From Pontibacter actiniarum (GTDB lineage: Bacteria > Bacteroidota > Bacteroidia > Cytophagales > Hymenobacteraceae), in the NCBI RefSeq assembly GCF_003585765.1, contig NZ_CP021235.1, forward strand, positions 3,658,001-3,722,000: a stretch of DNA of 64,000 nt, written 5' to 3'. The notes beneath the pieces were generated by a model, which was not told where the DNA came from, ran no database searches, and worked only from the letters and a program-made list of their open reading frames with translations. Positions 1-64,000 of this stretch are shown here, one piece after another. The position numbers and the translations under genes were made by a program. Numbering within the stretch: position 1 is the stretch's first letter; every line of letters begins with the position of its first letter.

Positions 1-187
1 CCCGCTCGCCCTCCAGGGTGTCGGGGGCCTGCACCCGGTGGTGCTCCACAAGGGTGAGCCGCTCGGGCGGGAGGCTGCTGCCGGTGTCGGGGCAGAACAG
101 CTCCTGCTGCTGAATGGTGAACGTCCGGGTGAAGCCGCGCTCGCGCATGTCCCGGATGGCTTCGCTAAAGGTAGTGTACTGTGGCAT
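1..187 (-). CDS. Small conserved protein, 3' end outside window
   Basis: An open frame runs leftwards from an ATG at 187-185 and leaves the window after 62 codons. It begins MPQYTTFSEAIRDMRERGF and continues with a Gln-rich stretch (FTIQQQEL) and a Cys (LFCPDTG). It resembles the small (about 100-residue) Bacteroidota proteins often labelled phosphoribosylpyrophosphate synthetase without good reason; that label is recalled, not tested. No catalytic motif is visible in the part present. It diverges from the DUF5522-like gene across a 140-base spacer. The function is unknown. Confidence 0.55.
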   Translation of the reverse strand, partial: MPQYTTFSEAIRDMRERGFTRTFTIQQQELFCPDTGSSLPPERLTLVEHHRVQAPDTLEGER

Positions 188-327
188 AGGCGGCAGGTTT
201 AGGTTTGCTGGCCTCGCGGGGGCCCTGAACTATAACGTACGCACCGCAGTTAGAGGTACCTGGCGCGTCTGTTTTTGCCAGATGCCGGATTATTGGCGTT
301 ATTTGCGCCGAAACAGAAAACACAGCT

Positions 328-504
328 TTGACTCAGAAACTAACAGAGGGAGAGGATTTTTACTTTAACGAGCAGGGGCTGATGGTGCTCACGGCCAAGT
401 ACCTGCTCAAGCGCGGGTGGTGCTGCCGCAACGGCTGCCGGAACTGCCCCTACGGCTTCCGCAAAGAGCAGCAGGAGGCCGGGGCCAAGCAGAAGAAAGT
501 ATAA
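328..504 (+). CDS. DUF5522-like small Cys-rich protein
   Basis: This 58-residue protein reads from a TTG at 328 to TAA at 502-504. It has the core LTAKYLLKRGWCCRNGC followed by RNCPYGF, a Cys-Cys-x-Asn-x-Cys-x2-Cys-Pro-Tyr arrangement that I recognise as the DUF5522 family of short Bacteroidota proteins. The four cysteines suggest a metal or Fe-S site, but that is inference. No ATG lies in frame near the 5' end, so the TTG start is a best guess; ATT codons lie further upstream. It precedes the ribosomal protein genes on the same strand and is probably transcribed separately. Its cellular role is not known to me. Confidence 0.7.
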   Translation: MTQKLTEGEDFYFNEQGLMVLTAKYLLKRGWCCRNGCRNCPYGFRKEQQEAGAKQKKV

Positions 505-571
505 AAACTGTTACCCAAACCCGCTTTGCGTAGCATTCCCTACACATCAGAAGGAAATTTTTAGATACCCG

Positions 572-603
572 TTTGATATTCTGTATCTTTTTATAGATAT
601 TTG
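572..603 (+). promoter_or_regulatory. Bacteroidota -33/-7 promoter of rpmB
   Basis: TTTG at 572-575 is followed after 20 bases by GATATTTG at 596-603, one base off the TAnnTTTG -7 consensus. The expected transcript start is a few bases downstream, about 30 bases before the rpmB ATG. Confidence 0.6.
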
Positions 604-638
604 CACCCCTATTGAAATAAACCAGAAAAGAATACAAG

Positions 639-878
639 ATGGCACGAGTTTGCGACTTAACAGGTAAAAGACCACAAGTAGGTAACAACGTTTCTCACGC
701 TAACAACAAGACGAAGCGTAAATTTTATCCAAACCTACAGAAGAAGCGCTTCTACATCCCAGAGGAGGATGCTTGGGTAACGCTGAAAGTTTCTACTTCT
801 GCACTGAGAACCATCAACAAGAATGGTATTTCTTCAGTGTTGAAGAAAGCAGTAGAGCAAGGCTACATCATGTACTAG
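639..878 (+). CDS. rpmB: 50S ribosomal protein L28
   Basis: This is a structural protein of the large ribosomal subunit. The 79-residue product starts [20 protein letters not shown], which is the hallmark L28 N-terminus, and keeps the basic [15 protein letters not shown] segment and the C-terminal [10 protein letters not shown] helix. The length is normal for Bacteroidota L28. The ATG at 639 follows a -33/-7 promoter, and a long stem-loop terminator follows at 979, so the gene appears to be monocistronic. L33 follows from its own promoter, the usual pairing in this phylum. Confidence 0.97.
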
Positions 879-978
879 TAATGGCATCTCTTCCGGTTTT
901 GCCTGCCTCGCGGCCCCAGTAGCGGCTCGGCGACAGGCACAAAGCGGGAAAGCCATCTGGTACTTTAGAATAAAACAT

Positions 979-1027
979 CGGCAACGGAGAGAAGCTGTAC
1001 GTGCTTTAGCTCCGTTGCCGTTTTTTT
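979..1027 (+). terminator. Rho-independent terminator of rpmB
   Basis: An 11-bp perfect stem (CGGCAACGGAG at 979-989 with CTCCGTTGCCG at 1010-1020) is followed by seven T. The 320-base gap between rpmB and rpmG otherwise holds only the rpmG promoter and unremarkable sequence. Confidence 0.85.
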
Positions 1028-1138
1028 AAACGCCCGCAATTTTTGCCGCCGGAAGGCAGGCGAAGGCGGGCCACAGTGTGGCAAGTGTAAATATTGTAAA
1101 GCCTCAATCGGAGATTCTACAATAAAATTTATACATTG

Positions 1139-1170
1139 TTTGTAATTAGAGATTTAAGCTTTTATATTTG
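1139..1170 (+). promoter_or_regulatory. Consensus -33/-7 promoter of rpmG
   Basis: TTTG at 1139-1142, a 20-base spacer, then TATATTTG at 1163-1170: an exact match to the Bacteroidota TTTG / TAnnTTTG consensus. It lies 29 bases before the rpmG ATG. Confidence 0.85.
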
Positions 1171-1198
1171 CAGTCCTAAATAAAAAATTACTGTCGAG

Positions 1199-1387
1199 AT
1201 GGCTAAAAAAGCAAAAGGTAATAGAATCCAGGTTATTATGGAGTGCACAGAGCACAAGGCTTCTGGGCTACCTGGTACTTCAAGGTACATCACTACCAAA
1301 AACAGAAAAAATACTCCTGAGCGTCTTGAGCTGAAGAAGTACAACCCTGTGATGAAAAAAGTAACTGTACATAAAGAAATTAAATAA
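1199..1387 (+). CDS. rpmG: 50S ribosomal protein L33
   Basis: This 62-residue large-subunit protein has the L33 signature: [20 protein letters not shown], then [20 protein letters not shown] and the [16 protein letters not shown] tail. It keeps one Cys in the MECTEH position where Zn-binding forms have C-x2-C, so it looks like a Zn-independent (C-minus) version. It is expressed from the consensus promoter just upstream and followed after two bases by the DUF4295 gene, the standard Bacteroidota order. Confidence 0.96.
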
Positions 1388-1389
1388 CC

Positions 1390-1542
1390 ATGGCTAAGAA
1401 GGTAGTTGCAACCCTAAAGACCGCTACAGGTAAAGACTGGGCAAAAGTGATCAAGGCTGTGAAGTCTCCAAAAACTGGTGCTTACAGCTTTAAAGAGGAG
1501 ATGGTACCTGTAGATAAAGTACAGGAGTTCCTTAAGAAGTAA
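1390..1542 (+). CDS. DUF4295 small ribosome-neighbour protein
   Basis: This 50-residue basic protein (MAKKVVATLKTATGKDWAKV ... PVDKVQEFLKK) is recognisable as DUF4295, a short Bacteroidota-specific family found next to rpmG. The ATG at 1390 is two bases after the rpmG stop, so the two are co-transcribed and end at the terminator at 1582. Its size, charge and fixed location suggest ribosome association, but its function is not established. Confidence 0.9.
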   Translation: MAKKVVATLKTATGKDWAKVIKAVKSPKTGAYSFKEEMVPVDKVQEFLKK

Positions 1543-1581
1543 TACAGCCTACTCTACATCAAATAGATAGATTACATGAAG

Positions 1582-1605
1582 AAGTCCCACTGTTGGGACT
1601 TTTTT
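1582..1605 (+). terminator. Terminator of rpmG-DUF4295
   Basis: The perfect stem AAGTCCCA / TGGGACTT (1582-1589 and 1594-1601) with a CTGT loop runs straight into a T tract. Confidence 0.88.
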
Positions 1606-1656
1606 AGTATATTACCGTATCACTGAGATAGCATTCACCCTACATCATAAACCGGC

Positions 1657-2616
1657 ATGGGAATTTTTGACTTTTTCAGCAAAGAGAAGAAAAAAGAATC
1701 GCTGGATAAAGGCCTCGAGAAAACCAAAAGCAACTTTTTCGGCCAGCTAAGCAAAGCCGTAATGGGCAAATCCACCGTTGACGTGGAGGTGCTCGATGAG
1801 TTGGAGGAAATCCTGGTGCATGCCGATGTGGGGGTGGAAACCACAGTGAAGATCATTGACCGCATTGAAAAGCGCGTGGCCCGCGACAAGTACGTGAGCA
1901 CCGACGAGCTGGACAATATCCTGCGCGAAGAGATAGCGGCCCTGCTGGAGGAGAACCGTGCCGGCGACGGCGCCAACTTCGACCTGCCAGCAGACATCAA
2001 GCCTTACGTGATTATGGTGGTGGGCGTGAACGGGGTGGGTAAAACCACAACCATCGGCAAACTGGCCGCGCAGTTCCACAAGGCCGGTAAGAAAGTAGTG
2101 CTTGGCGCTGCCGACACCTTCCGTGCCGCCGCCGTGGACCAGCTCATTATCTGGGGCGAGCGCGTGGGCGTGCCGGTTATCTCGCATGGCATGAACACTG
2201 ACCCTGCCTCCGTGGCGTACGATGCCGTGAAGAAGGGCGTGGAGCTGAACGCCGATGTGGTGATCATAGACACTGCCGGGCGCCTGCACAACAAGGTGGG
2301 CCTGATGAACGAGCTGTCCAAGATCAAGCGCGTCATGCAGAAGATAACACCGGACACGCCGCATGAGGTGCTGCTGGTGCTGGATGGCAGCACGGGTCAG
2401 AATGCCCTGCTACAGGCACGCGAGTTTACCAAAGCCACCGATGTTACGGCACTGGCGATCACCAAGCTGGACGGCACTGCCAAAGGCGGCGTGGTGATCG
2501 GTATTTCAGATGAGTTTAAGATCCCGGTGAAGTATATCGGGGTTGGCGAGAAAATTGAGGACCTACAGTTATTCGACAAAAACGAATTTGTAGACTCCTT
2601 CTTCTCACGCAAATAA
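1657..2616 (+). CDS. ftsY: Signal recognition particle receptor FtsY
   Basis: FtsY is the membrane-associated SRP receptor GTPase that docks Ffh-ribosome complexes at the translocon. The 319-residue protein has a short N-terminal basic region (FFSKEKKKESL), the NG helical domain, the P-loop GVNGVGKTT at about 123-131, DTFRAAA at 153-159, DTAGR at 205-209, and TKLDG with AKGG at 269-278, all intact. It lacks the long acidic A domain of enterobacterial FtsY, as is normal in Bacteroidota. The ATG at 1657 is the only sensible start. It heads a three-gene operon with the lipoprotein and rimO. Confidence 0.97.
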   Translation: MGIFDFFSKEKKKESLDKGLEKTKSNFFGQLSKAVMGKSTVDVEVLDELEEILVHADVGVETTVKIIDRIEKRVARDKYVSTDELDNILREEIAALLEENRAGDGANFDLPADIKPYVIMVVGVNGVGKTTTIGKLAAQFHKAGKKVVLGAADTFRAAAVDQLIIWGERVGVPVISHGMNTDPASVAYDAVKKGVELNADVVIIDTAGRLHNKVGLMNELSKIKRVMQKITPDTPHEVLLVLDGSTGQNALLQAREFTKATDVTALAITKLDGTAKGGVVIGISDEFKIPVKYIGVGEKIEDLQLFDKNEFVDSFFSRK

Positions 2617-2624
2617 GCAGTGCC

Positions 2625-3167
2625 ATGGACAAGCTCCTGCTGTTGCCGTTAGCACTGCTGTTATCGCAGTGTAGCGGCGCCAAAACCGCCCATCAAACGC
2701 AAAGCCAACAAGAGCAGATGGAAAGCCAGGAGCAACAACCGCTATCGCAGCAGCAACAGAACGCTGCGGTGCAGGAGCAGCAAGCTCCCGTCACACAGGG
2801 CATAGCCGGAAAGGTGCTGTGGAAGGCCGGCAACCAAATGCCGTCACCGGATGCACCGCCAAGCAAAGGCAAAGGCATCCAACGCACCCTGTATGTCTAT
2901 GAGCTGACCAACAGCAGCCAGGCGAAAACCATAGACGGTGTTTTTCACACCGACATTCAAACTAATTTAGTTACTCACGTTGTTACGGATGCTAATGGCA
3001 ACTTTGCGGTTAGCCTGAAGCCCGGCATGTACAGCCTTTTCTCCAAAGAAGAAAAGGGTTTGTTCGCCAGCCTTTCCGATGGGGAGATGAACATCAACCC
3101 GGTGGAGGTAAAAGAGGGGCAGGTAACCGACGTGGAGTTTCTAATCAATTACAAGGCAAATTATTAA
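2625..3167 (+). CDS. Putative lipoprotein with carboxypeptidase-regulatory-like fold
   Basis: The 180-residue product starts MDKLLLLPLALLLSQCSG, a signal peptide whose cleavage site looks like a lipobox, although the Gln at -1 is unusual. A Gln-rich low-complexity segment follows (residues 25-60, QQQQ runs). The C-terminal half (TLYVYELTN ... VVTDANGNFAVSLKPGMYSLF) has the DANGNF-x-LKPG pattern of carboxypeptidase-regulatory-like beta-sandwich domains common in Bacteroidota surface proteins. It lies 8 bases after ftsY and 3 bases before rimO, so it is co-transcribed with both. No enzymatic role is visible; the location is probably the periplasmic face of a membrane. Confidence 0.8.
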   Translation: MDKLLLLPLALLLSQCSGAKTAHQTQSQQEQMESQEQQPLSQQQQNAAVQEQQAPVTQGIAGKVLWKAGNQMPSPDAPPSKGKGIQRTLYVYELTNSSQAKTIDGVFHTDIQTNLVTHVVTDANGNFAVSLKPGMYSLFSKEEKGLFASLSDGEMNINPVEVKEGQVTDVEFLINYKANY

Positions 3168-3170
3168 CCT

Positions 3171-4484
3171 GTGAAAGTAAGATCGCTTAAGAAGGATAAA
3201 GTAAACGTAGTTACATTGGGTTGCTCAAAGAACCTGGTGGACTCGGAAGTACTGATGGGGCAGCTGCGCGCCAACGAGTTTGATGTGGCGCACGAGTCTG
3301 AGAACGACGACTCTAACATCATTATCGTAAACACCTGCGGCTTTATCGACAATGCCAAGCAGGAGTCTATCGACACCATCCTGCGCTATGCAGAGGCAAA
3401 AGAGGCGGGCCAGATAGATAAACTGTATGTAACCGGCTGCTTGTCGCAGCGCTACAAGGATTCGCTGGAGCAGGAGATTCCGCAGGTGGATGCCTATTTC
3501 GGTACGCTGGAACTGCCACAGCTGCTCAAAAAGCTGGAGGCCGACTACAAGCACGAGCTGATCGGGGAGCGCCTCCTGACAACGCCTTCGCACTTTGCTT
3601 ACTTTAAGATTGCCGAGGGCTGTAACCGCCCTTGCTCCTTCTGCGCCATCCCGCTGATGCGTGGCAAGCACGTAGACCGCCCGATTGAGGACCTGGTGCG
3701 TGAGGCGAAGCGCCTGGCAGGCATGGGTACCAAAGAGCTGGTGCTGATTGCGCAGGACTTAACATACTATGGCCTGCAGCATTACGGAGAGCGTAAGCTG
3801 GCTGACCTGCTGCGTAACCTGTCCGACGTGGACGGCATCGAGTGGATCAGGATGCAGTATGCCTACCCGTCGCAGTTCCCGATGGAGGTGTTCGATGTGA
3901 TGAACGAGCGTGAGAACATCTGCAAGTACCTGGACATGCCGCTGCAGCACATCTCCGATAACATGCTCAAGACGATGCGCCGCGGCATCAGCAAGCGCCG
4001 TACCATTGAGCTGGTAGACCAGATCCGCCAGCGCGTGCCGGACATCGCTCTAAGAACCACCTTAATTGCCGGCCACCCGGGCGAGACAGACCAGGATTTC
4101 CAGGAGCTGTACGATTGGGTAGAAGAGACACGCTTCGACAGGCTGGGCATCTTTACGTACTCGCATGAGGATAACACGCACTCTTACACCTTAGAGGACA
4201 ACGTGCCGGAGGAGGTGAAGCAGGACCGTGCAGACGCCATTATGGAGCTGCAGCAGGGCATTTCGGTGGAAATGAACGAAGAGAAGATCGGCAACACCTA
4301 CAAAGTACTCTTCGACCGCAAGGAGAGCGGCTATTTCGTGGGCCGTACGCAGTACGATTCTCCCGAGGTAGACAACGAGGTACTGGTGCCTGCCGACAGC
4401 AACTACGTGCGCCTCGGCGATTTCGCCAACGTGAAGATTACAGACGCTTCCGACTTTGACCTGTACGGGGAAGTAGTAAGCTAG
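3171..4484 (+). CDS. rimO: Ribosomal protein uS12 methylthiotransferase RimO
   Basis: RimO is a radical-SAM enzyme that adds a methylthio group to the conserved aspartate of ribosomal protein uS12. The 437-residue protein has the UPF0004 domain with its cluster cysteines (LGCSKN C18, NTCGF C56, TGCL C90), the radical-SAM motif GCNRPCSFC with C151/C155/C158, and a C-terminal TRAM domain. GCSKNLVDSE at the N-terminus separates it from MiaB. The start is GTG at 3171, three bases after the preceding stop. The terminator at 4517 ends the ftsY operon. Confidence 0.96.
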   Translation: MKVRSLKKDKVNVVTLGCSKNLVDSEVLMGQLRANEFDVAHESENDDSNIIIVNTCGFIDNAKQESIDTILRYAEAKEAGQIDKLYVTGCLSQRYKDSLEQEIPQVDAYFGTLELPQLLKKLEADYKHELIGERLLTTPSHFAYFKIAEGCNRPCSFCAIPLMRGKHVDRPIEDLVREAKRLAGMGTKELVLIAQDLTYYGLQHYGERKLADLLRNLSDVDGIEWIRMQYAYPSQFPMEVFDVMNERENICKYLDMPLQHISDNMLKTMRRGISKRRTIELVDQIRQRVPDIALRTTLIAGHPGETDQDFQELYDWVEETRFDRLGIFTYSHEDNTHSYTLEDNVPEEVKQDRADAIMELQQGISVEMNEEKIGNTYKVLFDRKESGYFVGRTQYDSPEVDNEVLVPADSNYVRLGDFANVKITDASDFDLYGEVVS

Positions 4485-4516
4485 TCTTTAGAGATACGAT
4501 TAACATAAGTACACGG

Positions 4517-4560
4517 AGCGGTCCGGCACAGGTTATACTTGTCGGGCCGCTTTGTTTTAG
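4517..4560 (+). terminator. Terminator after rimO
   Basis: AGCGGTCCG (4517-4525) pairs with CGGGCCGCT (4543-4551) with one G-U pair, followed by TTGTTTTAG. Its loop carries one TATACTT motif. It may also serve the converging minus-strand gene. Confidence 0.7.
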
Positions 4561-4584
4561 TGCCGCAGCCTCCAGCCAAAACCG

Positions 4585-4968
4585 CTACAGAAGAAAAGCG
4601 CTCACCTCTGCCGGCACCTCTCCTGCTCCAACAGCTTTAAACGCTACATGCGGCCTTACAGAGAAGATACGCTGCAGGCGCGGGTGCTCCCCCTGCAGTA
4701 GTACCAACCGCTGCCTGCCCTCCTGAAAGAGCTCCTCCAGCAACGGCATCAAGTTACCCAAACCCGCTGCGCCATCATCCGCTTTAATGCACACGACCGT
4801 GCGTTCCGCCTCGCGCAACAAACGCAGCGCATAGTGCTGTAACAGCTCATCTGAGCGGCTATCCAGGTCCAGTACAGTAACGGTTGGCAAGGCTTTCTGT
4901 ACCAGCTCCACCACCGGCTTCCGGTAGGCGTTATTCGCCGCTAAATCGATGTAAAGGAAAGCCTGCAT
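4585..4968 (-). CDS. Conserved protein of unknown function, coupled to T9SS cargo
   Basis: The 127-residue soluble protein begins MQAFLYIDLAANNAYRKPVV. Alternating hydrophobic strands and helices (TVTVLDLDS, RTVVCIKADD, RLVLLQG) suggest a small alpha/beta Rossmann-like fold. There is no signal peptide and no motif I can name. Its ATG overlaps the stop of the upstream FG-GAP protein gene (ATGA at 4966-4969), so translation is probably coupled even though the partner is secreted and this one is not. It may be lineage-restricted to Hymenobacteraceae relatives; I do not know its function. Confidence 0.75.
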   Translation of the reverse strand: MQAFLYIDLAANNAYRKPVVELVQKALPTVTVLDLDSRSDELLQHYALRLLREAERTVVCIKADDGAAGLGNLMPLLEELFQEGRQRLVLLQGEHPRLQRIFSVRPHVAFKAVGAGEVPAEVSAFLL

Positions 4969-7214
4969 CAGCGTACCATCAGCTTAGAGGAAACCTGCTC
5001 GCCGCCATCCGAAGTTGCCCGGAGGATGTAGATGCCTGCCTGCAGCCCCTGCACAGGTAAAGTATGGGTGCGGCTGTACCTGCCCTTGCTTTGGTACACG
5101 CGCTTCCCGACCATGTTGTACAGCTCCACCTGCACCGGTGCCGTGGCCTTTACGCTCACCGGCTCTTCGCTCTGCCTGCCATACGGGTTAGGGTATACTT
5201 TTAGCGCCAGGGTGTCGCCTGCACCAGGGGGGGCGGTGTTGCCGGCTGTCTGCTCCAGCAGGTACAGCCCACCACCCTGCGTACCCACCACCAGGAACAG
5301 CTTGTTTTCTCCTCCCAGGGGAGCCGCGGTTATGCTGAGGCCCTGCCCCAGCCGCGTAGCCTGCACTTGCTGTGTCAGCTCGTTTTCCAGCAGTTCGGTT
5401 TCTGCGCTGTAAGTACCCGCCAGATTTTCCGTCACATCACGATAAACACGTACTTCGCCGCTCTCGTCTGTGGTCAGCAAGTCGATCCTGCCGTTTCCAT
5501 CCACATCGTAAAGAGCTGGGTACACATAGCGCCGGCTGAAGTTAAAGCCAACACCTGCAAAACTCTCACTCTCCAACGTAAAGGCAGGGGCTGAGGCTGA
5601 GGCTGTGCCGGTGTTGCGGTAAAACTCAAGGTTGCTGGCCGCTTTGCCCAGCACGAGGTCCTGGTCCCCATCATCATCCAGGTCAGCAAAGGCAGGTGAG
5701 GAGCCATCGGCTACAGATAGTAGCGTCTGCAGGTACGCCAGGTCGTATGCGGCGGGCTGGTTGGGGACAGCGGCCAGGTTTTGCAAGTACGCGATGCGCG
5801 TAGAACCTGCTTTTACGCCCTTAAACGTCAGGATCAGGTCTGTAGCGCCATCGCCATTGAGATCGGCAAAGGCAGGCTTTAGGTTGTACACCTGCTGGCT
5901 GTGCAGGCCCAGAAAATCATCGGTCACCAACTCATACGCTGGCGTAGTGGGTGTGCCGGTGTTGCGGTAAAAGCTGAGGGAGGCGCTGTACATGTCGTTA
6001 CGGTAATCGGCGTTGTTACCGATCAGCATATCCAGGTCCCCGTCGGCATCCATATCAGCAAAGGCCGGGAAGGCCCCCTCGCTCAGGTCCAGCATCTGGC
6101 CTTGCAGAAAGTCGTCCTGCACAAAGCTGAAGTCGGGGTTATCCACCGCTCCCTGGTTTCGGTACAGCCAGTTAGAGCGCTCAAAGTCCATCAACCGGAC
6201 ATCCTGATACGCCTGCGGGGCCACCAGCAGGTCGGGTACGCCGTCAAACGTCAGGTCTTCGTAGTAAGCGGCGGGATAGATGTTGAAGTTGGCAGGCCGG
6301 TCCTTCGGGAAAAGCGGGTCAACCCCCTTCATCACGGCATTGCCGCTACTGCCTTCGTTCTCCATCAGCACCAGGTCTTCGCACTGCACCCCGCCCATCA
6401 CCAACTCCTTATCACCGTCGGCATCCATATCCAGGAGCAGCAAAGAGGAGCCGTCGTGGCCTGAGTGCATAGGCGATGCGATACTTTCGCCCTCGTTCTC
6501 GGAACAGTGCTCCCCGAACTTAAAGTTGTTGCAGCCCTCGCATTCGGTTATACCTCCCCACCAGTCCGTCTGCTGCACAAAGTTTAGGGTGCCGCAGGGC
6601 TGCTGCTCCTCTGCCTGGGTATTGCGGTAGAGCTCCATAAAAAATCCCTGCGAGAACTCCACCAGCAGCACATCCAGGTCGCCGTCGCCGTCTATGTCGG
6701 TTATGGAGGGCACATCGGCGCTGTTCATCTGCATATTTACTCTTCCGGAGTTGTAGCGAAGGGCATCGGTGGCCAACGAGAACTTCAGCTGCCCTTCCGC
6801 CGCCGGCTCCTGCTTAAAAACCTGTATGCCCAGCGGTGAGCTGGTAAAGATGTCTTTCAGGCCGTCGCAGTTGTAGTCGCGCAGCAGCGCCCAATAGCTC
6901 AGGCCCTGTGGGAAGAACGCCTCGTAGGCCGGCGCGTAGCTGTACCGCCACTCCCCCTCCTCCTGCACGGCCAGCCAGGTAAATATTTTCTGCTGCTGCC
7001 TGTCAAAGATAAAGAGATCCTCCTGCCCATCCTGGTTAAGGTCAATTGTGGAAAATTGGGCCGTGTTCAGGCCGCCGCTCCAGGGGTCGGATAACTGCCC
7101 CGCCGGCGTGGCCACAGGTACAGCCTGGCTCATGCGGAACCGGAGCGGCTCCTGTTGCGCATGAGCAGTAACGTTTACTAGAAGTATGAACAGTGCAGTA
7201 AAGAAGTGTTTCAT
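4968..7214 (-). CDS. FG-GAP/VCBS repeat protein with T9SS sorting domain
   Basis: This 748-residue secreted protein has a signal peptide (MKHFFTALFILLVNVTAHAQ) and about eight calcium-loop repeats of the D-x-D-x-D-G-x-x-D type (for example DIDGDGDLDVL, DMDADGDLDML, DLDDDGDQDLVL) that build an integrin-alpha-like beta-propeller. The C-terminal 75 residues (VYPNPYG ... VELYNMVGKRVY ... GIYILRATS) are a T9SS type A sorting domain. It is therefore predicted to cross the outer membrane by type IX secretion and stay on the surface or be released; such propellers commonly bind ligands or other proteins. The start ATG at 7214 directly precedes the signal peptide. Confidence 0.92.
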   Translation of the reverse strand: MKHFFTALFILLVNVTAHAQQEPLRFRMSQAVPVATPAGQLSDPWSGGLNTAQFSTIDLNQDGQEDLFIFDRQQQKIFTWLAVQEEGEWRYSYAPAYEAFFPQGLSYWALLRDYNCDGLKDIFTSSPLGIQVFKQEPAAEGQLKFSLATDALRYNSGRVNMQMNSADVPSITDIDGDGDLDVLLVEFSQGFFMELYRNTQAEEQQPCGTLNFVQQTDWWGGITECEGCNNFKFGEHCSENEGESIASPMHSGHDGSSLLLLDMDADGDKELVMGGVQCEDLVLMENEGSSGNAVMKGVDPLFPKDRPANFNIYPAAYYEDLTFDGVPDLLVAPQAYQDVRLMDFERSNWLYRNQGAVDNPDFSFVQDDFLQGQMLDLSEGAFPAFADMDADGDLDMLIGNNADYRNDMYSASLSFYRNTGTPTTPAYELVTDDFLGLHSQQVYNLKPAFADLNGDGATDLILTFKGVKAGSTRIAYLQNLAAVPNQPAAYDLAYLQTLLSVADGSSPAFADLDDDGDQDLVLGKAASNLEFYRNTGTASASAPAFTLESESFAGVGFNFSRRYVYPALYDVDGNGRIDLLTTDESGEVRVYRDVTENLAGTYSAETELLENELTQQVQATRLGQGLSITAAPLGGENKLFLVVGTQGGGLYLLEQTAGNTAPPGAGDTLALKVYPNPYGRQSEEPVSVKATAPVQVELYNMVGKRVYQSKGRYSRTHTLPVQGLQAGIYILRATSDGGEQVSSKLMVR

Positions 7215-7385
7215 GCAGGTATCGGTTTGCCATTGGGCACGGCTGTGCTCTTATTTAGAGAACGGAAGACCGCCCACTGTCGTTTTTGTCTATTTGGGTG
7301 TATATTGCCGCCATGAGGGGCCGCTATGTTCTGAACGAATTACGCCCCCTGAAAAGCATCTGACTAAGCTAAAATTACACATTTC

Positions 7386-8675
7386 ATGCAGAACAGCATT
7401 GAATTTCTATACCAGAGGTACCTCGAATGCCACCATGTCAGCACGGACTCCCGCGCGGAGCAGAACCAGAGCATGTTCTTTGCCCTGAATGGCCCCAATT
7501 TTAAGGGGGCTAAGTTTGCACAGATGGCCCTGGAGAAAGGTGCTAGGTACGCGGTGGTAGACGACCCAGGCATGGCCGCTGATAATGTTTTTGTAGTGGA
7601 AGATACGCTGCTGGCGCTCCAGGAGTTGGCCCGCCACCACCGCCGGCAGCTCAGCATCCCGGTGATCGGCATCACGGGCTCTAACGGCAAAACCACCTCT
7701 AAGGAGCTGGTTCACGCAGTGCTAAGCCAGAAGTACAACGTGCTGTACACGCAGGGCAACCTGAACAACCACATCGGCGTGCCACTCACGCTGCTGCGCA
7801 TTACGCCGGAGCACGAAATGGCTATCATCGAGATGGGGGCCAACCACATTGGCGAAATCGCGCAGCTCTCTGCCATAGCTTTACCCACGCATGGCCTCAT
7901 TACCAACATCGGGAAGGCGCATTTAGAAGGCTTTGGCAGCCTGGAGGGCGTGGCTAGGGGTAAAAGCGAGCTGTACCTGCACCTGGACCAGCACGGCGGC
8001 ACCGTTTTCATCAACACGGGCAACGAGCACCTGATGCGCATGGCCCGCCGCATCGAGAACAAAATCACTTACCCTGCACCCCACGACTACTACCACAGCG
8101 AGTTGCTCGAAGCATCGCCTTACGTTGTGTACAGAGATGAGGAAGGCCATGTGGTGCACACGCAGCTGGTAGGTAGTTACAACTATGAGAACATGGCGGC
8201 GGCAGCCTGCATCGGTAAGTTCTTTGGAGTGCCGCTGCAACAGGCAAACGAAGCCATTGCGCGCTACAGCCCGGTAAACAACCGCTCCCAGGTGCTGCAG
8301 CAGGGCAGCAATACCATCATTCTGGATGCCTACAATGCCAACCCGACCTCCATGGCGGCGGCAGTGCGCAACTTCGGAAACATGAAGGCCCAGCACAAGG
8401 TGGTCATACTGGGAGATATGTTTGAGATGGGCGCCGAGAGCGAGGCGGAGCACCGTTTATTAGGTGAAGTGGTAGCCGAACAGCCTTTTGACACGGTTAT
8501 ACTTTGCGGCAAACACATGAAGTACGCAGCCGAGGTAAGCGAAGACTTCCTGTATTTTGAAACCAAGCCTGAGCTGCAAACATGGCTGCGCAAAAACCCG
8601 ATCGCCGAAAGCTATGTGCTGATTAAAGGCTCCCGGGGTATGGGACTGGAAACACTGACAGCTGAACTGGGTTAA
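7386..8675 (+). CDS. murF: UDP-N-acetylmuramoyl-tripeptide-D-Ala-D-Ala ligase MurF
   Basis: MurF adds D-Ala-D-Ala to UDP-MurNAc-tripeptide, the last cytoplasmic step of peptidoglycan precursor synthesis. The 429-residue protein has a MurF-type N-terminal domain (STDSRAEQNQSMFFAL), the ATP-binding loop GITGSNGKTTSKE at about 95-107, the central-domain motif EMGANHIGEI, and the C-terminal DAYNANPTSM and GDMFEMGAESE motifs specific to MurF. The length is normal. It stands alone here, outside a dcw cluster, and ends at a strong bidirectional terminator shared with rfbC. Confidence 0.96.
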   Translation: MQNSIEFLYQRYLECHHVSTDSRAEQNQSMFFALNGPNFKGAKFAQMALEKGARYAVVDDPGMAADNVFVVEDTLLALQELARHHRRQLSIPVIGITGSNGKTTSKELVHAVLSQKYNVLYTQGNLNNHIGVPLTLLRITPEHEMAIIEMGANHIGEIAQLSAIALPTHGLITNIGKAHLEGFGSLEGVARGKSELYLHLDQHGGTVFINTGNEHLMRMARRIENKITYPAPHDYYHSELLEASPYVVYRDEEGHVVHTQLVGSYNYENMAAAACIGKFFGVPLQQANEAIARYSPVNNRSQVLQQGSNTIILDAYNANPTSMAAAVRNFGNMKAQHKVVILGDMFEMGAESEAEHRLLGEVVAEQPFDTVILCGKHMKYAAEVSEDFLYFETKPELQTWLRKNPIAESYVLIKGSRGMGLETLTAELG

Positions 8676-8709
8676 CCCTGTCGCAAAGCGCTCTCAGAGT
8701 GCCCGTAAA

Positions 8710-8757
8710 GATAAAGCGGAGGCCTGGGCAACATGTTGCCCAGACCTCCGCTTTATC
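8710..8757. terminator. Bidirectional terminator between murF and rfbC
   Basis: A nearly perfect 48-base palindrome with a single mismatch: GATAAAGCGGAGG, then CTGGGCAACATGTTGCCCAG, then CCTCCGCTTTATC. The two converging genes end on either side. It lacks a classic T tract but is very stable on both strands. Confidence 0.75.
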
Positions 8758-8774
8758 TCCTCCGCCAGGCGTCC

Positions 8775-9317
8775 TTAGAACGGTGAAGCGAAATCCTGCA
8801 GCAAGGGCAGCACCTCATCCTTTGGCGATATCAGCGGCTGCGCTACCCCCCAGTCTATGCCTAAGGCCGGATCGCTCCAGAGGATACCGCCTTCTGTTTC
8901 GGGGGCATAGAAGTCAGTGCATTTGTACAGGAAAGTCGTGTTGTCCTCCAGGGCTACAAAGCCGTGGGCAAACCCATCCGGAATGTAAAACAGGTTTTGC
9001 TTGTCGGCCTCCAGCAGGCAGGCTTGATGTTGCCCATAGGTCGGGGAGCCTTTGCGCAGGTCCACCGCCACATCCAGCGCCTTTCCACTTGTTACCCGCA
9101 CGAGCTTAGCCTGCGCGTGCGGCGGCTTTTGGAAGTGCAGCCCGCGCAGTACTCCTTTTCTGGATACTGACTGGTTGTCCTGCACAAAGGTAGGGGTAAG
9201 GCCAAAAGGCTCAAACCACCTCTGGCTGAAGGTTTCGGTAAAATACCCGCGGTCGTCTCTGAAAATGCGCGGCTGAAACTCAATCAGCCCTTCAATTTGA
9301 AAAAGTCTGTAATCCAT
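8775..9317 (-). CDS. rfbC: dTDP-4-dehydrorhamnose 3,5-epimerase
   Basis: RfbC (RmlC) epimerises dTDP-4-keto-6-deoxyglucose in dTDP-L-rhamnose synthesis for surface polysaccharide. The 180-residue cupin shows the family motifs RDDRGYFTETF, FVQDNQSVS, GVLRGLHFQ with the catalytic His in GLHF, VDLRKGSPTYG, and IPDGFAHGF. The ATG at 9317 (MDYRLFQIEG) matches the family N-terminus; an in-frame extension to 9503 would add 62 residues unlike the family, so I reject it. No other rml genes are nearby. Confidence 0.95.
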   Translation of the reverse strand: MDYRLFQIEGLIEFQPRIFRDDRGYFTETFSQRWFEPFGLTPTFVQDNQSVSRKGVLRGLHFQKPPHAQAKLVRVTSGKALDVAVDLRKGSPTYGQHQACLLEADKQNLFYIPDGFAHGFVALEDNTTFLYKCTDFYAPETEGGILWSDPALGIDWGVAQPLISPKDEVLPLLQDFASPF

Positions 9318-9470
9318 AATGTGATACGTACAGGCGTGCCACAGTGCCAGAAGTATAATAGCACATCCGCCTAAAAAGTGCGAAGTTAGCCATTTTAGCG
9401 GTAGCATCGGAAAATTTAGAGTAAATTGCACCCTTTCATCCACCTTTGGTAAGCAACAAAGTACAACAAC

Positions 9471-10205
9471 ATGCAAGCAACTGTCGCATTTCTGCACACG
9501 CACGTACTGGTCGTTATATTATTCCTACTCCTGTTCGCTTTCAAAACGGTACTGCTGCTGCTTAATAAGCACGAAACCCTGGCAAAGGCCCGCAGCAGAA
9601 CCAAGATGCTGGACATCATTTTCGGAACGCTGATCCTGATCACGGGCGGGTATCTGCTGTTTAACTACAATGGGGTGCCGAGCTGGCTAATCGTGAAAGT
9701 TGTACTCGTTCTTGTGGCCATCCCGTTAGGCATAGTAGGCATTAAGCGCGAAAGCAAGGTACTGGCGGTGCTGGCGGTGCTGATTTTCCTGTACGTGTAC
9801 GGCATGGCCGAAACCAAAAGCCTGACAATGCAGAAGCCGGGACCAATCGAAAACGCCACCATCACCCCTGAGGGCAACAAAACACCCGAGACAGACGCCG
9901 CAGAGACAGGCGATGCCGGGCTGAGCGAGTCTGCGGCGGCGCACGAGGAGATTGTGGAGGCGATGGGCGAAGGCCAGCTGTCGAACGCCAAGGCCATCTA
10001 CACCCAGCTGTGCGAAACCTGCCACGGGGCAGACGGCACCAAGGGGCTGGGCGGGGCAGCGAACCTGCAGGTAAGTAACCTCAGCCTAAAAGACCGTATA
10101 AACGTAATCGAGAATGGCCGCGGCCTGATGCCTGCCTTTGGCAGACAGCTATCCGATCAGGAAGCTGAAGCACTGGCCGCCTATACCATGACGTTAAAAA
10201 AATAA
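9471..10205 (+). CDS. Membrane-anchored cytochrome c domain protein
   Basis: The N-terminal half of this 244-residue protein has about four hydrophobic segments (near residues 7-28, 44-65, 70-90 and 95-112) and looks SirB2-like. An acidic linker (residues 118-165) connects to a C-terminal class I cytochrome c domain with the haem motif CETCHG at about 181-186 and an axial Met in GRGLMPAFG. The haem domain should be periplasmic, suggesting electron transfer at the inner membrane, perhaps respiratory. It lies 3 bases before hflX, so the two share a transcript despite unrelated roles. The electron partner is unknown. Confidence 0.85.
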   Translation: MQATVAFLHTHVLVVILFLLLFAFKTVLLLLNKHETLAKARSRTKMLDIIFGTLILITGGYLLFNYNGVPSWLIVKVVLVLVAIPLGIVGIKRESKVLAVLAVLIFLYVYGMAETKSLTMQKPGPIENATITPEGNKTPETDAAETGDAGLSESAAAHEEIVEAMGEGQLSNAKAIYTQLCETCHGADGTKGLGGAANLQVSNLSLKDRINVIENGRGLMPAFGRQLSDQEAEALAAYTMTLKK

Positions 10206-10208
10206 TGA

Positions 10209-11396
10209 ATGGCTAAACAGAAATTCTACGAAACCTCCAAGCCGCAGGAGACTGCCGTGCTGGTGGCCGTACCTCATTACCGCCAAACCGAAGAGCAGAC
10301 GGAGGAATACCTCGACGAGCTTGCCTTTCTTGCGGAAACGGCGGGAGCACAAACACTTAAACGCTTTGTTCAGAAGCTCGACAAGCCAGACGTCCGCACC
10401 TTCGTGGGAAGCGGCAAGCTGGATGAGATCCAGGCATATGTAAAGGAGCACGAGGTGGATATGGTTATCTTTGACGATGACCTGAGCCCCTCGCAGGTGC
10501 GCAACATAGAGCGCGAGCTGCAGGTAAAAATCGTGGACCGCAGCTTACTTATACTTGACATTTTTGCCTTGAGGGCCAAAACAGCCCAGGCGCACGCCCA
10601 GGTGGAGATGGCACAGTATCAGTACCTGCTTCCGCGCCTGACCAACCTCTGGACGCACTTATCCAAGCAGAAAGGCGGTATCGGCATGAAAGGACCTGGT
10701 GAGACGGAGATTGAAACTGACCGCCGTATTGTGCGCGACAAAATCTCCTTGCTGCGCGAGCGCCTGCAGAAGTTCGAGAAACAGAACTTTGAGCAGCGCA
10801 AAGCCCGCGCTGGCATTGTGCGCGTGGCGCTGGTGGGGTATACCAACGTAGGGAAATCCACGCTGATGAACCTGCTCTCTAAGTCGGAGGTGTTTGCCGA
10901 GAACAAACTGTTTGCCACCGTGGATGCCACGGTGCGCAAGGTGGTACTCGACAACGTGCCCTTCCTGCTTTCCGACACGGTAGGGTTCATCCGGAAGCTG
11001 CCCACCAAACTCATCGAGTCATTTAAGTCTACCCTGGATGAGATACGCGAGGCGGACATGCTGGTGCACGTGGTGGATATCTCGCACCCTTCGTTCGAGG
11101 ACCACATCGCGGTTGTGAACGAGACCCTGAAAGACATTAACTCCGCCGATAAGCCGGTGCTGTTGGTATTTAACAAAATAGACCTGTACCTGGAGAGGCG
11201 CCAGCAGGAGCTGCAGGAAGAGGATATGGCGGCACGCCCTTCCCTGGAAGACCTGAAAGCCACTTATATGGCCAAGGAGCACGCTCCGGCCATGTTTATC
11301 TCCGCCACGGACAGGATGAACATTGACGCCCTGCGGGAAGAGCTGCAGCGCCGTGTCGCCGAGATTCACTACCAGCGCTACCCGAACAACGTGTAG
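10209..11396 (+). CDS. hflX: Ribosome-associated GTPase HflX
   Basis: HflX is a GTPase that binds and splits stalled 70S ribosomes, for example after heat or antibiotic stress. The 395-residue protein has the HflX N-terminal domain (GSGKLDEIQAYV, FDDDLSPSQ), the conserved linker GGIGMKGPGETEIETDRR, and a G domain with G1 GYTNVGKSTL at about 210-219, G3 DTVGF and G4 NKID. The ATG at 10209 is three bases past the cytochrome gene's stop. A terminator follows at 11427. Confidence 0.96.
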   Translation: MAKQKFYETSKPQETAVLVAVPHYRQTEEQTEEYLDELAFLAETAGAQTLKRFVQKLDKPDVRTFVGSGKLDEIQAYVKEHEVDMVIFDDDLSPSQVRNIERELQVKIVDRSLLILDIFALRAKTAQAHAQVEMAQYQYLLPRLTNLWTHLSKQKGGIGMKGPGETEIETDRRIVRDKISLLRERLQKFEKQNFEQRKARAGIVRVALVGYTNVGKSTLMNLLSKSEVFAENKLFATVDATVRKVVLDNVPFLLSDTVGFIRKLPTKLIESFKSTLDEIREADMLVHVVDISHPSFEDHIAVVNETLKDINSADKPVLLVFNKIDLYLERRQQELQEEDMAARPSLEDLKATYMAKEHAPAMFISATDRMNIDALREELQRRVAEIHYQRYPNNV

Positions 11397-11426
11397 CGCC
11401 CGGCGAAGTATAGAAAATAACATCAG

Positions 11427-11462
11427 AGACCATGGTTTGCCCCGGCAGCCATGGTCTTTTTG
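11427..11462 (+). terminator. Terminator after hflX
   Basis: AGACCATGG (11427-11435) pairs with CCATGGTCT (11449-11457), followed by TTTTTGC. Confidence 0.85.
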
Positions 11463-11597
11463 CTTTACGGCCTGCTGCCTCCGCCCGGCCCGCGCATCGC
11501 CTCCCCTACACAACTATTTACCCACACTTGCAGTAAGTAGCAAAGCCATACCTGCGACTTTAAAGGGCCGCGGGAGGCACAAGAACGTAGAATCAGT

Positions 11598-12092
11598 ATG
11601 AAAACGCTATACATCTTAAGGCATGCCAAATCGAGCTGGGAGTTTGACGAGCTCAGCGACCACGACCGCCCCCTGAACAAGCGCGGCCGCCACGATGCCC
11701 CGCTCATGGGGCAGGAACTGGCTTCGCGGGGCGTTGAGCCGGGCCTGATCATTTCGAGCCCGGCCGTACGGGCCATCAGCACCGCCACCCTCGTGGGCAA
11801 AGAGCTGGACTACGATGCCGATGACATTGTGGTAGACACCCGCGTGTACGGCGCCAACGAAGAGGACCTGCTGGAGGTGGTGCAGAGCGCACCCGCCGAA
11901 ATAGGCACCCTGCTGCTCGTGGGGCACAACGAGGCGGTGTCGGACTTTGCCAACCTGCTATCGCCGGAGCCGGTGCCGAGCATGGCAACGACGGGGGTGA
12001 CAGGGCTGCAGTTCAACTGCGACAGCTGGTACGACATCGCCAAAGACAACGCAAAGCTGCTGTTCTACGATTTCCCGAAGAACCACAGGTAA
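11598..12092 (+). CDS. SixA-type phosphohistidine phosphatase
   Basis: This 164-residue histidine-phosphatase-superfamily protein starts MKTLYILRHAKSSWEF, with the nucleophile His9 in the RHAKSSW motif typical of SixA. SSPAVRA and LLVGHNEAVSDFAN supply the second Arg and the second catalytic His. SixA removes phosphate from phosphohistidine, in E. coli from the phosphotransferase or ArcB phosphorelay proteins; the substrate here is not known. It is followed after 45 bases by ppk on the same strand, a recurrent Bacteroidota pairing consistent with a phosphate or polyphosphate role. Confidence 0.85.
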   Translation: MKTLYILRHAKSSWEFDELSDHDRPLNKRGRHDAPLMGQELASRGVEPGLIISSPAVRAISTATLVGKELDYDADDIVVDTRVYGANEEDLLEVVQSAPAEIGTLLLVGHNEAVSDFANLLSPEPVPSMATTGVTGLQFNCDSWYDIAKDNAKLLFYDFPKNHR

Positions 12093-12137
12093 CCCTTTCG
12101 CCACAGCCCCGGCTGTTGGTGCAAACACTTTATCAAC

Positions 12138-14252
12138 ATGGACAAAGAGAAAGAAAAGGAAGCTAAGACAGCCTATCCGTTTATTAACAGAGAACTGAGC
12201 TGGCTCGCCTTTAACTATAGAGTACTGCAGGAGGCCAAAGACAAAAGCGTGCCCCTGCTGGAGCGCGTAAAATTTATGGCCATTTTCTCATCCAACCTGG
12301 ATGAGTATTTCAAGGTCCGGGTCGCTACGCTCAAGCGCCTCATCAAGCTCAAGAAGAAAACCCGTAAGAAGCTGGAGGAAGACCCTACCGAGACCCTGGA
12401 CCAGATAATGGCGGAGGTGCACCGGCAGCAGCAGGAGCTCGGGGAGGTGTTCCGGGACGGAATCCTTGCGGACCTGCGCGAGCACGACATCCACCTGCTC
12501 ACCGAGCACGACCTTAACCCGGGGCAGGAAGCATGGGTGCAGGAGTACTTTGACAAAACGCTGGAGCCACTGCTACTCCCCATCATCCTGGATGAGACAG
12601 AAACGCACCTTTTCCTGAAGGACCAGACGGTGTACCTCGGTGTGAAGATGTGGGAGCCGACAGCGGCAGACTGCATGCCGGAGCGCTTCGCCATGCTCGA
12701 AATCCCGACAAAGAAGCACGGGACCCGCTTTGTAAAGCTTCCCACCGTAGGCGACCAGCGCTACGTGATGTTTATGGATGACGTGATCCGCTTCTGCCTG
12801 CCGCGCCTTTTCCCGAACTACAGTACGTTTGATGCCCATGCCGTGAAAGTATCGCGGGATGCGGAGCTGGACATTGAGGAGGAGGTGTCGGGCAACCTGA
12901 TGGCCAAGATACGCAACAGCCTGAAGAAGCGCGAAACCGGCTACCCCGCCCGCCTGCTCTACGACCCTGAAACACCGCAGGACCTGCTGGACAGGATGAT
13001 GGCCCACACCGGCATTACCGAGGAGGCCCTGGTGGAGGGCAGCAAGTACCACAACTTCCGCGACTTCTTCCAGTTTCCGGACTTCAACCTGCCCGACCTC
13101 AAGTATAAACCGCAGCCTACCCTGGTGCACCCGCAGCTGGAGCAGGAGCCGAAAATGCTGGCCGCCATGAAGGAGCGGGATTACATGGTCCACTACCCGT
13201 ACCAGTCCTTTGACTATGTGCTTCGCCTGTTTGAGGAGGCGGCCGTAGACCCGAAAGTAACCGCTGTCAGTGCAACGCTGTACCGGGTGGCCAACAAATC
13301 GAAAGTAGCCAAGGCACTGGCAAAAGCCGCTAAAAACGGGAAGCTGGTCACGGTAGTCGTGGAGCTGAAGGCCCGCTTTGACGAGGAGTCCAACATCTAT
13401 TGGGCGGGCAAGCTGCAGAAAGCCGGGGCCAACGTAATCTTCGGCATACAGGACCTGAAGGTGCACTCCAAGCTCGGCCTCATTACCCGAAACGAGAGGG
13501 GCAAGCTGGTAAATTACGCTTACCTGAGTACCGGTAACTACAACGAGGAGACCTCCAAAGTATACGCCGACCACGCCTTGTTTACCTCAGATAAGCGCCT
13601 GACCAAAGACGTGGAGCAGGTCTTCAACTTCTTTATTGATAAACAGACGGATAAAGAGTTTGAGCACCTGCTGATGGCCCCGCTGAACATGCGCCAGGGC
13701 TTTGCAAAGCTGGTAGACCAGGAGATAAAGAATGCGAAGAAAGGACTGCCTGCACGGGTGACCTTAAAGATGAACGCCCTGCAGGATGAGCGCATGATCA
13801 AGAAGCTGTACGCAGCCAGCCAGGCGGGCGTAAAAGTACAGCTGCTGGTGCGCGGCATCTGCTGCCTGGTGCCGGGCGTGGAGGGGCTGAGTGAGAACAT
13901 ACAGGTCCGAAGCATTGTGGACCGCTACCTGGAGCACGCCCGGGTGTACATCTTCCACAACAACGGGGAGGAGAAACTTTACATTGCCTCCGCCGACTGG
14001 ATGACACGCAACCTGAACCGCCGGGTGGAGGTGGCCTTCCCCATCTACCAGGAGGACCTGGCCCAGCAAATCCGCACCATCATTGACCTGCAACTGGCCG
14101 ACGACACGAAAACCCGCAGCGTGGACAACAGCTACATTAAACCGCATGCACCTACCCACGTGCGGGCACAGTATGCGATTTACAACTACCTGCGCGAACT
14201 GGTGCCGCCCACCCCGGAAACGGCCTGTGAGCGAAGCGAGGAAGAGCAGTAG
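12138..14252 (+). CDS. ppk1: Polyphosphate kinase 1
   Basis: PPK1 reversibly makes inorganic polyphosphate from ATP. The 704-residue protein has the N domain (FINRELSWLAFNYRVLQEA, SSNLDEYFKVRVA), the head domain, and the two phospholipase-D-like catalytic domains. H443 in KVHSKL matches the autophosphorylated histidine of the E. coli enzyme, and H600 in LEHARVYIF the second essential histidine. STGNYNEETSKVYADH is also intact. It is transcribed with or just after the sixA-like gene and ends at a strong bidirectional terminator. Confidence 0.97.
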   Translation: MDKEKEKEAKTAYPFINRELSWLAFNYRVLQEAKDKSVPLLERVKFMAIFSSNLDEYFKVRVATLKRLIKLKKKTRKKLEEDPTETLDQIMAEVHRQQQELGEVFRDGILADLREHDIHLLTEHDLNPGQEAWVQEYFDKTLEPLLLPIILDETETHLFLKDQTVYLGVKMWEPTAADCMPERFAMLEIPTKKHGTRFVKLPTVGDQRYVMFMDDVIRFCLPRLFPNYSTFDAHAVKVSRDAELDIEEEVSGNLMAKIRNSLKKRETGYPARLLYDPETPQDLLDRMMAHTGITEEALVEGSKYHNFRDFFQFPDFNLPDLKYKPQPTLVHPQLEQEPKMLAAMKERDYMVHYPYQSFDYVLRLFEEAAVDPKVTAVSATLYRVANKSKVAKALAKAAKNGKLVTVVVELKARFDEESNIYWAGKLQKAGANVIFGIQDLKVHSKLGLITRNERGKLVNYAYLSTGNYNEETSKVYADHALFTSDKRLTKDVEQVFNFFIDKQTDKEFEHLLMAPLNMRQGFAKLVDQEIKNAKKGLPARVTLKMNALQDERMIKKLYAASQAGVKVQLLVRGICCLVPGVEGLSENIQVRSIVDRYLEHARVYIFHNNGEEKLYIASADWMTRNLNRRVEVAFPIYQEDLAQQIRTIIDLQLADDTKTRSVDNSYIKPHAPTHVRAQYAIYNYLRELVPPTPETACERSEEEQ

Positions 14253-14279
14253 TATACTTTGTAACCACACCGTAAAAAA

Positions 14280-14327
14280 GGCAGCGGGGCCAGCTATACT
14301 AAATAGCTGGCCCCGCTGCCTTTTTTT
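14280..14327. terminator. Bidirectional terminator between ppk1 and barrel protein
   Basis: A perfect 18-bp stem, GGCAGCGGGGCCAGCTAT at 14280-14297 with its complement at 14303-14320, has a 5-base loop, seven T on the right and an A tract on the left. It serves both converging genes. Confidence 0.92.
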
Positions 14328-14342
14328 GGCTGCTGCCTTGCT

Positions 14343-15368
14343 TTAATTGTTACGTTCTACCCATTTGCGCGGCGGCACCAAGTAGAGTTCCACCCCTACA
14401 TATCCGGAGCCAGCCAGGTCGTTGGTGATTAGCTCATCGCGAGAGCCAACCTCATCAAACAGGCGGTGGCGGTAGTACTGCCTAAAGCCTCCTTCCACAG
14501 CAAACCACACAAAGTCGTAAATCTCCCGCTCCAGCCTCACCAGCCCTTTGATATCGGTGCGGCGCAGCTCTGTTTCTCCGTAGTTAGCCAGTACTGTCTC
14601 AGTCGCACGGATGTTGTAGCTGGCCCCCTCCAGGCGATAGCCGGCATAGAGCAGGGTCTTCTCGTTGGCGTTAAAGCGGATGCGGGCATTAGCCGGGAAG
14701 ATGGACTCCACCCCCCACTTGTCGTTAAAGGTCTTGTTGAAAAGGATGCCGGGATACACGCTCTGGCGCCCGTAGGTATACCCCAGTTGCAGGCCAACGC
14801 CCAGGGCATAGGTCGGCGTTTTTTTCCAGCCGTAGGCCAGGTCCACGGTCATTTTCAGGTAGTCCGGTATGTTAACGTTGTCCCGGGTGTAGTCGCCGTT
14901 AAGCTCCCCCTTCACCCGAACGAGGTAGAAGTTCCGTTCGTTAAGCGAGTGCAGGTAAGCAATCTGCAGCCCCAAGCTCTTCATGTTCTTGTCTTCCAGG
15001 TAGCGGTACAGGCCGTAGGAGTTGGTACCGGCGCTCTCAAAATTAAACTCCTCCAGCCTATAGTCTACGCCCAGTATGACTTTGGTTTGCGGCTTGTTAA
15101 CGATCGGTGCAAAAGCCCGCACGAAGAACTTATTATGCCGTTCCACACGGGCGCTCCCGTCGCCTATCCTAGGGTCGTCCGACTCAGAATCAATCTTAAA
15201 GCCGGGCAGTCGCTCATATCCTACCACCACGCCGCGGCTCCGGCCCATGCCAATCACCCCGGGGGTAGCGTACTCTTCTAATGTCTCTGTATCAGGTGTC
15301 TGCGCCTGCGCCTGCTCCGTAAGGCATAGCAGGACTAAGGCGCCAACCAATAGTTTGCGTATTTCCAT
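14343..15368 (-). CDS. DUF6268-like outer-membrane barrel protein
   Basis: The 341-residue protein has a signal peptide (MEIRKLLVGALVLLCLTEQAQAQ) and then a series of amphipathic strands ending in aromatic-rich turns (TKVILGVDYRLEEF, YALGVGLQLGYTYG, KTLLYAGYRLEGASYN, FVWFAVEGGFRQYY), as in a 10-14-strand outer-membrane beta-barrel. It resembles the DUF6268 family, by memory only. It follows the phosphoesterase-barrel gene on the minus strand across about 85 bases. No substrate or partner can be named. Confidence 0.75.
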   Translation of the reverse strand: MEIRKLLVGALVLLCLTEQAQAQTPDTETLEEYATPGVIGMGRSRGVVVGYERLPGFKIDSESDDPRIGDGSARVERHNKFFVRAFAPIVNKPQTKVILGVDYRLEEFNFESAGTNSYGLYRYLEDKNMKSLGLQIAYLHSLNERNFYLVRVKGELNGDYTRDNVNIPDYLKMTVDLAYGWKKTPTYALGVGLQLGYTYGRQSVYPGILFNKTFNDKWGVESIFPANARIRFNANEKTLLYAGYRLEGASYNIRATETVLANYGETELRRTDIKGLVRLEREIYDFVWFAVEGGFRQYYRHRLFDEVGSRDELITNDLAGSGYVGVELYLVPPRKWVERNN

Positions 15369-15454
15369 AGTTTTATTGTTGCAGTAAGGCTGTAAAAGCC
15401 ACGTTCCGCGTAATTGCGCGGCACGTTCCCTTATACTTGTAAATCCGTTTTATG

Positions 15455-18400
15455 TTAAAAAAAGAAGCCGAAGTTCAGCATCCACAGATCTTCCTCCTTG
15501 CCTTCGCTGTAGCTCAGCGACAGCACGGTACGGTTCATCAGGTCTACCCACACGCCACCGCCGTAGCCCCAGTGCAGGCTCTTGAAGAAAGCCTCTTTAG
15601 GGTCCCCGTCCTGGTACACGCGGCCGGCATCCAACAAGCCCAGCACCCCGAACTTGGCAGGCGTTAAGTACAGGTTATAGTCGAAGAGCTGCAGGCGCGC
15701 CTCCCCATTGGCATACAGGCTGCTGCGGCCGGCAAAGCGCGTGCGACGGTAACCGCGCAGGTTCTCGGTGCCGCCCAGCGTGTTTGCCTGAAAGAACCGG
15801 TAATCGCCGTAGTTATGCGCTGCTCCAATCTTACCGGCCCAGGTCAGCTGAAAGGGGAAGTTAGGACTGAGGTAAAAGCGGAACTCTGAGTTGATGTTGG
15901 TGTAGTGCAGTTTTTCCCCGCCTACCTGCTGGTTGTAGCTGATGTTGTTGTACCAGCGCAGGCCGATCTGCGGGTTTGCCTCTGTGCTGCCAGCCCCGAT
16001 CACCTCAATGGTGGAGAAGGCCCTTGCCCCTACGTAATGCTGCACGGCAAATTTGCCCTTTTCGGCATCATAGGTGCCTTCGCGCAGTTGGCCTGCACGC
16101 GCCGCATCCAGCAGGAAGCTCTCCCTGTCGGGCATGTTTACCTCGAACCTATCGTAAGTGGGCCCGAAACCGATCTTCACGAAGGCCACCGGTAAGCGGT
16201 AGAACATGGCGTTGAGCGAGAGGCGCTCGTAGCGCACGTGGTAGTAGTCGTCGCCAAAGCTGTCGCTTTGCCCGGTGTTGTTGCCTAAGCCATAGAAATT
16301 ACGCTGGAACTGCGGCCCCTGCAGGTGCGCGTTCAGTTGCAGGTTCCAATCCTCCACCACATCCTGTAAGTCGCCGGTGTACTTCACGTTAAAGGAACTC
16401 GTGCGGAAGGCATAGTTGGCCTCCAGCAGGTGCGCCGAGGCGTAGGGGTCTTTGCGGAACTTCTGTGTTTTCAGCATCACACCAGCCCCTAAAAACACGC
16501 CGTCTTCCACGTTGTACTCCGCCGACAGGCGCGGCCCCAGGTAAGGCAGCAGGTAGTTGTTGCGGTCGTAGATGTTTACCTCATCGTACGGGTCGGTTTT
16601 GTCCTTGGTCTCGCTGCCGAAGCTAAACTGGTTTCCCTCTTCCGTGTCATACACAATGGTGTGCTTCTTCAGCCCGCTTACGTGGGAGTTGTCGATGATC
16701 ACGTCTTCGTCGCCGCCGCCAATAATGCGCACCACAATGCTCTCGTCCACATCCCCGGAAACGATGAAGGCATCCCGGCCTCCCATGCCGTAGATACGCA
16801 CTTCCTTGGTTTCGTCGGTATAGAATGTCCTGTTGAAGATTTCCTTCAGTATCTCCCCTTCTTTGGAGGTTTTGTAGCCGATCACCTGCAGCTCCTTATC
16901 ATTGAGGCGGTTGATGAGGTAGCGCTCGTGTTTGTCGCTGCCGGCTATGTCCACGAACTGTGTCAGAAAATCATAGTACGCTGCGGCTGCCTCCGGCAGT
17001 TTTTCCCGCCTCGCCTTCAGCTTGGCCGTTATTTCAGCGGCGGAGAGTTCGCGAACCGGTTCCGGCCACTCCTGCACCGCCTGCTCTATCACCTCGTCGG
17101 TTACACTTTGCTTGATGTCCTGCGCCAGCTGCAGCCACTCCTCCCGCGTTACTTTGTAGCTAAGGGTGCGGTCGAGGGTAAGGCTGCTGAGGTTTAGCCC
17201 CACGATGTCGCCGAAGTCGTAGCCGAAGTTCTGGACGTTGCGGATGCCCCACTTGCGCGTTAGCAGCCAGGGCAGCACACCGTCTGCCTTAAAGAAGGCC
17301 TGGTCGCGGTCTTCGGGCACGGGTGTGTACAGGTTGCCTTTGTCGGGCTTGTCCTCCTCTACCCATCGCCACTGCCCCTCATGCCGGTCCCAGTCCCCTA
17401 TCAACATGTCGAAAAGGCGTGCCCGCACATACTTCTGCTGGTCCACTTCGTGGTCGTTGTCCTCCACCAGCTCCTCCAGCACCTTGTCGGTGCCCACCAG
17501 GTTCTTCGCGTTTCCCAGGCTGGCTGTTTCCTCGTGGTTCTCGTCAGCGTCTTCCTCCAGGTAGGCAAGGGTGTTGCCGAATTCATCCCGGTACTGGCGC
17601 AGGTACGGTGTGTCCGGGATGTACACCAGCTCAGGGTTTGTGTGGTACACCCCGGCGGCATCGGCTAAAGGGGGAATAATGAGCGCGCCGTAGGGGTGCT
17701 GCGCCGATATCTGGTCTTGCAGCAGGTCTTGTGCGGCAGTTTGGCGCAGGTACGGCGGCAGCGCAAGGCCAGGATCTTTGTCCACGCTGCGCAGGGCATA
17801 TTCTTTGGCTTCGGGGTTGCGCACCTTCAGCGCCAGCGTCTGCTTGCCGCCCCCTTTCTGGTAAGGGGTAAGCCCCCCAAAGGTGTTTTTCATGTCCAGC
17901 AGCGGCACCTCCACCGGGGTGGCCCACACATCGCGGTAGTGCTCACCCAGCATGACCTCGCGCAGGCCGCTGGCCTGGTAGTCCGGGTTTGCCGCCAGGG
18001 TAATGGTACTGTCGGCGTAGTTGGTGTTGTCTTTCACCACCGGGCGCTCCCGGGGCGGTTTTCTGGTGTAGAGCCGCGTGCGGTACATCACCTTACCGGT
18101 CTCCCCCTGATCATCCGGTACCCAAAACTCAGCCCACACTTCTCCGTTCTCATGGTAATCCACCCGCACAAAGCCCTTTACCGTTTGCAGGTAAGAGGCG
18201 TCGCCGCCGTGTTTCAGGTAATCTGTTTTACAGCCGGCACCGCTCACGATGTGGGGCAGGTCGCCATACTTAAAATACTCCAGCGCATGCTCATGGCCGG
18301 CTGCGTAAGTAACGTTGTCATACTTGCTGAAGATGTCGAGCAGGCCCTGTATGTACGCCTGGTAGCGCGGGTGCGGGATATCCTGCAGAATGCCGCCGTA

Positions 18401-19270
18401 CCGGCGGGCAAAGGGGTAAATGGAGCCAATGACAGGCAGCGGCAGGTACATCCACTCCCGGAGCATGGTGAGCGGGAAGAGGTGGTCCCGCAGCGTGAAG
18501 AAGCCGCCGTGCTCTCCGCGCGTCATGAGCGGGTGGTGGCCTACCACCAGTATATCGCTGCCGCTGTTCTTCTCGATCAGGTCCTCGAGCTGCACCAGCA
18601 TTTCGCCCTCGGTGGCCGCACTGCAACTACTGTTGTCGCCGTAGGGCCTGTTAAAGGGGTGCAGCCACCACTCCGAGTCCAGCGCTATGAGCACCAGGTT
18701 ATCGCTGAGCCGCACTTCGTAGGGGCCGGGGCAGCCGTTGCCGGGCACGTAGAAGTCGCCCCCCACTACGATGTTTTCTTCCGTCAGGTACTCGTTCACG
18801 TAGCGCTGCTCCCGCATTACGGCCTCCAGGCCGCCGCGGCCGCTGTGGTTCCAGTCGTGGTTGCCGGGGATCATGTACTTTTCACCGGGGTAACCCTTCA
18901 GTATGTCGAGCTGCGCTTTCAGGCGGTTCTCCGACACCTCGCGGTCATACTTGTCGGGGGCAGGCAGGCCATTCATGTACACGTTGTCGCCAAGGAATAT
19001 GGTGGCGCTGTTCATGCCGGTCTCCATCATCATCTTGCGCATCAGCAGCATCGACGGTTCGCCGTCCAGGTTGGGCGCGCCCACATCCCCGATCAGGAAA
19101 ACAGAGTAAAGCACCTCGTTACCGGCGGTTGGCTTTTGCTCCTCCCAGTTTACCGACTCTGCTCCGTAATAAGGCTTGGTACTAACACAGGCACAAAGGG
19201 TCAGGCACAGGGCCACACACCACCCTTGGCGCATCAACAGCCGCTGTGCCTTCTGTAAAGCTTCAATCAT
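15455..19270 (-). CDS. Lipoprotein phosphoesterase / kinase-like / OMP85-type barrel fusion
   Basis: This 1271-residue outer-membrane protein has three parts. Residues 1-28 are a signal with lipobox LCAC. Residues 55-400 are a calcineurin-type metallophosphoesterase with all metal motifs: IGDVGAP (61), LGDNVY (93), GNHDWNH (136), GHHP (244), GHEH (325). Residues 440-690 look like an atypical kinase fold: a GGG-rich segment with ALKV and YALRSVDK, then IGDWDRHEGQW (624) and EDRDQAFF (653), resembling the D-R-H and D-x-D motifs of HipA/CotH/Fam20-type kinases. From about 870 to the terminal FFF is a surface-antigen (BamA/TamA-like) barrel with GGTENLRGYRRTRFAG. The phosphoesterase and barrel calls are strong; the kinase call is inference from motifs. 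Substrates are unknown. A 520-codon antisense frame inside it is a shadow. Confidence 0.85.
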   Translation of the reverse strand: MIEALQKAQRLLMRQGWCVALCLTLCACVSTKPYYGAESVNWEEQKPTAGNEVLYSVFLIGDVGAPNLDGEPSMLLMRKMMMETGMNSATIFLGDNVYMNGLPAPDKYDREVSENRLKAQLDILKGYPGEKYMIPGNHDWNHSGRGGLEAVMREQRYVNEYLTEENIVVGGDFYVPGNGCPGPYEVRLSDNLVLIALDSEWWLHPFNRPYGDNSSCSAATEGEMLVQLEDLIEKNSGSDILVVGHHPLMTRGEHGGFFTLRDHLFPLTMLREWMYLPLPVIGSIYPFARRYGGILQDIPHPRYQAYIQGLLDIFSKYDNVTYAAGHEHALEYFKYGDLPHIVSGAGCKTDYLKHGGDASYLQTVKGFVRVDYHENGEVWAEFWVPDDQGETGKVMYRTRLYTRKPPRERPVVKDNTNYADSTITLAANPDYQASGLREVMLGEHYRDVWATPVEVPLLDMKNTFGGLTPYQKGGGKQTLALKVRNPEAKEYALRSVDKDPGLALPPYLRQTAAQDLLQDQISAQHPYGALIIPPLADAAGVYHTNPELVYIPDTPYLRQYRDEFGNTLAYLEEDADENHEETASLGNAKNLVGTDKVLEELVEDNDHEVDQQKYVRARLFDMLIGDWDRHEGQWRWVEEDKPDKGNLYTPVPEDRDQAFFKADGVLPWLLTRKWGIRNVQNFGYDFGDIVGLNLSSLTLDRTLSYKVTREEWLQLAQDIKQSVTDEVIEQAVQEWPEPVRELSAAEITAKLKARREKLPEAAAAYYDFLTQFVDIAGSDKHERYLINRLNDKELQVIGYKTSKEGEILKEIFNRTFYTDETKEVRIYGMGGRDAFIVSGDVDESIVVRIIGGGDEDVIIDNSHVSGLKKHTIVYDTEEGNQFSFGSETKDKTDPYDEVNIYDRNNYLLPYLGPRLSAEYNVEDGVFLGAGVMLKTQKFRKDPYASAHLLEANYAFRTSSFNVKYTGDLQDVVEDWNLQLNAHLQGPQFQRNFYGLGNNTGQSDSFGDDYYHVRYERLSLNAMFYRLPVAFVKIGFGPTYDRFEVNMPDRESFLLDAARAGQLREGTYDAEKGKFAVQHYVGARAFSTIEVIGAGSTEANPQIGLRWYNNISYNQQVGGEKLHYTNINSEFRFYLSPNFPFQLTWAGKIGAAHNYGDYRFFQANTLGGTENLRGYRRTRFAGRSSLYANGEARLQLFDYNLYLTPAKFGVLGLLDAGRVYQDGDPKEAFFKSLHWGYGGGVWVDLMNRTVLSLSYSEGKEEDLWMLNFGFFF

Positions 19271-19648
19271 AGTATAACATGCTTAGTATTGCTGCCGGAA
19301 AGGCACCCACGGCTACTGTGCCAGCGCCACAGCAAGGGCCTGTAGGGGCCGGAAGTGGTTGGGGTGAGAACGGGTGTTGCATAGCGGGTAACGTTGCTTT
19401 TGGTTGCGCTCCATCCGTGCACAGTGAGTGCCACAGCTGCGGCAGGACTGAAGTTCATAAACGAAAGGTGCCCGCTTTTAGTTATTACCTGCGTATACAC
19501 CACCGGGCACCGCCGCTGCGGCCCCTCCTACTAACAAAAAGCTGATTTTACCGTAACCGCAGATTACCATGTGCCACATCTTGGGCACCACCGCTGCTGG
19601 GGAAGAACCGCCGCTACCGCGGGCCCCAGCTCTGCAACTAAACCACTT
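19271..19648. other. Gene-poor spacer between divergent genes
   Basis: These 378 G+C-rich bases separate two divergently transcribed genes. A 27-codon frame from ATG 19569 ends in a TGA that overlaps the next ATG (ATGA at 19649), but it does not look like a protein. No clear terminator, promoter consensus or RNA is visible. Confidence 0.5.
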
Positions 19649-20881
19649 ATGAAAGACCAAACAATAGCAAGACAGGCTGGAGAGGAAGATCAGGCCATCG
19701 TAAAGCAGGCCGGGGAGCATGTGTTCAGGCTCTTTAAGCAGAACCTATCCAAGAAGCTTGTCTACCACAACTACAAACATACTTTTGAGACCGTAGCCGA
19801 GGCGCAGGAGCTGGGTCAGCTCAGCAGGCTACCGGAGGACAGGCTCCTGGACCTGGTGCTGGCGGCCTGGTTCCATGACACAGGCTACATTGCCACCTAT
19901 GAGGGGCACGAGCAGGAGAGCGTGCGCATTGCAACGGAGTGGCTTGAGGAGAAGGAGTTTTCGCAGGAGCGTATTGACCATATCACCGGCATTATCCTGG
20001 CCACACAGCACAAGCAGGACCCGGAAACGCTGGAGCAGGAGCTAATGGTGGACGCGGACATGTCCAACATCGGCAAGGACACCTTTTTCGCCACCGCCGA
20101 GCTGCTGCGGGTGGAGTGGGAGATCTTCCAGGACAAGTTTTTCTCGGACGATGAGTGGGAGCAGTTTCAGATGGACTTCCTGCTATCGACCACCTTCCAC
20201 ACGATACAGGCGCAGCGCAAGTTTGCCGCACAGCTGGGCCTGAACATACAGGAGCAGCGCAGCCGCCTCAACAAGGAGATCAAGAAGAAGAAGAAAGAGG
20301 AGAAGAAGCACCGCAAGACGCTGGCCCAGCCTAAGCGCGGTATCGAGACTATGTTCCGGAACACGTACCGCACACACCTCAACCTCAGCGCCATTGCCGA
20401 CAACAAAGCGAACATGATGATCAGCCTCAACGCCATTATCATTTCGGTGATCATTACCTACCTCAGTGCCAAGACCTCCACCATCGGGGCCGATTACACC
20501 ACGCACCGCACTTTTCTGATCCCAATTGGCATTCTGCTGCTTACCACCCTAGGCTCCGTTGTGTTTGCCATCATTTCGGCGCAGCCGGAGGTGACCAGCT
20601 TCACGTTTAAGAAAAAGAAGAACAAAAAGCTGGACACCCGCAAAGTCAACCTACTGTTCTTCGGTAACTTCACCAACCTGCCCCTGGAGGAGTTCCAGAG
20701 CGGCATGCACGACATCATGCGCGACAAAAAATCGCTGTACAACAACATGATCACCGACATTTACTACTTAGGCGATGTGCTCAACCGCAAGTATAAAATC
20801 CTGCGCATTTCCTATACTATATTTATGGTTGGGCTGGTGCTCACGGTGGTGGGCTTCGCGGTGGCGGTGGCCTCTTACTAG
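19649..20881 (+). CDS. HD-domain protein with C-terminal PycTM-like membrane domain
   Basis: The 410-residue protein combines an HD phosphohydrolase-type domain (NYKHTFET with H43, WFHDTGY with H76-D77, ATQHKQD with H121, VDADMSNIG) with a basic linker (IKKKKKEEKKHRK, 211-223). A membrane region follows: a helix with NLSAIADNKANMMISLN leading into TM1 (256-274), TM2 (289-310), and TM3 (386-408). The NKANMMISLNA motif and layout match the Pycsar effector transmembrane family (PycTM, formerly DUF5706). HD domains often cleave nucleotides, so cyclic-nucleotide turnover or sensing at the membrane is plausible. No cyclase gene is adjacent. ATG 19649 is preferred over a 26-residue extension lacking coding character. 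Confidence 0.85.
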   Translation: MKDQTIARQAGEEDQAIVKQAGEHVFRLFKQNLSKKLVYHNYKHTFETVAEAQELGQLSRLPEDRLLDLVLAAWFHDTGYIATYEGHEQESVRIATEWLEEKEFSQERIDHITGIILATQHKQDPETLEQELMVDADMSNIGKDTFFATAELLRVEWEIFQDKFFSDDEWEQFQMDFLLSTTFHTIQAQRKFAAQLGLNIQEQRSRLNKEIKKKKKEEKKHRKTLAQPKRGIETMFRNTYRTHLNLSAIADNKANMMISLNAIIISVIITYLSAKTSTIGADYTTHRTFLIPIGILLLTTLGSVVFAIISAQPEVTSFTFKKKKNKKLDTRKVNLLFFGNFTNLPLEEFQSGMHDIMRDKKSLYNNMITDIYYLGDVLNRKYKILRISYTIFMVGLVLTVVGFAVAVASY

Positions 20882-20908
20882 GCTACAGGTATACAAAGAG
20901 TGTCGCTG

Positions 20909-20940
20909 TTTGTTTTGTGGTGGATATTAGTGTAAATTCG
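20909..20940 (+). promoter_or_regulatory. -33/-7 promoter of tRNA-Arg
   Basis: TTTG at 20909-20912, a 20-base spacer, then TAAATTCG at 20933-20940, one base off TAnnTTTG. It ends 21 bases before the tRNA. Confidence 0.65.
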
Positions 20941-20961
20941 CCATGCAAAATCACACTTTGC

Positions 20962-21033
20962 GGCCCTGTAGTTCAATGGATAGAATAGGAGTTTCCTAAA
21001 CTCTAGATCCAGGTTCGATTCCTGGCAGGGCCA
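20962..21033 (+). tRNA. tRNA-Arg (anticodon CCT)
   Basis: The 72-base sequence folds as a full cloverleaf: acceptor GGCCCTG with CAGGGCC, D arm GTTC/GAAT, anticodon stem GGAGT/ACTCT with loop TTCCTAA (anticodon CCT, reading AGG), T arm CCAGG-TTCGATT-CCTGG, discriminator A. The terminal CCA is not encoded (ACCC follows). It has its own promoter and terminator. Confidence 0.95.
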
Positions 21034-21038
21034 CCCAG

Positions 21039-21077
21039 AAGCCGCCATGCGTTAAGCAGAGCGGCTTTTTTGTTTTT
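21039..21077 (+). terminator. Terminator of tRNA-Arg
   Basis: AAGCCGC (21039-21045) pairs with GCGGCTT (21061-21067), followed by a run of T interrupted by one G. Confidence 0.8.
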
Positions 21078-21145
21078 TTATTGAGGCTGCCTTGCCCCTT
21101 TACCAGCACCTCTTTTACTGTGTACCATGTTTTTCCGGTTTTAGC

Positions 21146-21301
21146 CTAGGCTACCCAGAAACACCTCTCCGCTGGCACCAGTGCCTGTCCCTCCAGCTTT
21201 GTGATGTACCACAGCCGCTGTTCCTGGTTAAGTTGCGCCATAGGTGGTACCGAGTCTAACCGTTTAGCAGCCTGCCCCGGCTTAAGAGGCTCCACCTTAC
21301 A
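21146..21301 (-). pseudogene. Possible gene remnant (C-terminal fragment)
   Basis: An open stretch on the minus strand lacks a plausible start and reads KVEPLKPGQAAKRLDSVPP, then LNQEQRLWYITKLEGQALVP and AERCFWVA before a TAG. It has the look of a protein tail. The part RLWYITKLE resembles RLWYMVKVE in the broken gene at 21846-22384, so both may derive from one family. No frame upstream continues it. Confidence 0.35.
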
Positions 21302-21421
21302 TTACCATCCATACCAGATGCGAACTACATAGAGGTGTTACTTTTAAGGCGTAAGCTTCCTTTCAGGATACAATTAATGTAAAGAGCTTTAGACATGTTC
21401 AATCCTTTAAACATAAACCAT

Positions 21422-21682
21422 ATGAGAAGGAAACTCTTTGTCCCGATGCTGGCAGTCCTGCTGACGGCCTTTGCTCCCGTTACTGAAACCGCTGCGGCCA
21501 CCGAAGTAACAGCCACTGCGGAAGACCCGGCTTTTTGGGAAAGAATCGGGCGGAAGCAAGGAAAGCTGGACCATGAAGCAGGTTATGAGTACGGCTATTC
21601 GCAGCCCAACGGAGAGCTATCTATGGCTGAGCTTGATGCTTACTGGAGGGGATATGAAGCAGGCTGGGCTTCGGTGCTGTAA
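21422..21682 (+). CDS. Small secreted protein of unknown function
   Basis: This 86-residue product has a signal peptide (MRRKLFVPMLAVLLTAFAP, cleavage near TETAAA) and a short mature part rich in Tyr, Glu and Gly: FWERIGRKQGK, HEAGYEYGYSQPNGELSM, YWRGYEAGW. The ATG at 21422 puts the basic residues at the start of the signal; an upstream in-frame ATG at 21395 would add nine residues. A perfect 17-bp terminator follows. It is flanked on both sides by gene remnants. I do not recognise the family. Confidence 0.65.
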   Translation: MRRKLFVPMLAVLLTAFAPVTETAAATEVTATAEDPAFWERIGRKQGKLDHEAGYEYGYSQPNGELSMAELDAYWRGYEAGWASVL

Positions 21683-21699
21683 GGTAAGGACAGGAAACT

Positions 21700-21739
21700 A
21701 ACAACAAAGGCCGCTCAACTACGAGCGGCCTTTGTTGTT
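21700..21739 (+). terminator. Terminator of small secreted protein gene
   Basis: A perfect 17-bp stem (AACAACAAAGGCCGCTC at 21700-21716 with its complement at 21723-21739) has a 6-base loop. The stem itself supplies the T-rich 3' side. Confidence 0.85.
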
Positions 21740-21845
21740 ACACCATGCCTTGAAGTATGGATTGGCACAGAGACTACTTACTGCCGCAATACCCCACTTT
21801 TGATTCCCATTTCTTATACTTGCCCCAAACAAACTTGCTCCCACA

Positions 21846-22384
21846 ATGAAGACCTCCTCCTCACGCTGCTCCTATGCCTACCGCTGCTGGCGCTTGCTCA
21901 GCCCGAACCGCCAAGGGATGAAAATGGCAACATCGTCTACACTAGCCATGTGGAAGTGGCAGCAAGTACAGACAAGCTCTACCACAGGCTTTACGGATAC
22001 TACCAGAGCCGCTTAGAATCAGTTCAGGAAAGGGATAGGCACGTCATCACGGGGAAAGCCTGGCAAGACATTATCATAGGCCACGGAACGCAGGTAGAGA
22101 AGCGTAGGCTCTGGTATATGGTAAAGGTAGAGGTTGAGGAGGGGCTGTACCCGCTACACCATTAGCGACCTGATGCTACAGAAGTACTGCACCCCTAGCC
22201 TGCTGGTGCCTTGCAAGGCACAGACGAAACCAGCCCCTGTTGAGAAAGTGCTGTATTCTCCCTACCGCAAAGAGGAAACGACAGACCGGGTTACAAGCAA
22301 GTGGAGTTCCAGATTAACGGGATTGTTACCGCGCCTATAGAAGAGACGAAGAAACAGCCGAGCTCTATAGACACAACCACTTAA
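21846..22384 (+). pseudogene. Broken gene for a small secreted protein (three frame changes)
   Basis: Reading through with frame changes gives one plausible protein. ATG 21846 (MKT) must shift to the frame of LLLTLLLCLPLLALAQ, a clear signal peptide. That frame continues PEPPRDENGNIVYTSHVEV to EKRRLWYMVKVEVEE near 22140, shifts again to GCTRYTISDLMLQKYC and KVLYSPYRKEETTDRV, then shifts near 22290 to YKQVEFQINGIVTAPIEET and stops at 22384. The three frames alternate (0, 2, 0, 2 modulo 3). Neighbouring genes are intact, so this is decay rather than general sequence error, though a homopolymer error cannot be excluded. The family is unknown. Confidence 0.7.
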
Positions 22385-22593
22385 CCTCTTCCCCACAAAG
22401 ATGCTTGCCTGCTGCTGCCTACAAATGAGCAGTTCCACCTAACACCCGTGCAGGAAGCTTCAAACTTAATCTAATTGAAAGACAGGCAGGCTTCAGAACA
22501 CGGGGCAGGCAGGCTGTATTTTCTTTTTGACCTGTGTAAACGTAACATTGTAGCCGCAGCTACATATATAGGAGTAGCTATACTTTACGCGCC

Positions 22594-22938
22594 ATGAAAA
22601 ACCTGTTTCCCTTCACCCTTGCCCTACTCTGCTTAAGTGCCTGCTCCGGCAACAAAGACACAGACCTGGAAGACGAGCAAGCAACCGTTGCCAGCGAAAC
22701 AGGCGCCCCCACGCCCCTGGCCCCCGATGTGCTTTACGCCACCAAGCCCCTCATCAGCAGCAAGCTCTACAGCCAGCCTGACTTCCAGGCCAGTTCCCTC
22801 GCCTACTTTGACACGGCGCAGCAGATTAACGTGCTCGACACAGCCCACGCCATGTTTGTAAAGGCGCGTATCCGGCAGGACACCACCACCATCACCGGCT
22901 ATGTGCCCAAAACCATACTTCCGGAGCGCAAGAAGTAG
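22594..22938 (+). CDS. Small lipoprotein, SH3-like
   Basis: The 114-residue protein has a lipoprotein signal (MKNLFPFTLALLCLSACSG, lipobox LSAC). An acidic linker is followed by a compact beta-rich C-terminal part: LYSQPDFQASSLAYFDTAQQ, INVLDTAHAMFVKARI, TGYVPKTIL. The phrase VKARI...TGYVPKTIL is typical of bacterial SH3 domains, which bind peptides or cell wall. It should sit in a membrane facing the periplasm. The 209-base gap upstream, after the broken gene, holds nothing I can name. Confidence 0.75.
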   Translation: MKNLFPFTLALLCLSACSGNKDTDLEDEQATVASETGAPTPLAPDVLYATKPLISSKLYSQPDFQASSLAYFDTAQQINVLDTAHAMFVKARIRQDTTTITGYVPKTILPERKK

Positions 22939-22957
22939 ATCCCGCTAAAACAAAAAA

Positions 22958-22983
22958 CGGCAGCCCTTTTACAAGAGCTGCCG
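22958..22983. terminator. Weak hairpin between convergent genes
   Basis: CGGCAGC (22958-22964) pairs with GCTGCCG (22977-22983). The A tract on the left would act as a T tract for the minus-strand gene; the right side is poor in T. Confidence 0.5.
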
Positions 22984-23005
22984 CCTTCGCTGTATCTGCT
23001 GCTGT

Positions 23006-23386
23006 TTACTTCACCACTACCCGCCGTACCGCACTGTAATTATCAGCCTCCAGTTTTACATAGTACAAACCTTTGGCATAGCGGTCCAGGTTAATGGTTC
23101 TGGTCAGCTTAGGTTCGGTGCGCGTTAACGTTTCGTGGTAGATCTCGTTACCGATAACGTTGAGGATGCGCAGCTCTACCTTCTGGGACTCCAGGTTAGA
23201 GACTGAAATGGTAAAAACGCCGTTGCTGGGGTTCGGGTAAATGGCAATATCCTCATTCTGCTCCAGGCCCAGGGGGTTCTCCTGCCCCGTTTGCTGCCCC
23301 GCCTGTACCTGCACCGGCGGTTTCGCCTGCGCCTGTACCAGTAGCACAGATAAGCATGTAAAAACAGAAAGTATAAATTGTTTCAT
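23006..23386 (-). CDS. Minimal T9SS sorting-domain protein
   Basis: The 126-residue protein is a signal peptide (MKQFILSVFTCLSVLLVQAQ), a Gln/Pro/Gly linker to about residue 45, and a complete type A T9SS C-terminal domain (IAIYPNPSNGVFTIS, LRILNVIGNEIYHET, YAKGLYYVKLEADN, RRVVVK). There is essentially no cargo between them. Such proteins may be degenerate cargo or genuine small surface proteins. It is transcribed alone and converges with the lipoprotein gene. Confidence 0.88.
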   Translation of the reverse strand: MKQFILSVFTCLSVLLVQAQAKPPVQVQAGQQTGQENPLGLEQNEDIAIYPNPSNGVFTISVSNLESQKVELRILNVIGNEIYHETLTRTEPKLTRTINLDRYAKGLYYVKLEADNYSAVRRVVVK

Positions 23387-23556
23387 ATAAATCGCGTATC
23401 GAATTCTTATTCAAAATATTATAGACAAAAGTCGTTCCATTTATTAAAACGGATGGTCAAGTTTTTTGTTCTTGCATTGTACCCCTTAAAAAGTGGGTGT
23501 TCACCAAGTTTCAGGCTACAAATTTGGACAAAATTAATTTATAAAAGTTAATTATT

Positions 23557-24672
23557 TTGACGAAGGATGTTTTGGTGATCGGCGGCGGACTGGCCGGCTT
23601 GGTCAGCGCACTGGGTTTAGCCAGGGCGGGGCTGGCAGTAACACTCGTGGAGAAAAAGGCCTATCCCTTTCACAGGGTGTGCGGCGAGTACGTTTCCAAC
23701 GAGGTGCTGCCTTACCTGCGCAAACTCGGGGCAGAGATCAGCACCCTTGGCCCAGCCCGCATCAACCACTTCAGACTTACCTCCCCTACCGGCAGTGCCC
23801 TGCAGGCAAAATTGGACTTAGGGGGCTTCGGCGTTAGCCGCTATACCTTAGATAATTACCTGTATGAGCTGGCGCAGCGGCAGGGAGTGCAATTTATGCT
23901 GCAGCAAACAGTGCAAGAAGTCGCCTTTGCCGACGATAGGTTTACTGCCCGCCTCTCAGGAGGGCAACGCCTACAGGCGCGCGTGGCGGTGGGGGCTTTT
24001 GGCAAGCGCGCTAACTTAGACCGCCAGTTGCAGCGCAGCTTCTTCCGGAGCCGCTCTCCCTACATCGGGGTTAAGTACCATGTGCGGCACGATGCCCCGC
24101 GCAACGAAATCGCGCTACATAACTTTAAAGACGGCTACGCCGGCACCTCGGCCGTGGAAGACGACCGCTACTGCCTCTGCTACCTGACCACCCGCGAAAA
24201 CCTGAAAAAGCACGGCTCCGTTGCCGCCATGGAGAAGGCCGTGCTTTACCGCAACCCGCACCTGCGCCAAGTCTTTGAGCAGGCGGAGTTCCTCTACAGC
24301 CAGCCCGAAGTTATCAACGAGATTTCCTTTGCCACCAAAACCTGCGTGGAGGACCACATGCTTATGTGCGGCGATGCAGCCGGCATGATTACCCCCCTTT
24401 GCGGCAACGGCATGGCCATGGCCATACACTCTGCCAAGATCCTGACCAACCATGTGCAGCACTACTTCTCCAACGGCCAGAACCGGGCAGAGCTGGAGGC
24501 GGGCTACACCCACGCCTGGAAAAAACAGTTTGAGAACCGCCTGCGCCTGGGCCGCACGGTGCAGGGCCTATTCGGCAGCCCGGTGCTGTCGGAGATGGCC
24601 GTGGGGGCGCTGAAGCACCTGCCCTGGGCGGTACAGCTCATTATGCGGCAAACGCACGGGCGCCCCTTCTGA
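23557..24672 (+). CDS. FAD-dependent oxidoreductase of T3PKS cluster
   Basis: This 371-residue flavoprotein belongs to the geranylgeranyl-reductase / aromatic-hydroxylase-like group. The Rossmann motif VLVIGGGLAGLVSALGLA is at 5-22, an FAD-contact segment at PFHRVCGEYVSNE, and the second FAD motif LMCGDAAGMITPLCGNGMA near 268-286. The start is TTG at 23557, since the nucleotide motif begins four residues later and no ATG fits. It lies 138 bases before the type III PKS and methyltransferase on the same strand, so it probably hydroxylates or oxidises their product, as flavoproteins do in alkylresorcinol-quinone clusters. The substrate is inferred. Confidence 0.85.
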   Translation: MTKDVLVIGGGLAGLVSALGLARAGLAVTLVEKKAYPFHRVCGEYVSNEVLPYLRKLGAEISTLGPARINHFRLTSPTGSALQAKLDLGGFGVSRYTLDNYLYELAQRQGVQFMLQQTVQEVAFADDRFTARLSGGQRLQARVAVGAFGKRANLDRQLQRSFFRSRSPYIGVKYHVRHDAPRNEIALHNFKDGYAGTSAVEDDRYCLCYLTTRENLKKHGSVAAMEKAVLYRNPHLRQVFEQAEFLYSQPEVINEISFATKTCVEDHMLMCGDAAGMITPLCGNGMAMAIHSAKILTNHVQHYFSNGQNRAELEAGYTHAWKKQFENRLRLGRTVQGLFGSPVLSEMAVGALKHLPWAVQLIMRQTHGRPF

Positions 24673-24810
24673 CAGCGCCACATCTATTATGGAACGGCAT
24701 CCGTACTTAGAAACACATGTGGCAGCTACAGCAGCCACGCAGGGCAGCACCGTAAAACAAGCACCTATACTTCGTAAGATATCGCTATACACTCTACCAA
24801 CCCCGACCAT

Positions 24811-25938
24811 ATGAAAAGCTACATTTGCGCCATCGGCACGGCCAACCCTCCGCACAAGATCCCGCAGATGCAGGTAGCAGACTTTATGGCCACCGCCCTG
24901 CAGTTTGACGAGCAGGACACGCGCAAGCTAAAGGCGCTTTACCGGGTGTCGGGCATTGGCCAGCGTTACAGTGTGCTGGAAGACTACACGCGCCAGAACG
25001 GCGACTTCTCCTTTTACCCCAACACCCCAACGCTGGAGCCCTTCCCAACCGTGCAGCAGCGCATGAGCGTGTACCGCAAGCACGCCGTGGACCTCTCGGA
25101 GGCGGCTATCCGGAACTGCCTTAAGCTGGCCAGCCCGTCGCAGCTAGGCGACCTGACCCACCTGATTACCGTGAGCTGCACCGGCATGTATGCCCCGGGG
25201 CTGGATATCGAGCTGGTGGAGCGGCTGGGGCTCTCGCCCTGCGTGCAGCGCACCGCCGTAAACTTTATGGGCTGCTACGCCGCCTTTAACGCCATCAAAC
25301 TCGCCGACTCTATCTGCAGGGCCAACCCTGAGGCAAAGGTCATGCTGGTGTGCACTGAGATCTGCACGATCCACTTTCAGAAGCACGCCGAGCAGGACCA
25401 CCTGGTGTCGAACGCCCTTTTTGGCGATGGCGCAGCCGCAGTGCTGATGCAGGGCCAGCCCTGTGAGCAGGTAAGCCTTGAGCTGCAGTCGTTCCACTGC
25501 GACCTTGCGCCGGCTGGCAAGCGAGAGATGGCCTGGCACATCGGCGACACCGGCTTTGAGATGACGCTCTCCTCCTACGTGCCCGACCTCATCAAAAAAG
25601 GCATAAAGCAGCTCACAGAGCGGCTGCTGCAGGGGCTTAAAACCACCGTGTCGGAGATCAAGCTGTTTGCCATACACCCCGGCGGCAGGCGCATTCTGGA
25701 GGTGATAGAGCAGGAGCTCGGCATGACGCGCGAAGACAACCGCTTCGCCTACCAGGTGCTGCGGGAGTTTGGCAACATGTCGTCTGCCACGGTGCTGTTT
25801 GTGCTGAAGGAGCTGATGCAGACGCTTACACCGCAGGAACAGGACGAACCTGTGCTGAGCTTTGCCTTCGGCCCCGGTCTTACCCTCGAATCTATGTTAC
25901 TGAAAGTACACTATGCGGATGCTAAAGCGGCGGTCTAA
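24811..25938 (+). CDS. Type III polyketide synthase
   Basis: This chalcone-synthase-type enzyme condenses malonyl-CoA onto an acyl starter and cyclises the product. The 375-residue protein keeps the catalytic triad in context: Cys155 in FMGCYAAFNA, His289 in AIHPGGRRIL and Asn322 in FGNMSSATVLF, plus FGDGAAAVL at about 204-212. The methyltransferase start overlaps its last 26 bases, which fixes the operon. Starter and chain length cannot be read from the sequence; with a flavoprotein and methyltransferase beside it, an alkylresorcinol or alkylpyrone is a reasonable guess. Confidence 0.93.
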   Translation: MKSYICAIGTANPPHKIPQMQVADFMATALQFDEQDTRKLKALYRVSGIGQRYSVLEDYTRQNGDFSFYPNTPTLEPFPTVQQRMSVYRKHAVDLSEAAIRNCLKLASPSQLGDLTHLITVSCTGMYAPGLDIELVERLGLSPCVQRTAVNFMGCYAAFNAIKLADSICRANPEAKVMLVCTEICTIHFQKHAEQDHLVSNALFGDGAAAVLMQGQPCEQVSLELQSFHCDLAPAGKREMAWHIGDTGFEMTLSSYVPDLIKKGIKQLTERLLQGLKTTVSEIKLFAIHPGGRRILEVIEQELGMTREDNRFAYQVLREFGNMSSATVLFVLKELMQTLTPQEQDEPVLSFAFGPGLTLESMLLKVHYADAKAAV

Positions 25939-26620
25939 CGAACTGGAGCTGATGGACGACCTGACGCTGAGCGGCGAGGAGCTGCGGCAGAACCTGGACG
26001 AGCTGGAGGTAATCAACAACTGGCTGGGCGGCCACAAGGTAGTGCTCAACGCGCTGGACAAACTGGTGGCGGCACACCGGCCGCAGCACCTGCGCATCGC
26101 CGACATCGGCTGCGGCGGCGGCGATACCTTGAAAAGCATCGCCCGCTGGGCGCGCCGCAAAAGTATAAAAGTAGAGCTGGTGGGCGTGGACGCCAATGAT
26201 TTTATGGTGCAGTATGCCCGCCGCCGCTGCAGCCATTACCCGGAAATCGCGATTGTACAGCACGATGTGCTCTCCGCAGAATTTGCCCTAGAGCAGTACG
26301 ATGTGTTGGTCTGCAGCCTGTTCTGCCACCACTTTACCGATGCGCAGCTGGTACAGATGTTCCGGCAGCTGCACCAGCAGGCGCAGCTGGCCGTTATCGT
26401 AAACGACCTGCACCGGCACTGGCTGGCGTACTACTCCATCAAGTACATTACGGCGGCTTTCTCCAAATCTTACCTGGTAAAAAACGATGCGCCGCTCTCC
26501 GTGTGGCGCGCTTTCCGGCGGCAGGAGCTGGCGGAGCTGGTGCGGCAGGCGGGGGTGGAGAAGTATGAGCTGCGCTGGATGTGGGCGTTTCGCTGGCAGC
26601 TGCTCCTGCAGAAGCGCTAA
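25913..26620 (+). CDS. SAM-dependent methyltransferase of T3PKS cluster
   Basis: The 235-residue class I methyltransferase has motif I ADIGCGGGDT at 63-72, an acidic residue ending strand 2 in ELVGVDAN, and YDVLVCSLFCHHFTD as the post-motif strand. It overlaps the PKS gene by 26 bases, so the two are translated together, and it probably O- or C-methylates the polyketide. A second ATG at 25919 is possible. The HHFTD segment is common in small-molecule rather than rRNA methyltransferases. Confidence 0.88.
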   Translation: MRMLKRRSNELELMDDLTLSGEELRQNLDELEVINNWLGGHKVVLNALDKLVAAHRPQHLRIADIGCGGGDTLKSIARWARRKSIKVELVGVDANDFMVQYARRRCSHYPEIAIVQHDVLSAEFALEQYDVLVCSLFCHHFTDAQLVQMFRQLHQQAQLAVIVNDLHRHWLAYYSIKYITAAFSKSYLVKNDAPLSVWRAFRRQELAELVRQAGVEKYELRWMWAFRWQLLLQKR

Positions 26621-26650
26621 GACTGGTCTAACGATTTCCCTAAAAAACCC

Positions 26651-26857
26651 ATGAGCAAGCATACCATTAACTTCTGGCTACTTTTCATCCTTTCTGTTGC
26701 CATCTCAGCCATCATTATCTCTGTGTTTGTAAAGGCGCTCAAGATCATCCTGATGGTGGTACTGGTCCTGGCGCTCACCCCGATCGTTTACTTCGTGCTG
26801 CGCCTGATCTTTCCGACCAGGAAGAGCGACTCAGACAAACTTCGGAAGCGGGACTGA
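26651..26857 (+). CDS. Small two-helix membrane protein
   Basis: The 68-residue protein is mostly two hydrophobic helices (NFWLLFILSVAISAIIISVF and IILMVVLVLALTPIVYFVL) and a charged tail (FPTRKSDSDKLRKRD). It starts 30 bases after the methyltransferase and may be the last gene of that operon. The family is unknown. The 238 bases after it carry an open frame from 26857, but that is not convincing as protein. Confidence 0.65.
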   Translation: MSKHTINFWLLFILSVAISAIIISVFVKALKIILMVVLVLALTPIVYFVLRLIFPTRKSDSDKLRKRD

Positions 26858-27095
26858 TGCTTGCGCGGCCACAACGCCTGCAAGCGCTGTGGTCTTTGCC
26901 CCCGGACACGTTAGCGCTTCTTCCACACCTTTCGCCCCGGTTAACGCCCCATTGGCAAGCTTGTATGCCCGGCCTGGCCGCAAGCTGTATTGTGCTCCCG
27001 CTACAGACCGGCGCTACAGGCAGATACAGATTTGCTTCAGATTCATGTCGTTAGTTTGTGCTGTAGATTATTTTTAACATTTAAAGCAAAGAGAT

Positions 27096-27542
27096 ATGAA
27101 GAAGATAGTGATAGCATTAGCCTTTATGGGAACTACATTTGCATCTGCTCAGGCACAAGACGTAGACCAGAAAGACGTGCCCCAGGCAGTTTCCAGTGCT
27201 TTAACCCAGAAGTACGCCAACGCCACCGACCTTGACTGGGAGATGGACGGCGCCAACTACGAAGCGGAGTTCGACATGGACCGCGTTGACCATACAGTTC
27301 TTCTCGACCCATCCGGCAAAATCCTGATGAGCAAACGCGACATCATGGAGAAAGACCTGCCGCAAACGGTAAGAACGGCTATAGGCCAAAACTACAAAAG
27401 CATGCGCCTGGATGATATTGAGCTGGTGGAGAAAGACGGCCAGACCTATTACCAGGTAGAGCTGGACCAGCAAGGGCAGGACAAAAAGGTTGTTCTCTCA
27501 GCCGATGGCAGAGAGGTGACTTCCCCTGCATACTGGGACTAA
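27096..27542 (+). CDS. Secreted PepSY-like protein
   Basis: The 148-residue periplasmic or secreted protein has a signal peptide (MKKIVIALAFMGTTFASAQA) and two tandem PepSY-like units. Each has an amphipathic start (VPQAVSSALTQKYANATDLDW; LPQTVRTAIGQNYKSMRLDDI) followed by a strand hairpin (YEAEFDMDRVDHTVLLDPSGK; YYQVELDQQGQDKKVVLSADG). This is the DUF2874/PepSY-like pattern of Bacteroidota. Such domains bind or inhibit partners; no enzyme activity is expected. A good terminator follows. Confidence 0.85.
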   Translation: MKKIVIALAFMGTTFASAQAQDVDQKDVPQAVSSALTQKYANATDLDWEMDGANYEAEFDMDRVDHTVLLDPSGKILMSKRDIMEKDLPQTVRTAIGQNYKSMRLDDIELVEKDGQTYYQVELDQQGQDKKVVLSADGREVTSPAYWD

Positions 27543-27564
27543 TCAACCAGATTGCACTTTATAA

Positions 27565-27601
27565 AAAAGAGCCTGAAGCTGCGGTTTCAGGCTCTTTTGT
27601 T
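27565..27601 (+). terminator. Terminator after PepSY-like gene
   Basis: A 13-bp perfect stem, AAAAGAGCCTGAA (27565-27577) with TTCAGGCTCTTTT (27586-27598). Confidence 0.88.
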
Positions 27602-27624
27602 TTTAGCTGTTCTCACCTCCCATA

Positions 27625-27758
27625 CCGCCAGTGGGGCAAAGCGGCTGGCAGTGGAGCACAGTAGCCTATTTGTAAAGGCGAAAGTATACTTACAGAACAC
27701 ACCCGTCGCAAACTGGTATCAAAGGCAGCCACAGGTTGCGCCGGGGCTAAGCTGGCGG
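27625..27758 (+). repeat. Inverted-repeat-bounded element, copy A
   Basis: This is the most diverged of three related elements of about 135-140 bases. It begins CATACCGCCAG and ends CTGGCGGCATG (the outer CAT/ATG lie just outside), and carries a central GCGAAAGTATACTTAC. Internal landmarks shared with copies B and C are AAACTGG and the GGTTGCGC stretch. It holds no gene and precedes pldA. Confidence 0.7.
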
Positions 27759-27941
27759 CATGTTGAGGCGCACCAGGTAAACAGTAACGTAGTTGGTTTA
27801 GCCGCGCCGCCACTGCGCATTACCTCTCTTTTCCCAATTATAGTTCCGGAAAGGTTATCCCTGAAGTTGCTGCACCCGTTTGCTTATAAATGCCTCCATT
27901 ACCGAAGGCCGCACCAAGACTTTATACTTAGAACGAGCGCT

Positions 27942-28757
27942 ATGAAGAACACATGGGCCCTGAGCCTTTTGCTATGGATTACAACAACAGGCCTCTGCAG
28001 TGGGCAAGGTATAAGCAGGGACTCTGTGAACCAGATACTGAAGCAGGCCCCAGCGTTTACGATATATAAAGACAACTATATTATTACCGGAACCACCATC
28101 GGCGAAACACCCACCAGTTCGAACTCCGACGTGAAGTACCAGATAAGCTTTAAGCACAGGCTCACCAATGCTTCCCTGCCACTAAACTCGTACCTGTTTC
28201 TGTCTTATACACAGCTGGCCTTCTGGGATATCTACAACTGGTCCAGCCCCTTCGAGGAGATTAACTTTAACCCGGGCATCGGGCTGGGCAAATTACTTTT
28301 CAAAGATGGCAAGCTAAAAGGGTCGCTGGCGCTGCAGGTAGAGCACGAATCGAACGGGCGGGACAGCATCTGGTCGAGGAGCTGGAATTACGTCTCCCTT
28401 AGCTACACCATGTTAGCTTCTCCCAAATCCATACTTCAGCTAAAGGCATGGGTGCCCTTCCTTTACAAGACTGATAACCCGGACCTGATAGAGTACATCG
28501 GCTACGGGCAGGCCACCTACATCTGGAAAATCAAGGGAGACAAACTGGTGCTGGACATCAGGGGCAGAAAGGGCACGTCCGGCTGGAAGGGCAGCCTGCA
28601 AACGCAGCTAAACTATAAGCCCTTCAAATCCGGCAACGCGTACGTAACGCTACAATGGTACCAGGGCTACGCCGAAAACCTGATAGAGTACCAGCAGCGA
28701 AGCAGCATGCTCCGGCTGGGACTGGCCATAAAACCTTCGACTTATTTATTTTATTGA
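27942..28757 (+). CDS. pldA: Outer-membrane phospholipase A (OMPLA)
   Basis: OMPLA is a calcium-dependent outer-membrane phospholipase that removes misplaced phospholipids. The 271-residue protein has a signal peptide (MKNTWALSLLLWITTTGLCS) and the active-site stretch EHESNGRDSIWSRSWN, with His135, Ser137 and Asn149 spaced exactly as H142/S144/N156 in E. coli OMPLA. Strand patterns of a 12-strand barrel follow, ending near a Tyr-Leu-Phe-Tyr terminus. The frame is open back to 27552, but that part covers repeat copy A and lacks coding character, so ATG 27942 is the start. The gene sits between repeat copies A and B. Confidence 0.93.
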   Translation: MKNTWALSLLLWITTTGLCSGQGISRDSVNQILKQAPAFTIYKDNYIITGTTIGETPTSSNSDVKYQISFKHRLTNASLPLNSYLFLSYTQLAFWDIYNWSSPFEEINFNPGIGLGKLLFKDGKLKGSLALQVEHESNGRDSIWSRSWNYVSLSYTMLASPKSILQLKAWVPFLYKTDNPDLIEYIGYGQATYIWKIKGDKLVLDIRGRKGTSGWKGSLQTQLNYKPFKSGNAYVTLQWYQGYAENLIEYQQRSSMLRLGLAIKPSTYLFY

Positions 28758-28862
28758 GCTGAGAGCTGCCCGCGCGCAAGAAAAAGCCACGCCTGAACCA
28801 CCCTGACGACAGCGTATTTCGCGCCCTGTCGGCTATAGCAGGGAGTTCCTTTGGTAAAAACA

Positions 28863-29000
28863 CCGTCAGTTTGAGCGTAGCAGGAACCGGTAGTGAAGTA
28901 CAGTAGTCGGTTTGAAAAGGTGAAAGTATACTTGACGGCCACGCCAGTTACAAACTGGCATTGAAGGAAGTCACAAGTTGCGCTGGCGCTAAATTGGCGG
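28863..29000 (+). repeat. Inverted-repeat-bounded element, copy B
   Basis: It begins CCGTCAGTTTGAGCG and ends CGCTAAATTGGCGG, imperfect inverted repeats of each other. Inside are GAAAGTATACTTG, the hairpin CCAGTTACAAACTGG and AGTTGCGCTGGCG, all shared with copy C. It abuts the 3' end of the decayed RAYT gene. Confidence 0.8.
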
Positions 29001-29016
29001 CATAACGCCATTATAC

Positions 29017-29549
29017 TTACTGAAAGAACACGTCATCCCGCCATTTCTCAGGATTTGTCAGGACATAATTCTTTATTCGGAAGCATGATTGTTTGTTTCG
29101 GATGATGTGGTCGTGAAAGGAGCGCTGCCAAGAGAAGTCAGTTAAACCCGCCAAACGAATTTGCTTAGAGGTGGTGGTTTTATAGGCAGCAATTAACTCT
29201 GACAGGGATTTTGTTTTCTGTGATAAGTTAGCCGCGGCACCCGTTTCATCGTCAGGCCTTAGCGCGGACAGGTCCCGACCTGTATACTATCCCGGTCAAT
29301 CTCCAGAATCCCATACACGTGATTAGGCATCACTTCAAAAGCATGTAAAATAACATACGAATACTGCTCAGCCAGCCAGTGCCACTGTCTTTCAGCAATA
29401 AGGCCACATTCATTCAGCTGCATTTCTTCATCAATCACCTCATCAAAAACACACGCTTTATTCTGCACGCATGAGGTTACAAAGTATAAACTGTCCCGGC
29501 TGTAATCAAAACCACTCAACCTGTTAAGTTTCCGGTCGGGTCTTGTCAT
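29017..29549 (-). pseudogene. Decayed REP-associated tyrosine transposase (RAYT)
   Basis: RAYTs are IS200-like HUH endonucleases that move or maintain REP sequences. From ATG 29549 the frame reads YFVTSCVQNKACVFDEV ... HAFEVMPNHVYGILEID and stops at 29259. The protein continues in another frame as TGRDLSALRPDDETGAA, then KSLSELIAAYKTTTSKQ, RSFHDHIIRNKQ and YVLTNPEKWRDD to a TAA at 29017. The frame change falls in a REP palindrome (29266-29283). The catalytic HUH motif, normally MPNHVH, reads MPNHVY (H77-V-Y79), so the metal-binding pair is already lost. Total length without the shift is about 178 residues, normal for the family. Confidence 0.85.
29266..29283. repeat. REP palindrome 1, inside RAYT remnant
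   Basis: GGACAGGTCCCGACCTGT, an 18-base near-palindrome. On the minus strand the longer block (through 29240) matches 29606-29650 for about 45 bases, including CTGACGATGAAAC. Confidence 0.75.
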
Positions 29550-29605
29550 GCATTAGTATACGGCAATAATGTGCATTCTGTGTCTGATAATAATTTGCCC
29601 TGTAG

Positions 29606-29625
29606 GGACAGGTCGCGACCTGTCC
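29606..29625. repeat. REP palindrome 2, upstream of RAYT remnant
   Basis: GGACAGGTCGCGACCTGTCC is a perfect 20-base palindrome, followed by GCGCGATAGCTTGACGATGA as in the RAYT internal region. Confidence 0.8.
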
Positions 29626-29748
29626 GCGCGATAGCTTGACGATGAAACAGGAACCGTTGACAGCTTCATACCTGATCCTGCGAATCCTATGATTATCCTG
29701 CAAATCCTGATTCGGACAAATTTAGGAATGACTGCCGGTGCACGATTC

Positions 29749-29768
29749 GGACAGGTCACGACCTGTCC
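29749..29768. repeat. REP palindrome 3
   Basis: GGACAGGTCACGACCTGTCC differs from copy 2 only at the centre. The 417 bases between the RAYT start and the next gene contain this palindrome, palindrome 2 and repeat copy C, and no gene. Confidence 0.8.
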
Positions 29769-29797
29769 CTACAGTAAAAACCAACATACCGACCATA

Positions 29798-29936
29798 CCG
29801 CCAGTTTGAGCGAAGCGGTAAAGGTGGGGAAGTATGGCAGCCAGTTTGCAACTGGCGAAAGTATAATTCGGGAATGGCGCCAGTTACAAACTGGCCTCAT
29901 AGCAATCCACAAATTGCGCTGGCGCTAAACTGGCGA
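29798..29936 (+). repeat. Inverted-repeat-bounded element, copy C
   Basis: The best-preserved copy. It opens CCGCCAGTTTGAGCG and closes CGCTAAACTGGCG, inverted repeats of about 13-14 bases. Two internal hairpins, GCCAGTTTGCAACTGGC (29840-29856) and GCCAGTTACAAACTGGC (29879-29895), flank a GAAAGTATAATT. The flanks read CAT...ATG as in copy A. No coding capacity. Confidence 0.85.
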
Positions 29937-29966
29937 CATGTAGAGAAAAAGAATCCAAGAGCAAGT

Positions 29967-30353
29967 TTAGAAAGGCAAATCAGATGATTCATCCGCTCTC
30001 TTACCTATAGTTTTATCACTATCTAACTCTTTAAAAATACTGTCAATAGTTTCATCAACTTTATAATATGATCTCCTTGCCGCACTATGTAGTTGCTGCA
30101 GCATTCCATAACCATTTGGATATTCAGACTTATTAAAAGTGATATCTTCAACAATATCACCATTTTCATTTAAGATGCGTAAGTCAACCAAATCTTCTCC
30201 AGTATTTGAGTCATGCCATGAATCTGTAGTGATTGCTCCTTTACTCAAAACTAGTTTAAACTCATTTGCTAAACTAGATTTAGCCCAAATAGCAGTCTTA
30301 GCTTCAGTCTTCTTCAATAGCCGCTCAACAAGATCTTTGAATTTATCAGTCAT
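29967..30353 (-). CDS. AT-rich accessory protein, cytosolic, unknown
   Basis: The 128-residue protein begins MTDKFKDLVERLLKKTEAK. It has a charged helical N-terminus, a central beta part (FKLVLSKGAITTD, DLVDLRILNENGDIVEDITF), YGMLQQLHSAARRSYYKVDE and an acidic tail DESSDLPF. ATG 30353 is used; a longer reading from TTG 30371 would overlap the upstream stop. It follows the membrane protein gene by seven bases, so the two form an operon. Base composition is far more AT-rich than neighbouring genes, suggesting transfer. I do not recognise the family. Confidence 0.7.
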   Translation of the reverse strand: MTDKFKDLVERLLKKTEAKTAIWAKSSLANEFKLVLSKGAITTDSWHDSNTGEDLVDLRILNENGDIVEDITFNKSEYPNGYGMLQQLHSAARRSYYKVDETIDSIFKELDSDKTIGKRADESSDLPF

Positions 30354-30360
30354 ATTATAT

Positions 30361-30936
30361 TTATACTTCAAATTTTAGCTTTCCTTCAAAATCACCTAAA
30401 GTAGACTCTATATTATCAAGGTCTTTGATTATTTTAGTGATACTTATCCCTGTTTTACTACCTGTAATAACACTTGTAATATTATTTAAATTTATACTTA
30501 CATCAGTAATATACTGATGATATTCTTCTCGTTCTGTTAGAATTTTAAGATCATTATTATACTTAAGATGAATAAGTATAACTTTCAAATCTTTCATCCT
30601 AATGATAGCTGCTTCTAACTTTTCAGCCAATAAATAATTTTGAATTTCATGAACTAGCTTCAATGCTCGTGATAAGTCAGAAACAGACATAATCTGCATA
30701 ATCCTTTTATTTGAATCATCAATGGCACTTTTAGTAGCTTCAGCAGTTTCTTTCACAGACACAATTTGCACATACGCTACGAACAGTCCGAAAATTGATG
30801 TGTAAGTACCTGCGAGCGTTACATAATTTATAAGTATTTGCTGTTCATTAGGGAGAACTTTATAAAGCAAACTTGTCACAATAAAACCTATAAAGAAATA
30901 TATTCCAGTATGTATAGGGTCTCTAACCAATCTCAT
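30361..30936 (-). CDS. AT-rich accessory membrane protein, unknown
   Basis: The 191-residue protein has two transmembrane helices near the N-terminus (about 10-28, GIYFFIGFIVTSLLYKVL, and 35-60, YVTLAGTYTSIFGLFVAYV). A long predicted helical, partly coiled-coil cytoplasmic region follows (ETAEATKSAIDDSNKRIMQI, LSRALKLVHEIQNYLLAEKL). ATG 30936 is preferred to the TTG before it. It is the first gene of a two-gene AT-rich operon bounded on one side by repeat copy C and on the other by mfd. The arrangement resembles small membrane-plus-cytosolic accessory pairs, but no function can be assigned. Confidence 0.75.
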   Translation of the reverse strand: MRLVRDPIHTGIYFFIGFIVTSLLYKVLPNEQQILINYVTLAGTYTSIFGLFVAYVQIVSVKETAEATKSAIDDSNKRIMQIMSVSDLSRALKLVHEIQNYLLAEKLEAAIIRMKDLKVILIHLKYNNDLKILTEREEYHQYITDVSINLNNITSVITGSKTGISITKIIKDLDNIESTLGDFEGKLKFEV

Positions 30937-31058
30937 CAAGCTTTATATTAATTTTCTCCATTTCTGTAAAATTGCAATATATGTAATATATTTAATACAA
31001 GCATTCCCCGCAACCTTCTCCTCCTCCACCATGTTCTGTATAGAGAATTGATTATTTG

Positions 31059-31066
31059 TATCTTTG
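31059..31066 (+). promoter_or_regulatory. -7 box upstream of mfd
   Basis: TATCTTTG is an exact TAnnTTTG match, but the -33 region (TTCTG about 20 bases upstream) is weak. It would place the transcript start near 31072. Confidence 0.5.
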
Positions 31067-31079
31067 TAGAGAAGACATA

Positions 31080-31114
31080 GCAGAACACGACTTTGTAAAA
31101 GCCCTGTGTTCTGC
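31080..31114 (+). other. Hairpin in the mfd leader
   Basis: GCAGAACAC (31080-31088) pairs perfectly with GTGTTCTGC (31106-31114) across a 17-base loop and is followed by CTTTGCTGTTTTG. It lies between the -7 box and the mfd ATG at 31140, so it would be in the mfd 5' leader. It could be an attenuator or the terminator of a very short transcript. Confidence 0.5.
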
Positions 31115-31139
31115 CTTTGCTGTTTTGTAATATCACTAA

Positions 31140-34100
31140 ATGAAAGTAAAAGACTTCCTAGAGCTTTACCGCCTCGACAGTGTGGTGCAAACCCTTGCCC
31201 AACGGCTAAAAGCAACTGAACCTTACCGTCTCCAGATTAAAGGTCTGGCGGGTAGCCAGGATGCTGTGCTGGCCTCGGCGGTTTATACGTTGAATTATGG
31301 GCACCAACTCTTCGTGATGCACGACAAAGAGGAGGCAGCTTATTTCTATACCGACCTAAAAAACCTGCTTGGGGAGGAAAAGGAGATCCTGCTTTTCCCG
31401 ACATCTTACAAGCGACCTTATAGCTTCGACGATACCGAAAATGCCAACATATTGATGCGTGCCGAGGTGCTCAACCGCCTGAACCAGAAAACGGGAAAAG
31501 GTGAGCTGATCGTGACGTACCCGGAGGCGCTGACGGAGAAGGTGATCAACAAAAAATCGCTGGTTGAGAATACACTTGGAGCCAAGATAGGCGAGAAACT
31601 GGACACAACTTTTCTAAGTGAGATGCTGGCTGAGTATGGTTTTGAGCGCACGGAGTTTGTGTATGAGGCAGGACAGTATGCCGTGCGTGGTGGCATTGTG
31701 GATGTGTACTCTTACGCCAACGATCTGCCCTACCGTATCGAGCTTTTCGGCGACGAGATTGAAAGTATACGCACCTTCGACCCCGACACGCAACTGTCGG
31801 TGGAGACGAAAAAAGCCATCTCCATCATACCAAACGTACAGACCAAGCTACTGCAGGAAACACGCGAGGCATTCCTTGATTTCCTGCCCAACAACACCAC
31901 ACTTTGGTTTAAGGATGTACGCCTGACGCTGGACGTGATCGATGAGTACTTTGATAAGGCTTCGCACAACTTCGAGAAGATGATGGCTACCAGCGGTGGT
32001 ACACAAATCGTTTCTGACCCGGAGCAACTGTTCCAGACGCAGAAGCAGTTTAAGAAGCTACTGGAGAAGTATACGGTGGTGGAGATCGGCAAGCGCTTCC
32101 ACTTCAAGAATACGGAGGTGATGCAGCTGCAGGCCAAGCCACAGCCATCATTTAACAAAGACTTTAAGCGGCTGGTGAAAGACCTGCACGAGCAGCAGGG
32201 TGCGGGCTTCGTAAACGTGATTGCTACCGATTCGCCACGCCAGATCAACCGCCTCACCATGATCTTTGATGAGTTGGACCACGACGTGCGTTTCCAGCAC
32301 CTGCCGGTTTCGCTGCGTGAGGGCTTCATTGATCAAACACTCAAAATAACCTGCTACACCGATCACCAGCTGTTCGACAGGTTCTATCAGCACAAGGCCA
32401 AAACCGGGCACTCTAAGTCCAAGGCCATGACGCTGAAAGAACTGCGCTCACTGCAACCTGGCGACTACGTAACCCACACCGACTACGGCATCGGCCGCTT
32501 TGCCGGGTTAGAGAAAGTAGAGGTTGGTGGACGTTTGCAGGAGGCAATCAGGCTAGTTTACCGCGATGATGATTTGCTGTATGTAAGTATACACGCCCTG
32601 CACAAGATCAGCAAGTATAGCGGCAAGGAAGGTGGTCCGCCAAGTATGAGTAAGCTGGGCTCGCCAGAGTGGGAGAACAAGAAGAAGAAGGTTAAGAGCA
32701 AGGTTAAAGATATTGCACACGAGCTGATCAGCCTTTATGCCAAGCGCAAAGCTGCTCCAGGTTATGCTTATACCCGTGATGGCTTTTTGCAGGCCGAACT
32801 GGAATCGTCTTTTATATACGAGGATACCCCAGACCAAGGCAAGGCAACCGAAGATGTAAAAGCCGACATGGAGCAGCCGCACCCGATGGACAGGTTGGTT
32901 TGTGGCGACGTGGGTTTTGGTAAGACAGAAATTGCCATTCGCGCGGCCTTTAAAGCTGCCTGCGACGGCAAGCAAGTAGCCATACTAGTGCCTACCACTA
33001 TTCTGGCCATGCAGCACTACCGCACCTTCCGCGACCGCCTGGAGCAGTTCCCGGTAACAGTGGATTATGTGAACCGCTTTAAAACAGCTAAAGACACCAA
33101 AGACACTTTAAAGCGTGTGGCTGAAGGCAAAGTGGATATCCTGATTGGTACGCACCGCATCGTAAGCAAAGACGTGAAGTTTAAGGACCTTGGCTTGATG
33201 ATTATAGATGAGGAGCAGAAGTTTGGGGTGAAGACAAAGGAGAAGCTGAAGGAGATGAAGATAAACGTGGATACGCTGACGCTTACGGCTACGCCTATTC
33301 CGCGCACGCTGCACTTCTCGCTGATGGGTGCCCGTGACCTTTCTGTTATCGCCACACCACCGCCAAACCGCCAGCCGGTAAAAACAGAACTACATGTGTT
33401 TGACGAGGCGCTGATTCGGGATGCCATTGTGTACGAGATGAAGCGTGGCGGCCAGGTGTTCTTTGTACACAACCGTATTAAAGACATTGAGGAGATTGCC
33501 GCTATGATTCTGCGCCACGTACCAGACTGCAAGGTAACTTACGCTCACGGGCAGATGGAGCCTGAGAAGCTGGAGAAACGCATGATGAAGTTTGTAAACG
33601 GCGAGTATGATGTGCTGGTAAGTACCAACATCATCGAATCTGGCTTGGATATTGAAAATGCCAACACCATCATCATTAACCGCGCGCACATGTTTGGTCT
33701 ATCAGATCTGCACCAGATGCGTGGCCGTGTAGGTCGCTCAAATAAAAAAGCTTACTGCTACCTTTTAACACCACCTGTAGCAGGCTTACCGTCTGATGCC
33801 CGTAAGCGCCTGAGCACGCTGGAAGAATTCTCTGACCTGGGCGAAGGCTTCAAGATTGCCATGCGCGACCTGGACATTCGCGGGGCGGGTAACCTGTTGG
33901 GCGGCGAACAAAGTGGCTTTATCACTGACCTTGGCTTTGAGATGTATCACCAGGTACTTGACGATGCCATCAAAGAACTGAAAGAAACCGAATTCCGCGA
34001 CCTGTTCCTGAACGACAACCTGGCCGAATTCATAGAGCCGGTGCGCGAGTGCAACATCGAAACCGATATGGAAGTGCTGATACCGGATTGGTACGTGAGC

Positions 34101-34511
34101 AACATCTCAGAACGTCTGAACCTGTACAGCAAACTCGACAGCACCAAAGACCTGCAGGAACTGGAGAAACTGCGCGAAAGTATAGTAGACCGATTTGGCC
34201 CTTTACCGGAGGCAGTGCAACAGCTTGTAGAGATCGTGAAGCTGCGCTGGCAGGCCCAGCAGTTGGGTTTTGAGAAGCTCACTATTAAAAAAGAAGTGAT
34301 GAAGGGCTATCTGCCGAGCGAAAACAACGACAAGTACTTCCAGTCAGATGTGTTTGGCAACATCCTCAAGTATGTGCAGCAGCACCCGCGCAAATCGCGC
34401 CTTAAAGAGGCGAAGCATAAGTTAATTGTTATTGTAGAGGATATCCAAAGTATAGCCGATGCCAAAGAGGTGTTTGAAGGGCTGGGCATAAAAGAAGCCG
34501 TTTCGGCGTAG
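31140..34511 (+). CDS. mfd: Transcription-repair coupling factor Mfd
   Basis: Mfd releases RNA polymerase stalled at DNA damage and recruits UvrA. The 1123-residue protein shows the UvrB-homology N-terminus (FPTSYKRPYSFDDTE, YAVRGGIVDVYSY), the CarD-like RNA polymerase-interacting domain (DYVTHTDYGIGRFAGLEKV at about 440-460), and a RecG-like translocase with Walker A GDVGFGKTE near 588-596, DEEQ near 689-692, TATPIPRTL and the motif VI region HQMRGRVGRS. The C-terminal TRCF domain follows. Length and motifs are complete. The gene contains at least six AAGTATA motifs. Confidence 0.97.
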   Translation: MKVKDFLELYRLDSVVQTLAQRLKATEPYRLQIKGLAGSQDAVLASAVYTLNYGHQLFVMHDKEEAAYFYTDLKNLLGEEKEILLFPTSYKRPYSFDDTENANILMRAEVLNRLNQKTGKGELIVTYPEALTEKVINKKSLVENTLGAKIGEKLDTTFLSEMLAEYGFERTEFVYEAGQYAVRGGIVDVYSYANDLPYRIELFGDEIESIRTFDPDTQLSVETKKAISIIPNVQTKLLQETREAFLDFLPNNTTLWFKDVRLTLDVIDEYFDKASHNFEKMMATSGGTQIVSDPEQLFQTQKQFKKLLEKYTVVEIGKRFHFKNTEVMQLQAKPQPSFNKDFKRLVKDLHEQQGAGFVNVIATDSPRQINRLTMIFDELDHDVRFQHLPVSLREGFIDQTLKITCYTDHQLFDRFYQHKAKTGHSKSKAMTLKELRSLQPGDYVTHTDYGIGRFAGLEKVEVGGRLQEAIRLVYRDDDLLYVSIHALHKISKYSGKEGGPPSMSKLGSPEWENKKKKVKSKVKDIAHELISLYAKRKAAPGYAYTRDGFLQAELESSFIYEDTPDQGKATEDVKADMEQPHPMDRLVCGDVGFGKTEIAIRAAFKAACDGKQVAILVPTTILAMQHYRTFRDRLEQFPVTVDYVNRFKTAKDTKDTLKRVAEGKVDILIGTHRIVSKDVKFKDLGLMIIDEEQKFGVKTKEKLKEMKINVDTLTLTATPIPRTLHFSLMGARDLSVIATPPPNRQPVKTELHVFDEALIRDAIVYEMKRGGQVFFVHNRIKDIEEIAAMILRHVPDCKVTYAHGQMEPEKLEKRMMKFVNGEYDVLVSTNIIESGLDIENANTIIINRAHMFGLSDLHQMRGRVGRSNKKAYCYLLTPPVAGLPSDARKRLSTLEEFSDLGEGFKIAMRDLDIRGAGNLLGGEQSGFITDLGFEMYHQVLDDAIKELKETEFRDLFLNDNLAEFIEPVRECNIETDMEVLIPDWYVSNISERLNLYSKLDSTKDLQELEKLRESIVDRFGPLPEAVQQLVEIVKLRWQAQQLGFEKLTIKKEVMKGYLPSENNDKYFQSDVFGNILKYVQQHPRKSRLKEAKHKLIVIVEDIQSIADAKEVFEGLGIKEAVSA

Positions 34512-34542
34512 CCCGCCTGATACCCGCCATACCTGTATAGAC

Positions 34543-34589
34543 GTACGCCCCGGCTTTATTCTGTAAAAGAGCCGGGGCGTACTTTTATT
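34543..34589 (+). terminator. Terminator after mfd
   Basis: A 13-bp perfect stem, GTACGCCCCGGCT (34543-34555) with AGCCGGGGCGTAC (34570-34582), followed by TTTTATT. Confidence 0.9.
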
Positions 34590-34657
34590 ATTGTCTTTTT
34601 AGAAGTTAAAGTATATCTTGATCTTCTGACTTTACCGTGCTTCTTACGCTGCGCCCC

Positions 34658-36268
34658 ATGCCACACAATGACACCAACCCAAAACAAACTACTCCCTCGC
34701 TAGGGCCCATTTTTCGCGCCTTGCCCGGTCTGTACGTCATCATTACCCCTGAGCTGGTTATACAGGATGCAACAGACGCGTACCTGCGCACGACCCTCGC
34801 CTCCCGCGAGAACGTAACAGGGCGCTACTTCTTTGAGGTATTCCCAAACAACCCGGCCACCCCTGACCTGGACTCCGCCCATAATTTTGAGCACTCCCTG
34901 CGCCACGTGCTGGAGCACCGGCAGGAGCACGTAATGGAGATACTGCGCTACGACATTCCACGCCCGGCAAGCCAGGGCGGCGGTTTTGAGGAGCGCTACT
35001 GGAGCCCGAGCAACAAACCCGTACTGGATGAGGAGGGCAACCTGCTGTGCATCCTGCACGAGGCCCGCGACATTACCGAGCAGGTGCTAAACCAGCAGGA
35101 GCAGCTCCATAACCAGGAACGGCTGTACATGCTAACAGATGCCCTGCATGCGGTATCGTGGGAGTATGACATCGCAAGCAACAAAATGAGCTGGGGAAAA
35201 GGCCTGCTGGAGATCTTTGGGTATACCCCGGAAGAAATGGGCAGCGGTGGCGAGTCCTGGGACCGGCGCGTGCATCCTGATGATTTCGAAAGGGTGCAGC
35301 AGGGAATCAAAAACGCCACCAAAAACGGGAACAAAGTATGGTCTGGCGAGTACCGCTTCCTAAAAGCCGATGGCACCTACGCCCACGTCCTGGACCAGGG
35401 GTATATTATCTACGACACCAACGGAAACCCTGCCCGCACTATTGGTTCCATTGTGGACCTCTCCCACAGTAAACGCTTTGAAAAAGACCTGCGGGAAAGC
35501 GACGCACGCTTCTGGCACATGCTGGAGGTACTCCCGCACATGGCCTGGATAGCTGATGCCAAGGGGCGCCTGACTTACTTTAACAACAACTGGTACAACT
35601 ACACGGGCATGAAGCCGGGCCAGACAGACGGCTGGATAAACGTTGTGCACCCCGAAGACTCCGCCGAACTGCTGACAAACTGGCTGGAAGCCACCCAGAG
35701 CGGCGACCTGTTTGAGCTGGAGTACCGCATCCGGAACCACATAACCGGAGAGTACCGCTGGTTTCTGGACCGTGGCGTGCCTATGTACGATGAGCAGGGG
35801 AAGGTAAAGATCTGGATCGGCTCTTATACAGACATTGATGAGCAGAAAGTCGCTCTCGCACAGATACAGCTCAAGGACCAGCAGCTGGAGAACATCCTCA
35901 AGCTTTCGCCGGCCCACCTGTGCCTGCTAATGGGGCCCGACCACGTGTGCCGCTATGTTACCCCGGGCGTTTACCGCATGTACGGCAACCGCCAGTACCT
36001 GGGCCGGACCGCCAGGGAAATCTGGCCGGAACTCCAGCGGCTCAACTTCTTCGACCTGCTGGAGCAGGTGTACCGGCAGCAGGATTCCGTCAGCATCGAT
36101 GAGTTCTGTCTGCCTTTTGACAGGCACAACAACGGCAAAATGGAGAACGCCTACTTTAACCTGCGGTACCAGCCGATCATAGACCAGAACCACAACACGG
36201 AGGGCATCCTGATATCCGCGGTAGAGGTTACGGAGCTGGTGCTCTACAAGGCTAAAGCGAAAACCTAA
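34658..36268 (+). CDS. Multi-PAS protein without output domain
   Basis: The 536-residue soluble protein consists of four PAS domains and no kinase, cyclase or DNA-binding part. An N-terminal PAS (LPGLYVIITPELVIQDATDA) ends at ILHEARDITEQ; the second and third are PAS/PAC units (WEYDIASNKMSWGKGLLEIFG, then WIADAKGRLTYFNNNWYNYTG with YRWFLDRG); the fourth is LCLLMGPDHVCRYVTPGVYR. Its first domain is clearly paralogous to that of the kinase 180 bases downstream. ATG 34658 is chosen over a GTG seven codons earlier. It may sense a ligand and act through the neighbouring kinase, which is inference. Confidence 0.85.
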   Translation: MPHNDTNPKQTTPSLGPIFRALPGLYVIITPELVIQDATDAYLRTTLASRENVTGRYFFEVFPNNPATPDLDSAHNFEHSLRHVLEHRQEHVMEILRYDIPRPASQGGGFEERYWSPSNKPVLDEEGNLLCILHEARDITEQVLNQQEQLHNQERLYMLTDALHAVSWEYDIASNKMSWGKGLLEIFGYTPEEMGSGGESWDRRVHPDDFERVQQGIKNATKNGNKVWSGEYRFLKADGTYAHVLDQGYIIYDTNGNPARTIGSIVDLSHSKRFEKDLRESDARFWHMLEVLPHMAWIADAKGRLTYFNNNWYNYTGMKPGQTDGWINVVHPEDSAELLTNWLEATQSGDLFELEYRIRNHITGEYRWFLDRGVPMYDEQGKVKIWIGSYTDIDEQKVALAQIQLKDQQLENILKLSPAHLCLLMGPDHVCRYVTPGVYRMYGNRQYLGRTAREIWPELQRLNFFDLLEQVYRQQDSVSIDEFCLPFDRHNNGKMENAYFNLRYQPIIDQNHNTEGILISAVEVTELVLYKAKAKT

Positions 36269-36446
36269 GCATTGGCACTAATAAGGCGGCCACAGTAAAA
36301 CAAAATGCCTCATTTGTTGTATTACCCATATTCATGACTGGCGCAGCAGTAGCGGGCCTTTGCGTTAGCGTATGAAATGCTACCTTTACGCTTCGTGTGC
36401 CGCCCCATAGCGAAACCGGCTTTACCTTTACTTCCTATCCGTGACA

Positions 36447-39400
36447 ATGGAACAGGCTTCTTTTCTGGATTCAAAAGTAAACTTCGAAACCGTGTTCCGA
36501 ACACTGCCGGAGCTGTATTTGCTTATTTCTCCCGATCTGCACGTGTGGGCCGCCACCGACAGTTACCTGCAGGCCATCAACACACCGGAGGAAGCCGTTG
36601 TGGGAAAGCCTTTCTTCGAAGCGTTTACCGACAGCGGCCTGCCTTGGAACCGGGCCTCCCTGGAGCAGGTGCGTAACGCCCTCCAGACCGCCCTGCAGCA
36701 GAAAGAGCCGGTTACCCTCAACCCAATACGGTTTGACATAGCGCAGGGGCAGGAGATGTACTGGCAGGCTGTCAACACCCCTGTTTGCGATAAGGAGGGC
36801 GAGGTCGCCTACATCCTGCACGAGGCCCGCAACATCACCGAGCAGGTGCAGGCAGAGCGCGAGGCCAGGGTATCGCTGGAAAGCCTGGAGCTCATGTCGC
36901 TCACGGCCAACGGCACCCTGTGGGATTATGACCTGCAGCAAGACACTATCACCTGGAGCAAGTCTTACAAGCAGCTTTTCGGATACACCGGCCAGGAACC
37001 CGCGTACAGCGCAGCCAGCTGGATGCACCACGTGCACCCGCAGGACGCTGCACAGATACGCCGGACCTTTTTCCAGCTACTGAAGGAGCAGAAAAGCGAC
37101 TTCTGTGTGGAGTACCGCTTTAAACGAGCCGACGGCACCTATGCCGATGTGCTAAGCCACGGCTACGTTTTCTACAGCGCCTCCGGGCAGCCCCTCCGCC
37201 TGATCGGCTCTGCAGCCGACATTAGCCTGCAGAAGAGCCATCAGCGGCAGCTGGCGGATATAAGCGAGCGGTTTCAGCGGATTGCCACAGCCACAAATGA
37301 CGTGATATGGGACTGGAATTTAACAGACGATACCATCTGGTGGAACGAAGGCTACAAAACCCTGCTGAGCTTCGCCGAGGACGAGGCAGGCACCACAGAC
37401 TCCGCTTTCTGGACGGAGCGCATCCACCCGGACGACCGGGCCCGCGTTAAAGCCTCCATTCACAAAGCCATCAACGGCGGCCAGTTAGCCTGGCAGGAGG
37501 AGTACCGCTTCCGCTGCGCCGACGGCAGCTACAAGCTCATCCAGGACAGAGGCTCTATCATCCGGGACAGCAACGGTAAGCCCACGCGGATGATAGGCGC
37601 CATGCACGATATAACGGAAAAGCGACAGGTTGAACAGCAGCTCCGGGAAAGCTCGGCACGCATTACCCAGATACTGGAGGCGCAGCCGCTCATGGCCTGG
37701 ACGGCTACCCCCGAGGGCACTATAGACTACTATAGCAGCAGATGGTACGAGTACACCGGCGCAGACCCTGCGACACAGGACGACTGGGCCAACTACCTGC
37801 ATCCCGATGACCGCCAGAGGGCCTGGGAGCGCTGGCTCCACAGCATAGCCACCGGCGAAGCGTTCTCTGATGAAAACAGGTGGAAATCGGGCAAGGATGG
37901 CACGTACAGGTGGTTCCTGGGCAAGGCCCTGCCCATCCGGGACAGTGAGGGCAGCATCACCATGTGGGTAGGCTCCCACACAGACATCGAAGAGCAAAAG
38001 CAGGCTTTGCTCACGCTGCAGGAAAGCAACGACAGGTTTAGACTGCTGGCCGAGTCCATTCCGCACATTGTCTGGAGCAGCACACCCGATGGGCGCGTCG
38101 ACTACTTTAACCAGCAATGGTACGACTATACCCGGATGACGCAGGAGGAGACGCTTGGCTTTGGCTGGTCCTTAACGCTGCACCCGGACGATTTGGCGGC
38201 GACCACCGAGGATTGGCTTGCCTCGATGGAGAACGGGCTGCCGTATGAGCGCGAACTGCGGTTGCGCAATGTAGAAACGCAGGAGTACCGCTGGTTCCTG
38301 GCGCGTGGCCTCCCGATCCGGAACGCCGAGGGGGAGCTCTTTAAATGGTTTGGCACGGCCACCGACATACACGACCAGAAATTACTGCAAGAGCAGCTGC
38401 TGGAATCAGAAAGGAGTTTCCGCTTCTTAACTGAGTCTATCCCACAAATGGTGTGGACGGCCACCCCAGACGGCACCACCGATTACTTTAACAGCCGGTG
38501 GATAAGCTACACCGGCCTTAGCCTGGAAGAGAGCCAGGGGCCGGATGCATGGCTGAAGGCAATGCACCCGGATGACCACCAAAAGGCCCGGGAGCGCTGG
38601 CTCCTTTCTGTGCAGTCCGGCGACTACTATGAGATAGAATACCGCATCCGAAACGGTAGCAAGGGCACGTACCGCTGGTTCTTAGGCCAGGGCATTCCCA
38701 TGCGCGACGCGAGCGGCGCCATTGTGAAGTGGTTCGGCACCTGCACCGACATTGAGGACCATAAAAAGGCCGAGGAAGAGCTGGTAGAGAAAAACCTGGA
38801 GCTGGAGCGCATCAACCAGGACCTCGACAGCTTTGTGTACACCGCCTCGCACGACCTGAAGCTCCCGGTGATAAACATGGCCGGCGTTTTTGAAGAGCTC
38901 ATCCGCGATGCGCAGTTCAAAGACCCGGAGGCGCCGCAGCTGATCGAGATGTTCAACAAGTCGCTCAGGCAGCTGCACAACACGATCTATGATTTGAGCG
39001 AAGTGGTGCGCGTGCAAAAGTCCAGGGACCGGGAGTTAAAAGACCTCAGCCTGCAGGGCACCACCGATGATGTGCTGACCAGCCTGCAGGACATGCTGCA
39101 CGAGTCTGGCACCGTTGTGCACACTGACTTTTCTGAGGCGCCGCTCGTGGCCTTTACACGCGCGGGCCTCAAAAGCATACTTTACAACCTCATCAGCAAT
39201 GCCATCAAGTACCGTGCTCAGGACCGGCCGCCGGAGATCAGGCTGCGCTCCGGCATTAAAGGCAACTACGTGGAGGTTAGCGTGGCAGACAACGGCCTGG
39301 GCATAGACATGACGCGGCACCAGGGCAAGCTGTTCCAGATGTTCAAGCGCTTCCACAGCCACGTGAAAGGCTCTGGCTTAGGCCTCTACATCGTAAACAG

Positions 39401-39494
39401 GCTACTGAGCAGCCATGGCGGCCACATCAACATCGAAAGTACGCTAAACGAAGGCACCACTTTCTACCTATACTTTAAAATGAAGAAATCTTAG
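36447..39494 (+). CDS. Hybrid multi-PAS sensor histidine kinase
   Basis: This 1015-residue cytoplasmic kinase has an N-terminal PAS like that of the preceding gene (LPELYLLISPDLHVWAATDS), five further PAS/PAC repeats (each with YRWFLG- or YRF-type PAC ends), then a HisKA-like H-box TASHDLKLPV with the phosphoacceptor His802. The ATP-binding domain shows LISNAIKYR (N box), VADNGLGID (G1) and GSGLGLYIV (G2). No transmembrane segment is seen, so it senses internal signals. ATG 36447 is preferred to GTG 36441. It is followed after 25 bases by a receiver-only gene, its likely partner. No receiver domain lies within the kinase itself. Confidence 0.93.
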   Translation: MEQASFLDSKVNFETVFRTLPELYLLISPDLHVWAATDSYLQAINTPEEAVVGKPFFEAFTDSGLPWNRASLEQVRNALQTALQQKEPVTLNPIRFDIAQGQEMYWQAVNTPVCDKEGEVAYILHEARNITEQVQAEREARVSLESLELMSLTANGTLWDYDLQQDTITWSKSYKQLFGYTGQEPAYSAASWMHHVHPQDAAQIRRTFFQLLKEQKSDFCVEYRFKRADGTYADVLSHGYVFYSASGQPLRLIGSAADISLQKSHQRQLADISERFQRIATATNDVIWDWNLTDDTIWWNEGYKTLLSFAEDEAGTTDSAFWTERIHPDDRARVKASIHKAINGGQLAWQEEYRFRCADGSYKLIQDRGSIIRDSNGKPTRMIGAMHDITEKRQVEQQLRESSARITQILEAQPLMAWTATPEGTIDYYSSRWYEYTGADPATQDDWANYLHPDDRQRAWERWLHSIATGEAFSDENRWKSGKDGTYRWFLGKALPIRDSEGSITMWVGSHTDIEEQKQALLTLQESNDRFRLLAESIPHIVWSSTPDGRVDYFNQQWYDYTRMTQEETLGFGWSLTLHPDDLAATTEDWLASMENGLPYERELRLRNVETQEYRWFLARGLPIRNAEGELFKWFGTATDIHDQKLLQEQLLESERSFRFLTESIPQMVWTATPDGTTDYFNSRWISYTGLSLEESQGPDAWLKAMHPDDHQKARERWLLSVQSGDYYEIEYRIRNGSKGTYRWFLGQGIPMRDASGAIVKWFGTCTDIEDHKKAEEELVEKNLELERINQDLDSFVYTASHDLKLPVINMAGVFEELIRDAQFKDPEAPQLIEMFNKSLRQLHNTIYDLSEVVRVQKSRDRELKDLSLQGTTDDVLTSLQDMLHESGTVVHTDFSEAPLVAFTRAGLKSILYNLISNAIKYRAQDRPPEIRLRSGIKGNYVEVSVADNGLGIDMTRHQGKLFQMFKRFHSHVKGSGLGLYIVNRLLSSHGGHINIESTLNEGTTFYLYFKMKKS

Positions 39495-39519
39495 GCATAC
39501 GCAACTACCGAACATCAAT

Positions 39520-39927
39520 ATGAAAAAGCTGAACACCATACTCCTGATCGACGACGACGAGACTACCAACTACCTGAACCACCGTCTCCTCAACCGCCTG
39601 GAGGTGGCCCCGGACATACGTGTCGTTATGAATGGCGAGGAGGCTATCGACTACCTGAGCTATGCCTTCGCCGGCGTGCCGGAGTACCCGCGCCCTGACC
39701 TTATTTTTGTGGATATCAAAATGTCGGTGATGGATGGCTTTGAGTTTCTGGAGGAGTACCAGCAGTACACTCCGGAGCAAAAGGGGAACACCGTGCTGCT
39801 GATGCTTACCTCCTCGGCAAGCTTTTACGACCTGGAGAAGCTCAAGCAGTTCCCGGACGTGCGCAGGCATTACTCTAAGCCGCTGGCCGAAGCCGACGTG
39901 CGCGAGATAATGCAGGAGTACTTCTAA
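39520..39927 (+). CDS. Single-domain response regulator
   Basis: The 135-residue protein is a receiver domain alone: acidic pocket D11-D13 in LLIDDDE, phosphoacceptor Asp65 in FVDIKMSVMDG, Thr/Ser in LMLTSS and Lys in YSKPL. It resembles the Rcp1/CheY-like stand-alone receivers that pair with multi-PAS and phytochrome kinases in Bacteroidota. Being 25 bases downstream of the kinase, it is probably co-transcribed and phosphorylated by it. Its output partner is unknown. Confidence 0.93.
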   Translation: MKKLNTILLIDDDETTNYLNHRLLNRLEVAPDIRVVMNGEEAIDYLSYAFAGVPEYPRPDLIFVDIKMSVMDGFEFLEEYQQYTPEQKGNTVLLMLTSSASFYDLEKLKQFPDVRRHYSKPLAEADVREIMQEYF

Positions 39928-39940
39928 GCCCCCTGCCCTG

Positions 39941-39987
39941 CCCGCGCAAAAAGCACCTTTTGTGGTAAGGGGTGCTTTTTGCGCGGG
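39941..39987 (+). terminator. Terminator after response regulator
   Basis: A perfect 17-bp stem, CCCGCGCAAAAAGCACC (39941-39957) with its complement at 39971-39987. Confidence 0.85.
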
Positions 39988-40089
39988 TAAACTGCTGTAT
40001 TTCAACTATAGCCCGGCCTACTCCGTACATAAAAGCCCGCCTCGTGCGGACATTGAATATGTACAACATCAAAACAAGGAGATAGAACT

Positions 40090-40932
40090 ATGGCAAACAA
40101 ACCCATGAACCTGAACGGCAGCGAGGGTGAGAACCACGAAATAGGCCGCAAACTATATAACCAAGAGCATCACCAGAACCAGCAACAGGGGCAGCGCTAC
40201 GGCTACCGCGGAACAGACACGCGCCAGTGGGGCGAAGGCAACTACTTCCACACAGGCCCCAACCCGCGCGGCGCGCAGGACTCGCCACAGCGCAAGTACG
40301 GTGACAACTATCAGCACGACCGCAACAGCTCTTACGCACAGGGCCGCAACGCCCACCTGAACGACCACTACGGCAGCGAGTCGATGAGCTCCTACCGCAA
40401 CGAGCGCGACTACATTGACCACGGCGACCGCGGCAACTACCAGCACAGCCAGCAGCACAGTATGCGCCGGCCCCACACATCGGGAGACGCGCTGGAAAAC
40501 AGAGGCAACCGCTACGATGTAAACGACTACCAGAACGACCAGTGGCGCGAAGGCCCGGGCAGCCGCAGCCGCTACAAAGAGGATGACTACCGCTACGGCA
40601 GCGGCTCGCACAACTGGTACCGCGAGGGCCGCTACACCCCAGACAACGACGCCTCCGCACCGCACCCGCGCGACAACCGCGGCTTTATGGACCGCATGAA
40701 GGACACCTGGAACGACATCTGGCACTCTGACGATGCAAACTACCGCCAGCGTAACCGCCACGAGTCGCCGACGGAGCGCACCAGCAGCAGAGGCCACCAC
40801 GGCTACGAGTCGTACCGCGACCGCAACTTTGACAGAGGCTTTGAGGGCGGACCGCGCTGGGCCGACGAAGTAGACTCAGGAGACGACAACTATTACAACG
40901 ACATCAACAGAAACCAACGCTGGCGCCGCTAA
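40090..40932 (+). CDS. Highly hydrophilic disordered protein
   Basis: The 280-residue protein is almost wholly Arg, Asn, Asp, Tyr, Gly, Ser, His and Gln, with no Cys and very few Leu, Val or Ile. Typical stretches are GQRYGYRGTDTRQWGEGNYF and SESMSSYRNERDYIDHGDRG; the only ordered-looking segment is FMDRMKDTWNDIWHSDD (about 198-214). There is no signal peptide or membrane helix. A strong Shine-Dalgarno AAGGAG sits 8 bases before the ATG (40076-40081), unusual for this phylum and suggestive of high expression. Composition recalls hydrophilins or stress and desiccation proteins, but the family is not one I can name. It has its own terminator and a similar protein lies downstream. Confidence 0.75.
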   Translation: MANKPMNLNGSEGENHEIGRKLYNQEHHQNQQQGQRYGYRGTDTRQWGEGNYFHTGPNPRGAQDSPQRKYGDNYQHDRNSSYAQGRNAHLNDHYGSESMSSYRNERDYIDHGDRGNYQHSQQHSMRRPHTSGDALENRGNRYDVNDYQNDQWREGPGSRSRYKEDDYRYGSGSHNWYREGRYTPDNDASAPHPRDNRGFMDRMKDTWNDIWHSDDANYRQRNRHESPTERTSSRGHHGYESYRDRNFDRGFEGGPRWADEVDSGDDNYYNDINRNQRWRR

Positions 40933-40990
40933 GCCGTATAAATAGCCAGATTAGGTAGATTTGGTAGTAGATTAGTTTTAGTTAGCAAAC

Positions 40991-41020
40991 AACAGAGCCG
41001 GCCACTGCGCCGGCTTTGTT
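40991..41020 (+). terminator. Terminator after hydrophilic protein gene
   Basis: AACA-G-AGCCGGC pairs with GCCGGCT-TTGTT across a short loop, then ATTTT. Confidence 0.85.
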
Positions 41021-41130
41021 ATTTTGCATAAAGCTGCTTATCTTAAAAAGGAACATCCTGATTATCACGCCGTACATTACAGTACCCGCGGCTTAGCCAG
41101 GAGATTTTTTCAACTATTAAGACACACCAC

Positions 41131-41583
41131 ATGCAGCACGAAGAGCAAGACCCACGGCACCGGGAGCACCAGCGACACCGCCGCGAGCAGTATCATCAGA
41201 TGCGCCACCAGGACGACGATCATTTCCATGATTTCAGTAGCAGATGGAGCGAGCCTGCACCGCCTATAGACCTGAACCGCTATGATTGGCAGCCACGCAA
41301 CGTTGGCCGCTTTGAGCGCACGGGGGGCTACCACCGGGAGGAGTGGCCTAACGACCAGCGTTACCGCCGGCAGCCGCAGCGCTACCAGCACCACCCGGAC
41401 CAGCACTACCACCAGATGGGGGAACAGCAGCACCGCGAGCCTATCTGGCGCCAGCGCGACGTACACTTCGACCCGAGCAACCAGCGCGTGGAAGACCGGT
41501 GGTTCGAAGACCCGACCATGCCGCACCCGCAGCAGCGCCCACCGCGCCACTACGATGGCTTTTGGGAAGATTACGAAGACTAA
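41131..41583 (+). CDS. Second hydrophilic, His/Arg-rich disordered protein
   Basis: The 150-residue protein has 17 His and about 23 Arg, no Lys and no Cys by hand count, plus many Gln, Asp, Glu, Pro and Trp. It opens MQHEEQDPRHREHQRHRR and ends PPRHYDGFWEDYED. The middle (IDLNRYDWQPRNVGRFERTG) is a little more ordered-looking. Base composition and codon use match the neighbours. It follows the other hydrophilic protein in the same direction but from a separate transcript. Metal or nucleic-acid binding is imaginable from the His/Arg content; nothing proves it. Confidence 0.7.
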   Translation: MQHEEQDPRHREHQRHRREQYHQMRHQDDDHFHDFSSRWSEPAPPIDLNRYDWQPRNVGRFERTGGYHREEWPNDQRYRRQPQRYQHHPDQHYHQMGEQQHREPIWRQRDVHFDPSNQRVEDRWFEDPTMPHPQQRPPRHYDGFWEDYED

Positions 41584-41608
41584 CCCATACCTAAAGTATA
41601 AAAATGAT

Positions 41609-41640
41609 AAAGCCGGAGCACTCCCGGCTTTCGTTTTTTC
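41609..41640 (+). terminator. Terminator after His/Arg-rich gene
   Basis: AAAGCCGG (41609-41616) pairs with CCGGCTTT (41624-41631), followed by CGTTTTTTC. Confidence 0.88.
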
Positions 41641-41769
41641 GGCCCCGGCACAAAGGGTAGAGCAGCGCTCCTGCCGTATGAAACCAGACAGTTGGCCCGC
41701 TTGCCTGCCCCTACTGATTTCTGCCTTCGCCGCTGCCGAACTTCGCGCATACTTTGTATTTTTGTTGCG

Positions 41770-42348
41770 ATGGAGGCATTGGAGAGTTTACTACAGCAGG
41801 TGCGCGCCTGCCGCATCTGCGAAGAGCACCTGCCCCTGGGGCCGCGCCCGGTGCTTACGGCAAGCAGCACTGCAAAGCTGTTAATTGTGGGCCAGGCACC
41901 CGGCACTAAGGTGCACGCCAGCGGCATCCCCTGGGACGACCAAAGCGGAAAGCGGCTGCGCCAGTGGCTAGGCCTGGCACCCGAAGTGTTTTACGACCAG
42001 AGCAAGGTTGCCATTGTTCCGATGGGCTTCTGCTACCCCGGCAAGGGCAAGTCCGGCGACCTGCCGCCCCGCCCCGAGTGCGCCCGGCACTGGCACCAGC
42101 AACTGCTGGCCCTGCTGCCAGAGGTGCAGCTCACGCTACTTATCGGCAAGTACGCGCAGGACCACTTTTTAGGCAGCCAGGCAGGGGCAACCCTTACCGA
42201 GACAGTACAGAACTGGCATGCCTACCTGCCCCGGTACATGCCCATGCCGCACCCCTCGCCCCGCAATCAGTTCTGGCTGCGCCGGCACCCGTGGTTCGAG
42301 GCGGATGCCGTACCTTATGTACAGCAGCTGGTGCAGCAAATTATTTAG
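41770..42348 (+). CDS. Uracil-DNA glycosylase family protein
   Basis: The 192-residue protein has the glycosylase water-activating loop VGQAPGTKVHASGIPWDD (40-57), SGKRLRQWLG, and the C-terminal HPSPRN motif. Four cysteines at 14, 17, 88 and 104 match the spacing of the Fe-S ligands in family 4 enzymes (C-x2-C, then two Cys 16 apart), so an iron-sulfur cluster is likely. It would remove uracil or related bases from DNA. ATG 41770 is preferred; a 26-residue extension to 41692 looks non-coding. A TATTTTTG box at 41757-41764 ends five bases before the ATG, suggesting a leaderless or near-leaderless transcript. Confidence 0.87.
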   Translation: MEALESLLQQVRACRICEEHLPLGPRPVLTASSTAKLLIVGQAPGTKVHASGIPWDDQSGKRLRQWLGLAPEVFYDQSKVAIVPMGFCYPGKGKSGDLPPRPECARHWHQQLLALLPEVQLTLLIGKYAQDHFLGSQAGATLTETVQNWHAYLPRYMPMPHPSPRNQFWLRRHPWFEADAVPYVQQLVQQII

Positions 42349-42414
42349 GATAACCTATATAGTAGTTTTCCGTTGCAAGCTACTACTTCCACTTCCCTAA
42401 GCTACTAACACTAT

Positions 42415-43563
42415 ATGATAAACTACCCCGCGAGCAAGCTGCCAGACGTAGGCGCCAGCATTTTCACAGTGATGTCGGCACTGGCCAATGAGCACCAGGC
42501 GATCAACCTGTCGCAGGGCTTCCCGGACTTCAACTGCCCGGAGCCGCTTATACACCTGGCGGACAAGTACATGCGCGAGGGCTTTAACCAGTATGCCCCC
42601 ATGGCCGGCATGCCACAGCTGCGCCACAAAATCAGCCTGAAAACGGAGAAGATGTATGGTTTCAGCCCCGACCCGGACACAGAGGTAACAGTTACATCCG
42701 GAGCCACCGAAGCCCTGAACGCAGCCATTACAGCCGTGGTAAAGCCCGGCGACGAGGTCGTGGTGCTGGAGCCCTGCTACGACAGCTATGCCCCGGTTAT
42801 CCGGCTGTGCGGCGGCGCCCCTATGTATGTGCCCCTCTCCCTTCCCGACTTCTCCATTGACTGGGACCAGGTAAAGAAAAGGGTTTCCTCCCGCACACGC
42901 CTGATCATCATCAACACCCCGCACAACCCCACCGGCGCCGTCATGAGCAGGCAGGACATGGACACGCTGGCCAACCTGCTCGATGGCACGGATATTCTGG
43001 TGCTGAGCGATGAGGTGTATGAACACATGGTGTTTGACGGGCAGGAGCATTACAGCGCACTGCAGCACCCGCAGCTGCGCGAGCGGAGCTTTGTGGTGTC
43101 GTCGTTTGGCAAAACATACCACACCACCGGCTGGAAAGTGGGCTATGCCGTGGCGCCGGCACCGCTTACCAACGAGCTGCGCAAGATGCATCAGTTCATT
43201 ACCTTCTGCACCGCCACGCCGCTGCAACTGGCTATTGCCGATTTTATGGAGGAAGAGACGCACTACCTGGGGCTGCCGGACTTCTACCAGGCCAAGCGCG
43301 ACTTCTTTTTGGAGCAGCTGAAACAAACACGCTTTGAGTTTATACCTTCGGCAGGCACTTATTTCCAGTTAGTGAAGTATGATGGTATTACCGATGCCTA
43401 CGACGTGGACTTCGCCAGACACCTGACCACCCAGACAGGCGTGGCGGCTATACCCGTATCGGCTTTTTACCACGATAAAACGGACAACAAGTACCTGCGC
43501 TTCTGCTTTGCCAAGAGCGAAGAGACCTTGCGTGCTGCCGGCGAGAAGCTGAAAAGCGTTTAA
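42415..43563 (+). CDS. Methionine aminotransferase (PLP-dependent, YbdL/MtnE-like)
   Basis: The 382-residue fold-type I aminotransferase reads LSQGFPDFNCPE, VTVTSGATEAL, the NPTG motif at 171-174, SDEVYEH and the PLP-binding Lys233 in SFGKTYHTTGWKVGY. The GFPDF and KTYHTTGWK wording is typical of the YbdL methionine/glutamine transaminases. It transfers an amino group, preferentially from glutamine, to 4-methylthio-2-oxobutyrate in methionine salvage. The omega-amidase gene follows 134 bases downstream and removes the glutamine-derived by-product. Substrate preference is inferred from motif and context. Confidence 0.9.
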   Translation: MINYPASKLPDVGASIFTVMSALANEHQAINLSQGFPDFNCPEPLIHLADKYMREGFNQYAPMAGMPQLRHKISLKTEKMYGFSPDPDTEVTVTSGATEALNAAITAVVKPGDEVVVLEPCYDSYAPVIRLCGGAPMYVPLSLPDFSIDWDQVKKRVSSRTRLIIINTPHNPTGAVMSRQDMDTLANLLDGTDILVLSDEVYEHMVFDGQEHYSALQHPQLRERSFVVSSFGKTYHTTGWKVGYAVAPAPLTNELRKMHQFITFCTATPLQLAIADFMEEETHYLGLPDFYQAKRDFFLEQLKQTRFEFIPSAGTYFQLVKYDGITDAYDVDFARHLTTQTGVAAIPVSAFYHDKTDNKYLRFCFAKSEETLRAAGEKLKSV

Positions 43564-43697
43564 GAAAAGTCTCTGCTGCCGGCACGTGAAAACGTGCGCC
43601 TTTCTTTAGAGAGCTTGCGCAAATGTTTCCTACATTTATACCTGCTCAAGTATACACCACAGGCCCCTGGCCCTTAAAAAAACGAACACCGACGCAC

Positions 43698-44477
43698 ATG
43701 GACGACTTACGCGTAACCATCGTACAAACCGAGCTGCACTGGCAGGAGGCCGAGGCGAACAGGCGCATGTTTAGCGACAAGCTGGCTGCCGCTGCGCCGC
43801 AAACGGACCTGATTGTGCTGCCCGAAATGTTTACTACCGGCTTCAGCATGCAGGCTGAGGGGTTGGCAGAGGAAGCCGACACCTTTACGCTGGAGTGGAT
43901 GCAGCAGGAGGCAGGAAAGCACCAGGCAGTGCTAACGGGAAGTGTGATGGTGCGCGAGGGAGAGCAGTACCTTAACCGCCTCTACTGGGTTCGCCCGGAC
44001 GGCAGCTTTGCCAGTTACGATAAAAAGCACCTGTTCCGGATGGCAAAGGAGCACCATACCTATACTGCCGGCAAAGAGCGGCTGGTAGTGGAGCTGAACG
44101 GATGGCGCGTGTGCCCGCTGGTGTGCTACGACCTGCGCTTCCCGGTGTGGAGCCGCAACACGGATAACGCCTATGACCTGCTGCTCTACGTGGCGAACTG
44201 GCCGAAAGTACGCAGCCAGCCGTGGCGTACACTGCTGCAGGCCCGCGCTATAGAAAACCTGGCGTACGTGGTGGGCGTGAACCGCGTGGGCACCGACGGC
44301 AACAACCATCCCTACTCCGGCGATTCGGCTATTATCCACCCCAAGGGCTACCACCTGCTGGAAACCGCTGAGGTAGAAGGCATCCACACCCTGGCCTTGA
44401 GCAAAAAAGAACTCGAAGCTTTCCGCGAAGCGTTCCCGGCGCATTTAGACGCCGACAGGTTCAGCCTGCATCGCTAA
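43698..44477 (+). CDS. Omega-amidase (YafV/Nit2 family)
   Basis: The 259-residue carbon-nitrogen hydrolase has the Glu-Lys-Cys triad: E43 in LPEMFTTGFS, K110 in YDKKHLF and C143 in VCYDLRFPVW. It hydrolyses 2-oxoglutaramate, formed when glutamine donates its amino group, to 2-oxoglutarate and ammonia. Placement right after the methionine aminotransferase strongly supports this role, because the amidase pulls the transamination forward. ATG 43698 (MDDLRVTIVQ) is the family start; a 25-residue extension to 43623 is rejected. Confidence 0.9.
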   Translation: MDDLRVTIVQTELHWQEAEANRRMFSDKLAAAAPQTDLIVLPEMFTTGFSMQAEGLAEEADTFTLEWMQQEAGKHQAVLTGSVMVREGEQYLNRLYWVRPDGSFASYDKKHLFRMAKEHHTYTAGKERLVVELNGWRVCPLVCYDLRFPVWSRNTDNAYDLLLYVANWPKVRSQPWRTLLQARAIENLAYVVGVNRVGTDGNNHPYSGDSAIIHPKGYHLLETAEVEGIHTLALSKKELEAFREAFPAHLDADRFSLHR

Positions 44478-44492
44478 GGCACCGGAGTCCGG

Positions 44493-44873
44493 CTACTTCA
44501 GCACATGCCTGCTCAGCACCCGGTACGCCTCGTTGATGTTGTCGCCCTTCCGGAAGTCCTGCTTTATCGTGGGCTCCGACTCGCCGGTCAGCCATATCTT
44601 TAGCTCCGCGTCCAGGTCGCCGATGCCGGCGCTTTCTTTGGAAAACATCTTGATGCTGCTGTAGGGGATGCTCTGATAGTCGGTTTTGGAGCCGGTGAGG
44701 CCCTGCCGGTTCACCAGGATCAGGCGCTTGTTTGTGAACACCAGCATGTCGCGGATGAGCTTGTAGGCCCGCTCAATCTGCTCGGTATCCATAAGGATTG
44801 GCTGAAATTCTTTGGCTAGTTTTTCGATAGACACCTCCGAGGCGTGTCCCATCATTCCGCTTAATAGTCCCAT
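44493..44873 (-). CDS. PH domain-containing protein (YvbH-like)
   Basis: The 126-residue soluble protein has a bacterial PH fold of the YvbH/bPH type: DMLVFTNKRLILVNRQGLTG, the KTDYQSIPYSSIKMFSKESA strand pair, LDAELKIWL and a C-terminal helix. There is no signal peptide or membrane segment. Bacterial PH proteins often bind membranes or partner proteins; no specific ligand is known. It converges on the omega-amidase gene with a 15-base gap. Confidence 0.9.
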   Translation of the reverse strand: MGLLSGMMGHASEVSIEKLAKEFQPILMDTEQIERAYKLIRDMLVFTNKRLILVNRQGLTGSKTDYQSIPYSSIKMFSKESAGIGDLDAELKIWLTGESEPTIKQDFRKGDNINEAYRVLSRHVLK

Positions 44874-44921
44874 AGGTTTGTTTTGGTTGATGTTTAGGTA
44901 AGTGTACTTCTACAGCACGGC

Positions 44922-46574
44922 TTATACTTCCAGCTCCTTTTTGATTCGCTTCTTATCGATTTTGCCCACGCTCGTCTTCGGTATCTCCGAGACAAACTTA
45001 AACTGCTTCGGCACCGCGTAATGGCTGATCCTGCCGCTGTCCGAGAACTGCTCCATGTGCCGGATCAGCTCTTCGTCGGTTAGGTTTGCGCCGGGCCTGG
45101 CGACAACCAGGGCGAGCGGCCGCTCCTGCCAGCGCTGGTCTGGCACGGCTACAACGGCCGTTTCCTGCACGTCAGGGTGCTGCGAGATCAGGCTTTCCAG
45201 CAACAGCGAAGAGATCCACTCGCCACCGGACTTGATCACGTCTTTCTTGCGATCCGTAATGGTGATTACCCCATCCGGGGCAATGGTAGCGATATCGCCG
45301 GTGTGGAGGTAGCCGTGTTTCCACAGCTCCAGGCTGCGCTCCTCGTCTTTGTAGTAGCCCTGCGTGAGCCAGGGAGCCCGCACCACAATCTCTCCCGTCG
45401 ATTTGCCGTCGTTTGGCAGGAACTGCCCCTCCTCGTTCATCAGCCTGATGTCCACCATCTGGATAGGGCGGCCCGTCTTTACGCGCAGGTCAGCCTCTTC
45501 TTCCTCCGTTAGGTGGCGCATGGTTTTGCGGTTGAGGTAGGTGAGGGAGAGCACAGGGCAGGTTTCGGACATGCCGTAGCCGGTGATAACCTCAATGCCC
45601 AAATCCATGGCAGCCATCGCCAAACCGCGCGGCAAGGCACTACCGCCAATCACTACTTTCCAGTTGGTCAGGTCAAAAGTCTTTACCTGCGGGTGGTTTA
45701 CCAGCATCTGCAGAATGGTAGGCACGCAATGCGACACCGTTACCTTCTCCTGCAGCACCAGTTTCAGGAGCATGGCCGGTTCGTAGCGGCCGGGGTACAC
45801 CTGCTGCATCCCCAGAAAGGTGGCTAAGTACGGAAAGCCCCAGGCGTGCACGTGGAACATCGGCGTGATAGGCATATACACATCATTGGAGCCGATCTTC
45901 AGCGCGTTGTCCATTGCCCCGAGCGAGGTGGCCAGCCCGAAGGTGTGGAGCACCAGTTGCCGGTGCGAAAAGTACACGCCCTTGGGCAAGCCGGTGGTAC
46001 CGGTGGTGTAAAAGGTGGTGGCAACGGTGTCTTCGCTGAAGTCGGGGAAGTTGTAGGTGTCCGGCTGCTGCAGCAGGAGCTCCTCGTACTCACCCGACAG
46101 CTCCAGGGGAGTATCCGGAGTGGCCCCGGAATCCGAAAGGAGCACCACCCGCTGCACGGTCTCCATTCTGCCTTGCAGGCTCTCCAGAATGGGCAGGAAG
46201 TCTTCGTGGCAGAAGATCACCGTGTCCTCCGCGTGGTTTATCGTGTACAGAATTTCCTCTGGCGACAGCCTAAAGTTGATCATGTGCAGCACAGCTCCTA
46301 CCATGGGTACGGCAAAGTATGCCTCCAGGTAGCGGTGGCTGTCGTAGTCGAGGAAGGCTACGGTCTGGCCCTGCTCTATCTGCAGGTGGGTCGTCAGCAG
46401 GTGGGCCAGCCGTGGCACCCGCTTGTTCATTTCTTTGTAGGAGAGGCGCAGCAGGTCCCGGTACACAATCTCCCTGTCCGGCTCATACTTTAACGACTGG
46501 TTGAAAATCTCCTTTATAAGTAACTTGGACTGATATGCCCTTGGTGTAGGAGGTAAAATGCGCGTGTTAGCCAT
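44922..46574 (-). CDS. Fatty acid-CoA ligase (AMP-forming)
   Basis: This ANL-superfamily enzyme activates a fatty acid as acyl-AMP and then acyl-CoA. The 550-residue protein has the P-loop TTGTTGLPKGVYFSHR, FHVHAWGFPYLA, the A5 motif GYGMSETCPVL, the hinge TGDIATIAPDGVITITDRKK, the GGEWISS contact and the catalytic Lys in KTSVGKIDKK. Overall it looks like medium/long-chain ligases of the FadD3/alkK type. It is transcribed alone. A role in degrading exogenous fatty acids is likely; chain length cannot be read from the sequence. Confidence 0.92.
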   Translation of the reverse strand: MANTRILPPTPRAYQSKLLIKEIFNQSLKYEPDREIVYRDLLRLSYKEMNKRVPRLAHLLTTHLQIEQGQTVAFLDYDSHRYLEAYFAVPMVGAVLHMINFRLSPEEILYTINHAEDTVIFCHEDFLPILESLQGRMETVQRVVLLSDSGATPDTPLELSGEYEELLLQQPDTYNFPDFSEDTVATTFYTTGTTGLPKGVYFSHRQLVLHTFGLATSLGAMDNALKIGSNDVYMPITPMFHVHAWGFPYLATFLGMQQVYPGRYEPAMLLKLVLQEKVTVSHCVPTILQMLVNHPQVKTFDLTNWKVVIGGSALPRGLAMAAMDLGIEVITGYGMSETCPVLSLTYLNRKTMRHLTEEEEADLRVKTGRPIQMVDIRLMNEEGQFLPNDGKSTGEIVVRAPWLTQGYYKDEERSLELWKHGYLHTGDIATIAPDGVITITDRKKDVIKSGGEWISSLLLESLISQHPDVQETAVVAVPDQRWQERPLALVVARPGANLTDEELIRHMEQFSDSGRISHYAVPKQFKFVSEIPKTSVGKIDKKRIKKELEV

Positions 46575-47573
46575 AGTTTGTTTTAGTGTGATGGGTGTCG
46601 GTTATAGTTTGTGTGAGATTGTGATCTTTCTTTATCAACGTCACAGCTATTTCTATACCTTAATACGAAAGGTTCAGTTGCGAGAGGCACACTTAGCGCA
46701 TTTCTGCTTTTCTTCTTCTGTTGCGAATGCTGTTCTTGCCTTGTAGTGGTAGCTTTGGTTAGCCAACCTAAACTGTTCTATAGCTCACCTCGCCGGCGGG
46801 GCCTTAATTTCTCCTTGATGGGGGTAGGGCCCCTCGATAAAAAGAAAAGTAAGCAAAAGAATCAAGACAATTTTGTTTGTCGAGGGCCCCTACCCCCACT
46901 CGCTGAACGCTCAAACAAAAAATCGTCGCTGTGCACCTGGCAAAGGTTTTAACTCTGTAGCTGCTGTCATCAAACCACCCCTAACCCCTCCTTATCTAAG
47001 GAGGGTAACATAGAATCGTCACTTTAAGAAGTATAAGCTCTATAGCTGGCATAGGTGTATTTTATGCGCCGTGGAGCTGTTTTAGCTGATCGATGGAAAG
47101 GCTTACCCAGTTTTTCCAGGAGGCGCCTCGAGAGTTTCCGGTGACGAGCGGGAGCGAGGCAGCCCGAGGCACGAGGGCAGGAAAGGAAAGCAGCGCCGAG
47201 TGGGAAAACGAGTCCTCGCTTACATAGGGCCCCTACCCCAACTTGGAGCGCAAATAACTGGCAACGTAGAAGGCCGGAACTAAAGCTGTGGATAAGCAGC
47301 CCCTACGCCAGCTTAGACCGAAATAAAGTAGTAACTCAGCAGAAACCTCAACTCGCAACCTATTGGCTAAAGCTCAGCAATAATCAATACACACTACTTC
47401 AAAGCATCATTACCGTTGCTCATACCCTGCCACCTGCTTTCTATCGTATCATCTGTAAAACCGGAAATAAAACCTTTACTTTGTGGCATAGCGGAAAATT
47501 GCTGCAACACATTTCCCCCGAAACTGTTAAAAGGGCTAAACCCACGGCTACAAAGCAGATGGAAGTACAGACC
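46575..47573. other. One kilobase without genes, decayed repeats
   Basis: No convincing gene lies here. The sequence contains a large inverted repeat (46819-46898), related motifs GGGCCCCTACCCCA at about 47227-47240 and a degenerate CCCCTACGCCAGCTTAGA at about 47291-47308, and a CACCCCTAACCCCTCCTT...AAGGAGGG stretch at about 46976-47007. A GAGGCGCCTC palindrome lies at 47120-47129. It looks like the remains of several repeat insertions. Confidence 0.55.
46819..46898. repeat. Inverted repeat flanking an AAG-rich core
   Basis: TGGGGGTAGGGCCCCTCGA (46819-46837) is matched 18 of 19 by the complement of TCGAGGGCCCCTACCCCCA (46880-46898). The 42-base core is purine-rich on this strand (AAAAAGAAAAGTAAGC). 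There is no coding capacity. It may be a terminator-like or mobile miniature element. Confidence 0.75.
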
Positions 47574-49136
47574 ATGAAGATTACCAAGATAGATTACGCT
47601 GCCACCGGCGCATTCTCCCAAACAATAACGGACTACCTCTGTCGTGGCGAACAGCTACGACCGTTCTATAACCATTTCCCGACTGTAGAAGCCTTTGAGG
47701 CTCAGCTGAAGGAGAAAAGCTTCAGCGAAGCACAGCGACAAACGCTGCACCAGGCGCTGCAGGAGCAGTATACTTCCATCGCTGAGGTAAACCCGAACGT
47801 GCAACAAAACATCGACCTGCTGCAGCAGTCGAATACCTTCACTATCACCACCGGTCACCAGCTGAACATCTTTACTGGCCCGCTGTACTTCATCTACAAG
47901 ATCATCACGGCTATTAATACCTGTAAGCAACTGCAGGAGAAGTACCCAGATTACAACTTTGTGCCGGTGTACTGGATGGCTACGGAAGACCACGACTTTG
48001 CTGAGATCAATCATTTTAACCTGTTCGGGAAGAAGTATACTTGGGAGAGTGAACAGACCGGAGCTGTAGGCCGGTTCTCTACAAAAGATATGGAGCAGCT
48101 GCTGGCAGAGCTACCGGAGGCTTACCCGATTTTTGAGGAGGCGTACCGCAACAGCAAGAACCTGGCAGATGCTACCCGTGCCATTACGCATGAATTGTTT
48201 GGCGCGTACGGTTTGGTAAGTATAGATGGTGACCACGCGGGGCTGAAAAAAGCGCTGCTGCCGGTGATAGAGAAAGAACTGACAGAGCAACTATCGAATA
48301 AGCTGGTAGAGGAGGCAAGTGCGCAGCTGGAGGAGCTTGGGTATAAGCCGCAGGTATACTCACGTGAAATTAACCTGTTTTACCTGACCGATGGGCTGCG
48401 TGAGCGCATTGTGCAGGAAGAGGACAAGTATAAAGTATTAAACACCGACCTTAGCTTTACACTGGAGGAGATACAGCAGGAGGCGCAGGAGCACCCGGAG
48501 CGCTTCAGCCCCAATGTTATACTTAGGCCGCTGTTTGAGGAGCTTATACTTCCGAACCTGGCATACATCGGTGGAGGCGCAGAAGTGGCTTACTGGTTCC
48601 AGCTGAAGAAGTTGTTTGCTGCCTATAAGGTGGCTTTCCCGCTGCTGATGCTGCGCAACTCGGCGCTATACATTAGCCGCAGCAACGCCAACCGCATGCA
48701 CAAGCTGGACTTGCAGCCGCAGGACTTGTTCCAGGATTACCAGGAGCTGAAAAAGCAGCTATCTGCCCAGATACACGAAGAGGACATCGACCTGACTGCC
48801 CAGCGTGAGGCTGTAGCCGCTGCCTTTGCTGAGGTAGAGAAGCTGGCCAAGGAAATAGACCCTACTTTAGAGAAAGCCGTGGGAGCCGAAGAGCAGAAGG
48901 CGCACAATGCCCTGCAGATGCTGGAGAAGAAGATATCCAAAGCCCGCGACAACAAGCACGAGCAGACGTTTAAGCAGCTGGAGAACCTGAAGGATAAACT
49001 CTTCCCTGGAGGTACTTTGCAGGAGCGTAAAGACAACCTGCTTACCTACAAAACCAATAATCCAGATTTTATACCTGCTTTAATAGAGGCGTTCGACCCG
49101 CTGGAGTTTAAGTTCACGATTCTGGAGGAGGAGTAA
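47574..49136 (+). CDS. bshC: Bacillithiol biosynthesis cysteine-adding enzyme BshC
   Basis: BshC adds cysteine to GlcN-malate in bacillithiol synthesis. The 520-residue protein has the family features: TGHQLNIFTGPLYFIYKI, YWMATEDHDFAEI, a central NLFGKKYTW region, NVILRPLFEELILPNLAYIGGGAE, and a long coiled-coil C-terminal helical part (EVEKLAKEIDPTLEKAVG ... KLFPGGTLQERKDN). The chosen ATG (MKITKIDYAA) fits the family; an upstream ATG at 47559 is possible. It overlaps the next ATG in TAATG. Seven AAGTATA-like motifs lie inside. Confidence 0.95.
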   Translation: MKITKIDYAATGAFSQTITDYLCRGEQLRPFYNHFPTVEAFEAQLKEKSFSEAQRQTLHQALQEQYTSIAEVNPNVQQNIDLLQQSNTFTITTGHQLNIFTGPLYFIYKIITAINTCKQLQEKYPDYNFVPVYWMATEDHDFAEINHFNLFGKKYTWESEQTGAVGRFSTKDMEQLLAELPEAYPIFEEAYRNSKNLADATRAITHELFGAYGLVSIDGDHAGLKKALLPVIEKELTEQLSNKLVEEASAQLEELGYKPQVYSREINLFYLTDGLRERIVQEEDKYKVLNTDLSFTLEEIQQEAQEHPERFSPNVILRPLFEELILPNLAYIGGGAEVAYWFQLKKLFAAYKVAFPLLMLRNSALYISRSNANRMHKLDLQPQDLFQDYQELKKQLSAQIHEEDIDLTAQREAVAAAFAEVEKLAKEIDPTLEKAVGAEEQKAHNALQMLEKKISKARDNKHEQTFKQLENLKDKLFPGGTLQERKDNLLTYKTNNPDFIPALIEAFDPLEFKFTILEEE

Positions 49137-49714
49137 TGCGGAAGGCTGATCTTCGCAAACAGATGCTACAGCAGCGCCGCGCCCTACCGCAGGAAGAGGT
49201 GCAGCGGCGCAGCCAAGGTATAGCCGAGCAGTTTTTTAGGCACTTTCCGCTGCAGGCAGGGCAAACAGTGCACGTGTTTCTGCCCATCATCAAAAACAAT
49301 GAGGTAAATACCTGGCCTATTATTGAGCAACTGCGACTGGAGCACCCGGAGGTGCGGGTGGTGGTGCCGGTTACGGATGTGGAGCAGCATGTGCTGACGC
49401 ATCATCACCTAACGGACGAAGCCATACTTGTAGAAAACCGCTGGGGTATACCGGAGCCGCAAAATGCTCAAATCATACATGCCCGAGAGGTAGACGTGGT
49501 GCTGATTCCGTTGCTTGCCTTCGATAGGGCCGGGCAACGCGTAGGCTACGGCAAAGGCTTCTACGACCGCTTTCTGGCAGATTGCCGCCCTGATGTGCTG
49601 AAAATAGGCCTTTCGCTGGAGCCGCCTGTAGCACGTATAGCCGACCCAAATCCTTTTGATGTGCCGCTGGATGCGGTGGTAATGCCGGAGGGGGTGTGGC
49701 ACAAGCCTCTGTAA
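49136..49714 (+). CDS. 5-formyltetrahydrofolate cyclo-ligase
   Basis: The enzyme converts 5-formyl-THF to 5,10-methenyl-THF with ATP. The 192-residue protein starts MRKADLRKQMLQQRRAL, a Lys/Arg-rich substrate-binding start, and has the family signature VLIPLLAFDRAGQRVGYGKGFYDRFL with the GYGKGFYD loop. Its ATG shares a base with the bshC stop, so the two are translationally coupled. No functional link to bacillithiol is obvious. Confidence 0.95.
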   Translation: MRKADLRKQMLQQRRALPQEEVQRRSQGIAEQFFRHFPLQAGQTVHVFLPIIKNNEVNTWPIIEQLRLEHPEVRVVVPVTDVEQHVLTHHHLTDEAILVENRWGIPEPQNAQIIHAREVDVVLIPLLAFDRAGQRVGYGKGFYDRFLADCRPDVLKIGLSLEPPVARIADPNPFDVPLDAVVMPEGVWHKPL

Positions 49715-50131
49715 CACAAGGCAAATAACACAGGCTGTAGCATGCGCAACCGGGTTCAGGTGCGCCCAAAGGCTGCTGCGCCCTTCACTGCGCCAAAGCC
49801 GTGCGGGTGCCAGGCGCTACATGCGCAGCCCTCCTCTTTACCACAGCATACTGCTGGCCGCCATCGTCTTAAAAAATCATTTTATTAGGTGCTTCTACCA
49901 AAAATTTAAAATAGTTTATTTATTTTAACCAATAAAAGCACCTGTGGCAATTAAGAAAGGTGTTTATTAACAAATTAATAACCTCGGCTTAAAATTAATA
50001 TGCCCGGATAAGGCTTATATTTTAACCGATGTTATAATTTTGTATTTCCTGTTGCGAGCACCCTGAATCAACCAGAAACACCTGCATATCATTTGCGCGG
50101 CTGTATGGCTGATTAGATTATAGAAATTGAG
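49715..50131. other. Gene-free spacer, partly AT-rich
   Basis: The first 150 bases are G+C-rich and featureless. From about 49870 the sequence turns AT-rich and contains TAATTTTG at 50035-50042, a good -7 box without a clear -33 partner, probably part of the TetR gene promoter. No gene or repeat was found. Confidence 0.5.
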
Positions 50132-50665
50132 ATGTCTAAAACAAAGAAAGAGATAATTTTAGAGACGGCGTTGAACCTTTTCGCAGAGAAAGGCTATGAC
50201 GCTACCCCTACCAGCCTGATCGCCAAAGAGGCGGGAGTGTCGGAGGGCCTTATATTCAAGCACTACATTAGTAAAGACAACCTGCTGGAAGCCGTTGTAA
50301 AAGCGGGCTACAGGCGCATTACCGACAAGAGCAAAGGGCTGGTAGAAGAGAACGACCCGCTCCGGCTCATCAGCAACGTGCTGGACATGCCGCTGAAGCT
50401 GGTAGAGGACGAGCGTAATTTCTGGCGGATGCAGTTCCGCTTGGTGGACGAGGAGATTGCCCAGCGACACCACCTCCGCTACTCCCACTCTGTGATGCAG
50501 AAGCTGGTAGAGGCGTTTCGTAAACTCGGTTACCAGGAGCCAGAGCTGGAGACCGAGATCCTCATGCTGTTGGTGGAGGGCCTGTGGAGGGCTTACCTGA
50601 CCAATGAGGACAAAGGCCACTTCGTGAAGATGCTGGACCTGATCAAGGCAAAGTACCTTAAGTAA
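50132..50665 (+). CDS. TetR/AcrR family transcriptional regulator
   Basis: The 177-residue protein has an N-terminal TetR helix-turn-helix (ILETALNLFAEKGYDATPTS, then IAKEAGVSEGLIFKHYISKD) in residues 7-53 and an all-helical C-terminal ligand domain. It presumably represses a nearby or its own promoter. The flanking regions hold no obvious efflux or lipid operon that would tell its target. The AT-rich upstream region may contain its operator, but no clear palindrome was seen. Confidence 0.92.
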   Translation: MSKTKKEIILETALNLFAEKGYDATPTSLIAKEAGVSEGLIFKHYISKDNLLEAVVKAGYRRITDKSKGLVEENDPLRLISNVLDMPLKLVEDERNFWRMQFRLVDEEIAQRHHLRYSHSVMQKLVEAFRKLGYQEPELETEILMLLVEGLWRAYLTNEDKGHFVKMLDLIKAKYLK

Positions 50666-50819
50666 AACAAGCAGAGAGGGGGCAGCTGCTGCGGCACCTG
50701 CCTTAGGCGCCTGCCTGCTACAGTGCCACAGCGTAGCGGTACTGTAACAGACAGGCTTTTGTTTTTAATGCCCCCTTCCGTTCCCGGAAGCAACGTATAA
50801 GCAACAGGTAGCAACCACA

Positions 50820-50856
50820 AAAAAAGCCCCCTTAACTAAGTTAAGGGGGCTTTTTT
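50820..50856. terminator. Bidirectional terminator, TetR and minus-strand gene
   Basis: The symmetrical sequence AAAAAAGCCCCCTTAACT-A-AGTTAAGGGGGCTTTTTT is a strong hairpin with an A tract on one side and a T tract on the other. Confidence 0.92.
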
Positions 50857-50876
50857 ACATTGCAGTAGTGCTATAG

Positions 50877-51173
50877 CTAGCCTTTGTACACAACGTTGAA
50901 CTTCTTCAGCTCGTCTACCGGGCCAAAGTGCTGCTTCTCAATTGTCTTTCCGCGGCGCTTGAGGTGTACCTCTACCGGTGCCATGTTTTTGGTCATGTCA
51001 GAGTTAACCACCTTTACATAAAACTTCCGGGCTTCCTCGGAGGCGCCTTTCTCGAAGGTGTGCTTCTGGTGGTTACCGTTTACCGGACGGCCCGGGATGA
51101 TTTGGTAGGTTGTGCAAACCACTTCATACTTAGGAAGAAACGGTTTGATGACTTTTTTAAGTAAGCTTTTCAT
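50877..51173 (-). CDS. Small conserved protein, unknown
   Basis: The 98-residue basic protein reads MKSLLKKVIKPFLPKYEVVC, then TTYQIIPGRPVNGNHQKHTF, EEARKFYVKVVNSDMT and LKRRGKTIEKQHFGPVDELK. A mixed beta/alpha layout is suggested by VVCTTYQII and ARKFYVKVVN. ATG 51173 is preferred over a frame start at 51206. No motif is recognised. It is monocistronic, with a shared terminator. Confidence 0.7.
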   Translation of the reverse strand: MKSLLKKVIKPFLPKYEVVCTTYQIIPGRPVNGNHQKHTFEKGASEEARKFYVKVVNSDMTKNMAPVEVHLKRRGKTIEKQHFGPVDELKKFNVVYKG

Positions 51174-51377
51174 ACAATAACTTTTAGGGGAATGCCTCTT
51201 CTCCACCGCAATCTACTACTTTATACAGAAATTCAAAGTATGGCAGCGGCAAAAAAGTGCAATTTAAGCCCTAACTGTTTGCCTCTTGGATAAGTTCATC
51301 TTTGCTCAGGACAAAACCAAGCAAAAGCAGGCACAGCGGGATTGTCTAAAGGCCCTGTACTGATGGGCGGGCGGGGG

Positions 51378-52541
51378 CTACAGCGAATCGTTTTCTACCA
51401 CCGCAGCAGAGTCACCGTCCTCGCGGGCTTCCTCAATCCCCTCCAGCACCGTCTCGGCGGCCTTCTCATCCGTGTCCTCGTCCGGGGCCGGGGGCGTCTG
51501 CTCGTACTTCTCCTCCGGCTCATAGCTCAGCTTAATGTAGATCGGGAAATGGTCGGAGCCAATGTAGGGCAAGCGGTCCATCTCCACTAGCTTAAAGTGG
51601 CTGGAGTGGAACACGTGGTCGAGCGGCCAGCGCAACAGGGGGTAGTTGGCATTAAAGGTACTGTAAAAGCCCCGCCCGATGCGCGGGTCCAGCAGGTGGC
51701 TTACCTTTTGGAAGAGCTTGGTTGTAGCAGACCAGGCCACATCGTTAAAATCCCCCGCCACTATAACGGGGTACTCCGAGGCGGCCACCTCCTCCCCAAC
51801 CAGAATAATTTCGGCGTCGCGCTTGCGCGAGTTACCGTCCTCGGTCGGTACGGGCGGTTTGGGGTGCACGCCCCTAAACTCCACCCAATCGCCGCTGCGC
51901 AGCTGTACATACGTTTTAATGGACGGGATCTCCTCGCTGAGCAGGTAGTTAACGCGCTTTTGCCGGAGCGGCAGCCTGCTGTAGAGGTGCATGCCGTAGG
52001 TATTGTGCAGCGGTATCTCGATGCGGTAGGGGTATTGTGCGGCAATTTCCGTCAGGGCCTCCTGCCACACGGAGTCAGACTCCAGCGTCAGCAGTATGTC
52101 GGGCGCGTACTCCTCCACCTGCTCCACAAGCTTGCCATAGCTGGTGTTGTACATCAGCACGTTGGAAACCAGTATACTTAGCTGGGTCGTGTCCGCAGGG
52201 CCGCGCTCGGTGTGCTCCGTTTGCACCGGAGCCAGCGCCGTGTAGGGGTAAATGTTTATGGACTGGTACACCACCACCGCCGCCAGCAGGAACAGCAGGA
52301 ACTTGCCCCGCTTGCTGTGCTGGTAATACAGCGCCAGGTACAGCACCAGGCTGCCCAGCGCCAGGAAGAACAGCTGTAGCCTCGGGAAATCAAACATGCG
52401 CACATACCATTCCTCTGCGGAAAGCAGGGGCACCACTGTTCCGGCAATAGCTATCACAGCCAGTGCGCGGGTAAGGATGGCCAGGATGTTCAGCAGCCTG
52501 TTGCGAAGGGTGGGCTGGCTGGTGCTGGTGGTTTGGGGCAT
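51378..52541 (-). CDS. Membrane-anchored endonuclease/exonuclease/phosphatase protein
   Basis: The 387-residue protein has three N-terminal hydrophobic helices (about 15-40, 52-72, 80-98) followed by an EEP domain: VSNVLMYNTSY, LLTLESDSVW, HLYSRLPL, VHPKPPVPTEDG, the GDFND motif and GSDHFPIYI at the end. These are the metal and phosphate-binding residues of the family. A Glu/Asp-rich tail follows. The EEP domain probably faces the periplasm. EEP proteins hydrolyse phosphodiesters in DNA, lipids or other substrates; the substrate is unknown here. Confidence 0.88.
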   Translation of the reverse strand: MPQTTSTSQPTLRNRLLNILAILTRALAVIAIAGTVVPLLSAEEWYVRMFDFPRLQLFFLALGSLVLYLALYYQHSKRGKFLLFLLAAVVVYQSINIYPYTALAPVQTEHTERGPADTTQLSILVSNVLMYNTSYGKLVEQVEEYAPDILLTLESDSVWQEALTEIAAQYPYRIEIPLHNTYGMHLYSRLPLRQKRVNYLLSEEIPSIKTYVQLRSGDWVEFRGVHPKPPVPTEDGNSRKRDAEIILVGEEVAASEYPVIVAGDFNDVAWSATTKLFQKVSHLLDPRIGRGFYSTFNANYPLLRWPLDHVFHSSHFKLVEMDRLPYIGSDHFPIYIKLSYEPEEKYEQTPPAPDEDTDEKAAETVLEGIEEAREDGDSAAVVENDSL

Positions 52542-52646
52542 GGTAGCGTTAAACAGGTGCTCCCTGTACAGCAGGAGCGGCTGCGTAGTATATACGCAGT
52601 TATCTATATCCTGTTATACCCGGCCCTGCCGCGGCAGGCACCACTG

Positions 52647-53330
52647 TCAGCTCCGGATAAGCGGCTTCACGCCGCGCGTCATCTCGCGTTTACCCGGAGG
52701 GCCGGGCAGCGCCTCCACCTCGAAACCGGCGGCTTTGAGGCTTCGCTTAAACGAGCCTTTGGCACAGTAGGTCACCAGCACACCACCCGGGCGGATGGCC
52801 TTGTACAGCTTCTCGAACATCGCGTCGGACCACAGCTCCGGTTGCTTCTCCGGGGCAAAGGCATCAAAGTACACCACATCGTAGTAAGACTGCGGCGCCA
52901 CGAACTCCTCCAGCGACTCGTGTATCTTCTGCAGCGTAAAATAGGGGATAATATCCACCGGCTGGTTCCAGGCCGCGGCGTGCAGCTGGTAGAAGCGCTC
53001 GTGCAGCTCCGGGTTCAGGATGATGTTCTCGTAGTGCAGCTGCTTTACCGTTTCTTCTGAAAGCGGGAACTTCTCCAGCGTATCGTACTGGATAAAGGCT
53101 TTTTTGGCAAGCGCCGCCGGAAAAGTAAGTATGGCGTTGAGGCCGGTCCCGAACCCCACCTCCAGCACCTTCAGGTCCTTCTTCTGCTCCAGCATGTGCT
53201 CCAGCCCGTGCCGGATAAACACATGCTGCGACTCCTGCAGGGCCCCATGCACCGAATGGTAGTGCTCGTTTAACTCGGGCACGTACAGGGTGTTTGAGCC
53301 GTCTTTCGTCTGTCGTATTTCGAGGTGCAT
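52647..53330 (-). CDS. mnmD: tRNA mnm5s2U34 methyltransferase MnmD
   Basis: MnmD methylates aminomethyl-uridine at the wobble position to finish mnm5s2U. The 227-residue protein has EHYHSVHGALQESQHVFI, the SAM loop LEVGFGTGLNAILT, VVYFDAFAPEKQPELW with the DAFAP motif, and YCAKGSFKRSLKAAGFEVE near the end, all hallmarks of the MnmC methyltransferase half. As in most Bacteroidota it is a stand-alone methyltransferase without the MnmC oxidase part. The terminal PGPPGKREMTRG matches the family. Confidence 0.95.
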   Translation of the reverse strand: MHLEIRQTKDGSNTLYVPELNEHYHSVHGALQESQHVFIRHGLEHMLEQKKDLKVLEVGFGTGLNAILTFPAALAKKAFIQYDTLEKFPLSEETVKQLHYENIILNPELHERFYQLHAAAWNQPVDIIPYFTLQKIHESLEEFVAPQSYYDVVYFDAFAPEKQPELWSDAMFEKLYKAIRPGGVLVTYCAKGSFKRSLKAAGFEVEALPGPPGKREMTRGVKPLIRS

Positions 53331-53448
53331 GTTTTATTGTGTTACTTTACAAATGTACACAAAGCAGTGCAGAGGCTGCAATATATAAGGTTTAGAATTT
53401 ACGAAAATAAACACACGCCGCAGCAACGGCGGCACAACACGAGCACCC

Positions 53449-53877
53449 ATGGCAAGAGTACACGTACAGATTCCCGCACACACACATTTTGAGGCCACGG
53501 TCCCGGTGCGCGTCACCGACCTCAACTATGGCAACCACCTCGGCAACGATGCCCTGCTCTCCATCATGCACGAGGCGCGCATGCAGCTGCTGGGCCACTT
53601 CGGCTGGAGCGAGCTGAACCTGGGCGGCGCCAGCATGATCATGGCCGATGTCGCCATTGAGTACAAGGGCGAGGGCTTCTACGGCGATGTGCTGCGCATA
53701 AAGCTGGCTTTCGACGACCTTAACAAGTATGGCTTCGACATCACCTACCACATTACCAACCAGGATGGCAAAGAAGTGGCCCGCGCCAAAACCGGCATGC
53801 TGTGCTTTAATTACCAGGAGCGCAAACTAATGAGCCTGCCCGCCGAAGTAAAGGCAAAGATTGAAACTAAAGCCTGA
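53449..53877 (+). CDS. 4HBT-type acyl-CoA thioesterase family protein
   Basis: This 142-residue hot-dog-fold protein has RVTDLNYGNHLGNDALLSIMHEAR (YGNH-x-GND motif), GGASMIMADVAIEYKGEG and a long strand KYGFDITYHITN. It resembles the YbgC-like 4-hydroxybenzoyl-CoA thioesterases. It would hydrolyse a thioester of CoA or acyl carrier protein; substrate unknown. It precedes rlmN by 21 bases on the same strand. Confidence 0.9.
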   Translation: MARVHVQIPAHTHFEATVPVRVTDLNYGNHLGNDALLSIMHEARMQLLGHFGWSELNLGGASMIMADVAIEYKGEGFYGDVLRIKLAFDDLNKYGFDITYHITNQDGKEVARAKTGMLCFNYQERKLMSLPAEVKAKIETKA

Positions 53878-53886
53878 GGATTTTTG

Positions 53887-53894
53887 TAATTTTG
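53887..53894 (+). promoter_or_regulatory. -7 box immediately before rlmN
   Basis: TAATTTTG (exact TAnnTTTG) ends four bases before the rlmN ATG. A TTG at 53861-53863 could be the -33 element, although the spacing is 23 bases. If used, the transcript would begin at or next to the ATG. Confidence 0.45.
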
Positions 53895-53898
53895 CAGT

Positions 53899-54972
53899 AT
53901 GACTTTGATTGCAGATTTAAATATCCTGAATAAGAAGGACATCCGGAAGCTAACACTGGACGACCTGAAGGCCTGGTTTGTGGAGCAGGGCGAGAAGCCT
54001 TTCCGTGCCAAACAAGTGTATGAGTGGCTCTGGAAGCACTCTGCCCAGTCGTTTACGGAGATGAACAACGTGAGCCTGGCCCTGCGCGAGAAGCTGGACC
54101 AGCATTTCTCTATCAACTCGGTACAGGTGGCCACCGAGCAGCTCAGCAACGACGGCACCATCAAATCTGCCTTTAAGCTGCACGACAGCCACATTGTGGA
54201 GGGCGTACTGATACCGCACGACGAGCGCAAAACGGCCTGCGTCAGCAGCCAGGTAGGCTGCTCGCTTACCTGTAAGTTCTGCGCCACCGGCTACATGGAC
54301 CGCGTGCGTAATCTTGATGCCGCTGAAATATACGACCAGGTGGTGCGCATAAACGAGCAAAGCCTGCGCCAGTACGGCCAGCCGCTCACCAACATCGTGT
54401 ACATGGGCATGGGCGAGCCGATGCTCAACTACGCCAACGTGATGAAGAGCATCGAGCGCATCACGGCACATGACGGCCTGGGTATGGCTGCCCGCCGCAT
54501 CACGGTAAGCACCGCCGGTATCGCCAAGCTGATTAAGAAGATGGCGGATGACGGCGTGAAGGCGAACCTGGCCCTGTCGCTGCACGCAGCCAACGACGAA
54601 AAGCGCAACCAGATCATGCCGATCAACGAGACGAACTCGCTGGAGGCCCTGAAGGATGCCCTGAAGCACTACCACCAGGTAACCGGCCGCAAGGTTACGT
54701 ATGAGTACATCGTGTTCGATAACTTTAACGATACCCTGCAGGATGCTGAGGAGCTGCTTCGCTTCTCCAAGATCATCCCGTGCAAGATCAACCTGATTGA
54801 GTATAACCCGATCGAGAACGCGGATTTTGTGAACACCGACGACGACCGCCTGCAAGCGTTTATCTATTACCTGGCCGACCGTGGCCTGCAGGTAAACGTG
54901 CGCCGCAGCCGCGGTAAAGATATCGACGCGGCCTGCGGACAGCTGGCAGTAAAGGAAAAGCAGCCCGCCTAA
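53899..54972 (+). CDS. rlmN: 23S rRNA/tRNA adenine C2-methyltransferase RlmN
   Basis: RlmN is a radical-SAM enzyme that methylates C2 of A2503 in 23S rRNA and A37 of some tRNAs. The 357-residue protein has the radical-SAM cysteines C121, C125 and C128 in VGCSLTCKFCATGY, MGMGEPMLNY, VSTAGI, LALSLHAAND and the C-terminal DAACGQL carrying the Cys involved in the methyl transfer; C114 lies in TACVSSQ. The protein is complete. A perfect 44-base terminator palindrome follows. Confidence 0.97.
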   Translation: MTLIADLNILNKKDIRKLTLDDLKAWFVEQGEKPFRAKQVYEWLWKHSAQSFTEMNNVSLALREKLDQHFSINSVQVATEQLSNDGTIKSAFKLHDSHIVEGVLIPHDERKTACVSSQVGCSLTCKFCATGYMDRVRNLDAAEIYDQVVRINEQSLRQYGQPLTNIVYMGMGEPMLNYANVMKSIERITAHDGLGMAARRITVSTAGIAKLIKKMADDGVKANLALSLHAANDEKRNQIMPINETNSLEALKDALKHYHQVTGRKVTYEYIVFDNFNDTLQDAEELLRFSKIIPCKINLIEYNPIENADFVNTDDDRLQAFIYYLADRGLQVNVRRSRGKDIDAACGQLAVKEKQPA

Positions 54973-54996
54973 GTATAAACAACCGCTGTAACGTAT

Positions 54997-55045
54997 AAAA
55001 AGCCCGGCCCTGCTACACGTGTAGCAGGGCCGGGCTTTTTATATT
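54997..55045. terminator. Perfect terminator palindrome after rlmN
   Basis: A 22-bp perfect inverted repeat with no spacer (AAAAAGCCCGGCCC ... GGGCCGGGCTTTTT, centre ACACGTGT), working in both directions. The region to 55160 has no gene. Confidence 0.9.
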
Positions 55046-55159
55046 GATGGTGCTTTAGGGCTTTATACTTCCGCACGCTATTTCTGCCAGGCCATAGGCT
55101 AACCTTGGCACAAGCGGACGCTCACGCCATTAAAAACTGAGTTACTCGCAGCTTTGCTT

Positions 55160-56122
55160 TTACCCTTCAAACCTGCCTTCCGACTTCGGCCGGCCGGTTC
55201 CCTCGCGCTCCTGCGGCTTGTCTGTTACCTCGCGCTCCTCCACAAACACAGCGTGCTCTTTGGGGGTAATGTGCTGGCCGTACTTACTGGCGTACTGCTG
55301 CGTAAACTCTGCCCCGAAAAACACAATCATAGACGAATAGTAGATCCAGACAAGTATAACGATGATAGAGCCTGCCGCACCGTAAGCCGAGCCGGGGTCG
55401 GAGGTGCCGATGTACCAACTGATTAGGAACTTCCCGATCGTGAAAAGGATGGCCGTGATCAGGGCCCCGATCAGGGTGTCTTTCCAGCGGATGTAGGCAT
55501 CGGGCAGGTACTTCAGTATCAGGGCGAACAGCAGCGTGATCAACCCAACGGAGATCAGGAAGTCCAGCAGCTTAATCACCCACACGCCAATGCCCGGGAG
55601 CATGTCTGACAGGTAGCCGCTAAGCACCGAGATGGCCGCACTGATAACAAAGGAGATTAGCATCAGCAGCGAAATGCTCAAAATAAGGCCGAAAGAGAAA
55701 AGGCGCTCTTTGGCCATGCGGAGAATGCCGCTGGTGGGCTTAACCTTCAGGTTCCAGACGCTGTTGAGCGACTGCTGCAACGTGGCGAAGAAGGTAGTGG
55801 AGGCAAAGACAAGCGTACCGACACCTACCCACATGGCCCATCCCGACGACTCGCTCGTGCTGGCGTTCTGCACCATCGTCTGTATTTCTGAGGCAGCCTG
55901 GGGGCTGATAGCCGCCGACACCTGCTCCTCCAGTTTACCCGACACTGCCTCCTCGCCGAAGAAAAAGCCAGCCGCCTTGATGATAATGAGCAGCAGCGGC
56001 GGAATAGAGAAAATGGCATTGAATGCCAGCGCTGCCGCAAGCCTCAGCGCGTTGGCTTCGAGAAAGCCGTTTACGGATGTCTTGAGAAGGTGGAAAATCC
56101 CACCGAGTGTATACTTGGCCAT
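55160..56122 (-). CDS. YihY/BrkB family inner-membrane protein
   Basis: The 320-residue protein has about six membrane helices in the YihY pattern: an N-terminal NALRLAAALAFNAIFSIPPLLLII, GWAMWVGVGTLVFASTTFFATLQQSLNSVWN (the conserved TTFFATLQ...NSVW segment), SFGLILSISLLMLISFVI, ISVGLITLLFALILKYLP, WKDTLIGALITAILFTIGKF and a final IVILVWIYYSSMIVFFGAEFTQ. A charged C-terminal tail follows. ATG 56122 is used; the 95 codons upstream are not coding. The transported substrate of the family is not established. Confidence 0.92.
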   Translation of the reverse strand: MAKYTLGGIFHLLKTSVNGFLEANALRLAAALAFNAIFSIPPLLLIIIKAAGFFFGEEAVSGKLEEQVSAAISPQAASEIQTMVQNASTSESSGWAMWVGVGTLVFASTTFFATLQQSLNSVWNLKVKPTSGILRMAKERLFSFGLILSISLLMLISFVISAAISVLSGYLSDMLPGIGVWVIKLLDFLISVGLITLLFALILKYLPDAYIRWKDTLIGALITAILFTIGKFLISWYIGTSDPGSAYGAAGSIIVILVWIYYSSMIVFFGAEFTQQYASKYGQHITPKEHAVFVEEREVTDKPQEREGTGRPKSEGRFEG

Positions 56123-56259
56123 AGGCGTACGTCGGGTCTGTTGTGGCTTTAGGTACGGAATGCCTTCTGATTGGGTTGAAACGCCTGTGAAAGTGGGGCT
56201 GCGGCGGCATCCTGGGCAGGTATAACTGCGTAGACGGAAGCGCACCAAACGTATGAAAC

Positions 56260-56994
56260 ATGCCCCTGAAAAAACTGCTCTGCTCACTGCTGCTGTGCCT
56301 GCTGGTGCCGGCGCTCGCCTACGCCCAGGCATCCGACAGAAAGGCCAAGGCCATTGCCGGTAAAGTGCTGCAAAACATGGGCGGCCAAAAGGGCTGGGAT
56401 AAAACACGCTACCTGGCCTGGACCTTCAACGACCAGTACCAGATATGGGATAAGCAGCAAAACCGCTTCCGTTGGGAGAAAGACAGCCTCATCGCCATTG
56501 TAGACACCCAAACCAAGCAGGGCAAAGTATACCTGGCCGGGCAGGAGCTGCCGGACTCCGAGGAGAAGCAAAAGCTGCTCAAGCACGCCTACGCCCTCTG
56601 GATCAACAACTCGTATTGGCTGGTGATGCCCTTTAAGCTGCAGGACCCGGGCGTATCGCTAACCTACCTGGGCGAAGGAGAAACCATGGACGGCGACAGG
56701 GCCGATGTGCTGCAGATGACCTTTGCCGATGTGGGCCTCACGCCGCAGAACAAGTACCACGTGTGGGTGGATAAGGACAAGGGGCTTGTAACGCAGTGGG
56801 CCTTTTTCAGGAAGTTTGACGATGCCGAGCCCACCTTTACCCGCCGCTGGAGCAACTACCGGGACTACGGCAAGATAAAGCTGGCCAGCGACCGCAGCAA
56901 CCCGCAAAGCGACTTCGAGCTCTTCCATATTGCTGCCCCCACCAACGTGCCAGACAGTGTGTTTAACAGCCCCTCGCCGGTGGAGAAGCTGTAA
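56260..56994 (+). CDS. Secreted protein, DUF6503-like
   Basis: The 244-residue protein has a signal peptide (MPLKKLLCSLLLCLLVPALAYAQ). The mature domain reads ILQNMGGQKGWDKTRYLAW-type sequence, then TFNDQYQIWDKQQNRFRWE, YWLVMPFKLQDPGVSLTYLG, YHVWVDKDKGLVTQWAFFR and ELFHIAAP. The beta-rich pattern with VWVDKDKGLVTQW recalls LolA-like and DUF6503 proteins that bind lipid in the periplasm; the family name is from memory. It diverges from yihY across 137 bases and ends at a 16-bp terminator. Confidence 0.8.
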   Translation: MPLKKLLCSLLLCLLVPALAYAQASDRKAKAIAGKVLQNMGGQKGWDKTRYLAWTFNDQYQIWDKQQNRFRWEKDSLIAIVDTQTKQGKVYLAGQELPDSEEKQKLLKHAYALWINNSYWLVMPFKLQDPGVSLTYLGEGETMDGDRADVLQMTFADVGLTPQNKYHVWVDKDKGLVTQWAFFRKFDDAEPTFTRRWSNYRDYGKIKLASDRSNPQSDFELFHIAAPTNVPDSVFNSPSPVEKL

Positions 56995-57046
56995 ATAGGC
57001 GCTAGATTCTAGACGTTAAATACCAGATAAAACTCTTGATAAATTA

Positions 57047-57082
57047 AAAGGGGTGCTGCTAAGTGATTAGCAGCACCCCTTT
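57047..57082. terminator. Terminator between convergent genes
   Basis: A perfect 16-bp stem, AAAGGGGTGCTGCTAA (57047-57062) with TTAGCAGCACCCCTTT (57067-57082). Confidence 0.88.
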
Positions 57083-57150
57083 CTATTATCTGGATACCCT
57101 CGAAGATATGTGTCTGAAGAAGGTCTCAAATCTAATGTCTAGTGCCTCAC

Positions 57151-58605
57151 CTAGAGTTTATCAACTGTAGCGGTTAATGTGCCTATGGCGTTGACCACGG
57201 CCTTGATGCCGTCTGCCGTCAGGTAAATATTATCCGGCGTGATGGATTTGATGTTACCACGCAGCAGCACCGACTCATGCACCCGGCCCTGTTTGTCCAG
57301 GGTTGCCTGCAGCATTTTCTGCGCATTCTCCAGCTCGCCCTTCACCGGGATGTTGACCTGCTGCTGAATCATGTCCTTAAACTTGTTTTTGGCAAGCCAG
57401 CTGGCGGTGCTCAGCAGCTTGTCCTTCGTATCCAGGTCGTAATCCACATCGCGCACTTTAATAGAGGCTGTTTCGGCATCGTAGTAGGGCGTGCCCCGCA
57501 GGTATACTTTGCCCACAATCTTTTTGGTAAACAGGCCTGCCTTGGTTTTACCGTCCACATCCAGCATCAGCACCAACTGCTCTCCGCTCGGCGAGATGGC
57601 GGCATCCTTAACCGTCAGTTGGCTTTTTCCACCATCAAACTTGTAGGTCTGCTTCGCCACCTGCTCCTGCAGCAAGGCACTGGCATGCGCATACGGGATG
57701 TTCGCCGTCAGCCCTACCTGTATCTCATCGTTCATGCGGCTATCCACAATCAGTTTGGGCAGGTTCTTGTTCAGCTGCGTTTTTGGTTTGCCATCGGTAG
57801 TCACCGTAATATAGGAGGTTATGCCGAGGCGGGTGTTCAGGGTGCCGTTCTGGGCCTGCAGCGGCGCCATGCGCACCTCTTTCGGCACTACGGTTAGCCA
57901 GGCATTCATGCCGTCGTCCAGCTTTACAGGCTCCTGCAGCAACAGCCACGCCTCTGCTACATACTTTTTCATGTCGAGGCGGCTCTGCAGCTCCTTGTCC
58001 AGCTGCTTGGTCAGGTTGCTCATCTGGCTACGCAGGGCCGGCTCCACAAAGCGGGCGAGCCCGATCTTCAGCGGCCCCAGCTCCAGCACAGGTTTGGTAT
58101 TGCCCCACTCAAAGTCGCCGGAGGTAACGGTGTTAATGCGGTAATCCTCCGTCAGGCCAACCTTGCTTACGGTTTTGATCACCATGTCGAAGCTGGTGTC
58201 TTCTGACTTGTCTACTGCCGGGCAGAATTTGCACGGGTCCCACTTCCAGCGGCCTTTGGCATAAATGTGCAGCGGCAGCGTAAAGTAGATCTTGTCTTTC
58301 TCGGCGCGGATGCTCATGCGCCCCTTCTTGGTAACGGTTACGGCAACGTTGTCGTCGTTGAGGTTGGTGTCTTTGTAGAGCACGCCGGCCAGCTCCTGGT
58401 TCAGCTTGTCTTCCATAGCGGCAATGGAAACGGAAACAGGCACCGAGATGGAAGAAAGCTGGGGCTTGTAGGCCGGCACTGCCGAGGCCGTGGAGGCAGG
58501 GGCTGCCGTATTTAACTTAGTGGTACTGGAACAGCCCGGCATGGCCATGCCTAAGGCTACTGTCAGCAGCAGCGAAAGCAGTTGAATCGTAATTTTTCTA
58601 TACAC
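57151..58605 (-). CDS. DUF4403 lipoprotein
   Basis: The 484-residue protein starts at a GTG and has a lipoprotein signal (LLLTVALGMAMPGCSS, lipobox MPGC). Two similar long beta/helix halves follow, with a cysteine pair in WKWDPCKFCP. I recognise the layout as DUF4403, whose members are predicted to be outer-membrane-anchored tubular lipid-binding-like proteins (BPI/SMP-like), though that is inference. It is transcribed alone; the thioredoxin gene lies upstream on the same strand. Confidence 0.85.
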   Translation of the reverse strand: MYRKITIQLLSLLLTVALGMAMPGCSSTTKLNTAAPASTASAVPAYKPQLSSISVPVSVSIAAMEDKLNQELAGVLYKDTNLNDDNVAVTVTKKGRMSIRAEKDKIYFTLPLHIYAKGRWKWDPCKFCPAVDKSEDTSFDMVIKTVSKVGLTEDYRINTVTSGDFEWGNTKPVLELGPLKIGLARFVEPALRSQMSNLTKQLDKELQSRLDMKKYVAEAWLLLQEPVKLDDGMNAWLTVVPKEVRMAPLQAQNGTLNTRLGITSYITVTTDGKPKTQLNKNLPKLIVDSRMNDEIQVGLTANIPYAHASALLQEQVAKQTYKFDGGKSQLTVKDAAISPSGEQLVLMLDVDGKTKAGLFTKKIVGKVYLRGTPYYDAETASIKVRDVDYDLDTKDKLLSTASWLAKNKFKDMIQQQVNIPVKGELENAQKMLQATLDKQGRVHESVLLRGNIKSITPDNIYLTADGIKAVVNAIGTLTATVDKL

Positions 58606-58698
58606 GTGTTTAGCTGATTAAAAAAGCGGCGCAAGTTAGCACAGGTTTTCCACAACAGCTATAGCCCGTGAGGCGTTCCGTAAAAATTTGTGGCTGAG

Positions 58699-59016
58699 CT
58701 ATTTCAGGCGCAGCAGCAGCTCCCGGATACCGTCTTCCGTAGAAACAATGCCACAGTCCACCAGCGTAGCGCTGCGGTAGATGGCAAAGAAAGGCGTACC
58801 GGTCATTCTGACCTCCTTGCTGGAGACAGGGTTTTCTGTGGCACTCATCCGCACAAACGTAATATCGCTGTAGGCAGGGTCGGCGGAGAGTTGGGCAAAG
58901 GTCGGTGCAAGGGCTTTGCAGACGGGGCACGTATCGTCCACAAACTTTACAATCACTCTCTCCTTCTCAAATATCAGTCTTCTCAGTTCTTCGTCGTTCG
59001 ATTCGGTAATAGTCAT
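58699..59016 (-). CDS. Thioredoxin family protein
   Basis: The 105-residue thioredoxin fold has the redox motif CPVC (VKFVDDTCPVCKALAPTF) and the cis-Pro loop VRMTGTPFFAIY. It would catalyse thiol-disulfide exchange in the cytoplasm, since no signal peptide is present. CPVC instead of CGPC gives a different redox potential. ATG 59016 (MTITESNDEE) is preferred; a longer reading adds seven residues. Confidence 0.88.
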   Translation of the reverse strand: MTITESNDEELRRLIFEKERVIVKFVDDTCPVCKALAPTFAQLSADPAYSDITFVRMSATENPVSSKEVRMTGTPFFAIYRSATLVDCGIVSTEDGIRELLLRLK

Positions 59017-59117
59017 AGTTGGTTTTGTTCTCAGCACCTCTTTTACACAGGTATAGACGTTGTTAAGCGCCGATTAGTTTTTGGGTAGGTGCGGCGGCAA
59101 GGGGGCAGCACACGCGC

Positions 59118-59846
59118 CTAGGAGCGCTGCAGCTCCCATTTTTTATACCTCACCTCCACCTGGTGCAGGGCCTGCGCCAGCTCTTTGTCGCTCCCGAACT
59201 GCAGCTGCTCCAGCACCCGGCACTCCACCTGCACCTCTACCCGGGGCGCAGCAAAAGGCCAGGGTGTTACGGTTATCCCGCCCTGCTGCTGTTGCTGCAG
59301 AAAGTAGGGCTTACCGTCCGGGCCAGTGGTTATTTCCAGCCTGCGTTCATCGGCGGGCAGCTCGTTGCGGCAAAGTATAAGCGAGAAGCGGTCGCACCAT
59401 TGCATAACGGCATAGGCCTGCTGCGCCTCTTTTTGGGAGAGGCGCAGACTTTTACGGCAGCCTTGCTGCAGCGCTAGCTGCTCGTCCAGAAAGGCGTCGG
59501 TGGCTTTGCCCTCACCACGGCGGCTCTCGTAGAGGTAGCTCATGTGCATGGAGGTAAGCAGGGCTACCCAGCGGCTCTGGAAGCGCACATCGTGCATCAG
59601 CGCCCTTGCCTGCTCCAGCGTGTTGGGCTGCAGCGTGAAATCGGCAGGGGCACCGGCTGGCGTGAGGCCATCCTTGCCCCGCCAGGTGCGCTGGCGGTTA
59701 TCGTGGTTGGCAATGGCGATCAGCGTTTCGGCCCAGTGCCGGCAGTGCAGCTCCGGCTTCAGGTGAAACGCCAGCTGTGCGGCCAGTACGCCATGCGCCT
59801 GCTGGTAAATTACCTCCCAGCCTTCAGGTATCGGGTTTACAATCAT
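59118..59846 (-). CDS. DUF3891 family protein
   Basis: The 242-residue soluble protein has conserved His-rich segments, HGVLAAQLAFHL and IAIANHDNRQ, which look like metal-binding helices of an HD-like fold. STRAIGHT motifs such as MHMSYLYE and QWCDRFSLILCRNELP follow. This is recognisable as DUF3891, of unknown function. It is probably an enzyme, to judge from the His/Asp positions, but that is inference. A hairpin terminator lies between it and the barrel gene. Confidence 0.85.
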   Translation of the reverse strand: MIVNPIPEGWEVIYQQAHGVLAAQLAFHLKPELHCRHWAETLIAIANHDNRQRTWRGKDGLTPAGAPADFTLQPNTLEQARALMHDVRFQSRWVALLTSMHMSYLYESRRGEGKATDAFLDEQLALQQGCRKSLRLSQKEAQQAYAVMQWCDRFSLILCRNELPADERRLEITTGPDGKPYFLQQQQQGGITVTPWPFAAPRVEVQVECRVLEQLQFGSDKELAQALHQVEVRYKKWELQRS

Positions 59847-59903
59847 CGTTTACAGGTTGCTGCAAGTATAAACTGTACTGCTGCCGGAAGGTTAGGCAGA
59901 AAA

Positions 59904-59940
59904 AAGGCCCCGCAGCAAGTAGTATGCTGCGGGGCCTTCT
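59904..59940. terminator. Hairpin between the barrel and DUF3891 genes
   Basis: A perfect 14-bp stem, AAGGCCCCGCAGCA (59904-59917) with TGCTGCGGGGCCTT (59925-59938). The A tract on the left provides T on the minus strand, terminating the barrel gene's transcript. Confidence 0.88.
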
Positions 59941-59959
59941 GAAAAAAGGTCTGCTTTGC

Positions 59960-60601
59960 TTAGAACACGAAGCCTACACGCACGCCGCCGTTCACGAACT
60001 GGGAGAAATCCACCCCGTGAAAGCCTTCCACAGTAGTGTTGTTGCCGAAATCAGTATCAACCTCAACCTCAGCATCTTTTCTGTAGCGCAGGCCTACCCC
60101 TACCTCAACGCCAGCATAGAAATTACGGGCGAAGTAAAAGTCAGTTCCAGCCACTGCATTCAGGCCAACGCTGAAATAGGCTCTGTCGCTTCCGTTTGTT
60201 CCGGTTGCTCCTTTTACCTCTACGTTCTCGTTTTCGTAGCGGGCGCCGGTAAAGCGGATAGGAAGTTCAGCGCCAATGTAAGGAGAGAGCCTGTCTGTGC
60301 CGGCAAAGTGCTTCTCGATGCCCGGAGCCAGGGCAATCCCTGAGGTGCGGTAGTGGGCATCGTCGTCTAGCTTTCTGTAGTCGTAGTTTATGCCGACGCT
60401 TAAACGAAGGGCTGTCGCATCGCTCATGAAGTAGCGGCCGCGAAGCAGGCCGTTGTTCAGGCTGATGTCTCCGAAATCGTTAAAAAGAACTTCGGTAGTG
60501 ATGTTGCCGGCAGTTGGCTTGTAAGTGCCACCGCCGTTTTGGGCCTGTGCTGTGATGGCAAACACCATCAGGGTTGCCAGCGCAATTAAGTTACGCATCA
60601 T
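59960..60601 (-). CDS. Outer-membrane beta-barrel protein
   Basis: The 213-residue protein has a signal peptide (MMRNLIALATLMVFAITAQA) and an OmpX/OmpW-like eight-strand barrel pattern: TEVLFNDFGDISLNNGLL, ATALRLSVGINYDYR, LSPYIGAELPIRF, RAYFSVGLNAVAGTDFYF, FYAGVEVGVGLRYR and a terminal VNGGVRVGFVF ending in Phe. The mature part begins NGGGTYKPTAG. No ligand is apparent. Confidence 0.88.
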   Translation of the reverse strand: MMRNLIALATLMVFAITAQAQNGGGTYKPTAGNITTEVLFNDFGDISLNNGLLRGRYFMSDATALRLSVGINYDYRKLDDDAHYRTSGIALAPGIEKHFAGTDRLSPYIGAELPIRFTGARYENENVEVKGATGTNGSDRAYFSVGLNAVAGTDFYFARNFYAGVEVGVGLRYRKDAEVEVDTDFGNNTTVEGFHGVDFSQFVNGGVRVGFVF

Positions 60602-60766
60602 AATGTTATAAGTATGTTTGATAGTAATGATGGCGCAAATATAGATGGTATAGTATATAGTAAATGCAATTGCACACGCCTGCCCGATGTCTGAATATTG
60701 ATTGCCAATACAACCGGTTTACAGCTAAAGGCTTAGAGCGTTTATTTTTTTCGCGGCACCATGCTG

Positions 60767-60826
60767 CAAGTATAGAAACAGGAGAGGCCGGTGCGTTAAC
60801 ACCGGCCTCTCCTGTTTCTATACTTG
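60767..60826. terminator. Exceptionally long perfect hairpin after tdh
   Basis: A 27-bp perfect stem (60767-60793 with 60800-60826) has a 6-base loop, CGTTAA. Its ends are CAAGTATAG and CTATACTTG. It lies directly after the tdh stop (60838) on the minus strand and has no strong T tract, though the outer part is AT-rich. Confidence 0.75.
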
Positions 60827-60837
60827 TGTAGCTGGGT

Positions 60838-61812
60838 TTAAACCGCCTGCTCCTGCTTCATCTTTCTCAGGTTCAGCAGCATGTCCTCCGTCATGGCATC
60901 CAAATTATAGTTCGGGCTCCAGCCCCAGTCCTGCTGCGCGGCGCTATCGTCTATGCTCTGTGGCCAGGAGTTCGCAATCTGCTGGCGCGAGTCCGGCTTG
61001 TACACGATCTCGAAGTCAGAGATGTGCTTTCTGATAGCGGCAGCCACTTCCTTCGGCGAGAAGCTCATGGCGCTCAGGTTGTAGGAGTCGCGTACTTTTA
61101 TCTGCTCTGCCGGCGCGTGCATCAGGTCCAGGGTAGCTTTTAAAGCGTCTGGCATGTACATCATCGGCAGGTATGTGTCTTCGCTCAGGAAGCACTCAAA
61201 GGCCTCCCCTTCCAGGGCTTTGTGGTAGATATCTACCGCGTAGTCCGTCGTGCCGCCGCCTGGCAGGGCTTTATAGCCGATCAGGCCCGGGTAGCGAAGG
61301 CTGCGCACATCCAGGCCATACTTCTGGAAGTAGTACTCACACCAGCGCTCACCAGCCTGCTTGCTGATGCCATACACCGTGTTGGGGTCCATGATGGTTT
61401 GCTGCGGCGTGTTCTGGCGTGGGGTGCTCGGGCCAAAGCAGGCGATAGAGCTCGGCCAGTACACTCTGCCTGTTTTTTGCTCCAGAGCCAGGTCCAGCAC
61501 ATTAAACAGGCCGTCCATGTTCAGCTTCCAGGCAAACTTGGGGTTTTTCTCCCCCGTCGCCGAAAGCACAGCCGCCAAATGATATATCTGCTTAAATTTA
61601 TATTTAGAGGCAAGCTCAGCCAGCACCTTTGTGTCCAGCACATCCACCTTCTCAAATGGGCCTGACTCGCGCAGTTCAGCTTGCTTCGGCGGCGCAATGT
61701 CTGCCGCCACCACGTTTGCCTCTCCATACATCTGGCGCAGTTCCATTGTGAGCTCTGAGCCTAATTGCCCGCAGGCCCCTATCACCAATACCGTGTCACT
61801 TGTGTTTGCCAT
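60838..61812 (-). CDS. tdh: L-threonine 3-dehydrogenase (epimerase-like)
   Basis: This short-chain dehydrogenase oxidises threonine to 2-amino-3-ketobutyrate. The 324-residue protein has the Rossmann loop VIGACGQLGSEL, DIAPP after the second strand, HLAAVLSATGEKNP, PSSIACFGP, the YGISKQAGE Tyr-x3-Lys active site, SLRYPGLIGYKALPGGGTTDYAVDI and YLPMMYMPDA. The wording is that of the SDR-type Tdh rather than zinc Tdh. The partner gene kbl lies 1.7 kb away on the other strand, which supports the threonine-to-glycine route. Confidence 0.93.
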   Translation of the reverse strand: MANTSDTVLVIGACGQLGSELTMELRQMYGEANVVAADIAPPKQAELRESGPFEKVDVLDTKVLAELASKYKFKQIYHLAAVLSATGEKNPKFAWKLNMDGLFNVLDLALEQKTGRVYWPSSIACFGPSTPRQNTPQQTIMDPNTVYGISKQAGERWCEYYFQKYGLDVRSLRYPGLIGYKALPGGGTTDYAVDIYHKALEGEAFECFLSEDTYLPMMYMPDALKATLDLMHAPAEQIKVRDSYNLSAMSFSPKEVAAAIRKHISDFEIVYKPDSRQQIANSWPQSIDDSAAQQDWGWSPNYNLDAMTEDMLLNLRKMKQEQAV

Positions 61813-62216
61813 AAGCTAAATTGAAATCTTTGTACAAAGTAACCGATTTCAATGCAATCCAAAAAATATACTTCGGAAGAAAGACGGGCAGCCCCCTGCC
61901 ACAGCACAGGGCCTCGTGGCGAAGTTCCATAAAAGAGAGAACGCCTGCCATGGGCAAGCGTCCTCATCTACCTAATCTAACTTTAACCATTATTCACCTT
62001 GGATACAAAGGTAAAACGGGTTTTGAGGGCGCGAAAGCGCGTCAGGCAGAATTGACAATTACATAATACCGATAAACTAGCGGTAACCTAAGCCGAAACG
62101 GGCAAATTGATTTTGTTATCTTTGTAAAGATGCACGGCACTACCCGCTCGGGGATAGCCTAAGTAGTGCTGAAACCGTAAATTGCGGCATAATTAGCAAG
62201 CGAGGCCTGTAAGCGT
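61813..62216. other. Divergent intergenic region tdh / Pro-rich gene
   Basis: These 404 bases hold the tdh promoter and a TATCTTTG -7 box at 62117-62124 for the rightward gene, without a clear -33. A small imperfect hairpin ACGC-TGCC / GGCA-GCGT lies at 61941-61961. No gene is seen. Confidence 0.55.
61835..61863 (-). promoter_or_regulatory. Probable promoter of tdh
   Basis: On the minus strand TTTG at 61863-61860 is followed by TTACTTTG at 61842-61835, a slightly short and imperfect -33/-7 pair with about 17 bases between, ending 23 bases before the ATG. Confidence 0.45.
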
Positions 62217-63500
62217 ATGACCTTCGATGAGTACCTGGTAAAGAAACGGATAGACAAGGCAGCCTTTGAGGCTTCTGACCCAGCGCGCTACGCGGCGTGG
62301 CAGGAGATGTACGCGCAAATGCACCCGAACAGCTTTCAGGTGCAGGTAAAGATGGTGATCAACGATGTGCGCCTACGCTACCACCTGGCCGAGGAAGCGG
62401 TGCCTAAAGCGGAGCCGGCTGCAGCCCCTCGTCCGGCTGCCGTTCGGCGGGCGGTGGCGGCCAAACCGGCGGCCAGTGCAGCGGGTGCTTCGGCTGACAC
62501 CTCAGCCGAAGCACCCGCAAAAGAAGAAGGCGCACCAAAGCCAAGGCCGGTTGTAAAGCGGCCAGCCGCTGTACGCAAGCCCGTAGAAGGCGAAGCCACG
62601 GAGAAGGCACCTGCTCCGGAGGAAGCAAAAGCAGAAGCGGCAGCCCCACGACCAAGGCCGGTCGTGAAGCGCCCTGTTATAGTTAAACCGAAAGCGGAGG
62701 AAACCGGGGCCGACGACAAAGCGACAACGGAAGCACCCGGGGAAGCGAAACCAGCGGCACGCCCGCGCCCTGTCATAAAACGCCCTGCCGCCCTGCAGAA
62801 GCCAGCGGAGGAGCAAGCGAAGCCATCACCGGAAGGAAGCACAAGCCCAGCTGCAGAGGAGGCTCCTGCTACAAAGCCATCCAGGCCAAGGCCTGTGATC
62901 AAGCGGCCGGCAGCGCTGCAGAACCCTAAACCCGAAGCCAAAGAGGAGCAGGCACAGCAGCCTCAGGCCGAAAACCCTGTTGCGGAGGAGAAGCCCACGC
63001 CACCACGCCCGCGTCCGGTTATCAAGCGCCCGGCAGCCTTGCAGAAACCTGATGAGCAGGCGGAGGGAAAGGCAAAGCCCGCTGCTGAAGCGCCTGCTAC
63101 GCCACCGCGCCCGCGCCCGGTTATAAAAAGGCCGGCCGCCCTGCAGAAGCCAAAGGAAGAGCAGCCCCCCCGGCAAGAACAGCCGTTGCCGAACGAGCAG
63201 CACAAGCCAGAAGCTACCGCTGAAGCCCCTGCTGCTGCCCCGGAGGCCGCGCCCAGGCCACCAAGGCCAAGGCCTGTTATCAAGAGGCCCGCAACTTTGC
63301 AAAAAAACACCCCCGAAGCATCTAATCCGGCAGAGGCAAGTATAACCCAACCGGAGGCTGCGCCAGAGCAACCGCAGGAGCCGGAAAAGCCAGCCGCAGC
63401 AGACGAGCAGCAACCGAAGCCAAAGCCGCCAAGGCCGAGGCCGATCATACGCCGCCCGCCGCCAAAGCCCGATGCCGGCGCAGAAGCAACCGGAGAATAA
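62217..63500 (+). CDS. Pro/Ala-rich repeat protein with conserved N-terminal domain
   Basis: The 427-residue protein has a folded-looking N-terminal domain of about 60 residues (MTFDEYLVKKRIDKAAFEAS, PARYAAWQEMYAQMHPNSF, VQVKMVINDVRLRYHL). A long disordered tail follows, with eight copies of a basic motif of the type RPRPVIKRPAALQKP at about residues 108, 145, 182, 223, 264, 298, 350 and 406. Linkers are Glu/Ala/Pro/Gln-rich. No signal peptide or membrane helix is present. The N-terminal segment (AAWQEMYAQMHPNSF) resembles a short domain seen in other Bacteroidota. The arrangement suggests a multivalent scaffold for nucleic acid, membrane or SH3/WW-like partners. It is 42 bases before kbl on the same strand. 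Confidence 0.85.
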   Translation: MTFDEYLVKKRIDKAAFEASDPARYAAWQEMYAQMHPNSFQVQVKMVINDVRLRYHLAEEAVPKAEPAAAPRPAAVRRAVAAKPAASAAGASADTSAEAPAKEEGAPKPRPVVKRPAAVRKPVEGEATEKAPAPEEAKAEAAAPRPRPVVKRPVIVKPKAEETGADDKATTEAPGEAKPAARPRPVIKRPAALQKPAEEQAKPSPEGSTSPAAEEAPATKPSRPRPVIKRPAALQNPKPEAKEEQAQQPQAENPVAEEKPTPPRPRPVIKRPAALQKPDEQAEGKAKPAAEAPATPPRPRPVIKRPAALQKPKEEQPPRQEQPLPNEQHKPEATAEAPAAAPEAAPRPPRPRPVIKRPATLQKNTPEASNPAEASITQPEAAPEQPQEPEKPAAADEQQPKPKPPRPRPIIRRPPPKPDAGAEATGE

Positions 63501-63542
63501 GCATACTTAAGAAACGAACAACGCATAACGATAAACGAAACT

Positions 63543-64000
63543 ATGTACGAAACGCTAAAACCAGATTTAGAACAGCAGCTTGCCGAGATAAAAGAGGCAG
63601 GTTTGTATAAGCAGGAACGCATTATCACTACGCCACAAGGCGCTGACATCGACACAACCAAGATGCAGCACGTGCTTAACTTCTGCGCCAACAACTACCT
63701 GGGCCTCTCGGCTCACCCAAAGGTGATTGAGGCAGCCAAGGCAGCCATCGATACGCACGGCTACGGCATGAGCTCGGTACGCTTTATCTGCGGCACCCAG
63801 GACATCCATAAAGAGCTGGAGCGTAAGATATCTGAGTTCCTGGGTACGGAAGACACCATCCTGTATGCGGCTGCGTTTGACGCCAACGGCGGTGTGTTCG
63901 AGCCTTTGTTCGATGCGGAGTCGGCCATTATCTCAGATACCCTGAACCACGCCTCCATCATCGACGGCATTCGCCTGTGCAAAGCGCAGCGTTTCCGCTA
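63543..64000 (+). CDS. kbl: 2-amino-3-ketobutyrate CoA ligase, 5' part
   Basis: Kbl (glycine C-acetyltransferase) cleaves the Tdh product with CoA to glycine and acetyl-CoA. The visible 152 codons begin [20 protein letters not shown] and include [51 protein letters not shown] and [15 protein letters not shown], typical of the alpha-oxoamine synthase family. The PLP-binding lysine lies beyond the window. Tdh is encoded nearby on the opposite strand. Confidence 0.95.

Follow-up and report, generated by a model that had tools for sequence, protein, structure and literature searches.

Omp85 proteins carry a C-terminal barrel, and the sequence ahead of it is periplasmic. The surface lipoproteins of Bacteroidota, for their part, have an export signal in the form of a cluster of acidic residues after the lipobox cysteine. 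TamL is an example of a lipidated Omp85 protein (PMC12045153), and the main text of the 2014 survey of Omp85 proteins holds no word beginning with kinase or phosph (PMC4104836). Among the atypical kinases, CotH was inactive when either Asp228 or Asp251 was mutated (PMC7821199).

The protein described here combines elements of these systems. It is encoded in a 64,000-nucleotide stretch of Pontibacter actiniarum DNA (the window) and comprises, from N- to C-terminus, a signal peptide with a lipobox, a metallophosphoesterase, a middle domain without a label, an all-beta segment, and an Omp85-type barrel. A preliminary description had read it as one open reading frame fusing a phosphoesterase, a kinase-like domain and an OMP85-type barrel, which is what was found: a minus-strand reading frame of 1271 aa, at 15455-19270. 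Literature searches returned no description of a phosphoesterase/kinase-fold/barrel architecture.

Domain order and the predicted kinase fold

The gene and its parts are as follows, with the basis of each assignment in brackets (A2 is an alignment of 65 homologues with 31-81% identity to the Pontibacter protein).

15455..19270 (-): whole gene, 1271 aa, metallophosphoesterase, kinase-fold domain, beta domain and Omp85 barrel (ATG start)
19187..19270 (-): signal peptide with lipobox L25-C-A-C28 (sequence)
18059..19129 (-): purple-acid-phosphatase-type metallophosphoesterase domain, residues ~48-404 (PF00149, TRAP/PAP matches, metal motifs)
16946..17953 (-): predicted kinase-fold domain, residues ~440-775 (AF2 model, Foldseek/VIA kinase matches, hhalign to CotH and HipA)
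17777..17878 (-): N-lobe, from the glycine-rich strand pair to the beta3-like R494-S-V-D-K498 (G474, Q477, R494 and K498 invariant in A2)
17369..17401 (-): catalytic-loop motif IGDWDRHEGQW, residues 624-634 (conservation in A2, alignment to CotH/HipA catalytic motifs)
17303..17311 (-): metal-binding-type D654-R-D656 in VPEDRDQAFF (invariant in A2, paired by hhalign with DYDN of CotH)
16556..16945 (-): residues 776-905, an all-beta linker domain at the position expected for POTRA domains (AF2 model 1)
15455..16555 (-): Omp85-type barrel of about 16 strands, residues 906-1271 (BamA/TamA/FhaC matches, Omp85_fam, C-terminal Phe)
15728..15775 (-): Omp85 L6-loop motif GGTENLRGYRRTRFAG (conservation across barrel rows)

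The motifs FGGLTPYQKGGGKQTLALKV...YALRSVDK (with K498), IGDWDRHEGQW (624-634), EDRDQAFF (653-660) and GGTENLRGYRRTRFAG (1166-1181) were all present at the residue numbers first given for them, as was the N-terminal lipobox, L-C-A-C28, and a lipobox-like motif recurred in 54 of 80 full-length homologue rows. The metal motifs noticed earlier in the phosphoesterase were likewise confirmed. Pfam Metallophos (PF00149) matched residues 85-257 above its cutoff (E 6.3e-5), and the residues of GD.G, GDNxY, GNHD, GHHP and GHxH, which include the metal ligands of purple acid phosphatases and the Tyr of GDNxY, were kept in 75-80 of the 80 full-length homologues (76 at the last position). Matches of this domain to TRAP/PAP structures in the PDB by phmmer were weak (best E 0.0061). 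Related genome contigs numbered 35, with identities of 64-82%; one bore the name Botryobacter in its title and the other 34 Pontibacter.

Searches of the middle domain of the Pontibacter protein against Pfam and NCBIfam, and by phmmer against the PDB, gave nothing convincing, and a profile built from the 65 members found no kinase among PDB sequences (best E 0.16, unrelated). The CotH profile (PF08757) matched neither this protein nor anything else in its genome, and only one of the 65 members of A2, at E 0.025; the HipA profile (PF07804) did not match this protein; and no family member exceeded the Pfam cutoff for Fam20C (PF06702; best 20.4 bits against 26.8). The best Fam20C profile match across 198 Bacteroidota genomes was nonetheless a member of this kinase-barrel family, below the cutoff, with coordinates that ended at about DWDRH.

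The evidence for a kinase fold comes from structure prediction, which the preliminary description had proposed, together with a fold search, for residues 430-700. An AlphaFold2 model of residues 405-905 had a mean pLDDT of 75.7 and a pTM of 0.78, with some weak stretches, the confidence of the models being limited by an input of homologues from Pontibacter and one Botryobacter only. When this model was searched with Foldseek and VIA, every row of both top-50 lists was a kinase-fold protein, consistent with a two-lobed kinase topology. The best Foldseek matches were to Rio2 (E 3.5e-4) and HipT (E 5.1e-4), followed by Fam20C, HipA and others, with low TM-scores. VIA-align matched PI4K-IIβ (Z 13.7, 259 residues aligned, rmsd 4.5), Bacillus cereus CotH (Z 13.7, 250 aligned, rmsd 4.0), CtkA (Z 13.3) and HipA (Z 11.1), and the matches spanned model residues ~50-368. 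Predicted fold and motif conservation thus bear out the earlier placing of a kinase-like domain of CotH/HipA/Fam20 type between the phosphoesterase and the barrel.

Just 18 columns of A2 were invariant, including R494, K498, E572, D621, D626, H630, W634, D654 and D656, and since they fall mainly on the motifs listed above, the motifs are not a product of chance. The beta3-type Lys (K498), the catalytic Asp (D626, and nearly D628) and the metal-binding Asp residues (D654, D656) are conserved in the 65 homologues, and the invariant E572 lies near the predicted hinge. Within the catalytic loop D626, H630 and W634 were invariant, and D628, R629 and Q633 were present in at least 90%. The invariance of D628, H630 and the D-x-D, suggested earlier as a check on the kinase reading, therefore held for H630, D654 and D656 but not for D628, which two paralogues (L075, L098) replace by Gly while keeping D626, H630 and both metal Asp residues. 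D628 may therefore not be the precise catalytic Asp. A wider set of 105 rows showed D628 in 99 and H630 in 100. Most of the rows that departed from this were strongly diverged paralogues, in which several motifs tend to be lost at once, as in the degenerate members L112 (first copy), L113, L091 and L092.

Profile comparison by hhalign, with CotH and HipA sets built in this analysis, gave E 0.003 to CotH and E 0.0026 to HipA, against 0.1-0.63 for six unrelated controls, at probabilities of only about 10%. The alignments placed DWDRH on the WDxY of CotH and the NxDDH of HipA, and PEDRDQAF on PxDxDNxF. We conclude that the middle domain has the predicted fold of a kinase and the equipment that catalysis would require.

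Such a domain could also serve as a non-catalytic sensor that gates the barrel or the phosphatase, its periplasmic ligand being a nucleotide, polyphosphate or some phosphorylated compound. To our knowledge the periplasm has no ATP supply, the residue at position 628 varies, and K498, DRH or DRD are missing altogether from some members, all of which would suit a sensor. Against this, few positions of the domain are better conserved than those for metal binding and those in the catalytic loop, and mere binding seldom keeps the full set. A sensor is a serious but less likely alternative, and the domain is treated below as a putative phosphotransferase.

The barrel, the membrane side and the family

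The C-terminal barrel of the preliminary description was recovered both by profile and by model. PF01103 was above its cutoff in the genome scan, and NCBIfam Omp85_fam matched with E 2.9e-23 at 83 bits, below its 200-bit cutoff. An AF2 model of residues 776-1271 (pLDDT 70, pTM 0.59) matched BamA (Z 18.4 over 290 residues, rmsd 4.3), TamA (Z 17.7) and FhaC (Z 16.4), and 15 strands could be read in it, plus a last one in a low-confidence tail. In the L6 motif, G1173, R1178 and G1181 were present in 101 of 101 barrel rows and R1172 in 94, while the C-terminal Phe was found in 88 of the 101. Model and conservation together indicate a 16-strand barrel with an L6 RG(Y/F) motif, the mark of the Omp85 superfamily. 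No POTRA domain was matched in the protein by Pfam or NCBIfam; the segment in its place, residues 776-905, was modelled as all-beta, with confident strands at residues 369-490 of the 405-905 model (AF2 model 1).

The preliminary description had called this a surface protein; on that reading the enzymes would be displayed outside the cell and could act on extracellular phosphate compounds. Bacteroidota do put many lipoproteins on their surface, but the topology of Omp85 proteins places the sequence ahead of the barrel in the periplasm, and there was no acidic export signal at positions +2 to +6 after the lipobox Cys: among the 54 lipobox rows, 36 had no acidic residue there, 18 had one, and none had two or more. 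Display on the outside is accordingly very improbable. The term 'surface' is probably wrong, and we infer from the topology and the absent signal that both enzyme domains most likely face the periplasm.

Relatives of some part of the protein occurred in 130 of 296 sampled Bacteroidota genomes, as the full fusion (~1250 aa), as kinase plus barrel (~860-930 aa), or as the phosphoesterase alone. The kinase-plus-barrel form is present as a paralogue in the Pontibacter source genome itself (L074). In two loci (L086, L087) the kinase and beta domain form one protein and the barrels are separate adjacent genes, and in two others (L088, L089) the kinase has no barrel. That the parts are fused in some genomes and separate neighbours in others suggests that they probably cooperate. 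The family is thus common in Bacteroidota, and its kinase-fold domain was previously without a label. A scan of viral contigs found no relative, and PADLOC gave no defence model for the protein, while a neighbouring gene matched PycTM models; a defence role was judged less likely because the family is widespread.

Another possibility is that the barrel has the leading role and exports or inserts cargo in the manner of Omp85 proteins, its POTRA domains having been replaced and the enzymes modifying the cargo, protein or lipid, in passage. The barrel is of BamA/TamA/FhaC type with its L6 RGY motif intact, Omp85 proteins may bear enzyme domains, such as the patatin-type PlpD (PMC11116518), and the adjacent separate genes of L086 and L087 would fit such an arrangement. 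The lack of a recognisable POTRA domain or of an obvious cargo gene nearby, and the barrel-less forms of L088 and L089, argue the other way and make a barrel-led function improbable.

Genomic linkage to polyphosphate kinase

The gene is flanked by the following.

11598..12092 (+): SixA-like phosphohistidine phosphatase (PF00300)
12138..14252 (+): polyphosphate kinase of the PPK1 family (all four PP_kinase Pfam domains)
14343..15368 (-): DUF6268 outer-membrane barrel, downstream on the same strand
19571..20881 (+): HD domain plus PycTM membrane domain, divergent (PF18967 and PF01966)

The new observation of this study is the strong linkage of the family to polyphosphate kinase (PPK), HD-PycTM, SixA and a beta-propeller lipoprotein. 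A PPK gene lay within 5 kb of a family gene in 17 of 64 family-holding genomes (0.38 expected), and PycTM in 43 of 64 (0.30 expected), the expectation being taken from a simple uniform model of genome size and copy number, and the counts being inflated by the kinship of the genomes. Given that the linkage extends across many families and classes, it is hard to explain by chance. In several genomes of other families (L082, L096, L099, L100, L107), the kinase-barrel gene comes after co-directional genes for HD-PycTM, PPK and an SdiA-regulated-family lipoprotein with a beta-propeller, at times with an unlabelled 798-aa protein last, as in L099. HD-PycTM, SixA and PPK genes stand in a row in five genomes (G152, G066, G005, G087, G070), and in the first of these the cluster, including HD, PycTM, SixA and PPK, adjoins a lone phosphoesterase. 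The DUF6268 barrel has so far been found only in Pontibacter and close relatives.

In the remaining 47 of the 64 genomes PPK lay beyond 5 kb or on another contig. The linked PPKs were clustered in the PPK tree relative to shuffles, but the idea that they form one dedicated clade was rejected, as the tree needs several changes. Because they are not one clade and PPK is distant in most genomes, the link may reflect shared regulation and not a shared pathway. A second PPK1-family gene of the same genome (C1:2595245-2595790, L185) sits on a separate branch from that of the window. SixA-type enzymes dephosphorylate histidine, and the action of PPK1 passes through a phosphohistidine, so a control link is plausible. 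In a low-phosphate study of Flavobacterium johnsoniae, the PPK-like gene Fjoh_3851 was listed as induced (PMC8115612).

Several further observations were made at these loci. Of the 64 genomes with the family, 60 carried PycTM, frequently in a cluster with PPK and SixA; the HD and PycTM parts occupy separate reading frames in some genomes; and the Pycsar-effector label on the HD-PycTM type may be misleading. In one family (f23, L163-L171), the gene after the kinase-barrel encodes a class III nucleotide cyclase-TPR protein, often accompanied by a lone PycTM. A protein of ~800 aa without a Pfam match occurred near the kinase-barrel gene in 11 of the loci examined, e.g. at L074:6567-8903 (minus). 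In the window, a 126-aa reading frame at 23006-23386 consists of little beyond a type IX secretion sorting domain (Por_Secre_tail).

Proposed function and comparison with known systems

Recurrent adjacency to a polyphosphate-making gene suggests that the cell envelope has a system for handling phosphate that has escaped study, and from conserved membership of the module the protein most likely serves a polyphosphate- or phosphate-dependent modification of the envelope. The reading we favour, at about even confidence, is that of a putative phosphotransferase/phosphatase anchored in the outer membrane and facing the periplasm, within a polyphosphate-linked envelope module. Lipid at the N-terminus and the Omp85-type barrel at the C-terminus would anchor the protein in the outer membrane, where the purple-acid-phosphatase-type domain would take phosphate off, and the atypical kinase-fold domain (CotH/HipA/PI4K/Fam20-like) would pass phosphate to an envelope substrate, whether protein, lipid or glycan. 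From the periplasmic side of the outer membrane, the two domains could set the phosphorylation of that substrate, with polyphosphate metabolism as the partner process. The module would begin in the cytoplasm and inner membrane (PPK1, SixA, HD-PycTM) and run on in the envelope (beta-propeller lipoprotein). No catalytic activity is known for any family member found. The bolder proposal, that one outer-membrane protein pairs its own phosphatase with an active phosphotransferase working without ATP in the periplasm, on polyphosphate from the linked PPK or another phosphate-rich compound, is a long shot.

What has been found is a widespread kinase-fold family of Bacteroidota without annotation, placed in the outer membrane, where ATP is not known. 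Should it prove active, it would exemplify phosphorylation at the outer membrane of bacteria, with the linked PPK, SixA and HD-PycTM genes as concrete candidates for donor and control, and the question of phosphotransfer outside the cytoplasm is now directly testable in laboratory strains of Flavobacterium or Pontibacter.

Among described systems, CotH kinases (PF08757; B. cereus CotH, 5jd9) share with the middle domain the predicted fold (Z 13.7 over 250 residues), the motif order, with a WD-type catalytic loop followed by PxDxDxxF, and an extracytoplasmic setting, but identity over the structural alignment is only 16-18% and the Pontibacter domain shares its chain with a phosphatase and a barrel of the outer membrane. 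HipA/HipT kinases (PF07804) share the fold (Foldseek 5e-4 to HipT, VIA Z 11.1 to HipA) and, by hhalign, an NxDxH-type catalytic loop, whereas they are cytoplasmic toxin kinases with a HipB partner. Secretory kinases of Fam20C type (PF06702) have an Asp-Arg-type catalytic loop and Fam20C operates in a secretory compartment, although the profile match is below cutoff and stops at the catalytic loop, and the structural match is weaker (Foldseek 7e-3). PI4K type II and CtkA are the top structural matches by Z (13.7; CtkA 13.3), but at about 10-15% identity and with no sequence-level relation found, and a lipid substrate is only putative here. The phosphoesterase shares the GDNxY, GNHD, GHHP and GHxH motifs and weak PDB matches with TRAP-type purple acid phosphatases, from which it differs in being fused to kinase-fold and barrel domains. 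Lastly, the protein has the 16-strand-type barrel, L6 RGY motif and C-terminal Phe of the Omp85 superfamily (BamA, TamA/TamL, FhaC, PlpD), along with a lipobox, as in TamL, and an enzyme domain on an Omp85 protein, as in PlpD. In place of a recognisable POTRA domain it has kinase-fold and phosphoesterase domains, and the superfamily thereby gains an enzyme-bearing type in which no POTRA is recognisable.

Follow-up and report, generated by a model that had tools for sequence, protein, structure and literature searches.

Two disordered, hydrophilic proteins conserved across Pontibacter and their likely place in a putative stress regulon

In a 64,000-nucleotide stretch of Pontibacter actiniarum DNA (NZ_CP021235.1, positions 3,658,001 to 3,722,000; hereafter the window, with position 1 as its first letter), two consecutive genes on the forward strand encode extremely hydrophilic proteins that are predicted to be disordered. 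ORF1 (40090..40932) specifies 280 residues dominated by Arg (13.2%), Asn, Gly, and Asp (10.4% each), and Tyr (8.2%), without any Cys. Among 48 ORFs picked greedily from the window, it has the lowest GRAVY value (-2.04), the runner-up standing at -1.03 and the median at -0.29. ORF2 (41131..41583) encodes a His/Arg/Gln-rich protein of 150 residues that is missing from this list, where an overlapping, longer spurious frame displaced it, and its GRAVY value of -2.25 lies below that of ORF1. A recount of its residues gave no Cys, no Lys, 17 His, and 23 Arg. Positions and compositions therefore agree with an original prediction made from this DNA, which had described two Cys-free, extremely hydrophilic proteins, the second without Lys and with 17 His and about 23 Arg. 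Cys is likewise absent from all members of the ORF1 (53/53) and ORF2 (49/49) alignments, and 27 of the 49 ORF2 members have no Lys. The solid terminators that had also been proposed were recovered as terminator-like hairpins 3′ of each gene, at 40991..41020 and 41609..41631 on the forward strand. As for the strong Shine-Dalgarno sequence announced for ORF1, an AAGGAG string is indeed present at 40076..40081 (forward strand), but it is not a conserved feature, such strings preceding only 3 of 50 orthologues from the genus group.

An ORF1 homologue was found in every one of the 50 genomes of the genus group (Pontibacter, own genome counted) among 99 relatives searched, in 3 of the 11 genomes from elsewhere in the family, and in none of the 38 from other families. 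A wider search of the family matched 84 of 204 genomes, which fall in the genus group, in Rufibacter- and Adhaeribacter-type genera and, weakly, in 12 genomes of a sister-genus group (g5) that we infer to be Hymenobacter. Record names among the matches are Pontibacter, Botryobacter, Rufibacter, Sabulibacter, Adhaeribacter, and one Thalassomonas. The Thalassomonas locus (L294) matches over 21 residues, but these lie inside a 49-residue frame, and it was set aside as a relative. When the ORF1 profile was run against 395 genomes of the phylum, few of them family members, only the own genome matched. By search, ORF2 was recovered in 25 of the 99 relatives, all from the genus group. Reading the DNA that follows ORF1 revealed a hydrophilic ORF2 candidate directly 3′ of it in 49 of the 50 genus-group genomes. 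In the fiftieth genome, ORF2 is present on the other side of ORF1 because ORF1 alone is flipped; the inverted gene retains its own promoter element, and the orientation of ORF2 and of every neighbour is unchanged. In the two Rufibacter-type loci and the one Adhaeribacter-type locus that were read, no such candidate was seen 3′ of ORF1, and ORF2 was not found anywhere outside the genus group.

The genus-wide gene order is kinase, regulator, ORF1, ORF2, glycosylase, aminotransferase, and amidase (40 loci, not every gene being found in each), the neighbours having been named by sequence inspection rather than by a family scan. Many genomes carry several hundred extra bases between ORF2 and the glycosylase gene, with no recognised gene in them (L057 to L096). 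Closest-pair dN/dS values range from 0.05 to 0.16 for ORF1 and from 0.03 to 0.15 for ORF2, and the medians for pairs with dS between 0.1 and 1.5 are 0.28 and 0.22, which confirms that both are under purifying selection. The low closest-pair values, together with the conserved gene order, indicate that ORF1 and ORF2 are real genes and not chance frames. No paper on either protein appeared among those listed in a literature search.

AlphaFold predicted no fold for either protein (mean pLDDT of 52.3 for ORF1 with 53 sequences and of 54.5 for ORF2 with 49 sequences). The original prediction was to be given up if relatives had no conserved protein frame or if folded domains were predicted; with ORF1 in 50 of 50 genus-group genomes, ORF2 adjacent in the same 50, and no predicted fold, it survived. 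Only two helices are predicted in ORF1, at residues 14 to 29 (40129..40176, forward strand; conserved block ENxxIGRxLY) and at residues 199 to 211 (40684..40722, forward strand; FMDRMKDTWNDIW, weakly similar to the SWFGD motif), with ten-residue pLDDT means of 75 to 87 around the latter. This second helix looks amphipathic from the spacing of its F, M, W, and I residues, but its amphipathicity is not significant by hydrophobic moment because the region scores 0.51 and the maxima of shuffled sequences average 0.61; the top windows of ORF1 (0.82) fall within the unfolded GPRWADE region. The latter belongs to a C-terminal conserved block (residues 241 to 262, SYRDRNFDRGFEGGPRWADEVD; 40810..40875, forward strand) in which E252, G254, P255, W257, D259, and D262 are invariant. 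ORF2 has two motifs of its own on the forward strand, one at residues 31 to 44 (41221..41262) around SRWSEP (FRSRWGEPxP in the family), with R38 and W39 invariant and P42 nearly so, and one at residues 117 to 124 (NQRVEDRW; 41479..41502), with Q118, R123, and W124 invariant and D122 nearly so. Neither ORF, nor any alignment member, matched Pfam or NCBIfam above cut-off, no LEA family appeared among the Pfam matches, Rfam gave no match, and ORF2 had a single match in the PDB, at an E value of 1.1. No motif common to the two proteins was seen beyond composition, their ranges differ, and their promoter elements are separate, which argues against the proposal that they represent one type of protein.

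The type proposed had been an undescribed hydrophilin or condensate-forming one. Hydrophilins are defined by a Gly content above 6% and a hydrophilicity index above 1. Both proteins are highly hydrophilic (Kyte-Doolittle means of -2.04 for ORF1 and -2.25 for ORF2), and ORF1 fits the Gly limit with 10.4%, though not in every alignment member (range, 5.2 to 13.0%). ORF2, with 3.3% Gly (0.7 to 5.4% over its alignment), does not fit.

Each gene is preceded on the forward strand by an element of the ECF type: CAAC-TATAGCC...-CGTACA with a 17-nt spacer before ORF1 (40003..40029; genome match G000:C1:3698003-3698029) and GAAC-ATCCTGATTATCACGC-CGTACA with a 16-nt spacer before ORF2 (41051..41076; G000:C1:3699051-3699076). 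These are the only two exact AAC-N16/17-CGTAMA sites in the 64-kb window, and no sigma-70-type promoter was found in the stretch. Among 53 relatives, AAC-N15..18-CGTA occurs within 130 nt upstream of ORF1 in 51, the regular expression finding none in the remaining two (L020 and L022). In 48 of the 50 genus-group genomes the spacer is 16 or 17 nt and the box ends 49 to 67 nt before the start codon, and all four additional Rufibacter/Adhaeribacter-type ORF1 loci carry the element as well. ORF2 has its own element within 170 nt in 45 of 49 relatives (within 130 nt in 41), and none by regular expression in the other four. For four neighbouring genes, the corresponding counts within 130 nt were 0/39, 3/38 (the glycosylase gene), 0/39, and 0/37, and background rates were 43/2000 in random windows and 66/2040 in letter shuffles. 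The 12 sister-genus proteins of group g5 that share a block with ORF1 (see below) have no convincing element, nine having none and three a CGTACC variant. Just after the -10 element of ORF1 lies a short stem-loop in the leader (40035..40051; reported by the hairpin scan on the reverse strand, with no strand assigned here). Such a hairpin follows the -10 box in most relatives, with different letters in the stem, and the mean z score is -1.91 over 48 ORF1 leaders versus 0.14 over 36 ORF2 leaders.

Genome-wide, the pattern shows no excess over its backward reading (22 versus 20, 48 versus 86, and 29 versus 57 sites for the forms counted). What is unusual is only the placement of the sites and not their number. 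Fourteen of the 22 TAAC sites of the own genome lie just upstream of an ORF. For the other forms of the pattern the counts were 6 among 30 examined (48 in all) and 4 of 29, and the backward pattern gave 2 among 30 examined (96 in all). The genes behind the sites include those for superoxide dismutase, dodecin, pirin, LemA, YceI, DUF2382, a short-chain dehydrogenase, and a manganese catalase, although some of them will be chance matches. All 13 genomes read have the same element ahead of an SWFGD-domain gene. Footprinting settles two of the listed genes: the element precedes dodecin in 6 of 7, and in 11 of 12 close orthologues of the manganese catalase it begins 57 to 62 nt ahead of the start codon. 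None of 16 distant paralogues of the catalase has it at that place, and one of them has an unrelated match further upstream. These distant paralogues (L336 to L351) mostly carry an AAGGAGG-like Shine-Dalgarno sequence without the ECF element, and the close orthologues show the reverse.

The element shared with the SWFGD, dodecin, and manganese catalase genes suggests that the ORF1/ORF2 pair most likely belongs to an oxidative or general-stress regulon of the ECF-sigma type, and it lends independent support to the stress role proposed originally. On the other side, beyond the missing genome-wide enrichment, none of 22 loci from a sigma-region-4 search carries the element upstream, where autoregulation would have placed it. 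When 10 of the 17 sigma loci above cut-off were typed with NCBIfam, none stood out; for locus L297 the nearest model is TIGR02947, at 175 bits (cut-off, 251.55). At another candidate locus (L306), the ECF sigma gene adjoins a gene that resembles phytoene desaturase, as judged from its sequence. Three unnamed hydrophilic proteins also lie 3′ of the same promoter-like element (L133:917-1462, L141:1557-1730, and L147:1588-1899), and those of L133 and L147 gave no Pfam match. In P. korlensis, catalase genes are reported to be upregulated after gamma radiation and superoxide dismutase is not (PMC4460873).

The SWFGD-domain protein of the own genome (L127:4916-5887, at about 611 kb of G000:C1) is a true low-complexity member of its family with a second, weaker SWFGD-like repeat (VKSWFNDDDD) in the middle of the chain. 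The second helix of ORF1, RGF[FM]-DR-V-KDTWNDI, resembles the SWFGD motif, and ORF1 relatives score up to 17.4 with the motif model (median, 3.1), above both reversed (top, 8.5; median, -2.0) and shuffled (top, 6.1; median, -2.6) controls. ORF1 might accordingly be a diverged SWFGD-domain protein whose helix gives it a function in common with the true one, and the common promoter element, the low-complexity hydrophilic make-up, and the DRGFF-[DE]-R helix would all fit. The family model NF033157, however, has a curated cut-off of 35 bits, and the best ORF1 relative reaches 19.4 bits over 14 of the 29 positions; a match, at an E value of 0.0084, was obtained for 1 of 53 members, and the SWFGD letters themselves are absent. 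We treat the likeness as resemblance rather than membership and consider a shared function through this helix unlikely.

The deepest-conserved part of ORF1 is YKEDDYRYGSGSHNW, which recurs in otherwise unlike proteins of the sister genus and lies within a block at residues 154 to 185 (EGPGSRSRYKEDDYRYGSGSHNWYREGRYTPD; 40549..40644, forward strand). The deepest 20-residue windows of ORF1 are residues 161 to 180 (RYKEDDYRYGSGSHNWYREG), with identities of 0.75, 0.70, and 0.45 to three outgroup members, and residues 241 to 260, with identities of 0.60 to 0.70 to the Rufibacter and Adhaeribacter members. In an alignment of 25 of the 33 blocks found, near-duplicates being left out, D13, R15, G17, S18, G19, and W23 of the block are invariant across four genus groups. 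In the g5 genomes, the same block forms the core of low-complexity proteins of about 150 residues (11 of 12 aligned on the same principle), with DDPRYGSGTRNW invariant, and one of these proteins is rich in Ala, Pro, Asn, Thr, and Glu. The g5 proteins (L352 to L363) often carry a NDGSNDNPDEFS block as well, at the N terminus in some of them and near the C terminus in others. Plasmids yielded no match to the ORF1 block.

SERBP1 is a mostly disordered dormancy factor. Searches of 177,635 PDB sequences, with matches listed up to an E value of 10, returned two matches for the whole ORF1 profile, both SERBP1 (E values of 0.019 and 0.13). The 25-row block profile returned 13, nine of which are SERBP1 or HABP4 (6.7e-5 to 0.32), the others being mS45 chains and one other protein from an E value of 2.3 onward. 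This block was cut after the first SERBP1 match had been seen, and the match spans about 20 residues. The 11-row profile built from the g5 blocks alone, that is, from proteins of different composition, matched SERBP1 only (E values of 0.02 and 0.83), and four other conserved ORF1 blocks of equal profile length matched nothing up to an E value of 10. The K..(E)D.R.GSGSHNW stretch of SERBP1 and HABP4 is found in ORF1. The Pfam family HABP4_PAI-RBP1 was not matched by any of 53 ORF1 members up to an E value of 1, nor by four short ORF1 pieces and six g5 proteins up to an E value of 10, although HMMER filters may hide weak matches. The stretch matched by ORF1 corresponds to residues 18 to 38 of the 55-residue SERBP1 chain modelled in the ribosome of entry 6mte. 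Work on the rabbit ribosome places SERBP1 on inactive ribosomes, in the mRNA entrance channel and touching 18S rRNA and uS3, with its DRHS motif wrapped around nucleotide C1701 of 18S rRNA (PMC6226290). That motif is absent from the aligned stretch and from ORF1 as a whole.

How ORF1 and ORF2 might act can be read from these features in several ways. As pure hydrophilin- or LEA-like fillers, they would oppose aggregation during water loss in bulk, as hydrated chains whose composition matters and whose motifs are incidental. Their GRAVY values, the lack of a fold, and the lack of Cys agree with this, as do the hydrophilins DtpA and DtpB of Acinetobacter, which are reported to be clustered with the KatE catalase and to support survival of drying (PMC13232832). 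The low Gly content of ORF2 does not, and the invariant residues that ORF1 keeps in fixed blocks across genera, one block even recurring in differently composed proteins of a sister genus, count against it because bulk action would not need them; we regard it as a tentative and somewhat unlikely alternative. The same blocks go unexplained if the proteins act through Arg-Tyr/Trp stickers, undergoing phase separation under stress and gathering clients. Here composition is the whole of the argument (13 to 15% Arg, 12 to 13% aromatic residues, few or no Lys, and a net charge near zero), and condensate formation appears improbable to us.

A more specific possibility is that ORF1 is a dormancy factor like SERBP1 or Stm1, its RYGSGSHNW block threading the mRNA entrance channel so that idle 30S or 70S ribosomes are kept inactive and intact while stress lasts. 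The agreement of the whole-ORF1, block, and g5-only profiles on SERBP1 (the block also on HABP4), the silence of the four control blocks, and the position of the matched stretch within the chain modelled in the ribosome, where SERBP1 lies in the channel, speak for it. The shortness of the match, the block boundary drawn after the fact, the failure of the Pfam model, and the missing DRHS speak against it, and convergence or chance may account for the likeness; on balance, this role is possible but rather unlikely. The proposal is speculative, and we advance it with reserve, when extended to a disordered family of the Hymenobacteraceae, some of its members ECF-promoted, whose defining motif K..DD.RYGSG..NW would fill the mRNA entrance channel in idle ribosomes of bacteria much as SERBP1 and Stm1 do in eukaryotes. 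If true, bacteria would possess a ribosome-dormancy factor of a new class, whether related to that of eukaryotes or arrived at by convergence.

We favor, with a probability of about 0.6, the reading that ORF1 and ORF2 belong, each with a promoter of its own, to a Pontibacter stress regulon and are disordered protectants, ORF1 binding a target through its fixed motif. Conservation, purifying selection, the lack of a predicted fold, and the shared promoter element, all obtained by computation, are its foundation; sigma control, induction by stress, and protection would follow as its working parts. Under stress, two largely unfolded, highly hydrated proteins would be made along with manganese catalase, dodecin, and the SWFGD-domain protein. 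The flexible chain of ORF1 is more than filler, as it carries several short motifs that stay fixed (the N-terminal helix, the RYGSG..NW block, the amphipathic-looking helix, and the GPRWADE block), so that binding to a macromolecular target is its most likely mode of action, and it would shield that target during stress or drying. Idle ribosomes would be the best current candidate for this target, as a conjecture, and ORF2, restricted to the genus group, would accompany ORF1, probably as a protectant or buffer. Of the original interpretation, the frames, the disorder, and the stress role are thus retained, and the hydrophilin label for ORF2 and the single protein type are not; the Shine-Dalgarno sequence proved not to be conserved. 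That interpretation had included neither the promoter element nor the RYGSG..NW block with its deep conservation and its match to SERBP1.

Pontibacter is studied for its resistance to desert conditions, drying, and radiation. Two unnamed genus-wide proteins are here tied to a putative catalase/dodecin stress regulon that is open to direct test, and if the motif match is functional, bacteria and animals would be silencing ribosomes with one and the same short peptide, carried in a disordered chain. As disordered protectants, ORF1 and ORF2 would vary a known theme; what sets the pair apart is the fixed motif of ORF1 and its specific match to SERBP1. They resemble DtpA and DtpB of Acinetobacter as hydrophilic stress proteins linked to a catalase (through the same cluster there and apparently the same regulon here); unlike DtpA and DtpB, ORF1 has fixed motifs and ORF2 lacks the glycine content. 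With SWFGD proteins (NCBIfam NF033157) of the same organism, ORF1 has in common the promoter element and a DRGF[FW]-DR helix in a low-complexity chain, although it stays below the family cut-off and has no SWFGD core. The promoter element recalls the EcfG regulons of Alphaproteobacteria, with a bipartite layout, an AAC-containing -35, a GT-containing -10, and similar spacing (EcfG motif GGAAC-N17-20-GTT in PMC6599016), but the -10 is CGTA here and the host belongs to the Bacteroidota. Finally, ORF1 differs from the eukaryotic ribosome-dormancy factors SERBP1, HABP4, and Stm1 in being bacterial, in having no Pfam match, no DRHS, and only about 20 comparable residues, and in that its ribosome binding is conjectural, and it shares with them a long, intrinsically unfolded chain, a stress or dormancy setting, and the stretch DRSGLKHEDKRGGSGSHNW against SRSRYKEDDYRYGSGSHNW.
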